A stretch of 54,008 bases of DNA from Tepidiphilus sp. J10 (lineage in GTDB: Bacteria; Pseudomonadota; Gammaproteobacteria; Burkholderiales; Thiobacillaceae): contig CAMDHJ010000006.1 of NCBI GenBank assembly GCA_945897865.1, positions 1 through 54,008 on the forward strand, read 5' to 3'. Shown piece by piece: positions 1 to 54,008 of the stretch. Below the pieces are notes generated by a model. That model saw nothing but the letters and a program-made list of their open reading frames with translations, ran no database searches and was not told where the DNA came from. How positions within the stretch are numbered: position 1 is the stretch's first letter; every line of letters begins with the position of its first letter. Both the position numbers and the translations under genes were made by a program.

Positions 1-40
1 ATTCGGCTCGACCGGATCAATCTCGGCAAGGACACCCGGC

Positions 41-2950
41 GTGACGCCCATCTTCACCGCTTCCCAATCCGCTCCCGCGACCCTGCACGAAGAAATCCGC
101 ACCACCACCTGTTACATGTGCGCCTGCCGTTGCGGCATCAAGGTGCATCTGAAGAACGGCGAGGTGCGCTTCATCGAGGGCAATATCGACCATCCGTTGA
201 ACCAGGGCGTGCTGTGCGCCAAGGGGTCCAGCGGCATCATGAAACAGTATTCGCCGGCGCGGCTGACGCAGCCGTTGCGACGCAAGGCGGGGTCGGAGCG
301 TGGCGCCGGCGAGTTCGAGCCGATTTCGTGGGAAGAAACCTTCGCGATCCTGGAAGAGCGGCTGGGCAAGATTCGCGCGACCGATCCGAAAAAATTCGCG
401 CTGTTCACCGGCCGCGACCAGATGCAGGCGCTGACCGGTTTGTTCGCGCGCCAGTTCGGCACGCCCAACTATGCGGCGCACGGCGGTTTCTGCTCGGTCA
501 ACATGGCCGCCGGGTTGATCTACACCATCGGCGGTTCGTTCTGGGAATTCGGCGGACCGGACCTGGACCGCGCCAAGCTGTTCGTGATGCTGGGCACGGC
601 GGAGGATCACCATTCCAATCCGATGAAGATCGCTCTGTCCAAGTTCAAACGCGACGGCGGCCGCTTCATTTCGATCAACCCGGTGCGCACCGGCTATTCC
701 GCCATCGCCGACGAATGGATCCCGATCAAGCCGGGCACCGACGGCGCACTGCTGCTGGCGTTGATCCACGAAATCATCAAGCAGGGTTTGTACGACCGCG
801 AGTTTCTGGTGCAGTACTCCAACTCGGCGGAACTGGTGAACATCAATGCCAGGAGTCCTGAAGAAGGCATGTTCGTGCGCTTTGAGGTACCGCCGGAAGA
901 AGGCTGTTTCGATCCGCAGAACAAGCTGTGGTGGGACCGCGAGATGGACCGCCCGGTGGGCACCCATACGCCGGGAGTCGAGCCGCGTCTGCTTGGCGAA
1001 TTCAAACTGGCCGACGGCACGCCGGTGAAGCCGGCGTTCCAGTTGCTGGCCGAGCGCGTCGAGCAATACACGCCGGAATGGGCCGCCGGCATCACCGGCA
1101 TTCCAGTCGAAACGATCAAGCGGTTGGCGCATGAAATGGGCGTCACCGCGCGCGACCAGAAGATCGAATTGCCGATCGCCTGGACCGACGTGTGGGACAA
1201 CGAGCACAAGACGATCACCGGCAACCCGGTCGCCTTCCACGCGATGCGCGGCCTGGCGGCGCATTCCAACGGCTTCCATTCGATCCGCGCGCTGGGCATT
1301 CTGATGTCGTTGCTCGGCACCATCGACCGGCCCGGCGGCTTCCGCCACAAGGCGCCGTTCCCGCGCCCGATTCCGCCCTGCGCGAAGACGCCGACCTCGC
1401 CCGAAGCGGTGCGCCCGAACACGCCGCTGGACGGCATGCCGCTCGGCTGGCCGGCCGATCCGGACGATCTGTTCGTCGCCGACGACGGCACGCCGGTGCG
1501 CATCGACAAGGCGTTCTCCTGGGAATATCCGCTGTCCGTGCACGGCCTGATGCACAACGTCATCACCAACGCCTGGCGCGGCGATCCGTACAAGATCGAC
1601 ACGCTGCTGATCTTCATGGCCAACATGGCGTGGAACTCGACGATGAACGCCGTCGAGGTGCGCAAGATGCTGAACGACAAGGAAGAAGATGGCAGTTACA
1701 AAATTCCGTTCATCGTCGTCGCCGACGCGTTCCAGTCGGAAATGACCGCCTTCGCCGATCTGATCCTGCCCGACACCACTTACCTGGAGCGACACGATGC
1801 GATGTCGATGCTGGACCGGCCGATCTCGGAATTCGATGGCCCGGTCGATTCGGTGCGCATCCCGGTATTGCCTCGTACCGGCGAGTGCAAGCCGTTCCAG
1901 GAAGTGCTGATCGAACTCGGCAGCCGCCTGAAACTGCCGGCGTTCACGACCAAGGAAGGCGAACGCAAATTCCGTGACTACCCGGATTTCATCGTCAACT
2001 TCGAGACCGCGCCGGGTTCCGGCATCGGCTTCCTCGCCGGCTGGCGCGGCAAGGGCGGCGAGAAGTCGATGAAGGGCGAGCCGAACCCAAACCAGTGGCA
2101 GATGTACGAGCAGAACAACTGCGTGTTCCATTACCACCTGCCCAAGTCGTATCAGTACATGCGCAACTGGAACCAGGGCTATCTGCAATGGGCACAGGCA
2201 CACGGCATGACGCGCCACGCCGAGCCGATCAACGTGCACATCTATTCCGAGGTGTTGCAGAAATTCCGCCTCGCCGCGCAGGGCAAGACCGACGGCAAGC
2301 AGCCACCGGCGCACCTGAAGAAGCGCATCGAAACCTACTTCGACCCGCTGCCGTTCTATTACGAACCGCTCGAAGCGACACTGTCCGACAAGCACAAGTA
2401 CCCGCTCAACGCGGTGACCCAGCGGCCGATGGCGATGTATCACTCGTGGGATTCGCAAAACGCCTGGCTGCGCCAGATCCACGCCCACAACTACCTGCAC
2501 ATCAACCCGAAAACCGCCGCCGCACAGGGCATCGCCGACGACGACTGGATCTGGGTCGAGTCGATGCATGGCAAGGTGCGCTGCATGGCGCGTTTGTCGG
2601 AAGCCGTCGAGCCGGGCACGGTGTGGACCTGGAACGCCATCGGCAAATCCGCCGGGGCGTGGAACCTGGACAAGGACGCCAACGAGAGCAAGAAAGGCTT
2701 CCTGCTCAACCACCTGATTTCGGAAGAACTGCCACGCAACCCCTGCGGCGAACACATTTCCAACTCTGACCCGGTGACCGGACAAGCCGCCTGGTACGAC
2801 GTGCGGGTGCGCATCTACAAGGCTGGCGCGGACGAGCCGAAGGAAACCTGGCCGCAGTTCACGGCGGTGCCGGCGGCGCCTGGAACGCCAGGGCGGAGGC
2901 CGTGGCAGAACTATGTCGCGGGGCTGTTCAGCAAAGGAGAAAACAAATGA
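41..2950 (+). CDS. soeA: Sulfite dehydrogenase (quinone), molybdopterin catalytic subunit SoeA
   Basis: Molybdopterin bis-guanine-dinucleotide oxidoreductase of about 969 residues, the size of SoeA. The N-terminal [4Fe-4S] site is visible as C24, C27, C31 and C59 (CYMCACRCG, later GVLCAKG). No twin-arginine signal precedes it, which fits the cytoplasmic SoeA and argues against periplasmic DmsA or PsrA relatives. The C-terminal molybdopterin-dinucleotide domain is present (HNYLHINPKTAAAQGI). In SoeABC the enzyme oxidises sulfite to sulfate and passes electrons through SoeB and SoeC to quinone. The soeB and soeC genes follow directly. The GTG at 41 is the first usable start seen, but the frame stays open to the window edge, so the true start may lie upstream. 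A related tetrathionate or polysulfide reductase is the main alternative; substrate is inferred from family resemblance and context. Confidence 0.85.
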   Translation: MTPIFTASQSAPATLHEEIRTTTCYMCACRCGIKVHLKNGEVRFIEGNIDHPLNQGVLCAKGSSGIMKQYSPARLTQPLRRKAGSERGAGEFEPISWEETFAILEERLGKIRATDPKKFALFTGRDQMQALTGLFARQFGTPNYAAHGGFCSVNMAAGLIYTIGGSFWEFGGPDLDRAKLFVMLGTAEDHHSNPMKIALSKFKRDGGRFISINPVRTGYSAIADEWIPIKPGTDGALLLALIHEIIKQGLYDREFLVQYSNSAELVNINARSPEEGMFVRFEVPPEEGCFDPQNKLWWDREMDRPVGTHTPGVEPRLLGEFKLADGTPVKPAFQLLAERVEQYTPEWAAGITGIPVETIKRLAHEMGVTARDQKIELPIAWTDVWDNEHKTITGNPVAFHAMRGLAAHSNGFHSIRALGILMSLLGTIDRPGGFRHKAPFPRPIPPCAKTPTSPEAVRPNTPLDGMPLGWPADPDDLFVADDGTPVRIDKAFSWEYPLSVHGLMHNVITNAWRGDPYKIDTLLIFMANMAWNSTMNAVEVRKMLNDKEEDGSYKIPFIVVADAFQSEMTAFADLILPDTTYLERHDAMSMLDRPISEFDGPVDSVRIPVLPRTGECKPFQEVLIELGSRLKLPAFTTKEGERKFRDYPDFIVNFETAPGSGIGFLAGWRGKGGEKSMKGEPNPNQWQMYEQNNCVFHYHLPKSYQYMRNWNQGYLQWAQAHGMTRHAEPINVHIYSEVLQKFRLAAQGKTDGKQPPAHLKKRIETYFDPLPFYYEPLEATLSDKHKYPLNAVTQRPMAMYHSWDSQNAWLRQIHAHNYLHINPKTAAAQGIADDDWIWVESMHGKVRCMARLSEAVEPGTVWTWNAIGKSAGAWNLDKDANESKKGFLLNHLISEELPRNPCGEHISNSDPVTGQAAWYDVRVRIYKAGADEPKETWPQFTAVPAAPGTPGRRPWQNYVAGLFSKGENK

Positions 2951-2959
2951 AGCGGATAG

Positions 2960-3032
2960 GTAGGATGGGCGAAGCGCAGCGTGCCCATCAACCCGGTGCA
3001 TTGATGGGCACGCTGCGCTTTGCCCATCCTAC
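2960..3032. repeat. Near-perfect 32-bp inverted repeat between soeA and soeB
   Basis: Arms at 2960-2991 and 3001-3032 are reverse complements with a single mismatch, around a 9-nt loop. The arm begins GTAGGATGGGC and carries AAGCGCAGCGTGCCCATC. It fills nearly all the space between the soeA stop and the soeB Shine-Dalgarno (GGAG at 3033-3036). Sequences of this GTAGGATGGGC...GCCCATCCTAC type recur in many proteobacterial genomes as REP-like palindromes (general knowledge). In RNA it would form a very stable hairpin without a U tract, so mRNA stabilisation or uneven subunit expression is more likely than termination. Confidence 0.9.
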
Positions 3033-3044
3033 GGAGATGTCACG

Positions 3045-3770
3045 ATGACCCAGCTCGCGTTAGTGATCGACCTCAACGTCTGCGTCGGCTGTCATGCCTG
3101 CGTGACCAGTTGCAAGCAGTGGAATACCTCCGGAGAAGCTGGCCCGCTGTTTGACGACAACCCGTATGGCAAAGACCCGACCGGCACTTTCTTCAACCGG
3201 GTGCAGACCTATGAAGTTGGCAGTTTCCCGAATACCGAGACGCTGCATTTCCCGAAGAGCTGCCTGCATTGCGAAGACCCGCCGTGCGTGCCGGTGTGCC
3301 CGACCGGCGCCAGCTACAAGCGCAAGGAAGACGGCATCGTGCTGGTCGATTACGACAAGTGTATCGGCTGCAAATACTGCTCCTGGGCCTGCCCATACGG
3401 CGCGCGCGAACTCGACGAGAAGCAGCAGGTGATGAAGAAATGCACGTTGTGCGTTGACCGCATCTACGACATGAGCATCCCGGAAGACCGCCGCAAACCG
3501 GCCTGCGTGATTTCCTGCCCGACCAGCGCGCGCTTGTTCGGCGATGTGCATGACCCGGAATCCGACGTTTCCCTGGCGATCCGCGAATCCGGCGGCTACC
3601 AGTTGATGCCGGAATGGGGCACCAAACCAGCCAACCATTACCTGCCGCGCCGCAAGACCAAGCTGCGCATCCACGCCGACGAGCTGGTGCGCGCCGACAA
3701 CCCGTTGAGCAAGGAAGACATCAAACATGAAACCAGCAAGGAATCGTCGCTGGATGATTGGCTGATGTAA
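3045..3770 (+). CDS. soeB: Sulfite dehydrogenase iron-sulfur subunit SoeB
   Basis: Ferredoxin-like electron-transfer subunit of 241 residues with four cysteine clusters typical of DmsB/PsrB/SoeB: CVGCHACVTSC (C13-C23), CLHCEDPPCVPVCP, CIGCKYCSWACP and a last CTLC...CVISCP set. These would hold four [4Fe-4S] clusters carrying electrons from the SoeA molybdenum site to the membrane subunit SoeC. There is no signal peptide, consistent with a cytoplasm-facing complex. The ATG at 3045 has GGAG 8 nt upstream. It follows soeA after a gap filled by a large hairpin and precedes soeC. Confidence 0.88.
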   Translation: MTQLALVIDLNVCVGCHACVTSCKQWNTSGEAGPLFDDNPYGKDPTGTFFNRVQTYEVGSFPNTETLHFPKSCLHCEDPPCVPVCPTGASYKRKEDGIVLVDYDKCIGCKYCSWACPYGARELDEKQQVMKKCTLCVDRIYDMSIPEDRRKPACVISCPTSARLFGDVHDPESDVSLAIRESGGYQLMPEWGTKPANHYLPRRKTKLRIHADELVRADNPLSKEDIKHETSKESSLDDWLM

Positions 3771-3778
3771 GAGGGGTG

Positions 3779-3848
3779 CATGGTTCAAGGGGCAAGGTTC
3801 AAGTAACCCCATGAACCATGCCCCATGAACCTTGAACCTTGAACCTTG
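3779..3848. repeat. Heptamer palindromic repeat element A (soeB-soeC)
   Basis: Three consecutive 7-bp units TGAACCT lie at 3826-3846. The left arm (3779-3804) carries the inverted forms GGTTCAAG twice and GGGGCAAG; the right arm also has ATGAACC and ATGCCCC variants. Read on the minus strand, the right arm is a string of heptamers AAGGTTC, AAGGTTC, ATGGGGC, ATGGTTC; the left arm on the plus strand reads ATGGTTC, AAGGGGC, AAGGTTC. The short core is around 3805. The element fills the soeB-soeC gap. It shares its design, not its sequence, with elements near 32500 and 35750. Confidence 0.8.
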
Positions 3849-3869
3849 TAACTTGACCCTGGATTCCCT

Positions 3870-4841
3870 ATGCATCCCGCGTTTTCCGTCATCTTCCTGA
3901 CCACCCTGCTCGGCGTCGGCCAGGGCCTGTTTCTGGCGCTGTTTTCCAGCCAGGCCTACAGCGTCGTCGATGTGTTGCCGGCGCAGTCCGGCAACTTCTA
4001 TGCGCTTGGCGCGTTCATCGCGCTGATCTTCCTGATCGGCGGTCTGGTCGCCTCCGTGTTCCACCTCGGTCACCCGGAACGGGCCTGGCGAGCCGCAGCG
4101 ATGTGGCGCACCTCCTGGCTGTCGCGCGAAGTCATCGCGTTGCCGATCACCATGGCCGTCATCGCGATCTACGCGCTGGTCAACTGGCTGGGCATCGACG
4201 CCGACCTTTACGGCCTCGGCATCCCGAATCAAGTCGCGCTCAGCGTCGGCGCGTTCGGTGTCGTCGCCACCATCGCGCTATTCGTCTGCACCGCGATGAT
4301 CTACGCCGCGATCAAATTTCTGCAGGAATGGGCCAGTCCGCTCACCGTGGTGAACTACTTCCTGCTCGGCACCGCCTCCGGCTTTGGTTTTGCCACTGCC
4401 TATGCCGCCATCGCTGCGCCCGAACTGGCGCAGTTCTACGGCGGCTGGGCGATCACACTGACCATAGCCAGCCTGCTCACCCGAGCGGCCTCCTTGTTCC
4501 GCAACGCCCGCATCAAGCAGAAATCCAGCGTGCAAACCGCCATCGGCGTACGCCACAACAAGGTCCGCCAGGGCAGCATGGGCATGATGGGCGGCTCCTA
4601 CAACACGCGTGAATACTTCCACGGCCGCAGCGTCGCCTTCCTCAAATCGGTGAAATGGATCTTCCTGGTGCTGGTGTTTCCGATTCCGCTCCTGCTGCTG
4701 TGGCTCGGTCTGGCGCAAGCGAACGCTAACCTGTTGATGCTGGCTTTCGGCGTTCAATACGTTGGCTTGCTGTTCGAACGCTGGTTCTTCTTCGCCCAGG
4801 CGAATCATCCGCAGAATTTGTATTACCAGGTGGTGGGCTGA
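3870..4841 (+). CDS. soeC: Sulfite dehydrogenase membrane anchor SoeC (DmsC-like)
   Basis: Polytopic membrane protein of 323 residues with about eight hydrophobic spans, matching the DmsC-type anchor used by SoeABC rather than the longer NrfD type. A conserved-looking loop VFHLGHPERAWRA follows the second span; DmsC proteins have a similar HLG.P.RA loop near the quinone site. It would anchor SoeAB to the inner face of the membrane and reduce quinone. It is third in the soe run, separated from soeB by a 99-bp gap holding a repeat element. The ATG at 3870 opens directly into the first span; no strong Shine-Dalgarno is visible. Confidence 0.85.
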   Translation: MHPAFSVIFLTTLLGVGQGLFLALFSSQAYSVVDVLPAQSGNFYALGAFIALIFLIGGLVASVFHLGHPERAWRAAAMWRTSWLSREVIALPITMAVIAIYALVNWLGIDADLYGLGIPNQVALSVGAFGVVATIALFVCTAMIYAAIKFLQEWASPLTVVNYFLLGTASGFGFATAYAAIAAPELAQFYGGWAITLTIASLLTRAASLFRNARIKQKSSVQTAIGVRHNKVRQGSMGMMGGSYNTREYFHGRSVAFLKSVKWIFLVLVFPIPLLLLWLGLAQANANLLMLAFGVQYVGLLFERWFFFAQANHPQNLYYQVVG

Positions 4842-4948
4842 AAAACATCAGAATTCAAGGTTTTACCGGACTGCATCGACAAGCGGATAACCGCCTCACA
4901 TAATCTCCCGGCCTCATCCGAGGCGATCATAATGATTCCGGAGAACAC

Positions 4949-5470
4949 ATGAGCAATTCCATTCTAAGCCTCACCTTAAGCCTCGCCCTCGCAACCGTCA
5001 CTCCACTTGCCGCTGCCGGCTGCCTGCCTATTGTTGGCACCGTCAAACTTAGCCCGGATGCCACATGCACTGTGGCCTCTTTCCCAGGACTGCAAGGACA
5101 AGCCTTCATCGGCGAATGTTTCACTGTTGCCCTCAAACTCGGCAATCTGGTTCCAGCCAAAGGCCACGCCGGTGTCACCTCTGAAATGATGACCAGTATC
5201 TTGCCCAATGGTGGGCTCGCTGCCAGCCCAGCCATGGTTCAAGACAACCGAACTGTACTAACTGCCCGGAGCACCTTTACCTTGGCTGGCACTCGCTTCT
5301 ATGCCGCCGAAGTCATCATCGACAGTGGCAATGGCAACGTGACCGAGCAAAGCGTCATCACCGGCACCGATGGCAAAGGTCTTTTCAAGAATGCCACAGG
5401 CACCTTGAATATTCTGGGTAACAGCATCGGCGAAACAGCGCTGGTTCGCGGAAATATCTGCACACCTTAA
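4949..5470 (+). CDS. Small exported protein of unknown function
   Basis: 173 residues, not recognised as a named family. Residues 1-24 are hydrophobic and end in PLAAAGC. This could be a signal peptidase I site (AAA) or a weak lipobox (AAGC) with C25 lipidated; the lack of a basic residue near the start is unusual for either. Four cysteines (C25, C40, C57, C171) could form two disulfides if C25 is not lipidated. The C-terminal stretch TGTDGKGLFKNATGTLNI resembles the GG.G.F..A.GT pattern of allene-oxide-cyclase-like or dirigent-like beta barrels, which is only suggestive. GGAG lies 5 nt before the ATG. Neighbours (soeC, ridA) give no functional hint. Confidence 0.7.
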   Translation: MSNSILSLTLSLALATVTPLAAAGCLPIVGTVKLSPDATCTVASFPGLQGQAFIGECFTVALKLGNLVPAKGHAGVTSEMMTSILPNGGLAASPAMVQDNRTVLTARSTFTLAGTRFYAAEVIIDSGNGNVTEQSVITGTDGKGLFKNATGTLNILGNSIGETALVRGNICTP

Positions 5471-5486
5471 TCATTACGCACTACTC

Positions 5487-5512
5487 GCATTCACCCGATT
5501 CAGGGTGAATGC
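5487..5512. terminator. Stem-loop between the exported protein gene and ridA
   Basis: Perfect 10-bp inverted repeat (GCATTCACCC at 5487-5496, GGGTGAATGC at 5503-5512) with a 6-nt loop, 17 nt after the stop at 5470. No U tract follows on either strand, so it is a weak or Rho-assisted terminator, or only an mRNA 3-prime stabilising hairpin. Confidence 0.45.
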
Positions 5513-5566
5513 GCAAATCCATAGTTAGTGCCTAAATTAATTTTGCAACAAATTATTGAACCCACC

Positions 5567-5947
5567 ATGACCAAAACCATCGTCGCCACCGCCAACGCAC
5601 CGCAAGCCATCGGCACCTATTCGCAGGCAGTCAACGTCAACGGCACCGTTTACCTATCCGGCCAGATCGGCCTCGACCCGGCTTCGATGCAGATGGTCGA
5701 GGGTATCGAGGCGCAGATCCATCAAGTGTTCAAGAATCTGGCGGCGGTCGCCGAAGCGGCCGGCGGCAGTCTGGCCGATGTAGTCAAACTCAACGTGTTC
5801 CTGATCGACCTGGCCAACTTCGCCAAGGTCAACGAAATCATGGCGCAGTATTTCAGCCAGCCCTACCCGGCGCGCGCTGCTGTCGGTGTCGCCTCGCTGC
5901 CCCGCAACGCGCTGGTGGAAGCGGATGCGGTAATGGTGCTGGGCTGA
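5567..5947 (+). CDS. ridA: RidA family enamine/imine deaminase
   Basis: 126 residues, the normal RidA/YjgF length. RidA hydrolyses reactive 2-aminoacrylate and related enamines released by PLP enzymes. The protein begins [20 protein letters not shown] and has the family segments [17 protein letters not shown], the arginine in [11 protein letters not shown] and a C-terminal [10 protein letters not shown]; the arginine and nearby glutamate belong to the substrate pocket at the trimer interface. The ATG at 5567 is preferred over a GTG at 5528 because homologues begin at this point and the extra 13 residues look non-native. recG starts 18 nt downstream. Confidence 0.9.
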
Positions 5948-5965
5948 TTCCAGCCTAGCCTACGC

Positions 5966-8008
5966 ATGGCAACGCTCGATGCGGACCTGATCGCCCGCAA
6001 GCTGGGCTATGCCGCCAGCGGCGATCTGATCCTGCATCTGCCGCTGCGCTATCAGGATGAAACTCGGCTGACGCCGCTACGCGATGTACGCATGGGCGTC
6101 GATGTGCTGGTCGAGGGCGTCGTATTACATGCCGAAGTGCAGATGCAGCCACGCCGACAGTTGTTGGTCGAAATTGCCGAAAGCGCCGCCCCCGGCAGCG
6201 CTCACCTTTACTTTCGACTGCTGCATTTCTATCCCAGCCAGATAAGCCAGTTGCAGCCCGGGGTGCGCGTGCGTCTGTTCGGCGAAGTCAAACCCGGCTT
6301 CTTCGGCGCCGAGATGGTGCATCCGCAACTGCGCGTCGTGCGCGACAACACGCCGCTGGTGGCGACGCTGACGCCGATCTACCCGGCGGTGGCTGCGTTT
6401 TCGCAGAACGCCATCCGCAAGGCGGTAGAGATTGCGCTGCGCCAAGCCGATCTGAGCGAAACACTGCCGCAAAAGCTGCTTGACTCGCTGCAACTGCCCG
6501 GCTTCGCCGAAGCCCTCAACGCGCTGCACCACCCACAACCCGACGCCGACCTGAACGCGCTGGAAACCCAGGCGACACCGGCCTGGCAACGCATCAAGTT
6601 CGATGAACTGCTGGCGCAGCAACTGTCGTTGCGGCTGGCCGCGCAGCAGCGGCAAAAACTGCACGCAGTTGCGTTAAACCACGCCCAAGAACTCGAACAA
6701 CGCCTGCTCGCCGCCCTGCCGTTTGCGCTGACCCGCGCACAAACCCGTGCGCTGGCTGAAATTCATCGCGATCTGGCAAAGCCGCATCCAATGAACCGCC
6801 TGCTGCAAGGCGATGTCGGCAGCGGCAAGACGCTGGTCGCCGCACTGACCTTGTTGCCGGCACTGGCAGCCGGTGGCCAGGTGGCGGTGATGGCACCAAC
6901 CGAAATCCTGGCCGAACAGCTCTACCTGAAGATGCATGAATGGCTGGTGCCTCTCGGCATGCAGGTCGCCTGGATCGCCGCCGCGACCAAGGGCAAAACC
7001 AAGAAGGAGGCGCTGGCGCGCATCGCCAGCGGCGAGATCAATGTCGCGGTCGGCACTCACGCCTTGTTCCAGACCGGCGTCAGCTTCGCCAACCTGACGC
7101 TGACCGTGGTCGACGAACAGCATCGCTTCGGCGTCGGCCAACGCCTGGCCTTACGCGAGAAAGGGGGATTTACTGATGCGAATCACATGCCGCATCTGTT
7201 GATGATGTCGGCCACCCCCATTCCGCGCTCGCTGGCGATGAGCTATTACGCCGACCTCGACGTGTCGGTGATCGACGAACTGCCGCCCGGCCGCACACCG
7301 ATCAATACCAAGGTGATGTCGCTGAAACGGCGCGACGAAGTGATCGGCCGCTTGCGCGATTACTGTCTGTCAGGTGCTCAAGCGTACTGGGTCTGCCCGC
7401 TGGTGGAGGAATCGGAAAAGCTGCAACTGCGCGCCGCCGAGGAAAGCCACGCTGAACTGGTTGATCTGTTGCCGGAACTGAATATCGGCCTGGTCCATGG
7501 CCGCATGAAGGGCGAGGAAAAAGCCGCCGCGATGGCCGCGTTCAAGGCTGGCGAACTGAATCTGCTGGTCGCCACCACGGTGATCGAAGTCGGCGTCGAT
7601 GTGCCGAACGCGGCGCTGATGGTGATCGAGCACGCCGAACGCTACGGCCTCGCACAACTGCACCAGTTGCGCGGCCGCGTCGGTCGCGGCGCCCGCGAAT
7701 CGACCTGTCTGCTGCTCTACGGCGATGCGCTGTCCGACAGCGGTCGTCAGCGATTACGCGTCATCAAGGAAAATTCGGACGGCTTCGCCATCGCGCGGGA
7801 AGACCTGAAACTACGCGGCCCCGGCGAGTTCATGGGCGCGCGCCAGTCCGGCCAGCAGATCCTGCGGTTCGCCAATCTGGAAACCGATCTCGACCTGCTC
7901 GAAGCCGCGCGCAACACAGCGGAACACCTGCTGGCGCGGCAACCGGAAGTGGCAAACCGGCATCTGGCGCGTTGGCTGCCGCGCGGGCTGGACTATTTGC
8001 GGGCGTAG
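5966..8008 (+). CDS. recG: ATP-dependent DNA helicase RecG
   Basis: 680 residues. RecG is a superfamily 2 translocase that reverses stalled replication forks and branch-migrates junctions. The N-terminal wedge/OB domain starts at LHLPLRYQDET. Walker A is LLQGDVGSGKT, the motif II box is DEQH (VVDEQHRFGVGQR), motif III is MSATPIPR, motif VI is QLRGRVGRG, and the RecG C-terminal hairpin region follows. An in-frame stop at 5945-5947 (also the ridA stop) fixes the start at the ATG at 5966, so the wedge domain begins slightly shorter than in E. coli. No good Shine-Dalgarno is visible, suggesting coupling to ridA. Confidence 0.95.
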   Translation: MATLDADLIARKLGYAASGDLILHLPLRYQDETRLTPLRDVRMGVDVLVEGVVLHAEVQMQPRRQLLVEIAESAAPGSAHLYFRLLHFYPSQISQLQPGVRVRLFGEVKPGFFGAEMVHPQLRVVRDNTPLVATLTPIYPAVAAFSQNAIRKAVEIALRQADLSETLPQKLLDSLQLPGFAEALNALHHPQPDADLNALETQATPAWQRIKFDELLAQQLSLRLAAQQRQKLHAVALNHAQELEQRLLAALPFALTRAQTRALAEIHRDLAKPHPMNRLLQGDVGSGKTLVAALTLLPALAAGGQVAVMAPTEILAEQLYLKMHEWLVPLGMQVAWIAAATKGKTKKEALARIASGEINVAVGTHALFQTGVSFANLTLTVVDEQHRFGVGQRLALREKGGFTDANHMPHLLMMSATPIPRSLAMSYYADLDVSVIDELPPGRTPINTKVMSLKRRDEVIGRLRDYCLSGAQAYWVCPLVEESEKLQLRAAEESHAELVDLLPELNIGLVHGRMKGEEKAAAMAAFKAGELNLLVATTVIEVGVDVPNAALMVIEHAERYGLAQLHQLRGRVGRGARESTCLLLYGDALSDSGRQRLRVIKENSDGFAIAREDLKLRGPGEFMGARQSGQQILRFANLETDLDLLEAARNTAEHLLARQPEVANRHLARWLPRGLDYLRA

Positions 8009-8010
8009 CT

Positions 8011-9162
8011 TCAAAACGGCACGTCGTAGAAATCATCCTCACGCTCACGTCGCCGCATTTCCTTGATCAGCGCCTTCAGCGACGCGAGGTTTTGCGAGGC
8101 TTTCACGTCCGACTCGATATCGCGCAGTGCCTGGCGCGCGAGCACGATGTCCTGTTCCAGATGCCGCAGCAGCGAGTCGGGCTTCAGCGAAGAATACGGG
8201 TCAATGCCGAAACGCATTTTGAAGTCGTAGTCGACAAACCGGACTTGCTGTTCGAGTTCGGCCAGTTGTTCCTTCAGAATTTTGTTGTAATGCGCCAAGC
8301 GTTCTTCACTCAAGCTGTTGATGGCAGTCTGGTCGATGTGCTCGATCTCCATCTGCAGCTCCAGTAACTGCAACAGATTCTTCTTGTCGTACGCCTGATT
8401 CACCCGCTGCATCAACACCGTCTTGCGCTCTCGTTCAGCCGGGTCAAGCTCACGATCGGGATGCAACGCGCTGGCCAGCTTGCGATAAATCTCGCGCAAG
8501 GACAGATTCACGCGCTTCTCCTCCGCAAGCTGTTTTTCCTCCTTGGCGTGCTGCTTCGTCGATTTTTTGCGCTTGGCACGCCGCTCGTTCTCCGCCTGCG
8601 CATGCTTTTCCTGGTTTTCCTGCTCTTCCGCCAGACGCGCCTGCATTTGCTTGATGAAGGCATCCGGCGAGCTCATGTCCAGGTCGTCCCCCAGATCCAC
8701 CCCCAATTCAAACTCCATCATCGCCTTCATGTTGGCCATCATCTCGGCTTCTTCCTGATCGAAATCGACACCGGAATATTTCTGATACAGCGCTTTCATC
8801 TCGGCACTGTCGGTCTCGTTGGCCAACTCCTCGGCCAGATCCGAAAGCAACTCATGCACATAACGGCGCTCGCTCTTGCTGAGGCCCTTTTTCCCATTTT
8901 GCGAATAGGCAGTGTCCAGACCTCTGACGAATTCCAGGCGCATTGCAAGCGTTTGCTCAAGCAGTGGCTGCAAATTGGCGGCGTAATGCTGCTGAAAACG
9001 AGGCATGACGGCTTCCCAGGCAGCCAACAACGCGCGCTGCTTTCCAATCCGGCCGATCAGCGAGTTGAACAGCTTCTGAGGTTTCGAAAGACGCTCGCTT
9101 TTCTGCTTGAGGGAGATGCTGATCGAGTCGGAAAATAAATCCATCACGTCACGCCAAGTCAT
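8011..9162 (-). CDS. J-domain-like protein with a central coiled coil
   Basis: 383 residues, highly charged. Residues 171-218 are a lysine/glutamate-rich predicted coiled coil. Residues 222-275 carry a J-like segment with the HPD motif at 234-236 (LREIYRKLASALHPDRE, then RVNQAYDKKNLLQLL). The HPD tripeptide is what J proteins use to stimulate DnaK ATPase, so this is probably a specialised DnaK co-chaperone. There is no Gly/Phe or zinc-finger region, so it is not DnaJ itself. It lies tail-to-tail with recG with 2 nt between stops and is divergent from ubiC. An alternative start is the ATG at 9144; neither start has a clear Shine-Dalgarno. Confidence 0.75.
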   Translation of the reverse strand: MTWRDVMDLFSDSISISLKQKSERLSKPQKLFNSLIGRIGKQRALLAAWEAVMPRFQQHYAANLQPLLEQTLAMRLEFVRGLDTAYSQNGKKGLSKSERRYVHELLSDLAEELANETDSAEMKALYQKYSGVDFDQEEAEMMANMKAMMEFELGVDLGDDLDMSSPDAFIKQMQARLAEEQENQEKHAQAENERRAKRKKSTKQHAKEEKQLAEEKRVNLSLREIYRKLASALHPDRELDPAERERKTVLMQRVNQAYDKKNLLQLLELQMEIEHIDQTAINSLSEERLAHYNKILKEQLAELEQQVRFVDYDFKMRFGIDPYSSLKPDSLLRHLEQDIVLARQALRDIESDVKASQNLASLKALIKEMRRREREDDFYDVPF

Positions 9163-9272
9163 CGTTTGAAAACCGGATTTTCCAAGCCGCGTCGGTATTC
9201 ATCAAGTCAATCTTGGCGCGTAAAAGCTGGATAATCCGCGCTTCCAAAAATCCGTATTGAACAGACGTTCCA

Positions 9273-9797
9273 ATGAGCACAGATTGGCTGACTTCGGCAT
9301 GGCAAGCAGGCGCGTGGCGCCACTGGCTGACCGATCGCGGCTCGCTGACCCGTCGTTTGCAGCAATCCTGCCCGGACTTCCGCGTCATCCGATTGAAGCA
9401 GCTTATGGGAAAGCCAAATCTGGACGAATGCGGCACGCTCGCTTTGTTTCCCGGTCGTCTGGCAATGATCCGCGAAGTACTGTTGATGAATGCCGATTCG
9501 CCGTTGATCTTCGCGCACAGCGTGATTCCCTTGTCTGGCCTGATCGGACCCTGGTCCGGACTGGCAGGACTCGGCAACCGCCCACTCGGCGCCGCGCTGT
9601 TCACCAACCCACGCATTCAACGCCAGGCCCTGCAATACCAGCATCTGGATCGACGCCATTCGCTTTACCGCGACGCCGCCAGGCATTTGAACGCACCGCC
9701 GCGCACGCTCTGGGCGCGACGTTCATTGTTTGCGCTGCACAATCACCCCATCCTGGTCACTGAAGTCTTTCTGCCTGAAACCCTGCAACTGAAATGA
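9273..9797 (+). CDS. ubiC: Chorismate pyruvate-lyase UbiC
   Basis: 174 residues, close to the family length of 165-190. UbiC removes pyruvate from chorismate to give 4-hydroxybenzoate, the ring precursor of ubiquinone. Family segments visible are REVLL, the central [10 protein letters not shown], the glycine-rich PLGAALF and the C-terminal LVTEVFLPE whose glutamate lies in the active site. The stop overlaps the ubiA start by 4 bp (ATGA), so the next enzyme in the pathway is translationally coupled. The ATG at 9273 has no strong Shine-Dalgarno. Confidence 0.88.
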
Positions 9798-10678
9798 ACC
9801 CATCCAAGTTGACCCTCACCCAACGACTCACCGAATACGAAAAACTGATGCGGCTGGACAAGCCGATCGGCATCCTGCTGTTGGCTTGGCCAACGTTGTG
9901 GGGCTTGTGGCTATCCAGTGTCGGCAGGCCTGATTTCATGGTTTTGTGGATCTTCGTCATCGGGCTCGTGTTGATGCGCTCCGCCGGCTGCGTCGTCAAC
10001 GACTATGCCGACCGCCACTTTGACCCGCATGTCGAACGCACAAAAAACCGGCCGTTGGCAGCAGGACGGGTCAGCGAAAAGGAAGCCTTGATACTCGCCG
10101 GTGTGCTTGCCCTGCTCGCCTTTGTGCTGATCCTGCCGCTGAAGAATCTGTTGCTGATCCAGCTCTCGGTGGCTGCTGCCTTCCTCGCCGCCAGCTACCC
10201 GTACACCAAGCGCTTTCTCGCCATTCCGCAAGCCTATCTCGGCATCGCCTTCGGCTTTGGCATTCCCATGGCCTACGCCGCGCATCTGGATGCAGTGCCG
10301 TCAATTGCCTGGCTGCTGATGGCCGCCAACGTGTTCTGGGCAGTGGCCTACGACACCGAATACGCCATGGTCGACCGCGCTGATGACCTGAAAATCGGCA
10401 TCAAGACATCCGCCATCACCTTCGGCAAATACGATGTCGCCGCCGTCATGCTCTGCTATGTCATCACCCTCGCGCTGCTCGCCTGGGTCGGCCAGAAACT
10501 CTATCTAGGCTGGCCATTTCACCTCGGCCTGGCCGCCGCCGCCGGCATTGCGGGCTACCACTACACGCTGATCAAAGATCGCGATCCCGCCCGCTGCTTC
10601 AAGGCCTTCCTGCACAACAACTGGTTCGGGGCGGCGGTCTTTGCCGGCATGGTCGCCAGCCTGCTGCAGACACGTTGA
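9794..10678 (+). CDS. ubiA: 4-hydroxybenzoate polyprenyltransferase UbiA
   Basis: 294 residues with about eight or nine membrane spans. It attaches the polyprenyl tail to 4-hydroxybenzoate in ubiquinone synthesis at the inner membrane. Both aspartate-rich Mg-pyrophosphate motifs are present: NDYADRHFD and [12 protein letters not shown]. The N-terminal [17 protein letters not shown] is characteristic of bacterial UbiA. It overlaps ubiC by 4 bp upstream and tcdA by 1 bp downstream, making a compact three-gene run. Confidence 0.94.
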
Positions 10679-11406
10679 TGAGCGTCGCACCGCAATTCGA
10701 ACGCGCCGAGATATTGATCGGCGAGGCCGGCCTGGCCAAACTTGCCGGAAAACATGTTTTTCTCGCCGGCCTTGGCGGCGTCGGTTCCTGGTGTGCCGAA
10801 ATGCTCGCCCGTGCCGGCATCGGTCGTTTGACGCTGGTCGATATGGATGTCGTCGCCACCTCCAACATCAACCGGCAACTGCCTGCCCTGCTATCCACTG
10901 TCGGCCAGCGCAAGGCCGATGTGATGGCGGCGCGCATCCGCGACATCAACCCGGCCTGCCAGCTCACCCTGCTGACCGACTTCCTGACGCCGGAGAACAT
11001 CCCCGATCTGTTGCCGAACGACGCCGATTACGTCATCGACTGCATCGACTCGCTCAACTGCAAGGTCGCACTGATCGTCACCGCGCGCGAACGCGGCCTG
11101 CCCGTCGCCGCCAGCATGGGCGCCGGCAACAAACTCGACGTTACACGAGTGAAGGTGAGCGACATCAGCCAGACCGAAGTCGATACCCTCGCCCGCATCG
11201 TCCGCAAGCGCCTGCGCAAACGTGGCGTGCACAAAGGCGTGCTCTGCGCCTGGACCGACGAATCCGGCGCCGATCCGCTGCCGCCGGAAGAAGTCAGCCA
11301 TGGCCGGGCAAGAGCGGTGAACGGCACCATCTCCTACATGCCGCCGCTGTTCGGGCTGATGCTGGCGGGTGCGGTGGTCAAAGCGTTGCTGGAAGCAGCC
11401 GATTGA
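10678..11406 (+). CDS. tcdA: tRNA threonylcarbamoyladenosine dehydratase TcdA
   Basis: 242 residues, E1-like/ThiF fold. TcdA cyclises t6A37 of tRNA to ct6A in an ATP-dependent dehydration. The adenylation site is visible as VFLAGLGGVGSWCAE, followed by LVDMDVVATSNINRQ (the DxD...NxNRQ signature of the E1 family) and a later YVIDCIDSLNCK. The ATG at 10678 shares one base with the ubiA stop (TGATG); an in-frame TTG one codon upstream is less likely. TcdA has no pathway link to ubiquinone genes, so the overlap probably reflects only shared expression. Confidence 0.9.
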   Translation: MSVAPQFERAEILIGEAGLAKLAGKHVFLAGLGGVGSWCAEMLARAGIGRLTLVDMDVVATSNINRQLPALLSTVGQRKADVMAARIRDINPACQLTLLTDFLTPENIPDLLPNDADYVIDCIDSLNCKVALIVTARERGLPVAASMGAGNKLDVTRVKVSDISQTEVDTLARIVRKRLRKRGVHKGVLCAWTDESGADPLPPEEVSHGRARAVNGTISYMPPLFGLMLAGAVVKALLEAAD

Positions 11407-11496
11407 TCTCGCCAGACCCTTGACTATTGAGTCCGCTGCATGGGAAATCTCAAAGGCTGAGGCGCGACCTTCAGAATATTCAAGCTTGATGGGCGG

Positions 11497-12177
11497 CTAC
11501 CGAAGCCTGACACTTCCCAATGCGCGAGTCAGAAAATGATGCAAGCCCCAGATCGTGAAAAAGACCACAAAGAAGGAGAACAGCACGTCACTGAGGAAAT
11601 GCCCGCCCTGTCCTATCCGCATCAGGCCGAGCGTGGCTCCAGTTGCGATCGCGCCAAACAACCAGACGCGCGGACGTCGGCTGACAAAAGCGATGGCAAG
11701 CAGCGCGAAGCCGACCGAGCAGTGACCGCAGACGAATGAACAGTTCTTGTCGCATTGATTGCTGATCACCCAGGGCGGCGTGAAATGGGCGTTGCCGCCA
11801 AATTCCTCGATTTGCGCCGGGCGCGCGCGTCCCCAATGGTCCTTGAACACGTAATTGACCATCAATCCCGGACCGAGCAGCATGGACAAGGCCAGAAATA
11901 GCGCAGCCGGGCGTCGAGCGCGCCAGCGTTCGGCCTGTTTACCGCGCAGTGACAGCAACCAGACCATCGCCGACCAGGCCAGCAGTGCCAGTGGCTAGAT
12001 GCCAATATTTTTGTGCAGCGCTTTGAAGAAAGCATTGCCGCCCAACAGAAAGCCAGTCGTTTCATCATAAAAAATACTGATCACCATCAGGTCGAATTAC
12101 GGCCAAGCCAGAAACAGCAGCGTGATGATCAGCGCTGAAGCCAACAGCCTGCGCGGAAAGTTTGGATTGATGATCAT
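11497..12177 (-). pseudogene. PAP2 family phosphatase with two in-frame stops
   Basis: One frame runs from the ATG at 12177 to the stop at 11497 and reads as a PAP2-type membrane phosphatase (about 226 codons), but it is interrupted by TAA at 12099-12097 and TAG at 11997-11995. Sense sequence continues across both stops in the same frame: ALIITLLFLAWP, stop, FDLMVISIFYDETTGFLLGG, then KNIGI, stop, PLALLAWS. The start overlaps the preceding glycosyltransferase stop (ATGA), showing that it was an operon member. Of the three PAP2 motifs, KDHWGRARP and R.....H...D are kept, but the usual SGH reads CGH (SFVCGHCSVGF). A 156-residue fragment starting at 11967 could still be made. Sequencing error at two sites is the alternative. 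Confidence 0.85.
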
Positions 12178-13676
12178 GGCGAGCGGTAACCGTGTAACAA
12201 CCAGACTTGATATTCCGGCTGGTAATCAGGATATAGCGTCAGACGGATCGGCGCTTGCGGTGTGACTTGCCGAAACCATGTCGCGAGTTGATGTTGGTTC
12301 AGGCCCAGGCTGACAAGTAGAAACGCCCCGTCCGGACTGTCACGCAGATCGGCGGTCAGCGCGAAGTGATTGTCGAGCGATTGCCCAGGATTGAGGAAGC
12401 GCGCCCTATCGCTCCAGGGTCGCGCGTAATAGCGCAACAAGGCATACAGCTTGCGATCGTTGCTGAGCAGGCGCGCTTCCGGATGGGCTTGAAGACGTTG
12501 GGCGACCGCATGACCCAACGCGCGATATCCTGTAACGCGGCCGTAGGGGTCGGTCTTGCGGGTCAGCTGGATATCTAGTGCGGAAGTGATGTCGCGCAGG
12601 TGGTACATGACCGCGCCGATAACCAAATTCACCAGCAAGGCGGCAATCAGCCAGGGGCGATGTGACCCGCTCCGTTGCCCGTTCCCGGTCTGCGAAGGCT
12701 GGATGATCCAGGCCGCCGCGATCAGCGCCGCTCCACCGACATAGGCGAACGCCGCCCAGTTGGCGAATGCCCGTGACAGCAGACTCAGGGCGCTGAAGGC
12801 CACCAGCGGCGCCAACGAAAACGCGGCCAGCAGCCGCAATCGCGGATCGTCCAGCCAGGACCGGTATCGCATGACCAGCAACAACAATCCAGCGAACAGG
12901 ATCGGACCGAACACCAAAAACTGGCCCAGTACGAATTCGAGCATTGCCTCCAGATGGAGCAGATCGTGGTCGAGTTGCGAGATTTCGGCAGTGTGCCGCA
13001 GGCTGACAAACTGGTGGCGCGCGTTCCAGATCAGATTCGGGGTCAGCAGCACCAGGGCCAACACGGCGGCAGCCCAGGATTTCGGGGTGCGCAGCAGCGC
13101 GCGCCGGTCCGGCGTCAACAGCAGGTAGGCAATCAATCCCAGACCGTAAAACACCATGCTGTACTTCGACAACAGCCCAAACCCCAGCGTAACGCCTAGT
13201 AGCAACCAGTCGCGCCAGCGTTCGGTATCCAGCGCGACAACAGTGAAGTAAAGCGCCAGACACCAGAACAGCAACAACACCGCGTCGGTGGTAATCAACC
13301 AGGAACCAAGCGCCACCATGGGCAGGGTGGCGAAAGTCAATGCACTCCAGAATGCCATGTCATCGCGTTGCGGGTGGGTTTTGAACAGCCGTCGCACCAG
13401 CATGAACAGTACCCACGCGGTCAGCGGGTAGAGCAAAGCGGAAATCGCGCGAATCCCCATTTCCGTGTCGCCAAACAGAGTGCGGCTGAGCCAGATCGCC
13501 CAAGCCACCATGGGCGGCTTGGAGTAGTAGCCCCAATCCGGCTCCAGCGACCAAATCCAGTACTGGGCTTCGTCGGCATACAGTTCGACGTTGCCGTGCC
13601 AGGCTGCCAGCAACCGCCAGGCAACCAGTCCAGCCAGGCAGGCAAGCAGCAAAGGTGCGCGTGAGGGGGCGTTCAT
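12174..13676 (-). CDS. GT83 (ArnT-like) membrane glycosyltransferase
   Basis: 500 residues with about a dozen hydrophobic spans and a soluble C-terminal part. The first periplasmic loop has the acidic signature ELYADEAQYWIWS followed by YYSKPPMVAW, as in ArnT/PMT-type enzymes that transfer a sugar from polyprenyl phosphate to lipid A or another acceptor in the periplasm. The true start is the ATG at 13676 (MNAPSRAPLL); a longer reading from 13808 adds sequence without family character. It begins 10 nt after the upstream PAP2 gene ends and overlaps the broken PAP2 gene by 4 bp. It is the second GT83 copy in this operon. Sugar and acceptor are unknown. Confidence 0.82.
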   Translation of the reverse strand: MNAPSRAPLLLACLAGLVAWRLLAAWHGNVELYADEAQYWIWSLEPDWGYYSKPPMVAWAIWLSRTLFGDTEMGIRAISALLYPLTAWVLFMLVRRLFKTHPQRDDMAFWSALTFATLPMVALGSWLITTDAVLLLFWCLALYFTVVALDTERWRDWLLLGVTLGFGLLSKYSMVFYGLGLIAYLLLTPDRRALLRTPKSWAAAVLALVLLTPNLIWNARHQFVSLRHTAEISQLDHDLLHLEAMLEFVLGQFLVFGPILFAGLLLLVMRYRSWLDDPRLRLLAAFSLAPLVAFSALSLLSRAFANWAAFAYVGGAALIAAAWIIQPSQTGNGQRSGSHRPWLIAALLVNLVIGAVMYHLRDITSALDIQLTRKTDPYGRVTGYRALGHAVAQRLQAHPEARLLSNDRKLYALLRYYARPWSDRARFLNPGQSLDNHFALTADLRDSPDGAFLLVSLGLNQHQLATWFRQVTPQAPIRLTLYPDYQPEYQVWLLHGYRSP

Positions 13677-13686
13677 CCGGTGGCGT

Positions 13687-14460
13687 TCATCCAGGCTGCT
13701 GGCTGGAGAATTTGTCTTTGCGCCATTCCGGTAATGCATACATGACCAGAACCAGCAAGGCGATGGCCTGTTCAAATGGCCGCGCCAGCGGATAGTAGCG
13801 ATCCTCATTGAACCAAAGGCTCAACGCGCAACCAATCAACAGCATGTGCATGAAAAGCACGACGCCGGGTTTTCGCCACCAGCCGGTGCGCTCCGCCCAA
13901 TACCAGCCAAGCAGGCCGGAAACCCAGCCGCACACCATTCCGCCAAAGATGTCGAGCGGCCAGTGCGCACCGACCGCGATGCGCGAGAAGCCCACCAGCA
14001 GTGCCAACAACAACACCCAGAACCGAGTGAAGGGCGAACGCAGGCTCAGGCTCAACACAGCGGCCAGGACGAACGCGGTTGTGGTGTGGCCGGAAGGAAA
14101 GGAATTGCTTTTCAGATAGGGGCCGATGACATTGATTTGCTCACCCAGCACGGCAAACGGGCGCGCCATATCCAGCGCTTCTTTCAACGCATGCGAAATC
14201 AGCGTGGCCGGCAGGCTGGCGAGCAGCACGGCGAGCACCACTTGCGGGTGGCGGCGCAGCAGCGCAAGCAGCAATACGAATGCCACCAGCGTATCACCCA
14301 GTATCGTCAGTCCACTCCACAGCGTTTCCGGCAAGCGCGACGCGGCCTGGTTGAGCGACTGAAACAGCATCTGGTTGCTGGCAGGGTCGCTCATCACGAG
14401 TAATCCTAGAAATGCGATGGTCGGCAGACGCCACAGCAGAATGGAAGGCGGTGCGTTCAA
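13687..14460 (-). CDS. PAP2 family membrane phosphatase
   Basis: 257 residues, six predicted spans. All three type-2 phosphatidic acid phosphatase motifs are intact: KEALDMARP, NSFPSGHTTTAF and SRIAVGAHWPLD. Enzymes of this fold dephosphorylate polyprenyl pyrophosphate, lipid A or phosphatidylglycerophosphate; in this operon recycling of the polyprenyl carrier or lipid A dephosphorylation is plausible (inference). The start is taken as TTG at 14460, overlapping the upstream GT83 stop as TTGA, with GGCGAG upstream. The first ATG in frame is 22 codons later and would cut into the first span. Confidence 0.82.
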   Translation of the reverse strand: MNAPPSILLWRLPTIAFLGLLVMSDPASNQMLFQSLNQAASRLPETLWSGLTILGDTLVAFVLLLALLRRHPQVVLAVLLASLPATLISHALKEALDMARPFAVLGEQINVIGPYLKSNSFPSGHTTTAFVLAAVLSLSLRSPFTRFWVLLLALLVGFSRIAVGAHWPLDIFGGMVCGWVSGLLGWYWAERTGWWRKPGVVLFMHMLLIGCALSLWFNEDRYYPLARPFEQAIALLVLVMYALPEWRKDKFSSQQPG

Positions 14461-15968
14461 CGTATTCTCGCCAAAACGTAGCTGCGCTGGCGGAAAAGTA
14501 CATCGGGTTGATTGAGCTCGCCCAAACGGCTTTCACGCGTCAGCACGAGATCCCCGCCACGCGGCGGCCGTTTGACAACCTGACGGCCGGCATAGGTTTG
14601 AAAACTGGGGGTGTTGATGCCATATAGCAGCAGTGGCCCGGAAAGGTCACGCGCGAAAAGGCCGGCTTGTTTGATTGGCGCTTGTTGCACCTGGCCGACG
14701 ATGGGCAACAGAAACACCGCGACGATCGCCGCCATACCCAGGCCATTGCCATAGAGCGCGAACCGGGGCGGCATAGTGCGCACCAGCAAAGGCACCAGAC
14801 TGAAGAGCATACCGACACTACAACTGAGCCAGTAGGCCGTGTCGAATTGCTCGCCGATATCGCCGACCAGCATCCGGTCATCCGGTTCCAGGCCGGGCAG
14901 GGCCTGCGTCAGCAACAGCGGCAACGCCAACAACAGTGCGAAGGTGACCGCGCCGGAAATTGCGATGGCACCGCGTGCGGCGCGGTGATCGAGTTGGCTG
15001 ACCAGAATTGGAAGCAAGCCGGCATAACCGTAGTAGATGTAATGCGGCAGCTTGGTACCGGAAAACGAGAACAGCACGAAGGCGAACAGAAACCAGAGCA
15101 GGCCAAAACGCAACAGCTCGTCGCGCCAGATGGCTTTCAGTCGCGTCGACGCCAGAAGCAACAGTCCGGTATGGGGCAGCAAGGAAAGCAGCACCACCGG
15201 CAAATAGTAGAACAGGTTGCCGCCATGCCCTTCCATCGGCGAGTCGAAGCGAGACAGGTTGTGTTTGAGGAAAAAACCAGTCAGAAAACCAGGGCCTTCA
15301 TGCCAGGTCTGCAGCGCAAACCAGGGTACCGCCACCACCAGAAACAGCAGCAAAGGACCGGGGGTGAACGCCCAGCCAAGCGCCGATCTCCAGTCACCGC
15401 GCGTGACGCACCAGAGCAATACCGCAGCCCCCGGTATCAACAACGCAACCGGCCCCTTGGTGAGAAAGCCTAGCGCCAATGCCAGCCAGGCCAAATACAG
15501 CCAGCGCCGATCGCGTTCAAGCAGCCACAGCCAACTGGCATAGCCGGCGCATGCCAGCCAGAGATTGAGCAGTGCATCCGCCGTCGCGGCCCGCATGATG
15601 ATGACCACCCCTGCTGCGGTAGCGATGATGAGTGCGCCGGCCAGTGCTGGTTGCGCACCGCGCAGGCGATGCAGAAAGGCATAGGTGGCGAGTATCCACA
15701 AGCTGGAAGCCAGCGCGGAGGGCAGGCGCCAGGTGAATTCGCCGCTGCCAAGCAGGCTTATGCTAGCGGCTTGCAGCCAATAGATCAGAATCGGTTTGTC
15801 GTGGCGCGGTTCGCCCAGCAGGTAGCTGGAAAGAAAGTCGCCGCGCAGGAACATTTCGCGGGTGGATGCGGTGAAAGCGCCTTCATCGAGGTCGAACAGC
15901 GGCGGCGTTCCCAGCGCGATGAATGGCAACACCATGATCACCGCGAGCAGCCAGTGATGCCGGCTCAT
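14457..15968 (-). CDS. GT83 (ArnT-like) membrane glycosyltransferase
   Basis: 503 residues, multi-span. The first loop carries PLFDLDEGAFTASTREM and later RHDKPILIYWLQ, the ArnT/GT83 layout in which the Asp-Glu pair binds the polyprenyl-phosphate sugar. It has LTKGPVALLIPG in the middle spans. It starts at an ATG that overlaps the upstream GT2 gene by 4 bp (ATGA) and ends overlapping the PAP2 gene by 4 bp. The upstream GT2 would make the polyprenyl-phosphate sugar that this enzyme uses (inference). It is only distantly similar by eye to the other GT83 in the operon, suggesting a different acceptor or sugar. Confidence 0.85.
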   Translation of the reverse strand: MSRHHWLLAVIMVLPFIALGTPPLFDLDEGAFTASTREMFLRGDFLSSYLLGEPRHDKPILIYWLQAASISLLGSGEFTWRLPSALASSLWILATYAFLHRLRGAQPALAGALIIATAAGVVIIMRAATADALLNLWLACAGYASWLWLLERDRRWLYLAWLALALGFLTKGPVALLIPGAAVLLWCVTRGDWRSALGWAFTPGPLLLFLVVAVPWFALQTWHEGPGFLTGFFLKHNLSRFDSPMEGHGGNLFYYLPVVLLSLLPHTGLLLLASTRLKAIWRDELLRFGLLWFLFAFVLFSFSGTKLPHYIYYGYAGLLPILVSQLDHRAARGAIAISGAVTFALLLALPLLLTQALPGLEPDDRMLVGDIGEQFDTAYWLSCSVGMLFSLVPLLVRTMPPRFALYGNGLGMAAIVAVFLLPIVGQVQQAPIKQAGLFARDLSGPLLLYGINTPSFQTYAGRQVVKRPPRGGDLVLTRESRLGELNQPDVLFRQRSYVLARIR

Positions 15969-16945
15969 TGATCAGTCCGAACGGGCGCAGACAGTTCACG
16001 AAAATGGTATTGCGCCTTGCCACCCGGCTCATGCCAGATACGGGTCAGCAGTTCGCCCAGGATGCCCATACCGATGAAGTTGGTCCCCATCAGCGTCAGC
16101 ATCATGCCCATCTGCAACAATGGGCGAGCGCCAATATCGGCCCCCACAAAGAGTTTCAGCCCAACCAGGTAGGCGAGGATCAGCAGCCCCGGGATGAACA
16201 TCGCCGCGCCGATGCCACCAAAGGCATGCAGTGGCCGATGCAGAAAGCGCAACATGAATTTCACCCAGATCATATCCAGCAGCACGCGGATGGTGCGGTC
16301 GATGCCGTATTTCGAGACGCCTTTGGTGCGCGGCAGGTGATTTACTTCGGCCTCGATCACTTTCGCGCCGAATTCATGCGCCAGTGCTGGAATGAAACGG
16401 TGCAGCTCGCCATACACCTTGACGAAACGAACCGCCTCACGCCGATACAGTTTCAGCGAGCAGCCGTAGTCGTGCAGGCGCACGCCGGTCACGCGGGAGA
16501 TCAACCAGTTGGCGATCATCGACGGCAATTTGCGTGAGATCGTCTTGTCCTGGCGATGGCGTCGCCAGCCGGAAATGATGTCGACTTCGGGCCGCTCATC
16601 GAGCATCGCCAGCAGGCGAGGAATGTCCGCCGGATCATTCTGCTGATCACCATCGAGAGTCACCAGAATCTCGCCCTGAGCAGCGTCGAAACCGGCCTGC
16701 ATGGCGGTGGACTGGCCGTAATTTCGACGCAGGAACAAGGGTCGCAGCCAATCGTGGGTTGTCGCCAGTTCTTGCAACAAACGATCCGAGCCATCGCGCG
16801 AACCATCGTCCACGCAAATGAACTCCCAGTCCATTGGCTGCGCCGATATGACCGCCCCGACCTTGTCGATCAGTTCCGGCAGGTTCTCGTACTCATTGAA
16901 TATCGGCGCGATCAAGGATACGCGCACGCGTTTTTCGTCTGGCAT
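15965..16945 (-). CDS. GT2 polyprenyl-phosphate glycosyltransferase (GtrB/ArnC-like)
   Basis: 326 residues. An N-terminal GT-A domain (SLIAPIFNEYENLPEL, VDDGSRDGS, TLDGDQQNDP) is followed by two C-terminal membrane spans (about residues 235-300), the DPM1/GtrB/ArnC architecture. Such enzymes move a sugar from a nucleotide donor to undecaprenyl phosphate at the inner membrane. The segment RHRQDKTISRKLPS lies in the usual activation-loop position. It is first in a five-gene operon with two GT83 transferases and two PAP2 genes, which fits donor synthesis for periplasmic glycosylation. Whether the sugar is glucose, formyl-aminoarabinose or another cannot be read from the sequence. No Shine-Dalgarno is obvious before the ATG at 16945. 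Confidence 0.87.
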   Translation of the reverse strand: MPDEKRVRVSLIAPIFNEYENLPELIDKVGAVISAQPMDWEFICVDDGSRDGSDRLLQELATTHDWLRPLFLRRNYGQSTAMQAGFDAAQGEILVTLDGDQQNDPADIPRLLAMLDERPEVDIISGWRRHRQDKTISRKLPSMIANWLISRVTGVRLHDYGCSLKLYRREAVRFVKVYGELHRFIPALAHEFGAKVIEAEVNHLPRTKGVSKYGIDRTIRVLLDMIWVKFMLRFLHRPLHAFGGIGAAMFIPGLLILAYLVGLKLFVGADIGARPLLQMGMMLTLMGTNFIGMGILGELLTRIWHEPGGKAQYHFRELSAPVRTDQ

Positions 16946-17122
16946 GTTGGCGTGGCATAGCTAAAGTGGCAAGAGTCTAGCACGTAATTTTTCAACTGTT
17001 CGACGCCGGAAGTTGCCGCGAACAACACAGCAGAAACAAGAACCTGGAAGCCACGGTGGAGCTCTTGCAGGCCGTAGAAATGCTGAAAAACTACAAATGC
17101 TGGTCAGGTCGATCAGGCGGCA

Positions 17123-17794
17123 TCAAACGTCTTTGCTCGTGATTCCCGCCAGCGCTTGGCGATACTGGCGATAAAGCCAAACACCCAGCAGAGTCGAGAA
17201 CAGCAACAACACCGCTGCCAGCGTCGTGCGCAAGCCGGGATCCATCTCTACGCCGCTGCCCGCCAGTGCGAATACCAGATTCTGTGGCAGAAAACCCAAT
17301 GATGAACCGGCAAAGAACGGCAGCCCGGGCACGCTGGATACCCCGGCCAGTAAATTCGTGCTTGCGTTGTGTCCTACCGGCAGAAGACGGATCACCAAGG
17401 CCATACTGAACGGATGACGACCCAGAAAATCATCCAGCTTGCGCAGACGAGCGGGAAACTGCTTTAACACCCAAGCGCGCCCAAACCAGCGCGCATAGTA
17501 GAAACCCAGTACGCAACCAAGCAGCGTAGCCAGGGTTGTCAGCACGGTTCCGCTCACAAAACCGAAGGCGTAGCCGCCCAGAAACGCCAACACCTGGCGC
17601 GGAAAGCTCAGCGCTGTGGCCATGGCGCCAACCGTCAGGAACAGCAGAACCCCCGCCCAGCCTTTACCGCGTATCTCCTGATCAATCCAGGATTTGGACA
17701 TTGGGTCGCCGCTCTGAAGAAGACTGGCAAAGTACCCAAGCACGGCCAGTGTGGCCAACAACAACAAAGCTTTGATCAACGCGCGTGAGGTCAT
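17123..17794 (-). CDS. TVP38/TMEM64 (VTT-domain) membrane protein
   Basis: 223 residues with about five or six hydrophobic spans. The VTT/SNARE-associated core is visible as SFPRQVLAFLGGYAFGFVSG, FYYARWFGR and IRLLPVGHNASTNLLAG. VTT proteins of the DedA superfamily include lipid scramblases and flippases, some acting on undecaprenyl phosphate; the specific role of this copy is not known. It lies 177 bp upstream of the polyprenyl-phosphate glycosyltransferase operon on the same strand, so a carrier-recycling role is a reasonable but unproven idea. Confidence 0.83.
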   Translation of the reverse strand: MTSRALIKALLLLATLAVLGYFASLLQSGDPMSKSWIDQEIRGKGWAGVLLFLTVGAMATALSFPRQVLAFLGGYAFGFVSGTVLTTLATLLGCVLGFYYARWFGRAWVLKQFPARLRKLDDFLGRHPFSMALVIRLLPVGHNASTNLLAGVSSVPGLPFFAGSSLGFLPQNLVFALAGSGVEMDPGLRTTLAAVLLLFSTLLGVWLYRQYRQALAGITSKDV

Positions 17795-18089
17795 GACAGC
17801 CGATAAGGATTGAAAAGTCGATGCGGGGCAGACGACATGGCGAACACGCTTGATGGAACGAACCCAATTTTAGTTGCGGAATATTTCGACTCTTGCCTCG
17901 CCATTGTTCCTTGGGAATCGATTGATCCGGCCAGGTTTATCCACATGGCTAAGCGAGGTTTCTAGCCGCCGGCACAGGAAGCACGCTGCGCGTCGGGCAG
18001 CACTTGACCCGGCCTGCTCCGGGGTGATGGAGTATTTTTTTCAATACCGTGTTGGCCTGTGCTGGGGTCGAGTGATTTTCAACAACCTG
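17795..18089. other. Intergenic stretch, no gene recognised
   Basis: 295 bp between the TVP38-like gene and tatD, both on the minus strand. Plus-strand frames that cross it have no family character and run into tatD antisense. It probably holds the promoter of the TVP38-like gene and the end of the tatD transcript, but no convincing -35/-10 pair or strong terminator was found. Confidence 0.5.
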
Positions 18090-18860
18090 TTAAATCACAA
18101 CCTTGAAAAGATCAGAGAAATTTCTGCTTGTCGCTGCAGCAACCTGCTCCAACGGAATGCCGCGCAAATTCGCAATTTCTTCAGCAACATGCCGGACATA
18201 AGCCGGCTCATTGCGTTTGCCACGATGTGGCATCGGCGCCAGATAGGGGGAGTCGGTTTCAATCAGCATGCGTTCAAGCGGAACATGGCGCGCCACTTCC
18301 TTTAAATCCTTCGCGCTTTTAAATGTGACGATGCCGGAAAATGAGATGTAAAACCCCATCGCCAGCGCCGCTTCGGCGACAGCCCACGACTCGGTAAAAC
18401 AGTGCATGACGCCACCGGCCTGTTGTGCGTTCTCTTCCAACATAATCGCCAAAGTGTCATCCGCAGCATTGCGCGTGTGAATGATCAACGGTTTGCCAGC
18501 CTGTTTCGCGGCACGGATATGGGTGCGAAAACGGGTGCGTTGCCAATCAACATCTTCCCGCGCCATGCGGTAGTAATCCAGCCCGGTTTCGCCAATTGCA
18601 ACCACGCGCGGATGGCGGGCCAGCGCGACCAGTTCGTCGACATTGGGATCGCGGCCGGTATCATGGTCTGGATGCACGCCAACCGAGGCGTAAAGATTGG
18701 GGTGTGCGGCAGCGACGGCGAGAACGCGCGGGAAATTTTCCAGATTCACCGACACGCACAACGCGGCATCAACCTGCGCCCGCTGCATGTTTTCCAGCAG
18801 TGGCAATATACCTTCGCTGAAATCGGGAAAATCAATATGACAGTGGGAATCTATGAACAT
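18090..18860 (-). CDS. TatD family metal-dependent hydrolase
   Basis: 256 residues, a full-length TatD/YcfH-type TIM-barrel hydrolase; members act as DNases with divalent metals. Metal ligands are visible in DSHCHIDF, GETGLDYYR, PLIIHTRNA, MHCFTES and ETDSPYLAP. It is the last gene of the long fab-tmk-holB operon and follows pilZ by 21 bp. That placement after holB and pilZ is common in beta- and gammaproteobacteria (YcfH position), which favours the YcfH subgroup over TatD proper. Confidence 0.9.
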   Translation of the reverse strand: MFIDSHCHIDFPDFSEGILPLLENMQRAQVDAALCVSVNLENFPRVLAVAAAHPNLYASVGVHPDHDTGRDPNVDELVALARHPRVVAIGETGLDYYRMAREDVDWQRTRFRTHIRAAKQAGKPLIIHTRNAADDTLAIMLEENAQQAGGVMHCFTESWAVAEAALAMGFYISFSGIVTFKSAKDLKEVARHVPLERMLIETDSPYLAPMPHRGKRNEPAYVRHVAEEIANLRGIPLEQVAAATSRNFSDLFKVVI

Positions 18861-18881
18861 CAGCAGAAAACCAATTAAGAA

Positions 18882-19250
18882 TTACATGGTGTGAGTTTGA
18901 CGAGGCGATTTCATGGAGTTACCCAGAATGCCTTCAATTTTGACGCGCACAGCGGCAGCGCCCTCGGTTTCGTCAAATTGCACGCCGATTCCTTGCTGAC
19001 GATTTCCTTGTGAACCAGCTGGTGTAATCCACACCACACGTCCCGAAATCGGCAATTTATTCGCTTCTTCCATCAGGGTCAGCAACATATAAACCTGATC
19101 CCCCATCTGATAGGGCCGGTTGGTTGGTATGAACAAACCACCGCCATTGATGTGTGGCATGTAGGCGGCAAACAAGGCTGTCTTCTCCTTGATGGCCAAC
19201 GACAGCATGCCTGCCCTGCCAGCTGCCGGTTTTGCACTTTCACTCATCAT
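18882..19250 (-). CDS. pilZ: Type IV pilus protein PilZ
   Basis: 122 residues. Strong resemblance to the PilZ founder protein: LSLAIKEKTALFAAYMP, NGGGLFIPTNRPY and GRVVWITPAGSQGNRQQGIG. Like that subgroup it lacks the RxxxR arginines needed for c-di-GMP binding; PilZ proper instead works with PilB and a diguanylate-cyclase-like partner in pilus assembly. AAGGA precedes two consecutive ATG codons (19250 and 19247), so either may start. It sits directly after holB, the usual position in proteobacteria. Confidence 0.9.
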   Translation of the reverse strand: MMSESAKPAAGRAGMLSLAIKEKTALFAAYMPHINGGGLFIPTNRPYQMGDQVYMLLTLMEEANKLPISGRVVWITPAGSQGNRQQGIGVQFDETEGAAAVRVKIEGILGNSMKSPRQTHTM

Positions 19251-19273
19251 TTATCCTTGGTGATCATGACCAT

Positions 19274-20275
19274 TCATGACTTTGATTGACGCGTCCTGGC
19301 AACTGCCGCGACATAACGGATCAACCAGGATTCTAACAACAAGGTCGCATTCAACGGATGGCGCAACCAACGCCCGGCAGCTGCCAGCTCCCGCTCAAGC
19401 GCGAGCAAACCGGCAAGATCGGCCTGCTCGCCCATTTGGATTACCGATTCGATGCGGGCTGGGAAGAAACGCGCGGCGCCCGCCAGCCGCTGCGACAACA
19501 CATCATGCACCCAGCGCAACAACCAGCCCCAGGATTCTGCCAACAGTGGTTTGTAAGCCTCTGCAACCGCGCAGATATCGAGGTGCGCCGGCCGCGACAA
19601 ATGATTCAGAAACACCTCGCGCCGTTGCATCCGCTCCGGCTCGGCATACGCGATGGCGGTCAACGGCGCGCCTCCCGCCTCCGCCAGTACGGCATCCGGA
19701 CAATCGATACCGGCCTGTTGCATCCAGTCCAGCGCCAACTCCGGTTCAGGCAAGCCAACGGCGATCTTGCGACAGCGCGAGCGCACAGTGGGCAGCAGAC
19801 GTCCGGGCTGATGCGACACCAGAATCAGCAACACACGCGGCGGCGGCTCTTCCAGGGTTTTCAACAAGGCGTTGGCGGCGGCCGCGTTCATGAACTCGGC
19901 AGGGTAAATCACGGCGCTGCGCCAGCCACCCCGATGCGCGCTGAGTGTCAGGAAATCGGTGACTTCTCGCACCTGTTCGACCTTGATTTCCTTGCTCGCC
20001 TTCTTGGTGACCTTGCCGGATTCGTCCGTCTCTTCTTCCTTCGGCTCAAGATAGCGATAGTCGGGATGATTGCCTTGCAAGAACCAGTTGCAGGCATCGC
20101 ACACGCCGCAAGCGCCCTGCGGGCCGGGCACTTCACACAAGATCCACTGCGCCAGCGCCAGACCCAGATCGCGCTTGCCGACGCCAGAGGGGCCGTGCAG
20201 CAACAAGGCATGCGGCATGCGTTCGCGGTCGGCGCTCAGTTGCTGAAACAGTGCCTGATTCCAGGGATGAATCAC
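19274..20275 (-). CDS. holB: DNA polymerase III delta-prime subunit HolB
   Basis: 333 residues from a GTG start. Clamp-loader AAA+ protein that helps open the beta clamp. Visible are LLLHGPSGVGKRD (P-loop position), the zinc cysteines CEVPGPQGACGVCDAC, an NALLKTLEEPP sensor region and VRSRCRKI. The start is the GTG at 20275, whose GTGA overlaps the tmk stop; a longer reading from 20341 would run through tmk and is rejected. An acidic, lysine-rich insertion (EPKEEETDESGKVTKKASK) after NHPDYRYL is longer than usual. Confidence 0.9.
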   Translation of the reverse strand: MIHPWNQALFQQLSADRERMPHALLLHGPSGVGKRDLGLALAQWILCEVPGPQGACGVCDACNWFLQGNHPDYRYLEPKEEETDESGKVTKKASKEIKVEQVREVTDFLTLSAHRGGWRSAVIYPAEFMNAAAANALLKTLEEPPPRVLLILVSHQPGRLLPTVRSRCRKIAVGLPEPELALDWMQQAGIDCPDAVLAEAGGAPLTAIAYAEPERMQRREVFLNHLSRPAHLDICAVAEAYKPLLAESWGWLLRWVHDVLSQRLAGAARFFPARIESVIQMGEQADLAGLLALERELAAAGRWLRHPLNATLLLESWLIRYVAAVARTRQSKS

Positions 20276-20883
20276 GCCTTCGTCTCCATCACGGTTTCCA
20301 ATACCACGCTGAGCTGTTGTCGAACCTGTTCGAGACTGCAACTGCCATCGATGATTTTGATACGTGCTGAAAACTGTTCAGCCCGACGTAAATAGGCGGC
20401 GCGGACTCGGACATGAAAGTCGGATTGTTCGCGTTCGAATCGATCCGGCGCGCGTGCTGAAGACAGTCGCTGCGCAGCAATCTCGGGGGCAAGGTCGAAC
20501 AAGAAGGTCAAATCTGGCTGCAAATCGGCATGTACCCAGTCCTCCAGCACTGCCAGCCGCGCTTCCGGCAGGCCACGGCCACCGGATTGGTAGGCAAAGC
20601 TTGCATCGGTAAAACGGTCGGAAATCACCACCTCACCAGCCGCCAGGGCTGGCCGGATCACTTGTTCAATATGTTCGCGGCGGGCGGCAAACATGATCAA
20701 TGCCTCGGTTTCAGCATGCATCGGCTGGTGCAACACCATGTTACGCAATTGTTCACCGACCGCCGTACCGCCTGGCTCGCGGGTCATCCGGACTTGCCGT
20801 CCACGCGCAGTAAACCACGCTTCCAGCCAATTCAAATGGCTACTCTTGCCGGCACCATCGACGCCTTCCAGCGTAATAAACAT
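20272..20883 (-). CDS. tmk: Thymidylate kinase Tmk
   Basis: 203 residues. Phosphorylates dTMP to dTDP for DNA synthesis. P-loop LEGVDGAGKSSH, the DR(Y/F) motif VISDRFTDASFAYQ followed by GRGL, and the N-terminal TREPGGTAVGEQLR arginine motif are all present. It overlaps holB by 4 bp (GTGA) and starts 1 bp after mltG ends, so the three are tightly coupled. Confidence 0.95.
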   Translation of the reverse strand: MFITLEGVDGAGKSSHLNWLEAWFTARGRQVRMTREPGGTAVGEQLRNMVLHQPMHAETEALIMFAARREHIEQVIRPALAAGEVVISDRFTDASFAYQSGGRGLPEARLAVLEDWVHADLQPDLTFLFDLAPEIAAQRLSSARAPDRFEREQSDFHVRVRAAYLRRAEQFSARIKIIDGSCSLEQVRQQLSVVLETVMETKA

Positions 20884-20884
20884 C

Positions 20885-21886
20885 TCAGCGCCCTCTCTGA
20901 TAACGATTCACGGCGCGGTTATGCGCGTCCAGATTGTCGGAAAACACATGCCGGCCGCCACCCTTGGCAACGAAATAAAGTGCATTGCTGGCATCCGGAT
21001 GCAAGGCGGCCTGGATCGCCGCCAGTCCTGGCAAGGCAATCGGCGTCGGCGGCAATCCTGCACGGGTGTAAGTGTTATAGGGTGTATCGGCGAGCAGGTC
21101 GGAACGCCGAAGATTGCCGTCAAACTGGGCGCCGAGGCCATAGATCACCGTCGGATCAGTCTGCAAGCGCATGCCGATTCGCAAGCGGTTGATGAAAACA
21201 GAAGCAATCAGTGGCCGTTCATCGGCGGCGCCGGTTTCCTTCTCAATGATCGATGCCATGATCAGCACTTCATACGGCGAACGATACGGTAGCCCTGGCG
21301 AACGCATTGCCCAGCTTGCAGCCAGGTTTTCCTGCATCGCATGGTAAGCACGTTTATACAAAGCAAGTTCTGAACTGCCCTTGTCAAAGAAGTAGGTGTC
21401 CGGGAAGAACAGCCCTTCCGGGTGCGTTTCCCTGGCGCCAACTGCGTCCAATAGTTCGGCATCGGTCATGTTCAGCGTGTCATGCCGGAGTGCGGGATTG
21501 GCGGTGACGCTGCGGCGCACGTCCTGAAAGGTCCAGCCTTCGATCAGGGCCAGCTTGCCAAGAATGGTTTCTCCCTGGGTGATTTTGCGCAGCAATTCAA
21601 GCGGCGTTACCGCTTGTTCCAGCGCATAGCTGCCGGCCTTGATCTCGCCGGCCTGACCCTTCAACCGCGCAAGCAGAACGAAAGCCCAGGGCTGCGATAG
21701 CACACCACTTTGATGCAGATCTTCACTGGCGGTTTTCAGTGCTGTGCCTTGATGAATCGAGAAGTCGATTGGATAAGTCACACCAGGCATTTGCATCGGC
21801 TGCCTGGCATAGCCAAACAGAAAACCCACCCAAACCAGCCCGCTAATAAAGCTCAGCAGCAGAATGCGGTTGATCCATCTACGCAT
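20885..21886 (-). CDS. mltG: Endolytic murein transglycosylase MltG
   Basis: 333 residues. One N-terminal span (about residues 8-26) anchors a periplasmic YceG domain that cleaves nascent glycan strands. The catalytic glutamate lies in LIMASIIEKETG; family segments EGLFFPDTYFF, SVFINRL, LQTDPTVIYG and YNTY are present. It overlaps pabC by 8 bp and is followed after 1 bp by tmk, the standard pabC-mltG-tmk-holB order. Confidence 0.94.
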   Translation of the reverse strand: MRRWINRILLLSFISGLVWVGFLFGYARQPMQMPGVTYPIDFSIHQGTALKTASEDLHQSGVLSQPWAFVLLARLKGQAGEIKAGSYALEQAVTPLELLRKITQGETILGKLALIEGWTFQDVRRSVTANPALRHDTLNMTDAELLDAVGARETHPEGLFFPDTYFFDKGSSELALYKRAYHAMQENLAASWAMRSPGLPYRSPYEVLIMASIIEKETGAADERPLIASVFINRLRIGMRLQTDPTVIYGLGAQFDGNLRRSDLLADTPYNTYTRAGLPPTPIALPGLAAIQAALHPDASNALYFVAKGGGRHVFSDNLDAHNRAVNRYQRGR

Positions 21887-22706
21887 TGAGCCATTCCACC
21901 AGCCGCGGGCTGATCACCGGATCAGGCCAGTTTTTTGATTCCAGTCGCGCAACGCGGCGCAAGCCCATCACACTGTTGGTCAACATCACTTCATCGGCTT
22001 CCAACACCGCTTGCATGTTCAAGTCTGTTTCCTCGACATCCACCCCCTGCTCTCTTGCCAACCGCAGCAAGCGGCCCCGGGTAACACCGGCAACGCCGCA
22101 TTGATCGAGGCGTGGTGTCAGAAGGCGATTGCAATGCCAGATGAAAAGATTACTCATGACGCCGCTTATGACCCGCTCGGCATGATCCAGCAGCAACCCC
22201 TCATGAATATCAGGCGCCGACCACTCGCTGCGTGCCAATACGTTTTCCAAACGATTCAGATGCTTGATGCCGGCCAGGCGGGGTTGCCAGCCAAGCCGCA
22301 ATGAACAAATCCTTACCCAAAGATCGGATGACTGCTGACTGGAAACCGGGGTTGCATCAAATACCACCAAACGCCGCACAGATTGCGCGGCGGGCGGCTG
22401 GTAACCGCGTGGCCCACTGCCCCGCGTCAGAATCAACTTCAGCACACCATCAGACAGTTGGGCGGGAAGATGTTGCAGATCCCCGCTCAAGACTGCCGGA
22501 TCGGGCGCGGCCAGACCAATTCGGCTGGCGTCCTCAGACAGTTTGGCGATCTGCTCCAGCCACCAGAGCGGCTTGCCAGCCACCATGCGCAGCGTGCGAA
22601 AGACGCCATCGCCGTAGAGAAAACCCCGATCATCGGCAGGAACGGACGCAGACGGCACGCCATCGACCAGAAGGACAGGCTGCGCTGATGTCACCGCCGC
22701 TGTCAT
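21879..22706 (-). CDS. pabC: Aminodeoxychorismate lyase PabC
   Basis: 275 residues, fold-type IV PLP enzyme. It releases pyruvate from 4-amino-4-deoxychorismate to give p-aminobenzoate for folate. The segment DDRGFLYGDGVFRTLR is the family N-terminal signature, the PLP lysine is in GIKHLNRLENVLAR, and SNLFIWH and TRGRLL follow. A branched-chain or D-amino-acid aminotransferase is the fold alternative, but the length and position before mltG support PabC. It overlaps mltG by 8 bp and follows fabF by 39 bp. Confidence 0.92.
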   Translation of the reverse strand: MTAAVTSAQPVLLVDGVPSASVPADDRGFLYGDGVFRTLRMVAGKPLWWLEQIAKLSEDASRIGLAAPDPAVLSGDLQHLPAQLSDGVLKLILTRGSGPRGYQPPAAQSVRRLVVFDATPVSSQQSSDLWVRICSLRLGWQPRLAGIKHLNRLENVLARSEWSAPDIHEGLLLDHAERVISGVMSNLFIWHCNRLLTPRLDQCGVAGVTRGRLLRLAREQGVDVEETDLNMQAVLEADEVMLTNSVMGLRRVARLESKNWPDPVISPRLVEWLNA

Positions 22707-22745
22707 TGCCTTGGACGCGGCATCAAGCCCCGTATCAGGCTGATG

Positions 22746-23984
22746 TCAGACCTTGGCGAAGATGACCGTGCCGTTGGTGCCGCCAAAACCAAAGGAATTG
22801 GAGAGCGCCACATTGACCTTGGCATCACGCGCAATGTTGGCAACGTAATCCAGATCGCAACCTTCATCCGGCTCAATCAGATTGATCGTCGGCGGCACCG
22901 CCTGGTGCGCGATGGTCAAGGCCGAGAACACGGCTTCGATACCGCCCGCGGCACCCAGCAGATGGCCGGTCATCGATTTGGTTGAGCTGACCATGACCTT
23001 GCCGGCATGGTCGCCAAGCGAACGCTTCACCGCTTTGGTTTCCGCCAGATCGCCCAACGGTGTCGAGGTACCGTGCGCGTTGATGTAATCGACCTGATCC
23101 GGATTGATGCCGGCGTTGCGCAAAGCCACGTCCATGCAGCGCGCAGCACCCGAGCCATCTTCAACTGGCGCAGTCATGTGATGCGCATCCGCGCTCTTGC
23201 CGTAGCCGATCAGTTCGCAATAAATGCGGGCACCGCGCGCCTTGGCATGTTCATATTCTTCCAGCACCAGAACACCAGCACCTTCACCCATGACGAATCC
23301 GTCCCGTCCCTTGTCCCACGGACGACTGGCGCCTTCGGGATCATCGTTGCGGGTTGATAGTGCGCGCGCCGCCGCGAAGCCGCCAATGGCCAGCGGGCAG
23401 ATGGTAGATTCAGCCCCGCCCGCGATCATCACATCGGCTTCGCCATACTCAATCATGCGGCCGGCTTCGCCTACCGCATGCGTACCGGTGGTGCACGCAG
23501 TCACCATAGCCACGTTCGGGCCTTGCAAACCAAACATGATCGACAGATGGCCGGAGATCATGTTGATGATGGTCGCCGGGATGAAGAAAGGTGAAATCTT
23601 GCGCGGACCCTCAGCCAGAAAAACCTTGTGGGTTTGCTCGATCAATTGCAGGCCGCCAATGCCAGAACCGATGTTGACACCGATGCGTTCGCGATTGGCC
23701 TCGCTGACTTCCACCCCGGAATCCTTGAATGCATCAATCGCGGCAGCCAGGCCGAAATGGATGAAGGTATCCATCCGACGGGCATCTTTCGGGGTCAGAT
23801 ATTTGGCCAGATCAAAATTCTTCACATCACCCGCAATCTGGCTGGCGAAAGCGGAGGCATCGAAACGATCGATTCGGGTAATACCGGAACGCCCGGCCAT
23901 CAGACTTGCCCACGCGTCATTCACACTATTGCCGACGGGGGAAATAATACCGAGCCCGGTAACCACGACTCTACGCTTGGTCAT
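22746..23984 (-). CDS. fabF: 3-oxoacyl-ACP synthase II FabF
   Basis: 412 residues. Elongating beta-ketoacyl-ACP synthase. Catalytic Cys-His-His triad is visible in [25 protein letters not shown] and [11 protein letters not shown]. The start is the ATG at 23984 ([12 protein letters not shown]) with AGGAG 8 nt upstream; a longer frame from 24047 adds non-homologous sequence. It follows acpP by 115 bp in the normal order. Confidence 0.96.
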
Positions 23985-24099
23985 GGGAAACTCCTGGGAA
24001 ACACCAGATACGGGAATATCCAAGACACCGGGCCAAGCCGGCATCATGTGGGATCGAGCTCAGAGTGAGGGCAGCGCCCTGCACTCTGACAAACAGGAA

Positions 24100-24339
24100 T
24101 TACTTGCTCAAATGGCCATTGACGTAATCGACAGCCTGCTGAACCGTGGTGATTTTTTCAGCTTCTTCATCAGGGATTTCGCACTCGAAGGCTTCTTCCA
24201 GCGCCATCACCAGTTCCACCGTGTCGAGAGAGTCAGCACCCAGGTCGTCCACGAAGGAAGACTCTAGCTTCACATCGGCTTCGTTGGCGCCCAGCTGTTC
24301 GGCGACGATCTTTTTGACACGTTGTTCAATATCACTCAT
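24100..24339 (-). CDS. acpP: Acyl carrier protein
   Basis: 79 residues, acidic. The phosphopantetheine serine is in [10 protein letters not shown]. Carries acyl chains for fatty-acid and lipid synthesis. GGGAG precedes the ATG at 24339. It is separated from fabG by 150 bp and from fabF by 115 bp, larger gaps than elsewhere in the operon, consistent with extra promoter input for this highly expressed protein. Confidence 0.97.
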
Positions 24340-24391
24340 CAGATAACTCCCACTAGGGTAGAAAAATTACGGGTAGCAAAAAAGCCGGGGC

Positions 24392-24400
24392 ATTCTAGCA
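24392..24400 (-). promoter_or_regulatory. Candidate extended -10 promoter of acpP
   Basis: On the minus strand TGC-TAGAAT reads as an extended -10 (24400 to 24392), 52 bp before the acpP start. The -35 position (TTTCAT, 17-bp spacing) is poor, which extended -10 promoters tolerate. acpP commonly has its own promoter inside fab operons. Confidence 0.4.
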
Positions 24401-24489
24401 GTCTGTCGAATACGATGAAACCGACAAAAAGAGGCCTCGTCTCGAAAAAAAACATTACAGCAATAATTGCATATCGAGCGGCAAGCGCC

Positions 24490-25233
24490 TCAGTCCATGT
24501 ACATGCCGCCATTGACGTGCAATGTGGCTCCTGTGACATAAGCGGCCCCCTCCGACGCCAGATACACCACAGCATGGGCAATATCTTCCGGCGTACCCAA
24601 CTTGCCAAGCGGAATCCGCTCCATCAACTTGCCACGCGCAGCCTCGGGCAACCCCTTGGTCATGTCGGTATCGATAAAGCCGGGCGCCACACAATTCACC
24701 GTGATGCCACGACTGCCGACTTCCTGTGCCAACGATTTGGAGAAACCAATCATGCCGGCCTTGGCCGCAGCATAGTTGGTCTGACCTGCATTACCCGATA
24801 CGCCGACCACCGAAGCAATGCTGATGATGCGGCCGAAACGGGCCTTCATCATCGGCCGCAATACTGCGCGCGAAAGTCGAAACACGGATGTCAGATTGGT
24901 CTCCAGAATGGCGTTCCATTCATCATCCTTCATCCGCATCAACAGGTTGTCGCGCGTAATGCCTGCGTTGTTGACCAAAACATCAATCCTGCCATGACGC
25001 GACATGACGCCTTCAATGGCGGCATCAACCTGGGCAGCGTCGTTGACGTCGAGCATCAAACCCTCGCCCGGCAATCCGGCTTCGGCCAGCGCGGCAGAAA
25101 TGGATTCCGCACCTGACACGCTGGTTGCAGTTCCGACCACGTTGCAACCGGCTTGCGCCAAGGCATGCAGAATGGCTTTGCCGATGCCACGCGTAGCACC
25201 GGTCACCATGGCAACACGTTGTTCCATATGCAT
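24490..25233 (-). CDS. fabG: 3-oxoacyl-ACP reductase FabG
   Basis: 247 residues, classical short-chain dehydrogenase. NADPH site VTGATRGIGKAI, NNAG motif (LVNNAGITRDN), and the Ser-Tyr-Lys catalytic set in ISIASVVGVSGNAGQTNY followed by AAAKAG. Reduces 3-oxoacyl-ACP in each elongation round. AAGGAG lies 7 nt before the ATG at 25233. Its position between fabD and acpP confirms the assignment among many SDR paralogues. Confidence 0.96.
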   Translation of the reverse strand: MHMEQRVAMVTGATRGIGKAILHALAQAGCNVVGTATSVSGAESISAALAEAGLPGEGLMLDVNDAAQVDAAIEGVMSRHGRIDVLVNNAGITRDNLLMRMKDDEWNAILETNLTSVFRLSRAVLRPMMKARFGRIISIASVVGVSGNAGQTNYAAAKAGMIGFSKSLAQEVGSRGITVNCVAPGFIDTDMTKGLPEAARGKLMERIPLGKLGTPEDIAHAVVYLASEGAAYVTGATLHVNGGMYMD

Positions 25234-25266
25234 CTCCTTTATATTCAGGCTGCACGCCCGAGCTAT

Positions 25267-26211
25267 TTAAGACCGGACTTTGGCCAAGGTATCGGTCAGT
25301 GCGGTGGCATCCGCCAGCGCCACCCCCGGCAAGCCATCGACGATGCGCTTGTTGAGTCCAGCCAACACCTTACCAGGTCCACATTCCGCCACTAACTGAA
25401 CACCTTGTGCAGCAAAGCTTTGTACCGTTTCGACCCAGCGAACCGGACTGAACAACTGACGCGCCAAGGCATCTCGAATCGCTGCCGGATCGGCATGGCT
25501 GACCACATCGGCGTTGTGCAACACCGTCACAAAGGGTGTTTTGATTTCGATTTCCGCCAGAGCCAGGCGTAGTTTTTCAGCTGCAGGCTGCATCAAGGCG
25601 CAATGCGAAGGCACGGAAACCGGCAAAGGCAACGCACGCTTGGCACCTCTTGCCTTGGCCAGAACACAGCCACGATCCACCGCCGCCTTGTGGCCGGCAA
25701 TCACCACCTGACCGGGCGAATTGAAATTGACCGCCGCCAGCACTTCGCCTTGATGTTCACCTTGCACGGCTTCCGCGCACACTGCGCGCACCGCATCATC
25801 ATCCAGCCCAAGCACAGCAGCCATGGCGCCAACACCTTCCGGCACCGCCGACTGCATAGCCTCGGCGCGCAATCGCACCAATTTGATCGCATCTGCAAAA
25901 CCCAGCGCGCCGGCGCAGACCAGCGCAGTGTATTCGCCCAGACTATGCCCTGCCATCATGGCTGGTGCCGGCCCGCCTTGACTTAGCCAGAGACGATATA
26001 CCGCCACCCCCGCTGCAAGCATGGCCGGCTGGGTATTGACGGTCTGATTGAGTAGTTCTGCCGGACCTTCTCCAATCATCGCCGTCAGATCCTGCCCCAA
26101 CACATCTGAAGCTTCCGCCAGCGTTTCACTGATTGCTGAAGCCGCGCCATACGCGGTCAACATGCCGACAGATTGCGAGCCCTGCCCCGGAAAAACAAAC
26201 GCGAATTTCAT
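25267..26211 (-). CDS. fabD: Malonyl-CoA:ACP transacylase FabD
   Basis: 314 residues. Moves malonyl from CoA to ACP. The nucleophile serine is in MAGHSLGEYTAL, FPGQGSQSVGM opens the protein, and the catalytic histidine is in VPSHCALM. GGAG precedes the ATG at 26211. Located between fabH and fabG. Confidence 0.96.
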   Translation of the reverse strand: MKFAFVFPGQGSQSVGMLTAYGAASAISETLAEASDVLGQDLTAMIGEGPAELLNQTVNTQPAMLAAGVAVYRLWLSQGGPAPAMMAGHSLGEYTALVCAGALGFADAIKLVRLRAEAMQSAVPEGVGAMAAVLGLDDDAVRAVCAEAVQGEHQGEVLAAVNFNSPGQVVIAGHKAAVDRGCVLAKARGAKRALPLPVSVPSHCALMQPAAEKLRLALAEIEIKTPFVTVLHNADVVSHADPAAIRDALARQLFSPVRWVETVQSFAAQGVQLVAECGPGKVLAGLNKRIVDGLPGVALADATALTDTLAKVRS

Positions 26212-26269
26212 TCAAATTCTCCGTAAGAATGCTGATTCAGAACCCGAAGGAGAGGGTGTTCAGGCAGAC

Positions 26270-27256
26270 TCAAAACTGAACCAGTACCGAACCCCAGGTG
26301 AATCCACCGCCAAAAGCTTCCATCAACACGCGTTCACCCGGTTTGATCTTTCCTTCGCGCATGGCCGTATCCAACGCCAGCGGAATCGAAGCTGCCGAGG
26401 TATTGCCATGCCGATCAACCGTGACCACGACATGGTCCATGCTCATACCCAGTTTTTTTGCTGTCGCCTGGATGATGCGGATATTGGCTTGATGTGGCAC
26501 CAGCCAATTGATGTCGGATTTCTGCAGGCCATTTGCCGCCAGTGTTTCATCGACTATCGCATCCAGCGTATTGACCGCCATTTTGAACACGGCGTTGCCG
26601 GACATGCGCATGTAGCACGCGCCTTCCTTTTTCAGCGACACGCCACCATCGACAAACAATAAATCCTGATAACGGCCATCGGCGTGCAAATGGGTCGCAA
26701 TGATTCCGGGCTGCTCGGATGCCTGCAGCACCACCGCGCCAGCGCCATCACCCCACAACATGCAGTTGCTGCGGTCATCCCAATCGGTAATCCGCGACAA
26801 GGTCTCAGCGCCAACGACCAGAGCAGTCTTGACCTGACCTGATCGGATGAACTGATCCGCCACCGAAACCGCATACACGAAACCGCTACAGACCGCTTGC
26901 ACGTCGAATGCCGGACAACCATTGGTAATGCCCAATTTAGCCTGAAGCACACATGCCGTACTGGGAAACACCCGATCCGAGGTGGTCGTGGCAACCACAA
27001 TCAAATCGATATCGCAGGCATCGATGCCTGCCGCTTCGAGCGCACTTTCGGCTGCTTTCTGGGCCAGATCACTGGTCAACTCGCCTTCTTCTGCGATGTG
27101 ACGCTCACGAATACCGGTCCGTTCAACAATCCACTGACTGGTGGTTTCTATCCGCTTTTCGAGTTCCGCATTGGTCAGAATGCGCGCCGGCAGATAACTG
27201 CCGGTACCCGTGATGCGGGAATAGATTCTGACCATGGGAGATGCAATCTGCGTCAA
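26270..27256 (-). CDS. fabH: 3-oxoacyl-ACP synthase III FabH
   Basis: 328 residues from TTG, or 321 from the first ATG (27235). Starts fatty-acid synthesis by condensing acetyl-CoA with malonyl-ACP. Cys-His-Asn triad: [23 protein letters not shown] and [11 protein letters not shown]. The TTG at 27256 is preferred: AAGGAG lies 7 nt upstream and TTGA overlaps the plsX stop, whereas the ATG at 27235 has no ribosome-binding site. The protein start [15 protein letters not shown] is compatible with either. Confidence 0.93.
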
Positions 27257-28299
27257 GCCAACTCTCCTTCTTCTGACCCGCCGTTGGGGAGATCATTGTG
27301 GACACCGACCTGATCGGCGATTCGGCGCAACAGACCACCACGCACTTCCTCGGCGGCCTTGTGAATAGCCTGTTCAAAAGAAAACACATCGGCGGAACCA
27401 TGACTTTTGATGATCACGCCGTCCAAACCAAGCAGGCTGGCGCCATTGTAGCGACGCGGATCAAGGTTTCGCTTGAAGGCACGCAACACCGGCCAGGAGA
27501 TCAGTCCAGCCAGGCGCGTAAGCGGGGTTCGCTTGAATTCACCACGCAAGCGTTCGCCTATCAGTTTGGCCAAGCCCTCTGAAGCCTTGAGTGCGACATT
27601 GCCGACAAAGCCATCGCACACCACGACATCAACAGTGCCCATGTAGATATCGTTGCCTTCCACATTACCGTAGAAATTGAGCCCACTGGCTCTCAGCAAT
27701 TCACCGGCCTGCTTGACCACATCATTACCCTTGATCTCTTCTTCGCCGATATTGAGCAGACCGATGCTGGGTCTGTCCTTATGTTCAATCGCTGAAACCA
27801 GCGCCGAGCCCATGATGGCGAATTGGCGCAGGTGCTCCGCCGAACAATCGACGTTCGCCCCCAGGTCCAGCATGTAGGTACGGCCGGTGCGGGAAGGCAA
27901 GGTTGAGGCGATGGCGGGACGATCGATACCAGGAAGCGTCTTCAGCACAAAACGGGACACAGCCATCAAGGCACCGGTATTGCCGGCCGAGACGCCAGCA
28001 TCCGCCTCTCCACGCTTGACGATGTCAGCTGTAACCCGCATTGAAGAATCTTTTTTGGTGCGCAAGGCAACCGGCAAAGAATCGTCCATTTTCACCACTT
28101 CGCTGGCGTGATGAACCCTCAGGCGTGTACCTGCAGCTGCTTTGTTGACCTTGAGTTCAGCGTGGATGGCGTCCGAAAGACCAACAAGAACAATGTTGAT
28201 ATCGGAATTTTTGCTCAGGAAGTCGAGCGCCGCCTTGACCGTCACATGGGGACCGTGGTCGCCCCCCATGGCATCAATTGCAATAGTGATTTCTCGCAT
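27253..28299 (-). CDS. plsX: Phosphate acyltransferase PlsX
   Basis: 348 residues. Makes acyl-phosphate from acyl-ACP for the first step of phospholipid synthesis. The N-terminal signature [18 protein letters not shown] is unmistakable, with [21 protein letters not shown] and [13 protein letters not shown] following. It overlaps fabH by 4 bp (TTGA) and lies 67 bp after rpmF. Confidence 0.96.
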
Positions 28300-28366
28300 G
28301 AACGTTCAGCTAAAGGTAAACCAGCACGACGTGACTGGCTCATCTCAAGCTGAGCCGACGCGGAAA

Positions 28367-28552
28367 TTAGCTGTTATCAGCCTTGGTATTCAGCACTTTA
28401 CGGCCACGATAGAAACCGTTCGGGCTGATATGGTGACGCAGATGCATTTCACCCGTAGTCGGTTCAACCGCAGTCGGCGGCGTGGTCAGGAAATCGTGGG
28501 CACGATGCATGCCACGCTTGGAGGGGGATTTTTTATTCTGCTGAACAGCCAT
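28367..28552 (-). CDS. rpmF: Ribosomal protein L32
   Basis: 61 residues, basic, beginning [20 protein letters not shown] as in proteobacterial L32. AGGAG lies 7 nt before the ATG. The sequence has no zinc-binding cysteines, as in the zinc-free form. The order yceD-rpmF-plsX links ribosome assembly to lipid synthesis. Confidence 0.97.
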
Positions 28553-28669
28553 GACGATCTCCTAAAAATCACTAAAACACTAAATACTTGAATTCAAAAA
28601 CTGCCGAACCATCAAAAAAACAACTCCGACAGGCAATACCAAACCCGATCAAGCTTCGTCGACCCGCGT

Positions 28670-29101
28670 CTAGCCAACTGGATCGCATTCACCTTCGGCA
28701 TGCATGGGCACCAGCGGAATGGCGAGCAGTATCTCGTCTTCAACCAGAACCGCCACATCTAATCCCGGGTCAGCAATCAACGCATCCAGCATGGGATCAA
28801 GTGACTCCCAACGCGCCAACTCAGCTTCGTTTCTAGCTACCGGCAAAACAGTGTCCAGATGCAACAATTCGGGATACGACGACATGCATAGCTGGCAGGT
28901 CAACCAGACTTTAGCTTCAACTTTCAGCTGAAGCGCCGGACGCCCCGAAGCCAAAACGCCATCAATCTGGTATTGCACTGCAGCATCATCTGCCCTCAAA
29001 CTATCGCTCAAACGCGGCAACTCTTCGACGCGCAAACTGCCCTTCAGGCTCTCGCCAGACTTGGCAAACTGCAGGCTGTCAAAGGGTCTCCGTGCAAACA
29101 T
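28670..29101 (-). CDS. yceD: DUF177/YceD family protein
   Basis: 143 residues. YceD proteins precede rpmF throughout bacteria and have a role linked to 23S rRNA/50S assembly in some species. The pattern here is LQLKVEAKVWLTCQLCM (one CxxC pair), an acidic centre and VLVEDEILLAIPLVPMH. The second cysteine pair found in some members is absent. It is the first gene of the operon, with a near-consensus promoter ending only about 10 bp before the ATG. Confidence 0.9.
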   Translation of the reverse strand: MFARRPFDSLQFAKSGESLKGSLRVEELPRLSDSLRADDAAVQYQIDGVLASGRPALQLKVEAKVWLTCQLCMSSYPELLHLDTVLPVARNEAELARWESLDPMLDALIADPGLDVAVLVEDEILLAIPLVPMHAEGECDPVG

Positions 29102-29110
29102 AAGCCGGAA

Positions 29111-29139
29111 ATGTTAAGCTGCACGGCTGTTTTTGTCAA
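29111..29139 (-). promoter_or_regulatory. Predicted sigma-70 promoter of the yceD-fab operon
   Basis: On the minus strand TTGACA (29139-29134) is a perfect -35, followed by a 17-bp spacer and TAACAT (29116-29111) as -10. The predicted transcription start would fall at about 29104-29105, only 3-4 nt before the yceD ATG at 29101, giving an almost leaderless mRNA. The 66-bp gap to the divergent pycA leaves little other room. Confidence 0.6.
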
Positions 29140-29167
29140 AGACAACGCCACTTTCTAAGGTCAAAGC

Positions 29168-30586
29168 GTGATCAGGAAAATACTCATCGCAAACCGAGGT
29201 GAAATCGCGGTTCGGATTGTTCGGGCATGCAAGGAAATGGGCATCAAAGCGGTGGCCATTTATACCGACGCCGACCGGCATGGTCTCCATGTCAAAAAGG
29301 CCGATACCGCCTTCAATATTGGCTCTGACCCTGTTCTGGGCTATCTCAATGCCCACAACATCGTGAATCTGGCTGTTGCATCGGGTTGCGACGCCTTGCA
29401 TCCAGGGTATGGCTTCCTGTCGGAAAACCCGGTCCTGGCTGAAGTTTGTGCCCGGCGAGGCATCAAATTCATCGGCCCCTCCGCCAAAGTCATCACTCAG
29501 ATGGGCGACAAGATCCAGGCGCGTCTGGCCATGATCAAGGCCGGCATTCCAGTCATTCCAGGCTCTGACCACAACCTGGAAAATGCAGAAGAAGCGCTCA
29601 AACTGGCCAAAAAGATCGGCTACCCGATCATGCTGAAGGCGACCAACGGCGGCGGCGGACGCGGCATTCGACGCTGTGATTCGGACGAAGAACTGGTCAA
29701 CAACTATGTTCGCGTCGTCTCGGAAGCGAGCAAGGCATTCGGCAAGCCGGAAGTCTTCATGGAGAAATGCGTCGTCAATCCGAAGCACATCGAAGTGCAG
29801 ATCATCGGTGACAGCCACGGCAACTGCGTCCACCTGTTTGAACGCGACTGCTCGATCCAGCGGCGCAACCAGAAGCTGATCGAAATCGCCCCGTCGCCAC
29901 AATTGACGGAAGCACAACGCGAATACATCGGCAAGCTGGCGGTGCGCGCAGCAAAAGCTGTGGGCTACGAAAACGCCGGCACCGTCGAATTCCTGCTCGA
30001 TTCGGACAATCAGTTCTACTTCATGGAAATGAACACCCGTTTGCAGGTCGAACACACGGTGACCGAAACCATCACCGGTATCGACATTGTTCAGGAGCAG
30101 ATCCGCATCACCGACGGCCTGCCGCTGCAATACAAACAAGATGAGATACACCACCGTGGTTTTGCGATGGAATTCCGGATCAATGCGGAAGACCCGAAAA
30201 ACAGCTTTCTCCCCAGTTTTGGCCGCATCACGCGTTATTACGCTCCTGGCGGCCCCGGTGTGCGGACCGATGCGGCGATGTATTCCGGCTACACCATTCC
30301 GCCCTATTACGATTCCATGTGCGCCAAGTTGACGGTCTGGGCACTGACCTGGGAAGGCGTCATCGAGCGGGGTCGGCGTTCGCTGGATGACATGGGCGTG
30401 TATGGCGTCAAAACCACCATCCCCTACTACCAGGAAATTCTGCTCAATGAGCAATTCCGGACCGGCCGCTTCAACACCAGCTTTGTCGAATCGCACCCGG
30501 AACTGCTCAATTATGCCGTGCGCCAACCGCCGGAAATGAAAGCAGCGGCAATCTCGGCCGCAATCGCCGCTCATCTGGGCATTTGA
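29168..30586 (+). CDS. pycA: Pyruvate carboxylase subunit A (biotin carboxylase)
   Basis: 472 residues, AccC-type ATP-grasp biotin carboxylase: IRKILIANRGEIAVRI, HPGYGFLSEN, KATNGGGGRGIR, ERDCSIQRRNQK and FMEMNTRLQVEHTVTE. It carboxylates biotin using ATP and bicarbonate. The next gene encodes a carboxyltransferase with a biotin domain, so this is the A subunit of a two-subunit pyruvate carboxylase, not the accC of acetyl-CoA carboxylase (which normally pairs with accB). The GTG at 29168 has AAGG upstream. Confidence 0.85.
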   Translation: MIRKILIANRGEIAVRIVRACKEMGIKAVAIYTDADRHGLHVKKADTAFNIGSDPVLGYLNAHNIVNLAVASGCDALHPGYGFLSENPVLAEVCARRGIKFIGPSAKVITQMGDKIQARLAMIKAGIPVIPGSDHNLENAEEALKLAKKIGYPIMLKATNGGGGRGIRRCDSDEELVNNYVRVVSEASKAFGKPEVFMEKCVVNPKHIEVQIIGDSHGNCVHLFERDCSIQRRNQKLIEIAPSPQLTEAQREYIGKLAVRAAKAVGYENAGTVEFLLDSDNQFYFMEMNTRLQVEHTVTETITGIDIVQEQIRITDGLPLQYKQDEIHHRGFAMEFRINAEDPKNSFLPSFGRITRYYAPGGPGVRTDAAMYSGYTIPPYYDSMCAKLTVWALTWEGVIERGRRSLDDMGVYGVKTTIPYYQEILLNEQFRTGRFNTSFVESHPELLNYAVRQPPEMKAAAISAAIAAHLGI

Positions 30587-30635
30587 AACAGGCTGAATTC
30601 AGCCCTCGCATCGTCAGATTTACAAGGAAGCCACG

Positions 30636-32498
30636 ATGACTCAAGTCAAGATCACCGAACTGGTGCTGCGCGATGGACATCAGTCCCTGATCGCTACCCG
30701 CATGCGCACTGAAGACATGCTGCCGATCTGCAGCAAGCTCGATAACGTGGGTTTCTGGTCGCTCGAAGCCTGGGGCGGCGCCACCTTCGACGCCTGCGTC
30801 CGCTTTCTCAAGGAAGACCCGTGGGAACGGCTGCGCAAACTGCGTCGCGCACTGCCCAATTCGCGCATCCAGATGCTGCTACGCGGCCAGAACCTGCTCG
30901 GCTATCGGCATTATCCAGACGATCTCGTACGCGCTTTTGTGCAGAAGTCGGCTGATAACGGCGTTGACGTTTTCCGCGTCTTTGATGCCATGAACGATCT
31001 ACGCAACATGAAGGTTTCCATCGAAGCGGTGAAAGCCGCCGGCAAACACGCAGAAGGTACGCTGTCCTACACCACCAGCCCGGTGCACAACATCGACTAT
31101 TTCGTGTCGATGGCGCGCCAGCTCGAAGCCATGGGTAGCGACACCATTGCGGTCAAGGACATGGCCGGCCTGTTGACGCCTTTCACCACAGCAGAACTGG
31201 TCAAGGCGCTGAAGGAAAAGATTTCCATCCCGATCCACCTGCACAGCCACGCCACTTCCGGCTTGGCCAGCATGACGCACATGAAGGGCGTGGAAGCCGG
31301 TGCGGTGATGATCGACACCTGCATTTCCGCGTTCTCGGAAGGCGCCAGCCACCCGACCACCGAAAGCCTGGTTGCCGCCTTCGCCGGTACGGAATACGAC
31401 ACCGGCATCAATCTGATCAAACTGCAGGAAATCGCCGCCTACTTCAAGGAAGTACGCAAAAAATACTGGCAGTTCGAGATGAAAGGCCAGCAGGTCGATA
31501 CCCGCATCCTGGTTTCGCAAGTACCCGGCGGTATGATCTCGAATCTGGTCAATCAGCTGAAGGAACAGGGCGCGCTTGATCGCATGGACGAAGTGCTCGC
31601 AGAAATTCCGCGCGTGCGTGAAGACCTCGGCTTCCCGCCGCTGGTGACGCCCACCTCGCAGATCGTCGGCACCCAGGCCGTGTTGAACGTGCTGACCGGT
31701 GGCCGCTACAAATCGGTCACCAACGAAGTCAAGAACTATCTGCTCGGTCGCTACGGCGCCGCCCCCGGCCAGGTCAACGAAGAAGTCAAAAAATTGGCGG
31801 TCGGCGATCAGGAAGTCATCACCTGTCGCCCGGCCGACCAGCTCTCCGACGAACTCGACAAATTGCGCGGCGAAGCCGAAGGCCTGGCAAAGTCGGATGA
31901 AGACGTGCTGACCTACGCGATGTTCCCTGATCTCGGCCGCACCTTCCTGCTCGAACGTGCCGGTGGCGCGCTGACCCCGGAACCGCTGTTGCCGCCGGAA
32001 GCCAAACTGGCCACTGCCTGCCCGGCGGTGTTTGCACCGAGCGAATTCAACGTCACCCTGCATGGCGAGACCTATCACATCCGCATCAAGGGCACCGGCC
32101 AGGCAGGCGATGGTCAGCGCCCCTTCTATGTGCACGTCGATGGTGTCGCAGAAGAAGTGCTGCTGGAAGCGCTGGATGAAGTCGAAGTTACGCCTGGCTC
32201 CAGCGCACCTCGCAAGACAACAGGCAGCAAAGCGAATGCGTCAGGCGGCAGCAAACAGCGGCCGCGCCCGACCCACGCCGGTTGCGTCACCACCGCCATG
32301 CCGGGCGCCATCGTTGACGTCAAGGTCAAGGTGGGAGACAAGATCAAAGCCGGCGATGGCGTACTGGTCATCGAGGCGATGAAGATGGAGAACGAAGTCC
32401 AATCGCCAGTAACTGGAATCGTCATCGGCGTGCATGTCGCCAAGGGCGATCAGGTCACACCCGACCAGGTGCTGGTGGAGATTCAGCCGGAAGCCTGA
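30636..32498 (+). CDS. pycB: Pyruvate carboxylase subunit B / OadA-like carboxyltransferase
   Basis: 620 residues. N-terminal carboxyltransferase TIM barrel (LVLRDGHQSLIATRMR, then WGGATFDAC), a conserved PYC_OADA middle domain, an Ala/Ser/Gly/Lys-rich linker (about residues 525-550) and a C-terminal biotinyl domain with VIEAMKMENEV. With pycA it converts pyruvate to oxaloacetate. OadA of the sodium-pumping decarboxylase is similar, but no oadB or oadG membrane genes are nearby and a biotin carboxylase subunit is, which supports anaplerotic pyruvate carboxylase. AAGGA precedes the ATG. Confidence 0.87.
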   Translation: MTQVKITELVLRDGHQSLIATRMRTEDMLPICSKLDNVGFWSLEAWGGATFDACVRFLKEDPWERLRKLRRALPNSRIQMLLRGQNLLGYRHYPDDLVRAFVQKSADNGVDVFRVFDAMNDLRNMKVSIEAVKAAGKHAEGTLSYTTSPVHNIDYFVSMARQLEAMGSDTIAVKDMAGLLTPFTTAELVKALKEKISIPIHLHSHATSGLASMTHMKGVEAGAVMIDTCISAFSEGASHPTTESLVAAFAGTEYDTGINLIKLQEIAAYFKEVRKKYWQFEMKGQQVDTRILVSQVPGGMISNLVNQLKEQGALDRMDEVLAEIPRVREDLGFPPLVTPTSQIVGTQAVLNVLTGGRYKSVTNEVKNYLLGRYGAAPGQVNEEVKKLAVGDQEVITCRPADQLSDELDKLRGEAEGLAKSDEDVLTYAMFPDLGRTFLLERAGGALTPEPLLPPEAKLATACPAVFAPSEFNVTLHGETYHIRIKGTGQAGDGQRPFYVHVDGVAEEVLLEALDEVEVTPGSSAPRKTTGSKANASGGSKQRPRPTHAGCVTTAMPGAIVDVKVKVGDKIKAGDGVLVIEAMKMENEVQSPVTGIVIGVHVAKGDQVTPDQVLVEIQPEA

Positions 32499-32625
32499 TG
32501 TGTGAAATGTGAAACGAGACTTGCCGCTGCGCGGCTCAGGTGAAACGTGAACACCCCCACGCCAAACCTTTCACGTTTCACGTTTCACGTTTCACCAGCG
32601 GCGCAGCTGCATCACCTTTCACACA
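32499..32625. repeat. Heptamer palindromic repeat element B (pycB-maf)
   Basis: Four consecutive 7-bp units TTTCACG lie at 32569-32596 (last base C in the final unit). The left arm has the inverted sequence GGTGAAACGTGAA (32539-32551) and GTGAAATGTGAAAC (32502-32515). Outside these the arms continue to match: GCTGCGC on the left, GCGCAGC on the right, and GTGTGAAA at the left end against TTTCACAC at the right end. The core is CACCCCCACGCC. It fills the gap between pycB and maf. Confidence 0.82.
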
Positions 32626-32632
32626 ACACCCC

Positions 32633-33229
32633 ATGCACCTCGTTCTCGCCTCCACCTCCCCTTACCGCCGCGAGCTGCTCGCACGGCTGGGCGTCCCATT
32701 CGACGTCGCTGCGCCGGATGTCGATGAAACACCGCTGACCGGAGAATCGCCGGATGAGACCGCGCAACGCTTGTCGGTATTGAAAGCGCAAGCCGTAGCG
32801 GTGAACTTCCCCGATGCACTGATCATCGGCTCCGATCAGGTCGCGCTGCTGGAAGGCGAACAACTCGGCAAACCAGGCAACTTCGACAATGCCTTTGCGC
32901 AACTCAAACGCATGCGCGGCAAGGCGCTGGAATTCCACACCGCGCTGACCCTGCTCAACGCCAGAACCGGCCGCACGCAAACTGCCAACGTGACGGTGCG
33001 CTTGGTCATGCGCGAATACAGTGACGCCCAGATCGCCGCCTACCTGAACAAGGACCAGCCCTACAACTGCTGTGGCAGCGCCAAGAGCGAGTCGCTTGGC
33101 ATCGCCTTGATCGCGCGTTTCGAAACCGAGGATCCGAATGCGCTGGTCGGCCTGCCGCTGATCAAACTGACTGAAATGCTGGCCAACGAAGGTCTGGACG
33201 TATTGACGTGGCCGGCATCCTCTACCTGA
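32633..33229 (+). CDS. Maf family nucleotide pyrophosphatase (YceF-like)
   Basis: 198 residues. Maf proteins hydrolyse modified or canonical nucleotides; the YceF subgroup prefers 7-methyl-GTP. Signature LVLASTSPYRRELLARLG, then FDVAAPDVDET, IIGSDQVALLEGE and CCGSAKSESLGIAL. The start is the ATG at 32633; a longer reading from 32540 would translate the repeat element upstream. YceF is often encoded near yceD-rpmF, which are about 3.5 kb away here. The 3-prime end overlaps the methyltransferase by 22 bp. Confidence 0.88.
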   Translation: MHLVLASTSPYRRELLARLGVPFDVAAPDVDETPLTGESPDETAQRLSVLKAQAVAVNFPDALIIGSDQVALLEGEQLGKPGNFDNAFAQLKRMRGKALEFHTALTLLNARTGRTQTANVTVRLVMREYSDAQIAAYLNKDQPYNCCGSAKSESLGIALIARFETEDPNALVGLPLIKLTEMLANEGLDVLTWPASST

Positions 33230-33999
33230 TCCCGACGCCGCTCGGCGAAGCTGGCAACACCTCTTCTGGCAACACTACTTCCGGCAATCCCTCCGCGCTC
33301 AGCCACGTTCTGCCGGAAGAAACCCGCCGCATCGCCGCCGGGCTGACTCACTTCATCGTCGAACAAGCCAAGACCGCGCGTGCTTTCCTGAAGCAACTCC
33401 CGACCAGCACGCCGATTCAGCAACTCACGCTGCGGGAACTGAACGAACACACCCCGGCCAGCGAACTGGAAACGTTGATCGCCCCACTGCTGGCAGGGCA
33501 GGACGTCGGTCTGATCTCGGAAGCCGGCTGCCCGGCAGTCGCCGACCCGGGCGCGAATCTGGTCCGCCTGGCGCATCAACACGGCATCCGGGTACGCCCG
33601 TTGACCGGTCCCTCCTCGATATTGCTGGCGCTGATGGGCTCAGGCCTGGTCGGCCAACGCTTCGCCTTTCATGGTTATCTGCCGGCAAAAGCGGACGAAC
33701 GCACAACCGCATTACGCGAACTGGAACGGCGCGCGCAGAAAGAAGATGCCGCGCAGGTCTTCATCGAAACGCCCTACCGCAACCAAGCCATGCTGGACAG
33801 CATTCTCGCCAGTTGCCAAGCCGACACGTTGCTCACCCTAGCCTGCGATCTGACACTGGATAGCGAATACCTGATCACCCGCCCTGTTTCAGGCTGGCGC
33901 AAGCAGCAACCCGACATCCAGAAACGGCCTACCGTATTTCTGCTCTACGTCCCCAGCCAGCCAACGCCTCGTCAGAACCTCTCGCGTACCCGCAAGTAG
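33208..33999 (+). CDS. SAM-dependent methyltransferase, RsmI/tetrapyrrole-methylase fold
   Basis: 263 residues from a GTG that overlaps maf by 22 bp. GILYLIPTPLGE, LISEAGCPAVADPGANLV, RPLTGPSSILLALMGSGL, FHGYLPAK and VFIETPYRN match the RsmI-like branch of the tetrapyrrole methylase fold, which O-methylates C1402 of 16S rRNA. It diverges enough from RsmI that it is likely the paralogue encoded beside maf in betaproteobacteria; its substrate is unknown. Residues 17-29 are a Gly/Asn/Thr/Ser insert encoded by a 15-bp tandem repeat. The 3-prime end overlaps ligE on the other strand by 28 bp. Confidence 0.8.
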   Translation: MAGILYLIPTPLGEAGNTSSGNTTSGNPSALSHVLPEETRRIAAGLTHFIVEQAKTARAFLKQLPTSTPIQQLTLRELNEHTPASELETLIAPLLAGQDVGLISEAGCPAVADPGANLVRLAHQHGIRVRPLTGPSSILLALMGSGLVGQRFAFHGYLPAKADERTTALRELERRAQKEDAAQVFIETPYRNQAMLDSILASCQADTLLTLACDLTLDSEYLITRPVSGWRKQQPDIQKRPTVFLLYVPSQPTPRQNLSRTRK

Positions 34000-34838
34000 C
34001 TGGCGAAACGCGGCAAGCCATTTGAATTCAATTCGCGATAACGATAGGTCACCAACACGCCAATAGCAGGCGGGTTACGCCGGACTGCGTCGCTGAAGCC
34101 GGTGCCCAGGCTGAAACGCTTGCCATCCGGGGTTTCCAGACGCAACGCACCGAGCATGCCGAGGTACTTTCCCTTTCCCGGCAGATGCGCGATCACCCGT
34201 GCTTCCGCATCCAGCCAAGGTTTCAGCTTGAACAGAATTTCGCCCCGGCCAGTTGCGTAAGGCGCATTCGCCTGATGCAGCATCAAACCTTCACCGCGTT
34301 GCTTCAGCACTGCCTCCAGCCGTTGCTGAAGCTCAACCCGATCTGACACACGAAACTGATCAATGACCTGCAACCAGGGTATCTGGGCCTTGGCGACAAT
34401 GGCCTGCATCTGTTCGATGCGTTGGCTGAATGTGCCGGGTGCATCAGGCAGTTCAAACAGCATGTAGCGCACTTGCCGCCATTCCGACTCATCCGGCTGC
34501 AGCCGGCGCACGATGCCGGATAGTCGGTCGAACTCGCCGCGCGCCAACCAGAGTTCGCCATCCAGGGGTTGCGCGGGGAAATTCGCCGTGAACCAAACCG
34601 GCGCGGCGATCAGACCACCGCTGTGAAAACGTAGTTCCTTGCCGTTCCAGATCGCACGCACACCATCCAGCTTTTCGCTGACCCAATACTGCGCAACATC
34701 AATTTGGTCCGGCAACACGCTGGCCAGCAAGAGAGGCGGCGCTAACGGCTCGGTTTCATTGGCTTGAGCAAATGGCAGCGCCAAAAACACGAATAGAAAC
34801 AGGGAAGTCAGCCACCGGTACAACATGTTCTGCCCCAT
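33972..34838 (-). CDS. ligE: Exported ATP-dependent DNA ligase (LigE type)
   Basis: 288 residues. A signal peptide (about 1-26, ending PFAQA) precedes a minimal ATP-dependent ligase. The adenylated lysine is K56 in SEKLDGVRAIW (motif I, KxDG). Further motifs are DGELWLARGEF, EGLMLHQ and LFKLKPW, followed by an OB-fold region ending RFASYLRVRERF. There is no N-terminal DNA-binding domain, as in Lig E. Such ligases are thought to seal DNA in the periplasm, possibly during uptake. The start may be M1 at 34838 or M5 at 34826. It lies 17 bp downstream of cysM. Confidence 0.87.
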   Translation of the reverse strand: MGQNMLYRWLTSLFLFVFLALPFAQANETEPLAPPLLLASVLPDQIDVAQYWVSEKLDGVRAIWNGKELRFHSGGLIAAPVWFTANFPAQPLDGELWLARGEFDRLSGIVRRLQPDESEWRQVRYMLFELPDAPGTFSQRIEQMQAIVAKAQIPWLQVIDQFRVSDRVELQQRLEAVLKQRGEGLMLHQANAPYATGRGEILFKLKPWLDAEARVIAHLPGKGKYLGMLGALRLETPDGKRFSLGTGFSDAVRRNPPAIGVLVTYRYRELNSNGLPRFASYLRVRERF

Positions 34839-34855
34839 GCTTCGGCCGCTCCGCT

Positions 34856-35743
34856 TCAGGCAGGAAATACGCCGGTGGACAGATAACGGTCGCCGCGATC
34901 ACAAACAATGGAGACGATGACTGCGTTTTCGACTTCCGCCGACAGTTGCAACGCGGCGTGGAGCGCACCACCGGAGGAGATACCGGCAAAGATGCCTTCT
35001 TCCGCAGCCAATCGTCGCGCGGTGTCCTCTGCCGCATCCTGGCCGACGTAGATCATCCGATCGACCCGGTCGTAATCGCAGATTGACGGTACATATTCCG
35101 CCGGCCATTTGCGGATGCCAGGAATCTGCGCACCCTCTTCCGGCTGCACGCCGACAATCTGGATGGCGTGATTCTGTTCCTTCAAGTAGCGCGAACATCC
35201 CATGATGGTACCGGTGGTGCCCATGCTGGAAACGAAGTGGGTGATCTTGCCGCCGGTATCGCGCCAGATTTCCGGGCCGGTGGATTCGTAATGCGCCGCC
35301 GGATTATCCGGATTGGAAAACTGATCGAGGATCTTGCCGCGTCCTTCCCGCTGCATGGTCTCTGCCAGATCACGCGCGCCCTCCATGCCATCGGACTTGC
35401 TCACCAACACCAATTCGGCACCGTACGCACGCATGCTCTGGCGTCGTTCGATCGACAGATGTTCGGGCATGATCAACACCATGCGGTAACCCTTGATCGC
35501 TGCCGCCATTGACAGCGCAATCCCGGTATTGCCGCTGGTGGCTTCGATCAGCGTATCGCCCGGTTTGATCTCACCGCGTGCTTCCGCCTTGGCAATCATC
35601 GCCAGCGCCGGCCTATCCTTCACCGAACCAGCCGGGTTGTTCCCTTCCAGCTTCACCAGCACGATGTTGGAGGTTTCCCCAGGCAGCTTTTTCAGCCGAA
35701 CCAGCGGTGTATTGCCGACAAATTCTTCGATGGTTTTGTACAT
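34856..35743 (-). CDS. cysM: Cysteine synthase B CysM
   Basis: 295 residues, PLP enzyme. The lysine is in LEGNNPAGSVKDRPA, the CysM form of the site, followed by EATSGNTGIALS and the phosphate loop SSMGTTGTIMG. CysM uses O-acetylserine with sulfide or thiosulfate, the latter being relevant in a sulfur oxidiser (inference). The start is the ATG at 35743 (MYKTIEEFVGNTP); the longer frame from 35869 crosses a repeat element and ugd. Confidence 0.93.
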   Translation of the reverse strand: MYKTIEEFVGNTPLVRLKKLPGETSNIVLVKLEGNNPAGSVKDRPALAMIAKAEARGEIKPGDTLIEATSGNTGIALSMAAAIKGYRMVLIMPEHLSIERRQSMRAYGAELVLVSKSDGMEGARDLAETMQREGRGKILDQFSNPDNPAAHYESTGPEIWRDTGGKITHFVSSMGTTGTIMGCSRYLKEQNHAIQIVGVQPEEGAQIPGIRKWPAEYVPSICDYDRVDRMIYVGQDAAEDTARRLAAEEGIFAGISSGGALHAALQLSAEVENAVIVSIVCDRGDRYLSTGVFPA

Positions 35744-35744
35744 G

Positions 35745-35820
35745 GCGAGTGGAGAGTGGCGGGTGGCAAGTGGCGTCCGAATTCTACTTGCAACTTGCCC
35801 CCTGCCCCATGCCCCCCCTG
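35745..35820. repeat. Heptamer palindromic repeat element C (cysM-ugd)
   Basis: On the plus strand the left arm reads as successive 7-bp units GAGTGGA, GAGTGGC, GGGTGGC, AAGTGGC. After a core TCCGAATTCT the right arm reads ACTTGCA, ACTTGCC, CCCTGCC, CCATGCC, CCCCCTG. Reverse complementing the right arm gives units with AAG, ATG or AGG followed by the same GC-rich tail (GGCAAGT, GGCATGG, GGCAGGG). Period is exactly seven throughout. It occupies the whole gap between cysM and ugd. Confidence 0.8.
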
Positions 35821-35822
35821 AA

Positions 35823-36989
35823 TCAATCCTTGCCGAACAGGTCGCGGCTATAAACCTTGTCTGCCACATCCATCAGGTCGTCGGTGATGCGGTTGGCAAC
35901 GATGACATCCGACAGTCGTTTGAACTCGGCCAGATCGTTAACCACCTTGGAATGATAGAACTCGGGCTCGGTCAGCACCGGTTCGTAGACGATGACCGGG
36001 ATCCCTTTGGCCTTGATCCGCTTCATGATGCCCTGGATGCTGGACGCGCGGAAATTGTCTGAACCCGCCTTCATGATCAGCCGGTGCACACCGACGATGT
36101 TCGGCTTGCGCTTCAGGATGCTGTCAGCGACGAAATCCTTGCGTGTGGTATTGGAATCGACAATCGCGCGCATCAGGTTCTGCGGCACATCCGAGTAATT
36201 GGCCAGCAGTTGTTTGGTGTCTTTCGGTAAACAGTAGCCGCCGTAGCCGAACGACGGGTTGTTGTAATGCTCGCCGATGCGCGGGTCGAGACTGACGCCC
36301 TGGATGATCTGCTTGGTATCCAGTCCGTGCGAAGCGGCATAGGTGTCGAGTTCGTTGAAGTAGGCGACCCGCATCGCCAGGTAGGTATTGGAGAACAATT
36401 TCACCGCTTCGGCTTCGGTCGCGTCGGTGAACAGCACCTGGATGTCTTGCTTGATCGCGCCCTGCTTGAGCAGGTTGGCGAAGGTTTCCGCCCGCGCCGA
36501 GCGTTCGCCGATGATGATGCGGGAAGGATAGAGGTTGTCATACAGCGCCTTGCCTTCACGCAGAAATTCCGGCGAAAAGATCAGGTTTTCACAGTTGAAC
36601 TGCGCTTTCAGTTTCGCCGTGTAGCCGACTGGTACGGTGGATTTGAGGACCATCACCGCATGCGGGTTGATCGCCATCACATCGCGGATCACCGCTTCCA
36701 CCGACTTGGTATTGAAGTAGTTGGTCTCGGTGTCGTAATCGGTCGGCGTCGCGATGATGACGAATTCGGCGCCGGTGTAGGCATCCTGTTTGTCCAACGT
36801 GGCGCGGAAATTCAACGGTTTGTTGGTCAGGAAGTCCTCGATTTCCACGTCGACGATGGGAGAAACCTTGCGGTTAAGCATTTCGACTTTTTCGGGAACG
36901 ATGTCCAGCGCAACCACTTCGTTGTGTTGCGCAAGCAGAACGGCATTTGATAGACCGACGTATCCGGTGCCGGCAATGGCGATTTTCAT
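35823..36989 (-). CDS. ugd: UDP-glucose 6-dehydrogenase
   Basis: 388 residues, the same length as E. coli Ugd. Oxidises UDP-glucose to UDP-glucuronate with NAD, feeding capsule, LPS or aminoarabinose-type sugars. NAD site [14 protein letters not shown]; catalytic cysteine in [23 protein letters not shown] present. The start is the ATG at 36989, with AAGGAAAG upstream; a frame from 37040 overlaps pyrF and is rejected. It could supply a nucleotide sugar for the glycan operon at 11.5-17 kb, though that is only inference. Confidence 0.94.
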
Positions 36990-37026
36990 GGTGGTGCTTT
37001 CCTTATGTGAACGCAAAAAATGGCGC

Positions 37027-37740
37027 CTATGGAATTTCAATTTCCCGTGTAATCAATTCCAGCACCTGAAATGGATCAACCGCCTGCGTGATTGGCCGGC
37101 CGATAACCAAATAATCGGCTCCCGCATGCACAGCTTGAAGTGGCGTCAGAATCCGAGTTTGATCTCCAGTTGCACTGCCAGCCGGACGGATACCGGGTGT
37201 CACCAGGCAAAAACCCGCTCCCAGATGCTGGCGCAAGGCTGTCGCTTCCTGTGCCGAGCAAACCACGCCATCGAGGCCGGCAGCCTGCGTCAAACCGGCC
37301 AGACGCAACACCTGTTGTTCGGCATCGGCATCAACGCCAATCGCCTGCAATTCCTCGGCCCCCATGCTGGTCAGCACAGTTACCGCAATCAACAGCGGCC
37401 GCTTTTCAATTCCTTCCAATGCCTCGCGCGCCGCAGCCAGCATGCGCGGTCCGCCCGAGGCATGTACATTCATCATCCAGACGCCAAGACGTGCCGCTGC
37501 TTTGCAGGCTTGAGCCACAGTGTTGGGAATATCGTGAAATTTCAGGTCAAGAAAAACGTCGTAGCCCTGACCGACCAGTTCCTGCACAAATCCCGGTCCG
37601 GCCGCAACAAACAACTCCTTGCCAACCTTGAGACGACACATTTCCGGACGGACTTTGCTGACGAACTGACGCGCAGCAACGGCATCGGGGTAATCCAGTG
37701 CGACGATGATTCTGCGTTCAGGCTTCTGGTTGTCAGTCAT
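37027..37740 (-). CDS. pyrF: Orotidine 5-prime-phosphate decarboxylase PyrF
   Basis: 237 residues, TIM barrel. Last step of UMP synthesis. Catalytic Asp-Lys-Asp array in [14 protein letters not shown]; start region [12 protein letters not shown]; phosphate site VTPGIRPAG and [12 protein letters not shown]. The ATG at 37740 overlaps lapB by 8 bp. Downstream, 37 bp separate it from ugd. Confidence 0.95.
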
Positions 37741-38896
37741 GCTCCTCCCGTTCCGGCGAAATGCTTTCCCAGCGTGCGCAGGCCGGACATTGCCAGAAAT
37801 ACTGGCGCGCCTTGAAGCCGCAGCCGCTGCATTGGTAATAGGCGCTACGACTGACCTGTCGATGCACCAGATCCTGCGCAACACGATCTTCGACGCTGGC
37901 ATCGGTTTGCTCCACCGCGTTGCTGGCTTGCAGGTAGTCGTCCAACGCACGCAAGCTCGGATGCCGCTTCAGCTCATCCGCCGCGAGTTGTCTTGCCGCC
38001 GCCCAGCCACGCACTTGCGCCATGGTCTGAAACAGGTAATGCAGCAGATCAGGACTCGGGCGACGCTCCAGATAGGCTTGCAACAGGTTGATCGCCTCAT
38101 CCTGGCGACCGCAACGAACCAGCGCCTGTGTCAGACGTTCCGCCACGATCGGCAAATAGGCCGGGTTCACTTCTTCCAGTTGACGCCAGGTGATGATGGC
38201 GGCCTCGTCATTGCCGGCCTTGGCTTCCAGATCGCCGAGCAGAATCAGGCCACGGGCGGAACGCTTGTTTTCCAGCATGGCATGCGACAGATCAGCACGT
38301 GCCGCAGCATCGTCACCTTTCAGCATCGCCGCCAGCGCGAGTTCGCAGTAGTAATGCGCGGTATCCGCATTCTGTGCCGGGGCACCCAATTTCTCCAGCC
38401 GTGCGGCAGTGATGATTGCTTCACGCCACTCCTTGGTCAGCACCTGGATTTCGAGAATATTGCGTAATGAATCACGCGCATGCGTGCCGCTTTCCAGACG
38501 ACGAAACACTGCTTCGGCGCGATCCAGCAAGCCGGCCTTGAGAAAATCCTCGCCCAGTTCATACAACGCTTTCATCCGATGGTCCTGCGACAAATCGGCC
38601 CGATCCGCCACGTTCTGATGGATCCGGATGGCGCGATCCAGCTCGCCGCGGCGACGAAACAACGCACCGAGCGCAAAGTGCAGTTCCAGCGTATCCGGGT
38701 CCATCTTGGCGACTTCCAGAAACGCCTCGATCGCCTTGTCCGGTTGCTCGTTTAGCAGGTAGTTCAAACCTTTGAAATAGGAACGCGGAACCGCGCGCGA
38801 CTCCTGCATGACATGGCGAATATCAACCCGCGCGGCAATCCAGCCGAGACCGAAGAACAGCGGGATGACCAGCAGATACCAGGCTTCGAATTCCAT
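37733..38896 (-). CDS. lapB: Lipopolysaccharide assembly protein LapB (YciM)
   Basis: 387 residues. One N-terminal span (about 4-22), then a cytoplasmic TPR array (repeats from about residue 40, including [19 protein letters not shown]), and a C-terminal rubredoxin-like domain with CSGC and CPAC. LapB controls LpxC turnover by FtsH and thereby LPS synthesis. It follows lapA by 2 bp and overlaps pyrF by 8 bp, the usual lapA-lapB-pyrF order. Confidence 0.94.
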
Positions 38897-38898
38897 AT

Positions 38899-39156
38899 TC
38901 AGTGTTTGTCGCTGAGTTTGTCGCTGAGTTTGTCGAGTTGACGCTGCAAGGCGCGAATTTCACGTTGATTTCGCAGCAATCGCAGTGTGCAGCCCAGGAA
39001 ACCGGCCAACAGACCCGTCGCAAATGCGGCCAGGATCACCAACGACAATGGCGCTTGCCAGGACAGGCCGAGAAAATAGCGCAACGTCACGCTGTCACTG
39101 TTGAGGGCGGCAAAACCAAGCAGCAGTAAAAACAGCAAGACCTTGGCAATCAACAT
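38899..39156 (-). CDS. lapA: LapA domain inner-membrane protein
   Basis: 85 residues from the ATG at 39156. Two spans (about 1-17 and 34-56) around ALNSDSVTLRYFLG, then a short coiled coil ending in the repeated KLSDKLSDKH. LapA works with LapB in LPS assembly. The C-terminal KLSD duplication comes from a small direct repeat in the DNA. An alternative start at 39189 has AAAGG upstream and would add 11 residues. ihfB, normally just before lapA, is displaced by about 2 kb here. Confidence 0.85.
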   Translation of the reverse strand: MLIAKVLLFLLLLGFAALNSDSVTLRYFLGLSWQAPLSLVILAAFATGLLAGFLGCTLRLLRNQREIRALQRQLDKLSDKLSDKH

Positions 39157-39497
39157 GATTGGTTGCACAGGATTCAGGCGATTTGGCATGCCTTTGATTG
39201 TAGCGGCAGGCACCCGGATACAACTACAGCGGACGCAGCGAAATTGGGTTTCACGCCTTGGCCTGCCGCTTGGCTTCACGCTTGGCAAGCGCTCCATTTG
39301 GGTGCATCGCCGCCCCAAATCGGTTTGGCTGCGCAGGCAGCGCACTGAGCCAGAGTTTGACCTTCAGCCAGAATCCGCTTGCTCCACCTTTTATCCAAAT
39401 CGGCATCCTTATTGCTACCATGCCAAGCGTTTTCCCTCCACCTCCCTCCCCCTGTCACAGGGGCTCACTTGTATTTGCATTTCAAGGATCATCCGGC
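39157..39497. other. Intergenic region between lapA and the ParA-like gene
   Basis: 341 bp with divergent genes on either side. Frames crossing it on both strands lack family character. It should hold the promoters of lapA (minus) and the ParA-like gene (plus), but no clear -35/-10 pair was found. A T/C-rich stretch (about 39428-39456) precedes the ParA start. Confidence 0.5.
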
Positions 39498-40193
39498 ATG
39501 AGCAAACTTCATTTCATCGGCGGCGAAAAAGGCGGCGTCGGCAAATCACTGGTAGCGCGCATCCTGGCGCAATACCTGATCGACCATGACACGCCCTTTC
39601 TTGGCTTCGACACCGACCAATCACACGGCGCGTTGCTTCGCTTTTATGCCGACTATGCCGCACCCGTCGCCATTGACCGCTATGACAACCTGGACCGCAT
39701 CGTCGAAGCGGCTGTTGCAGAACCTGAGCGACGCATATTGGTAGATCTCGCCGCGCAGACGCAGCCCTTTCTGATGCGCTGGATGGAAGACTCCGATCTA
39801 CTCGAAATGAGTGCGGAGATGGGGATCGAACTGACCTACTGGCATGTTATGGATGCTGGTCAGGATGCGGTCGATCTTCTCGGCCAACTGCTTGATCGAT
39901 TCGACGGACGCATGCCACTCATCCTGGTGCTGAACGAAGTACGTGGCGATCGTTTTGAACTGCTGGAGAAATCCGGCCTGCGTCAACACGCTGAGAATCT
40001 GGGCGCACGCGTAATGTCATTGCGACATCTGCAGGATACTGCGATGCAGAAGATCGACGGCCACAGCAGCAGCTTCTGGGCGGCCATCAACAACAGTGAC
40101 AAAACCACCCACAGCTTGGGCATGCTGGAACGCCAGCGGGTGAAGAACTGGCTGAAACGGGCGTATCAGGAATTGGATGCATTGGCAGTTTGA
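39498..40193 (+). CDS. Orphan ParA/MinD-like ATPase
   Basis: 231 residues from the ATG at 39498. A deviant Walker A (IGGEKGGVGKSLVAR) with both lysines, then FLGFDTDQSHG (Walker A-prime aspartate position) and RRILVDLAAQTQP. This is a small P-loop ATPase of the ParA/MinD/NifH group. No parB, parS or cellulose/flagellar partner is adjacent, so the cargo is unknown; it may be of the MobD-like or polar-localisation type. AAGGAT lies about 10 nt before the start. It faces the PilZ gene (40236-40931) with 42 bp between stops, both inserted between lapA and ihfB. Confidence 0.82.
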   Translation: MSKLHFIGGEKGGVGKSLVARILAQYLIDHDTPFLGFDTDQSHGALLRFYADYAAPVAIDRYDNLDRIVEAAVAEPERRILVDLAAQTQPFLMRWMEDSDLLEMSAEMGIELTYWHVMDAGQDAVDLLGQLLDRFDGRMPLILVLNEVRGDRFELLEKSGLRQHAENLGARVMSLRHLQDTAMQKIDGHSSSFWAAINNSDKTTHSLGMLERQRVKNWLKRAYQELDALAV

Positions 40194-40235
40194 GAAACAG
40201 AAACCGGCGAAGGATCCGATCCGACGCCGTCAGGC

Positions 40236-40931
40236 TCAAGCCAGTTTCTCGGCCAGCAAATGGTTGATGAAATGTTGCAGCAGAAGCTCGCCTTCTTCTG
40301 TCTGAGTGACAAAACTGACGCCATAAATGAAGCGCCCGGTCGAGATGGATCGGGCCAGATCGCTACAGTTGCAAACGGTAGCAAGGACAGTCAAGTTATC
40401 CGTCGTTTCAGGGAGCAAGATAGGTATGGTCAATACAACCTGCTCTCCTACCTCGTCGAGTATCCCGGTCATCTCCAGTTTAGCCCCGTGCAGGCTTATA
40501 TCACGCATGATGGCCAGAGTGCGCAATCCGTTGGCACGCACAATTTCGACCGGCAACCGGGTATCCAGACGGTGCGAATTGCGAATCTGACGAAACTTGA
40601 TGTCATCGGGGATGGAAAAGTGCGCATATGGGTAAGGCCGAGAATGCGCGCGCAAACTGCGCGAAGTGAACGCATAGGCGTACATGCCGTGCAGCACCCG
40701 GAACTTGAATCGGCTGCCAGGTATGACCCAGATGCTCTTCTCTCCGACGCTGGGCAGCGTCGTCAGGAAACTCGACGGACTATGAGCACCAATGAAGCTG
40801 ACCGAAAAAGACTCTGCTTCTGTGCTCGCCATCGGTTGAACCAGCAGCGTTTCTCCCACTCTCAGATGCATATCTGAGAAATCCGTGCTTTCCAGTTCTT
40901 GCAACGTGGCCTCAACTTTTCCCGTAACCAT
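40236..40931 (-). CDS. YcgR-like c-di-GMP-binding PilZ protein
   Basis: 231 residues. An N-terminal YcgR-type domain (about 1-112) is followed by a PilZ domain with the ligand motif RNSHRLDTR (RxxxR) and RDISLHGAKLE (DxSxxG), which together bind c-di-GMP. Unlike the PilZ at 18882-19250 it keeps the binding residues. YcgR acts as a flagellar brake in enterobacteria; no flagellar genes are in this window, so the output is unknown. AGGTGA precedes the ATG. It lies convergent with the ParA-like ATPase. Confidence 0.86.
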   Translation of the reverse strand: MVTGKVEATLQELESTDFSDMHLRVGETLLVQPMASTEAESFSVSFIGAHSPSSFLTTLPSVGEKSIWVIPGSRFKFRVLHGMYAYAFTSRSLRAHSRPYPYAHFSIPDDIKFRQIRNSHRLDTRLPVEIVRANGLRTLAIMRDISLHGAKLEMTGILDEVGEQVVLTIPILLPETTDNLTVLATVCNCSDLARSISTGRFIYGVSFVTQTEEGELLLQHFINHLLAEKLA

Positions 40932-41064
40932 GCTTCACCTATTTTTATGACTCTGTAAACAATAGGGACTTACCACTGTTTTTCCATTCCACCAATTTAG
41001 GGCTGGAAGGTGAATTTGAAAATATCAGCCTTCAATTCAAACCAGCTACATCGCTGCTGCGACA

Positions 41065-41108
41065 CAAAGAGAAAAAGGCGCCCGACTTGCGACGCCTTTT
41101 TCTCTTTG
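41065..41108. terminator. Intrinsic terminator after ihfB
   Basis: A perfect 16-bp stem (CAAAGAGAAAAAGGCG at 41065-41080, its complement at 41093-41108) with a 12-nt loop, 22 bp after the ihfB stop. In the minus direction the right arm ends CTTTTTCTCTTTG, giving a U-rich 3-prime arm. It is nearly symmetrical, so it could act from both sides. Confidence 0.8.
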
Positions 41109-41130
41109 GACAATACCCAAGCTTCAGTTA

Positions 41131-41415
41131 TTACCCTTCGTAGTCCACCCGATCCCGCAATTCCTTGCCAGCTTTGAAGTGCGGCACATATTTACCTGCG
41201 ACATGGACCTTATCACCGGTCTTGGGATTGCGCCCGACGCGTGGCGGCCGAAAATTCAGGCTGAAACTGCCGAATCCACGAATCTCGATGCGTTCACCTT
41301 CAACCAGACAGGTGGTCATCGCGTCAAGAATCGTCTTCACCGCCATTTCTGCGTCTGCCGCGACCAGTTGGGGATGCCGTTCTGCAAGTCGGGCAATCAG
41401 CTCCGACTTGGTCAT
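41131..41415 (-). CDS. ihfB: Integration host factor beta subunit
   Basis: 94 residues from the ATG at 41415 ([17 protein letters not shown]). DNA-bending HU/IHF fold with [18 protein letters not shown], whose proline at the arm tip intercalates DNA. It follows rpsA by 41 bp, the usual cmk-rpsA-ihfB order. A longer reading from 41460 is rejected because homologues begin at MTKSEL. Confidence 0.95.
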
Positions 41416-41456
41416 GGCCCCGCCGAGATCAGTTTCCTGGTCAGTCACTTTGGGTA

Positions 41457-43172
41457 TCAATCAGCATTCTTGTTATCAAGCTTGGCCTTGAGCAACGCGC
41501 CCAGGTTGGTGGTGCCGGTAGACTGCTCGGAAGCCAGCTTCTTCAGCGCGGCATCCTGCTCGGCGGCATCCTTTGACTTGATGGACAAGTTGATCTGACG
41601 ATTCTTGCGATCGATGTTGATGATCACGGTTTCGACTTCGTCACCATCTTTCAGATGGGCGCGAATGTCTTCGACACGGTCACGCGAGACTTCGGAAGCA
41701 CGCAAATAGCCTTCGACTTCACCATCCAGCGTCACCACAGCGCCCTTGGCATCCATCGACTTGACGGTGCCCTTGACGATGGCGCCCTTGTCATGAGTGG
41801 CCACATAGGCGTTGAACGGATCGTTTTCCATCTGCTTGACGCCGAGGGAGATACGCTCCTTTTCAACGTCGATCGCCAGCACCACGGCCTCAACTTCCTC
41901 ACCCTTGCGGTAGTTGCGCAGGGCTTCTTCACCGGGCAGGCTCCAGGACAGGTCCGACAAGTGAACCAGGCCGTCGATGCCGCCGGGCAGGCCGATGAAC
42001 ACGCCGAAGTCGGTGATCGACTTGATCTGGCCGCGCACCTTGTCGCCCTTCTTGGCGTTCATGGCGAAGTCGTCCCACGGGTTGGACTTGCACTGCTTCA
42101 TGCCGAGAGAGATGCGGCGACGGTCTTCGTCGATCTCCAGCACCATGACTTCGACTTCATCGCCCAGGGAAACCATCTTGGACGGGTTGACGTTCTTGTT
42201 GGTCCAGTCCATTTCGGAGACGTGCACCAGACCTTCGATACCCGGCTCGATCTCGACGAAGCAGCCGTAGTCGGTGAGGTTGGCAACTTTGCCGAACATG
42301 CGGGTACCGGTGGGGTAACGACGTGACAAGCCCACCCACGGATCTTCGCCGAGTTGCTTGAGGCCGAGGGAAACCCGGTTCTTGTCCTGGTCGAACTTGA
42401 GCACCATGGCGGTGACTTCGTCGCCGACGGTAACCACTTCGGACGGATGTTTGACACGACGCCAGGCCAGGTCGGTGATGTGCAGCAGACCATCGATGCC
42501 GCCCAGATCGACGAACGCGCCGTATTCGGTGATGTTCTTGACGATGCCCTTGACGGTGGCGCCTTCTTTCAGATTCGACAACAGGTTCTCTCGCTCGGCG
42601 CCCATGCTCTGTTCCAGCACGGCTTTGCGGGAAACCACGACGTTGTTGCGCTTGCGGTCGAGCTTGATGACCTTGAATTCGGATTCTTTATTCTCGAACG
42701 GCGTGGTGTCCTTGATCGGGCGCACATCCACCAGCGAACCCGGCAGGAAGGCGCGGATGCCGTTGCACATGACGGTCAGACCGCCCTTGACCTTGCCGTT
42801 GATCAGACCTTTGACTACGCGCCCCTCTTCCATTGCGGCTTCCAGATCCAGCCAGGCAGCCAGGCGGCGTGCGCGATCGCGCGACAGCTTGGTGGCGCCA
42901 TAACCGTCTTCGATCGATTCGATGGCGACCTGGACGAAATCACCGATGACGACTTCAATCTCGCCACGGTCATTCTTGAATTCTTCGACGGGGATCAGGC
43001 TCTCGGACTTGAGGCCGGCGTTTACGGTGACAAAGTTATCGTCGATGCCAACCACTTCAGCAGTGATGACTTCGCCATGACGCATTTCCTGTTTGGAAAT
43101 GCTTTCTTCGAACATGGCGGCAAATGATTCGGCAAACGACTCTTCGGGTTGAGAAAGGGTAGCGGTGGTCAT
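41457..43172 (-). CDS. rpsA: 30S ribosomal protein S1
   Basis: 571 residues with six S1/OB-fold repeats, slightly longer than E. coli S1 (557). Repeats are recognisable by recurring GxVxxxxxxGxFV patterns ([44 protein letters not shown]). S1 melts mRNA structure for translation initiation. Only 40 bp separate its ATG from an intrinsic-terminator-like hairpin upstream, suggesting leader control. Confidence 0.97.
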
Positions 43173-43211
43173 GAAAAAACCTGGTTAATTCCGTGTTGCC
43201 ACGGGGGGGTT

Positions 43212-43268
43212 GGTTAAAAACAAAAAACCGAAAGGCGTTTTGCTTTGCAGCAAAACGAAGCCTTTCGG
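43212..43268 (-). terminator. Terminator-like hairpin in the cmk-rpsA gap
   Basis: On the minus strand a 9-bp plus 8-bp stem (CCGAAAGGC/GCCTTTCGG outer; AGCAAAAC/GTTTTGCT inner, with a 3-nt bulge) closes a 4-nt loop and is followed by TTTTTTGTTTTT. This is a standard intrinsic terminator for cmk, but it ends only about 40 bp before the rpsA start, too close for a full promoter in between. It may be an attenuator or partial terminator. Confidence 0.8.
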
Positions 43269-43316
43269 CAGCAGTACTTCTTACAAAAACATATCAAGAT
43301 ACATATCAAACTCGGC

Positions 43317-44000
43317 TCAGGCCACTTTGCCTTCACGCCACCAGTCCAGCACGTGCTGTACGGCCTGTTGTATGGTCAGGTGGGTGGTTTCCAGCAAAAC
43401 GGCATCTGCCGTCTGTTGCAGGGGAGCGGCGCTGCGTGCGGCATCGCGTGCATCGCGCTCTTTCAAGTCCTGCAAAAGAGCGGCGAGATTAGCATCGAAT
43501 CCTTTTTCAATCAACTGCTTATAGCGTCTTTGGGCACGTTCTTCAGCGCTCGCAGTGAGGAAGATTTTCAGCTCCGCATCAGGAAATACCACCGACCCCA
43601 TATCGCGTCCATCAGACACCAATCCTGGCGGCTGCCGGAATGCACGCTGTCGTTCCAGCAGTGCAGCACGCAACGCCGGCAATGCCGCGATACGCGATGC
43701 GGCGCGGCCGGCTTCCTCACCCCGGATCAAATCGCCGACCGGTTTGCCGGAGAGAAAAATTTCGCCCGCGTCAAACGCCAATTGCAGATTGCGCGCCAGC
43801 GTCGCCAAGCCGGCTTCATCCTCCAAAGCAACGTCAGCCATCGCGGCGGCATGGGCGGTGACGCGATAGATCGCGCCGCTGTCTAGGTAATGGAAGCCCA
43901 GCGCCTGCGCCACCAACATGGCCACGGTTCCCTTGCCGGAGGCGGAAGGTCCATCGATAGCAATCACGGGAATGCGGGAATCGGAAATTGAACGCGTCAT
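43317..44000 (-). CDS. cmk: Cytidylate kinase Cmk
   Basis: 227 residues. Phosphorylates CMP and dCMP. P-loop IDGPSASGKGTVAM; SDGRDMGSVVFPDA, IFLTASAEERAQRR and the C-terminal helix are as in the family. It precedes rpsA in the common order. It is divergent from the coiled-coil gene at 44155. Confidence 0.95.
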   Translation of the reverse strand: MTRSISDSRIPVIAIDGPSASGKGTVAMLVAQALGFHYLDSGAIYRVTAHAAAMADVALEDEAGLATLARNLQLAFDAGEIFLSGKPVGDLIRGEEAGRAASRIAALPALRAALLERQRAFRQPPGLVSDGRDMGSVVFPDAELKIFLTASAEERAQRRYKQLIEKGFDANLAALLQDLKERDARDAARSAAPLQQTADAVLLETTHLTIQQAVQHVLDWWREGKVA

Positions 44001-44154
44001 GACATCAAAACCTCGGCTGACAAAAAAAGTTGAGTATTTTCGCCTGATTTCCGGCTGGAAAGCCGCTTCTCAAATAGCGCAAATCCAGATCACTATCGAT
44101 AATCAAGGGGCAGCCAACTTCGTGGCTCGCCAACATCGAACAAGAGGCAAGCAA

Positions 44155-44445
44155 ATGATCAATCGCAATGAATATGTCGAAAACCTGAAAACCCATCTCG
44201 ACCAGTGGAATAGCGACATTGCCAAATGGGAAGCCAAGGCGAAGCTCGCCAAGACAGACTTGCGCATCGATTACGAAATGCAGCTGGAGGCGATGCGGAA
44301 GCAGCGTGATGCGGCGATGGAAAAACTGGAAGTGATTCAGAAAACAGCCGGCGATGCCTGGCAGGATTTAGCTCAGGGCGCGGATGAAGCCTGGGTGAAA
44401 ATGCGCGAAGCCTTTGAAAAGGCAAGCAGCCACTTCCAGAAGTAG
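44155..44445 (+). CDS. Small coiled-coil protein
   Basis: 96 residues from the ATG at 44155 with AGAGG upstream. Almost all helical and charged (KTHLDQWNSDIAKWEAKAKL, then DYEMQLEAMRKQRDAAMEKL), with heptad spacing and a C-terminal amphipathic part (WQDLAQGADEAWVKMREAF). Similar short coiled-coil proteins, some called sll1863-like stress proteins, occur in autotrophic proteobacteria; function is not established. Phasin-like binding to storage granules is possible but unsupported. It lies 269 bp upstream of glgC on the same strand. Confidence 0.72.
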   Translation: MINRNEYVENLKTHLDQWNSDIAKWEAKAKLAKTDLRIDYEMQLEAMRKQRDAAMEKLEVIQKTAGDAWQDLAQGADEAWVKMREAFEKASSHFQK

Positions 44446-44567
44446 AGATGACTCGGCAGCGTCGCTGTTCGCCGCAGTGCGGTCACCGACGGCAAGCTGA
44501 AAGGCAGGAACACGGTAGGTCGCGCGGTGCACTTTTGCCCACGCAACTGAACCAATTTTGCTTTGGG

Positions 44568-44596
44568 TTGCTTTGTGTTTCTCTAGAGGCTTTACT
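44568..44596 (+). promoter_or_regulatory. Weak candidate promoter of the glgC-glgX-malQ-hox run
   Basis: TTGCTT (44568-44573), a 17-bp spacer and TTTACT (44591-44596) match the sigma-70 boxes at 3/6 and 4/6 positions. The 269-bp gap before glgC is the only roomy site upstream of the whole seven-gene run, so a promoter is expected in it. Confidence 0.3.
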
Positions 44597-44714
44597 GTTT
44601 GTTGGCGTCGCACTGTCATGAACTGCCCTGTCATTCGCTTTCAAGATAACCAGCGCACCATTGTTGGGTACGCCATCCCGTGTTCACCATTGTTTTAGTC
44701 TCAGAAAGACGCTC

Positions 44715-45956
44715 ATGAGCAAGAAAAAAATCCTGGCCATGGTCATTGCAGGCGGTGAGGGTTCCCGCCTGCACCCCCTTACGGCAGAGCGCTCCAAGCC
44801 ATCCGTCCCGTTCGGCGCCCGCTATCGTATCGTCGACTTCGTCCTGTCCAATCTGGTCAATTCCGGCATCCACTCGATCTATCTGCTGGTGCAGTACAAA
44901 TCGCAGTCGTTGATCGAACATGTGCGCAAGGCCTGGGTGCTGCCGCCGCTGCTGCAGGAACATTTCATTACCGTGGTACCGCCGCAGATGCGGCGCGGCC
45001 AGGAATGGTTTCAGGGCACAGCGGATGCGGTCTACCAGAACATGAATCTGATCCGTCAACACAGCCCTGATTTGGTGCTGGTATTTGGCGCTGATCATAT
45101 CTACCGCATGGACATCCAACAGATGGTCGATTTCCATCTCGAAAAGGGGGCGGGCGCTACCGTCGCCGCGTTGCCGGTGCCGCTGCAACAAGCCTCCGGC
45201 TTCGGCATCATTGATGCCGATGCCAACGGCCGCATCCGCGCCTTCCAGGAAAAGCCGGCCAACCCGCCCGCGATGCCGTCGCGTCCCAGCCATGCTTTCG
45301 CCTCGATGGGTAATTACCTGTTCGATACGCAAGTGCTGTTGAATGCGCTGGAAAGCTGCAATGCCACTGGTGGTCACGATTTCGGCCAGAACGTGCTGCC
45401 CAGCCTGCTGGAAAGCGGCAAGTTGTTTGCCTACGACTTCAGCAGCAACAAAGTACCCGGTGTTCGGGCTTACGAAGAACCCGCCTACTGGCGTGACGTC
45501 GGCACGCTCGACGCTTATTACGATGCCCATATGGATGTACTCGGCCTGGAAGCCCGCTTCGATGCCTTCAACGCGCGTTGGCCCATCTTTTCAAGCAATT
45601 ACCAAGGGCCTGTCGCCAATTTCATCGATGCAAAAATCGAGCGTAGCATCGTCAGTGCCGGCTGCCTGATCAACGGCGCAAGCATCAAGAATTCGATCCT
45701 GCGGCGCGAAGTGGTGCTGGAACCAGGCGCGGAAGTCGAGGACTGCATCATCATGGATTACGTCGTCGTGCGACGCGGCGCCAAGCTGAAGCGGGTGATC
45801 GTCGACCGTTACAACGAAATTCCTGAGAACGCTCGCATCGGCTTCGACCCCGCCGCCGACCTCGCCCGCTTCAAGGTCACCGACAGCGGCATTGTGGTGA
45901 TCCCGGAAGGGCAACCGTTCCAGACTGCCCGCACCTCATTCAGCGGAGAGCTCTGA
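44715..45956 (+). CDS. glgC: Glucose-1-phosphate adenylyltransferase GlgC
   Basis: 413 residues from the ATG at 44715 ([19 protein letters not shown]). Makes ADP-glucose, the committed step of bacterial glycogen synthesis. Nucleotide site [41 protein letters not shown] and the C-terminal left-handed helix ([17 protein letters not shown]) are visible. The stop shares one base with the glgX start (TGATG). No glgA or glgB is in the window. Confidence 0.95.
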
Positions 45957-48106
45957 TGCCCGGCTTGACCGTCTGGCCGGGCAAACCGTACCCGCTTGGC
46001 GCCACCTGGGATGGCGAGGGGGTGAACTTTGCCCTCTTCTCGGAACATGCAGAGAAAGTCGAACTATGTCTGTTCGACATCAAGGGCCGGCGCGAAATCG
46101 AACGCATCACGCTGCCGGAACAGACCGATCAGGTCTGGCATGCCTACCTGCCGCAAGTGCGCCCCGGCCAACTCTATGGCTACCGGGTTTATGGTCCCTA
46201 CAACCCGGAAGCTGGCCAGCGTTTCAACCCGAACAAGCTGCTGCTCGACCCGTATGCCAAATCGATCACCGGGACGATGATCTGGTCAGATAGCCACTTC
46301 GGTTATCGCGTCGACCATCGGCTCGAAGACCTGTCATTCGACCGCCGCGACAGCGCCGCCGGCATGCTCAAATGCCAGGTCATCGACCCGGCCTTCACCT
46401 GGGGCGATGATCGCCCGCCGGCGGTTCCCTGGCATGACACGGTGATTCACGAACTGCATGTCAAAGGCTTCACGCAACAACATCCGGAGGTGCCGGCGGA
46501 TCTGCGCGGCACCTATGCCGGCCTGGCGACCGCGCCGGTGATTGCGCATCTGAAGAAGCTTGGCGTCACAGCAGTGGAACTGATGCCGGTACACGCCTTT
46601 GTCGATGACCGCTATCTGGTGGAAAAGGGCCTGCGCAATTACTGGGGCTACAACTCGGTCGGCTTCTTCGCGCCAGACGCGCGCTATAACGCTGGAGTCA
46701 ACGGCAGCAATCCGGTCAACGAATTCAAGAGCATGGTCAAGTCGCTGCACTCGGCCGGCATCGAAGTCATTCTCGACGTGGTCTACAACCACACCGCCGA
46801 AGGTAACCAGTTCGGTCCCACCCTCTGTTTCCGGGGCATCGACAACGCCGCCTATTACCGTCCGATGCCGGGCAAGCCGCGCTATTACAAGGACTACACC
46901 GGCTGCGGCAACACGCTCAACATGCTGCATCCGCGCGTGCTGCAACTGATCATGGATTCATTGCGCTACTGGATCCAGGAAATGCACGTCGATGGTTTCC
47001 GCTTCGACTTGGCCTCGGCGCTGGCGCGTGAACTGCACGAAGTCGACCGCCTGTCCGCCTTCTTCGACATCATCCACCAGGATCCGGTGATCTCGCAGGT
47101 CAAGCTGATTGCGGAACCCTGGGATCTGGGTGAAGGCGGCTATCAGGTCGGTAATTTCCCGGTTGGCTGGACCGAATGGAACGGCAAATACCGCGACGCC
47201 GTGCGCGCCTTCTGGAAAGGTGAGGGTGGCAGAATCGGCGAACTCGCCTACCGTCTCACCGGCTCATCCGACCTGTACGGCCGCGAAAGTCGGCGCCCCT
47301 ACGCCAGCATCAACTTTGTCACCGCGCACGACGGCTTCAGCCTGCGTGACCTGGTCAGCTACAACGACAAGCACAACGCATCCAACGGCGAAGACAACCG
47401 CGACGGCGAATCGCACAACCTGTCGTGGAACTGCGGCGCCGAAGGTATCAGCAACGACCCCGACATACTCGAACTGCGCGCCCGCCAGCGCCGTAACCTG
47501 CTCGCCACGCTGCTGCTCTCGCAAGGCGTGCCGATGCTGCTCGCCGGCGACGAACTCGGCCGCACGCAACTGGGCAACAACAACGCCTACTGCCAGGACA
47601 ATCCGGTGAGCTGGGTGAACTGGAATCTGGACACGGAAGACCAGCATTTCCTCGAATTCGTCCGCCGCATGATCAAGTTGCGCCACGATCACCCGATCTT
47701 CCGTCGCCGCAAGTTTTTCGAAGGCCGCCCGATCCACGGTGATGCGGTGAAGGACATCGCCTGGCACAACCCGAACGGCAGCGAAATGAGCGAAGTGGAA
47801 TGGAACCAGCACTTCGCGCGCAGCCTGTGCGTTTACCTTTCCGGCCGCGCCCTGGATGAATGCGACCGTTACGGACAACCCATCCGCGATGACGACTTTC
47901 TGCTGCTGATCAACGCACATTACGAAGCAATTCCGTTCACCCTGCCCGACTACCCGGGCAATACTCCCTGGCTGTGCGTCCTTGACACGGCCTATGCCGA
48001 AGGGCTTTCAACGGATGGCAGTTTTGCCAGCCGCAGCATCTTCACCCTGCATGGCCGTTCACTGGCTTTACTTTCCCGTCCCCACCGGCCCACCCATACC
48101 AAATGA
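45956..48106 (+). CDS. glgX: Glycogen debranching enzyme GlgX
   Basis: 716 residues, GH13 isoamylase type. N-terminal CBM48 domain ([20 protein letters not shown]), then the (beta/alpha)8 barrel with catalytic aspartate in [11 protein letters not shown], glutamate in [10 protein letters not shown] and aspartate in [12 protein letters not shown]. Cleaves alpha-1,6 branches of limit dextrins. It overlaps glgC by 1 bp and malQ by 4 bp (ATGA), so the three are translationally coupled. Confidence 0.94.
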
Positions 48107-50346
48107 CTTCTGATTCTCCTCTGCAGCAACTTGCCCATCTCGCCGGCATCGTTTCCGAATATCACGACATCTGGGGCAACCTGCATGCTGCCTCGGACAG
48201 CACCCGCGTCGGGCTGCTGCGGGCGATGGGCGTCGCCGGTGATAACGAGATGGAAATCGCCACCTCGCTGGCCAATTGGCAAACTCGCCACTGGCGACAA
48301 CGTCTTGCCCCGGTGCAGGTTGCACCGGCCGGCCAGCCGCTTCGGGTGCAACTGCATCTGCCGGCAAGCGAAATGGCGACACGCCTGCGCTGGACACTGA
48401 CGCTGGAAGCGGCGGTAGACGTGGAGTTGACTGGTGAAACGAGCAGTGAATTGAGTGAAGAATTCCTGCCGGCCGACCTGCCGCAACTGGCCAGCAGCGA
48501 AATCGACGCCACCCAATGGCACGCCCTTGGCCTCGACCTGCCTGCCATCGCCCGCCCCGGCTATCACCAGTTGCAGATCGGCGACAGCAAACTCAGTCTC
48601 ATCCTGCACCCACCGCGTTGCCATCAGGCGCTCGCCGCTGAACAACGCGTCTGGGGCTTGTCGGTGCAGCTATATGGTGTGCGTTCAAAGCGAAACTGGG
48701 GCATCGGCGACTTCAGCGACCTGCGTCATCTGGCCGGCTGGGCGGCACAGGCCGGCGCCGACCTGATCGGCGTCAACCCGCTGCACGCGTTGTTTCCGCA
48801 CAATCCGCGCCACAACAGCCCGTACAGCCCATCGAGCCGCGAATTCCTCAACACAATTTATATTGATGTCGAAGCCGTGCCCGAGTATGCCGACCATGGC
48901 GGCGCCAATGTCATCGTCGAGGCCGCCGACTTCCAGGCCAGACTGGATGCGTTGCGGGCGTCTGAACTGGTCGATTACGTCAGCATTGCGCAACTCAAGA
49001 CCATCGTGCTGGAACGCCTGTATCGCCATTTCCGCAAGCAACATCTGGCGATCGGCAGCCCACGCGCGCTGGAATTCCGCGAATATCAGCGGCAAGGCGG
49101 CACCGATCTGGCGAAATTCGCGCTGTATCAGGCCTTGCAGGAACACCTTTACGCCGAGGACAGCAACTACTGGGGTTGGCCGGTATGGCCGGAAGCTTTC
49201 CGCGACCCGAATTCAGCCGCTGTTGCCGCCTTCACCACCGAATTCGGCGAGCGAGTCGAATATTTCCAATACCTGCAATGGCTCGCCGCCACGCAACTGG
49301 AATCCGCCTGCGCTGCGGCAAAACAGCACGGCATGCAGATCGGCCTGTATCAGGATCTGGCGGTTGGCGTTGATCTCGGCGGCGCCGACACCTGGGCCAA
49401 CCGTGATCTGTATGCCATCGGCGCGCGCATCGGCTGCCCGCCCGACGATTTCAGCCTGATGGGCCAGGACTGGGGCCTGCCGCCGTGGATTCCCGAACGC
49501 TTGCATGAACAGGCCTATGCGCCGTTCATCGCCATGCTGCGCGCCAACATGCGCGGTGCCGGCGCATTGCGGCTTGATCATGTGATGGGCCTGATGCGTC
49601 TGTACTGGGCGCCGCCTGGCGAAGATGCACGCAGCGGCGCTTATCTGAACTACCCGCTGCAAGACCTGCTTGGCATCCTTGCGCTGGAAAGCCAGCGTAA
49701 CCACTGTTTGATCGTCGGTGAAGATCTCGGCACCGTGCCCGACGCAGTGCGCGGCGCGCTGTACGACCTCGGCGTGCTGACCTACCGGCTGTTCTATTTC
49801 GAACGCAACTGGGGGCCGGATAACCACGCCGCGTTCAAATTGCCGCACGAATATCCTGCGCAAGCGCTGGTCTCCGCCAGCACACACGACCTGCCCACCC
49901 TGGCCGGCTTCTGGCAAGGCGCCGATATCGAATTGCGCACCCGTCTCGGCCTGTATCCGAGTGAAGACCAGCGTTTGCGCCAGATTGAAGAACGCAGCCA
50001 AGATCGTGGCCGCCTGCTGGGTACATTGGCGCAAGCCGGTTTACTGCCGGAAGGCATATCGCAAGACCCCAATCAAGTGCCAGTCATGACCCCCGCACTG
50101 CTGCGTGCCATCCAGCGCTATCTGGCACGCACGCCTTCCATGCTGTGCATGCTGCAGGCAGAAGACCTGCTCGGCCAGACCGAACAGGCCAATTTGCCCG
50201 GCACGGTTGACCAGCATCCCAACTGGCAGAGAAAACTTCGGCTCGACATCGAGACATGGATGTCCGATAACGATATACAGGCAATGACCGAAGCGCTGAA
50301 CACCGAACGCAACACCAGATCAAAGCCGGATCGCACAATGACGTAA
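48103..50346 (+). CDS. malQ: 4-alpha-glucanotransferase MalQ
   Basis: 747 residues, GH77. Rearranges maltodextrins released by debranching and phosphorolysis. The N-terminal region (about 1-185) is a MalQ extension; the catalytic core starts at [20 protein letters not shown]. Catalytic residues are in LRLDHVMGL (nucleophile Asp), [11 protein letters not shown] (Glu) and [13 protein letters not shown] (Asp). It overlaps glgX by 4 bp and is followed after only 30 bp by hoxF. Confidence 0.94.
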
Positions 50347-50376
50347 CGCCGGGCCGCCCCGGCAAGGAGATGACGC

Positions 50377-52284
50377 ATGCCGCAATCGAACCTGTCACCG
50401 GAATTGACAACAACCGGACTGACAAGCCTGCTGGATGGACAGGGCCGCAAGCCGACCCGTCTGCTGCAAATCCTGATTGAAATCCAGGCCGCACAGCACT
50501 GGATCAGCCCGGAAAACATCGATCAACTGGCTGCGGAATTGAATCTGCCGCGCGCCCGCATCGAAGGCGTCATCGGCTTCTACAGTTTTCTCCACGCCGA
50601 ACCCGCCGGCCAATTCCGCTTGCTTTTCTCCGACAACATCACCGACCGCATGCTGGGCAACCAGAACCTGCTCGAATACCTGTGCAACAAACTCTGGCTT
50701 GAACGTGGTCATGTTTCCGAGGATGGTCTGGTCTCGGTCGACACCACGTCCTGCACCGGCCTGTGCGACCAAGGTCCGGCCATGCTGGCGAATGGCATGG
50801 CGATTCCGCGTCTAACCCGCGAACGGCTGGATGAGATCGCTGAACTGGTGCTGCAAAAGGTGCCGGTAACGCAATGGCCGGCCGAGTTGTTCGTGATTGA
50901 AAACAATATCCAGCGGCGCGAGATTCTGCTCGCCAACTCGATGCAACCCGGCGATGCACTCCGCGCCGCCATCGCCCAGGTCTGCGTGCCGGGCAGCGCG
51001 GTAGAAGCCGCCGCCAACCAACGCTCCTGGCGTGAGGGCATTCCCAGCGTCGCGTTGTGTGCACCGGTGTCGACACTGGAAGAAATCAAGCGCTCCAACC
51101 TGCGCGGACGCGGCGGCGCCGGCTTCACCACCGGCCTGAAATGGGAAGCCTGCCGCAACGCGCCCGGCGGCGAAGACAACCGAACCCGCTATGTCGTCTG
51201 CAACGCCGATGAAGGCGAGCCGGGCACGTTCAAGGATCGCGTACTGCTGACCACTCAGGCCGATCTGCTGTTTGAGGGCATGACGCTGTGCGCTTTTGCC
51301 ATCAACGCCAAACAGGGTTTTCTCTATCTGCGCGGCGAATACCGCTATCTGCTTGAACCGCTCAATGCGGTGCTGCAACGTCGCCGAGACGCCAACCTGC
51401 TGGGCGCCAATATCCTCGGCCAGGCCGGATTTGATTTCGACATCGAAATCCATCTCGGCGCAGGCGCTTATGTATGCGGCGAAGAATCGGCATTGATCGA
51501 ATCGCTCGAAGGCAAGCGCGGCATTCCGCGCAACCGGCCGCCTTACCCGGTCACCCACGGCTACCTGGACAAACCAACCACGGTCAACAACGTCGAAACC
51601 TTCTGCGCCGCCGCGCTGGTCGGTCTGCATGGCGGCGACTGGTATCGCGGCATCGGCACCGCCAAATCCGCCGGCACGAAAATCCTCTCGGTTTCCGGCG
51701 ACTGCGCCCGGCCCGGCATTTATGAATACCCGTTCGGCGTCACGGTACGCCAGGTGCTGATCGATTGCGGTGCCGAAAATACGTTGGCAGTGCAGGTCAG
51801 CGGTCCCTCCGGCGTCTGCATCGGCGCCGACGAGTTCGACCGTCGTATCGCCTTCGAAGACCTGGCGACCGCCGGCGCCTTCATGGTGTTCGACGAAAGC
51901 CGCGACATGTTCGAGGTGGCACGCAACTTCGCGCATTTCTTCGCCCATGAAAGCTGCGGTTTTTGCACGCCGTGCCGGGTCGGCACCGCCATGCTGAAAG
52001 CCACCATGGACAAGATCGCGATCGGCCACGGCACGCAATACGATCTGGCCGAAATTGATCAACTCAACCGCATCCTGCTGCAATCGGCGCACTGCGGCCT
52101 CGGCCATACCGCCTGCAACCCGACGCTGGACACGCTGAAACGCTTCCGCCCGACCTATGAACGGCGCTTGAAGTCGCTCGATTTCGAACCCGCCTTCGAC
52201 CTCGACGGCGCGCTTGCCACCGCGCGCCGCATGACCGGCCGCGACGATGCCGGTGCCCACCTCAGCATGGAGGCTGAATCATGA
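50377..52284 (+). CDS. hoxF: NAD-reducing hydrogenase diaphorase subunit HoxF
   Basis: 635 residues, a NuoE-NuoF fusion. The N-terminal NuoE-like part (about 1-165) keeps TTSCTGLCDQGP but shows none of the usual upstream Cys pair, with SDNITDRMLG at that place. The NuoF-like part has the NADH/FMN glycine loop RGRGGAGFTTGLKWEAC (about residue 243), AGAYVCGEESALIES and the [4Fe-4S] site ESCGFCTPC...HCGLGHTAC. With HoxU it passes electrons between NAD and the HoxYH hydrogenase. AAGGAG lies before the ATG. It follows malQ by 30 bp. Confidence 0.94.
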   Translation: MPQSNLSPELTTTGLTSLLDGQGRKPTRLLQILIEIQAAQHWISPENIDQLAAELNLPRARIEGVIGFYSFLHAEPAGQFRLLFSDNITDRMLGNQNLLEYLCNKLWLERGHVSEDGLVSVDTTSCTGLCDQGPAMLANGMAIPRLTRERLDEIAELVLQKVPVTQWPAELFVIENNIQRREILLANSMQPGDALRAAIAQVCVPGSAVEAAANQRSWREGIPSVALCAPVSTLEEIKRSNLRGRGGAGFTTGLKWEACRNAPGGEDNRTRYVVCNADEGEPGTFKDRVLLTTQADLLFEGMTLCAFAINAKQGFLYLRGEYRYLLEPLNAVLQRRRDANLLGANILGQAGFDFDIEIHLGAGAYVCGEESALIESLEGKRGIPRNRPPYPVTHGYLDKPTTVNNVETFCAAALVGLHGGDWYRGIGTAKSAGTKILSVSGDCARPGIYEYPFGVTVRQVLIDCGAENTLAVQVSGPSGVCIGADEFDRRIAFEDLATAGAFMVFDESRDMFEVARNFAHFFAHESCGFCTPCRVGTAMLKATMDKIAIGHGTQYDLAEIDQLNRILLQSAHCGLGHTACNPTLDTLKRFRPTYERRLKSLDFEPAFDLDGALATARRMTGRDDAGAHLSMEAES

Positions 52285-53054
52285 GCGAAACCTTCCAACT
52301 CGACGGTGAAGACATCCCGTTCGCGCCTGGCCAGACCGTGCTGCAAGCCGCGCTCAGCGCTGGCCATTACATCCCGCACCTGTGCTACCACCCGGAATTC
52401 AAACCGCACGGAAGTTGCAAGGTATGCACGGTAAAAATCGGCGGGGGTAACAACACTCGAACTGCCGCCTCGTGCACGCTGCCGGCGCAAGCAGGTCTGG
52501 AAATCGAAAGCGATACGGAAGAAATGAACGCGCTACGTCGCACGCTGGTGCAGATGCTGTTCGCCGAAGGCAACCACTTCTGCCCCTCCTGCGAGAAGAG
52601 CGGCAATTGCGAGTTGCAGGCGCTGGGTTCCGATCTCGGCGTGATGACCGCCGGCTTCCGCCACTTCTACCCGGACCGGCCGGTGGATGCCTCGCACCCC
52701 GACATCCTGCTCGATTTCAACCGTTGCATCCTGTGCGAACTGTGCGTCCGCGCTTCTTGCGAAGTCGATGAAAAATGCGTCTTCTCCCTCTCCGGCCGCG
52801 GCATTACCAAGCATCTGGTGGTGAATGCGACGTCCGGCAAACTGGCCGATACCGACATCGCGCTGACCGACAAGGCGATGCAGGTTTGCCCGGTCGGCGT
52901 CATCCTCAAAAAGCGTGTCGGTTTCGCCGTACCCATCGGCCAACGCCGTTACGATCAGCGTCCGATCAGCGCCCAGGCGCTCGACGATGCCCCGCGCCCG
53001 CCGAGTGCAAGTGGACCTAACGGCAGTGGCGTGTGCCAGGCCTGTGAGGAGTAA
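52281..53054 (+). CDS. hoxU: NAD-reducing hydrogenase diaphorase subunit HoxU
   Basis: 257 residues, like the N-terminal part of NuoG. A [2Fe-2S] domain (CYHPEFKPHGSCKVC), a His/Cys [4Fe-4S] site (HFCPSCEKSGNCELQ) and a two-cluster ferredoxin domain (CILCELCVRASCEVD, later CPVG). It carries electrons between HoxF and HoxY. ATGA overlaps the hoxF stop. A proline/serine-rich C-terminal tail ending CQACEE adds an extra CxxC-like pair of uncertain meaning. Confidence 0.94.
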   Translation: MSETFQLDGEDIPFAPGQTVLQAALSAGHYIPHLCYHPEFKPHGSCKVCTVKIGGGNNTRTAASCTLPAQAGLEIESDTEEMNALRRTLVQMLFAEGNHFCPSCEKSGNCELQALGSDLGVMTAGFRHFYPDRPVDASHPDILLDFNRCILCELCVRASCEVDEKCVFSLSGRGITKHLVVNATSGKLADTDIALTDKAMQVCPVGVILKKRVGFAVPIGQRRYDQRPISAQALDDAPRPPSASGPNGSGVCQACEE

Positions 53055-53059
53055 GTCAG

Positions 53060-53611
53060 ATGACCAATCCCGAACAAAAGAAAATCCGCGTCGCCACCAC
53101 CTCGCTGGCCGGCTGCTTCGGCTGCCACATGTCGTTGCTGGATATCGACGAACGCCTGTTCACACTGCTCGAACATGTCGAGTTCGACCGCTCGCCGCTG
53201 ACCGATATCAAACACTGCGGCCCGTGCGATGTCGGCCTGGTTGAAGGCGGTCTGTGCAACGCCGAAAACGTGCATGTGCTGCGCGAGTTCCGCAAGAACT
53301 GCAAGATCCTGGTCGCCGTCGGCGCCTGCGCGGTCACCGGCGGCCTGCCGGCGCAACGCAATCACCTCGACCTGGCCGATTGTCTGCAAGAGGTTTACGT
53401 CACCGAAGTCAGCCTGCACAACGGCCTGATTCCGAACGACCCGGAACTGCCGCTGCCGCTCGACAAAGTGCATCCGCTGCATGAAGTGGTGAAAGTCGAT
53501 TACTTCATCCCCGGCTGCCCGCCTTCCGCCGATACGCTATGGAAATTCCTCACCGATCTGCTCGCCGGGCGCACACCCACACTCGGCGTCGAACTGACTC
53601 GTTACGATTGA
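53060..53611 (+). CDS. hoxY: NAD-reducing [NiFe] hydrogenase small subunit HoxY
   Basis: 183 residues, the short small subunit of group 3d hydrogenases. Proximal [4Fe-4S] ligands are in [22 protein letters not shown] and IPGCPPSAD. It has no signal peptide and no medial or distal cluster domain, as expected for a cytoplasmic bidirectional enzyme. GAGGAG precedes the ATG, 5 bp after hoxU. Confidence 0.95.
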
Positions 53612-53618
53612 GGTCAAC

Positions 53619-54008
53619 ATGACTATGCAACTCGAAACCGCCCAAAACCCCGGAACCCTGCGCCGCGTTGCGATCGATCCGATCTCGCGCGTCGAAGGCC
53701 ACGGCAAGGTCACGCTGCTGCTCGACGAAGACGACCATATCCAGCAGGTACGCCTGCACATCGTCGAATTTCGTGGCTTCGAAAAATTCATCCAGGGCCG
53801 GCCGTACTGGGAAATCCCGGTCATGGTGCAGCGCCTGTGCGGCATCTGCCCGGTGTCGCACCACCTCGCCGCGTCCAAGGCGCTCGACCAGATCGTTGGC
53901 GCACATCATCTAACGCCCACCGCCGACAAGCTGCGCCGATTGATGCATTACGGCCAGATGCTGCAATCACATGCGCTGCATTTCTTCCACCTGTCGTCAC
54001 CCGACCTG
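53619..54008 (+). CDS. hoxH: NAD-reducing [NiFe] hydrogenase large subunit HoxH (partial, 3-prime end outside window)
   Basis: The first 130 residues of an expected 470-490. The L1 motif RVEGHGK (residues 24-30) and L2 motif [11 protein letters not shown] with C74 and C77, two of the four nickel-site cysteines, are present. The C-terminal DPCxxCxxH motif and the protease-cleaved tail lie beyond the window. GAGGT precedes the ATG at 53619, 7 bp after hoxY. Confidence 0.93.

What the first reader, a model, noticed from the sequence alone, without database searches (positions are those of the whole stretch)
3779..3848. Heptamer palindromic repeat element A, first of a three-member design class
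Seven-base units (AAGGTTC, ATGGTTC, ATGGGGC, AAGGGGC) run on one arm and in inverted form on the other. Two other gaps in this window (32499-32625 and 35745-35820) share the design with different base words: exact period 7, variable bases clustered at the same place in each unit, inverted arms, short unique core, always between genes. Convergent architecture without sequence identity suggests a mechanism that builds heptamer arrays (slippage or a templating activity), rather than one dispersed element. Heptamer tandem repeats called STRRs are known in cyanobacteria; I know of no named counterpart here.
Basis: partly seen in the sequence, partly recalled or inferred. Interest (0 to 1): 0.72.

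Follow-up and report, generated by a model that had tools for sequence, protein, structure and literature searches.

The report
Seven-base palindrome arrays between genes
The spot is one copy of a real, fast-changing kind of bacterial DNA repeat, built of seven-base words running towards each other between neighbouring genes; similar repeats are known, but here different words stand in the same gap in related species, and in most arrays compared each word keeps a fixed core beside free letters.

Summary
A's word has 70 matches at 28 places in this genome (reversed control 0). Nineteen of 31 arrays examined there have an inverted partner (2 of 60 random positions). The same gaps in sister species show whole-unit gain and loss, empty gaps, and two gaps where another word stands in its place. 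Between species core letters changed at 3 of 93 sites and free letters at 23 of 82; element C alone does not show this. Facing free letters do not pair beyond chance. Slippage is supported, but the words are also dispersed families. Best reading: dispersed intergenic heptad palindromes whose arms change by whole-heptamer slippage and whose core is kept because each heptamer is recognised by a factor not identified. Against: arrays are sparse in unselected stretches (1 in 200 kb here) and 12 of 31 lack a second arm by the test. Closest in print: inverted GGGNATC heptamers of Xanthomonas, TAACTGA repeats. New variant of a known kind.

The parts
3779..3803 (+). Element A, 5' arm: CATGGTT CAAGGGG CAAGGTT CAAG (core CAWGG + 2 free)
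3804..3808 (+). Element A, loop TAACC
3809..3857 (+). Element A, 3' arm: seven CCWTGNN-type units, inverted copy of the core
3858..3864 (+). CCTGGAT, heptamer in the Shine-Dalgarno region of dmsC, in register with the arm
3045..3770 (+). dmsB-like 4Fe-4S subunit gene upstream of A
   Evidence: Fer4_11; the name dmsB is inferred from context
3870..4841 (+). dmsC-like anchor subunit gene downstream of A
   Evidence: PF04976 DmsC
32502..32551 (+). Element B, 5' side: GTGAAAT GTGAAAC, GC-rich block about 32520-32539, GTGAAAC GTGAA
32569..32622 (+). Element B, 3' side: TTTCAC units (5 in the gap), GC-rich block between; maf start at 32633
35744..35774 (-). Element C, arm next to the ATG of the PALP-family gene: GGCGAGT-type units (+ strand reading)
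35775..35785 (.). Element C, core GTCCGAATTCT, unchanged in G021
35786..35822 (-). Element C, other arm ACTTGCA ACTTGCC CCCTGCC CCATGCC, up to the stop of the UDP-sugar dehydrogenase gene

Best explanation
A is one copy of a dispersed class of intergenic heptad palindromes: two head-to-head arrays of a seven-base unit (fixed core of 3-5 bases, the rest free) around a short loop, often filling the gap from the stop of one gene to the start of the next. SHOWN: arms gain and lose whole heptamers, each arm on its own; the whole element is present, absent or of another word in the same gap of sister species; in A-type and one other family the core is kept between species while free letters change. 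INFERRED: length change is by replication slippage; new copies reach new gaps by an unknown spreading step and are tolerated because they sit between genes or fold out; the core is kept because every heptamer is one site for a sequence-specific factor that reads the unit in both orientations. I lean slightly to reading as duplex DNA rather than as an RNA stem, because facing free letters do not pair beyond chance and one-armed arrays exist. The factor is not identified.
For: Genome-wide: 70 matches, 28 places, control 0; CAWGGNN x3 in 13 of 23 genus genomes, 0 to 105 matches each, 329 in all, control 2. Inverted partner in 19 of 31 own arrays vs 2 of 60 random 50-nt positions, mostly coding (Fisher p 1e-9). 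None of the 31 own arrays lies inside a gene by a home-made gene caller. Orthologous gaps: A one unit longer in G003; B has a run of 15 TTTCACN units in G006, 2 in G021, an A-type palindrome in G003 and no array in G013; C has 7 perfect units in G021, and only 4 and 5 nt between the genes in G006 and G013; a second word switch at the L168 gap. Core vs free changes: 1/81 vs 22/73 in six arms; with C's arm 3/93 vs 23/82, p 3e-6; also leaving out L051, whose G003 copy was found through the pattern, 3/77 vs 20/70, p 5e-5. G185: core 1.5-2.0 bits per position, free positions 0.56-0.60; facing free pairs complementary in 15 of 55, shuffles 17.2.
Against: Element C's arm taken alone goes the other way: core 2 of 12, free 1 of 9 against G021. 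The core/free test rests on seven arms in four gaps and three species pairs; the core was named from the same families, units were paired so as to minimise differences, and B was not scored in it. The G185 information values come from a finder that allowed one core mismatch per unit, which favours intact cores. Several words live in one genome, which would need several factors or a loose one. No factor was found; the one family tried (PF07764) is uninformative, as its control rang nowhere. Twelve of 31 own arrays show no second arm, at least four of the 19 'partners' have low scores (L013, L027, L048, L178), and element C misses the threshold (0.05). No boundary duplication or mobilising gene was seen; none was searched for systematically. 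In G185 arrays are not enriched between co-directional genes (18 of 31 vs 136 of 217, p 0.69). Unselected stretches give few arrays (own 1 in 200 kb, family 0 in 97 kb, order 1 in 332 kb).
Confidence: 0.42

Rival explanations
1. RNA stem-loop between cistrons: the palindrome is transcribed, folds out, and sets mRNA processing or stability, or keeps ribosome signals close when DNA is inserted between stop and start.
For: RNA folds: z -3.9, -8.3, -1.7 for A, B, C; -2.7 to -11.0 for 7 of 8 further stretches (the eighth, L191:470-580, was misplaced and mostly coding, z +2.0). 25 of 29 classifiable own arrays lie between co-directional genes vs 63 of 96 gaps (p 0.04). Element C sits between an AAGGA near the upstream stop and the ATG, and the two genes are 4-5 nt apart in G006 and G013 (AAGGA as the ribosome site is my reading).
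Against: Facing free dinucleotides do not pair beyond chance (15 of 55 vs 17.2). Arrays without a detected second arm (12 of 31). No orientation bias in G185. Stability alone does not explain a fixed core beside free letters.
Confidence: 0.28
2. Mutational by-product: heptamer slippage plus chance spread, with no function; the period is set by the polymerase.
For: Perfect arrays without a second arm; a seed of about 2.5 units in G006 against 8 units at L058a; a homogenised 7-unit arm in G021 at C; for the CAAG word period 7 gives 428 matches and period 8 gives 28. Rehm et al. relay a polymerase-footprint idea for heptamers (PMC4692102, discussion). Element C's changes do not spare the core.
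Against: Core kept while free letters change in the other arms compared; inverted partner in 19 of 31; the same word at many gaps.
Confidence: 0.22
3. The arrays grow from the Shine-Dalgarno leader of the downstream gene.
For: In 14 heptad gaps before dmsC the SD heptamer matches the unit 7 nt upstream at 3.0 of 7 letters, against 0.9-1.8 at other lags; 45 non-heptad gaps show 1.4-1.8 at lags 4-12 (SD taken loosely, and the upstream unit partly lies in the stretch used to pick the gaps).
Against: Only one gene family tested; B and C abut the start codon with no SD at that side; 6 of the 31 own arrays are convergent, divergent or unclassified.
Confidence: 0.05
4. Chance simple repeats or assembly artefact.
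For: The window's genome is a draft of 247 contigs, 86% complete; sparse in unselected stretches.
Against: 70 vs 0 matches; the same gaps carry arrays in other genomes; G185 is a single 3.2 Mb contig with 241 matches.
Confidence: 0.02

Closest known systems
GGGNATC / GGGGA(C/T)T heptameric repeats of Xanthomonas and Nostoc (Rehm et al. 2015, PMC4692102; abstract and sections 3, 10, 14, 16 read)
   Same: Period 7; positions 1-4 and 6 conserved and the others free; mostly intergenic; 70 (Xcc) and 75 (Xac) cases as inverted pairs; close to gene ends; 83% in the same gene context between two species, with length change.
   Different: Other words, and no four G-tracts in one arm of A; several words per genome; the same gap carries another word or is empty in sister species; core against free change measured.
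TAACTGA direct repeats of marine Beggiatoaceae (MacGregor 2015, PMC4679880; abstract and sections 7, 13 read)
   Same: Heptamers between genes, mostly pointing to a start codon and often ending 1 nt before it, mostly without an SD, as in B and C.
   Different: Direct repeats (1 inverted case in 170 sets); one word.
parS heptads WATCACW of plasmid pSM19035, bound by the ribbon-helix-helix protein omega/ParB (PMC9499535; passages read)
   Same: Contiguous 7-bp sites, usable in direct or inverted order.
   Different: Six plasmid sites at promoters, one word; no long palindrome described in the passages; no homologue shown here.
REP / BIME palindromes (search listings and starts of abstracts only; defining features recalled)
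   Same: Dispersed intergenic palindromes.
   Different: Here arms are tandem heptamers of changing number; REP tags were not looked for.
STRR repeats of cyanobacteria (search listing only; heptanucleotides of Calothrix as cited in PMC4692102)
   Same: Tandem heptanucleotides.
   Different: Head-to-head arms not known to me there (recalled, not searched).

Membership tests
GGGNATC heptameric repeats (Xanthomonas/Nostoc) | unit GGGANTN or GGGGAYT | tested here: not met
   units are CAWGGNN, GTGAANN, GGCRAGT, read by eye
GGGNATC heptameric repeats (Xanthomonas/Nostoc) | G-quadruplex potential: four G-tracts per strand within one array | tested here: inconclusive
   by eye only: A has two runs of GGGG on its plus strand and C three runs on its minus strand, fewer than four in one arm; no structure test was run
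GGGNATC heptameric repeats (Xanthomonas/Nostoc) | period 7, intergenic, part of them as inverted pairs | tested here: met
TAACTGA repeats | word TAACTGA in direct repeats | tested here: not met
   no such array in the three elements; arms are inverted
omega/ParB parS heptads | 7-bp sites in direct or inverted order, at least 2 contiguous | tested here: met
   (architecture only; no binding shown)
omega/ParB parS heptads | word WATCACW | tested here: not met
   B's TTTCACG shares TCAC only
omega/ParB parS heptads | omega (PF07764) encoded in the genome | tested here: inconclusive
   0 of 4 genomes, but the 14 control genomes also gave none
REP/BIME | 20-40 bp palindrome with conserved tetranucleotide tag and linked tyrosine transposase | not tested
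   definition partly from abstract starts, partly recalled; no transposase search was run
Known structured RNA (Rfam 15) | match above gathering score | tested here: not met
   0 matches in 19 sources, 108215 bases
Intrinsic terminator | GC-rich stem followed by T run at the element | tested here: not met
   A: 2 sites in 3600-4000, both outside the element; B: none; C: one 6-pair site on the + strand, antisense to both genes, shuffles mean 0.3

The most novel reading that the evidence does not exclude
A genome-wide code of head-to-head seven-base sites read by a dedicated, word-specific factor (a chromosomal counterpart of the omega/parS heptads), with whole-word replacement at the same gap when the factor's specificity changes between sister species.
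Probability: 0.14. Interest if true: 0.85.

Novelty: new variant of a known kind. Interest (0 to 1): 0.55.

Why it matters
An excess of heptameric repeats in bacterial intergenic DNA is noted in print, with no known role (PMC4692102, discussion). Here the same gap in sister species holds the repeat, an empty gap, or the same design in another word, and in most arms compared the unit splits into a kept core and free letters. That makes the question testable: measure core constraint genome-wide, and fish for the factor with two words that replace each other.

Tried and rejected
Rejected: chance; a known RNA family; intrinsic terminators at A and B; hairpin-templated correction that keeps both arms as exact copies (facing free letters no better than shuffles; arms grow separately); a longer 3' arm as a rule (by eye, no consistent pattern in the G185 arm counts).

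Inconclusive: stop codons in all three frames of the sense strand in 13 of 25 aligned arrays against 6 of 25 on the antisense strand (shuffles 5.3 are a poor null for a periodic sequence); omega repressor family; growth from the SD. Fixed phase of arm ends in G185 has no null. A loop resemblance (AACCCC before the second arm in several CAAG-type elements) and an AGT/ACT anchor in many words were seen by eye only. For CAAGNNN the tool's control (word reversed) also hit heptads (497 matches against 428), so it is no null; the period-8 word (28 matches, its control 32) is the better one. A look into PMC4060949 for heptamer passages found none.

Mended on re-checking: G021's C arm has 7 full units, not 8 as in my notes; G006's B run is 15 units; L058a has 8 units. 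Adding C's arm moved core/free from 1/81 and 22/73 to 3/93 and 23/82; I lowered the best explanation from 0.45 to 0.42 and the novel case from 0.15 to 0.14 for it, and moved two rivals up by 0.01 and 0.02. The first count of arm ends swallowed partial units and was redone. One search was an empty script.

Selection to bear in mind: 10 of the 20 stretches hold known word hits, so the spectrum is enriched; the own set is the other 10 (the left-out C8 stretch, L047, gave no array). The 31 own arrays come mostly from loci fetched by word searches. Of the 20 G185 stretches, 12 are contiguous and not picked for hits, 8 hold listed hits; G185 itself was picked as the richest genome. In one search, 17 orthologous comparisons were tried; 6 were weak at a flank (G013 and G006 at L052a; G021, G003 and G013 at L058b; G003 at L169) and are not used.

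Full report
What is there. Element A fills the gap between a dmsB-like and a dmsC-like gene. Its 5' arm is CATGGTT CAAGGGG CAAGGTT CAAG, its loop TAACC, its 3' arm seven CCWTGNN-type units. The next heptamer, CCTGGAT, is in register and lies in the dmsC Shine-Dalgarno region. Elements B (pyruvate-carboxylase-like gene to maf) and C (UDP-sugar dehydrogenase gene to a PALP-family gene, minus strand) have the same design with the words GTGAANN and GGCRAGT; B is interrupted by GC-rich blocks. RNA folds give z -3.9, -8.3 and -1.7.

More than chance. GGTTCAAGGTTCAA with up to one mismatch has 70 matches, at 28 places by my count of the list, against 0 for the reversed word; GTGAAACGTGAAAC has 9 against 0; C's word has 1 against 2. 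In 410 kb of own sequence, enriched because 10 of the 20 fetched stretches hold known hits, lag 7 gives 15 arrays and no other lag from 4 to 11 more than 1; lag 12 gives 11 and lag 24 gives 10, of which 3 and 0 outside called ORFs. In 200 kb of own stretches not picked for hits lag 7 gives 1 array; lags 9, 10, 12 give 2, 2, 10. Samples of relatives are also thin at lag 7: genus 4 in 180 kb (one of them not heptad-like by eye), family 0 in 97 kb, order 1 in 332 kb, class 3 in 313 kb, of which I would call one a heptad array. So the class is real but sparse in most genomes, and the window is a rich spot.

Context. Of 31 distinct own arrays (mostly from loci fetched by word), none lies inside a gene by a home-made gene caller; 25 of 29 classifiable ones lie between co-directional genes, against 63 of 96 gaps of 40 nt or more (p 0.04). 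Nineteen of 31 have an inverted partner, against 2 of 60 random 50-nt positions; at least four of the 19 have low scores, and element C misses the threshold at 0.05. Several of the arrays without a partner are perfect repeats (L022, L032, L058, L171, for example).

Same gap, other species. The window's genus includes contigs titled 'Tepidiphilus sp. J10' (G003, L088) and 'Hydrogenophilales bacterium 28-61-23' (G006, L089). In the A gap G003 has the same element one unit longer in the 3' arm; other relatives hold non-heptad palindromes or heptad palindromes in other words. Over 89 dmsC loci, 65 gaps are 40 nt or longer and 14 are heptad-like; asking for another lag from 4 to 12 instead gives 0 to 5 gaps. 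In the B gap G021 has fewer units, G006 a run of 15, G003 a CAWGG-type palindrome, and G013 no array. In the C gap G021 has 7 perfect units, and in G006 and G013 the genes are 4 and 5 nt apart. At L168 the window's genome has the CAWGG word and G021 the GTGAAAC word. At L052b G013 has a non-heptad palindrome and G006 and G021 next to nothing; at L052a G003 and G021 have unrelated sequence. At L058a G006 has a seed of about 2.5 units where the window's genome has 8.

Core and free letters. In six orthologous arms (three gaps) the core changed at 1 of 81 sites and the free letters at 22 of 73. Adding C's arm against G021, which alone goes the other way (core 2 of 12, free 1 of 9), gives 3 of 93 and 23 of 82 (p 3e-6); also leaving out L051, whose G003 copy was found through the pattern, gives 3 of 77 and 20 of 70 (p 5e-5). 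The core was named from the same families, units were paired so as to minimise differences, and B was not scored. Of 143 genomes drawn across the class, own included, CAAGNNN x4 matches in 13 (428 matches) and the period-8 version in 7 (28 matches) (sums by hand); the reversed word at period 7 gives 497, itself in heptads. G185, the richest for CAAG, is one 3.2 Mb contig with 241 matches. In 400 kb of it, 19 CAAGT palindromes were found; core positions have 1.5-2.0 bits and the free pair 0.56-0.60, with a finder that favours intact cores. Facing free pairs are complementary in 15 of 55 cases, shuffles 17.2, sd 3.0. Arms tend to end in one phase: 3 or 4 core letters kept in the outer slot in 16 of 22 left and 13 of 18 right ends, 4 letters on the loop side in 12 of 22 and 14 of 18; no null was made. 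Of 36 G185 arrays 5 fell inside called genes; of the other 31, 18 are between co-directional genes against 136 of 217 gaps, no enrichment; in those 18 the median distance is 1 nt from the upstream stop and 11.5 nt to the start.

How it most likely works. Shown: whole-unit length change, independent arms, presence or absence, word replacement, core constraint on a small set with C as an exception. Inferred: slippage as the cause of length change; an unknown spreading step; recognition of every heptamer in both orientations as the cause of core constraint. A duplex-DNA reading is slightly favoured over an RNA stem because free letters do not pair across the arms beyond chance and arrays without a second arm exist. 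The pSM19035 omega/parS system shows that contiguous 7-bp sites in direct or inverted order can be read this way (PMC9499535, passages); no homologue was shown here, and the one test was uninformative.

Novelty. Seven searches of the held library listed the Xanthomonas/Nostoc GGGNATC heptamers with inverted pairs (PMC4692102) and the TAACTGA repeats (PMC4679880); I saw in those listings (capped at 10 to 40 rows) no paper on head-to-head heptad arrays with word replacement at the same gap. Subscription papers are largely missing from that library. Hence: new variant of a known kind.

Noticed in passing
L061-L082 and L088-L167, dmsB-dmsC gap: The same gap holds many unrelated palindromic elements in different species (for example CCCTCTCCC, AAATCCCCCC, CGTAGGTTGGG, GTAGCCCGGAT and TCATTCCGGC types), so it looks like a recurrent landing site.
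   Followed up: partly
window about 32520-32539 and L005, L007, L009, L183, L198, L201: GTGAANN heptads are interleaved with or close to GC-rich hairpin blocks (TGCGGCTGCGCCGCTG type); a similar GCGCTGCGCGC block sits in loops of some G185 elements.
   Followed up: partly
L058 5139-5219 and L252: The upstream gene's last codons and stop codon appear to lie inside the array; the sister species has only the seed of it.
   Followed up: partly
dmsC gaps L061, L088, L101, L116, L147, L154: The arm runs in register into the Shine-Dalgarno heptamer (mean 3.0 of 7 matches at lag 7 over 14 gaps).
   Followed up: partly
G144 and G184 stretches L327-L330, L335-L337: Other heptad words in the same class of bacteria: CCCTTCA, CCGTGTT, AACTGCC, ATCTGCC.
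   Followed up: no
many loci: Many of the words, read on one strand, hold AGT (or ACT on the other); seen by eye only, not tested against chance.
   Followed up: no
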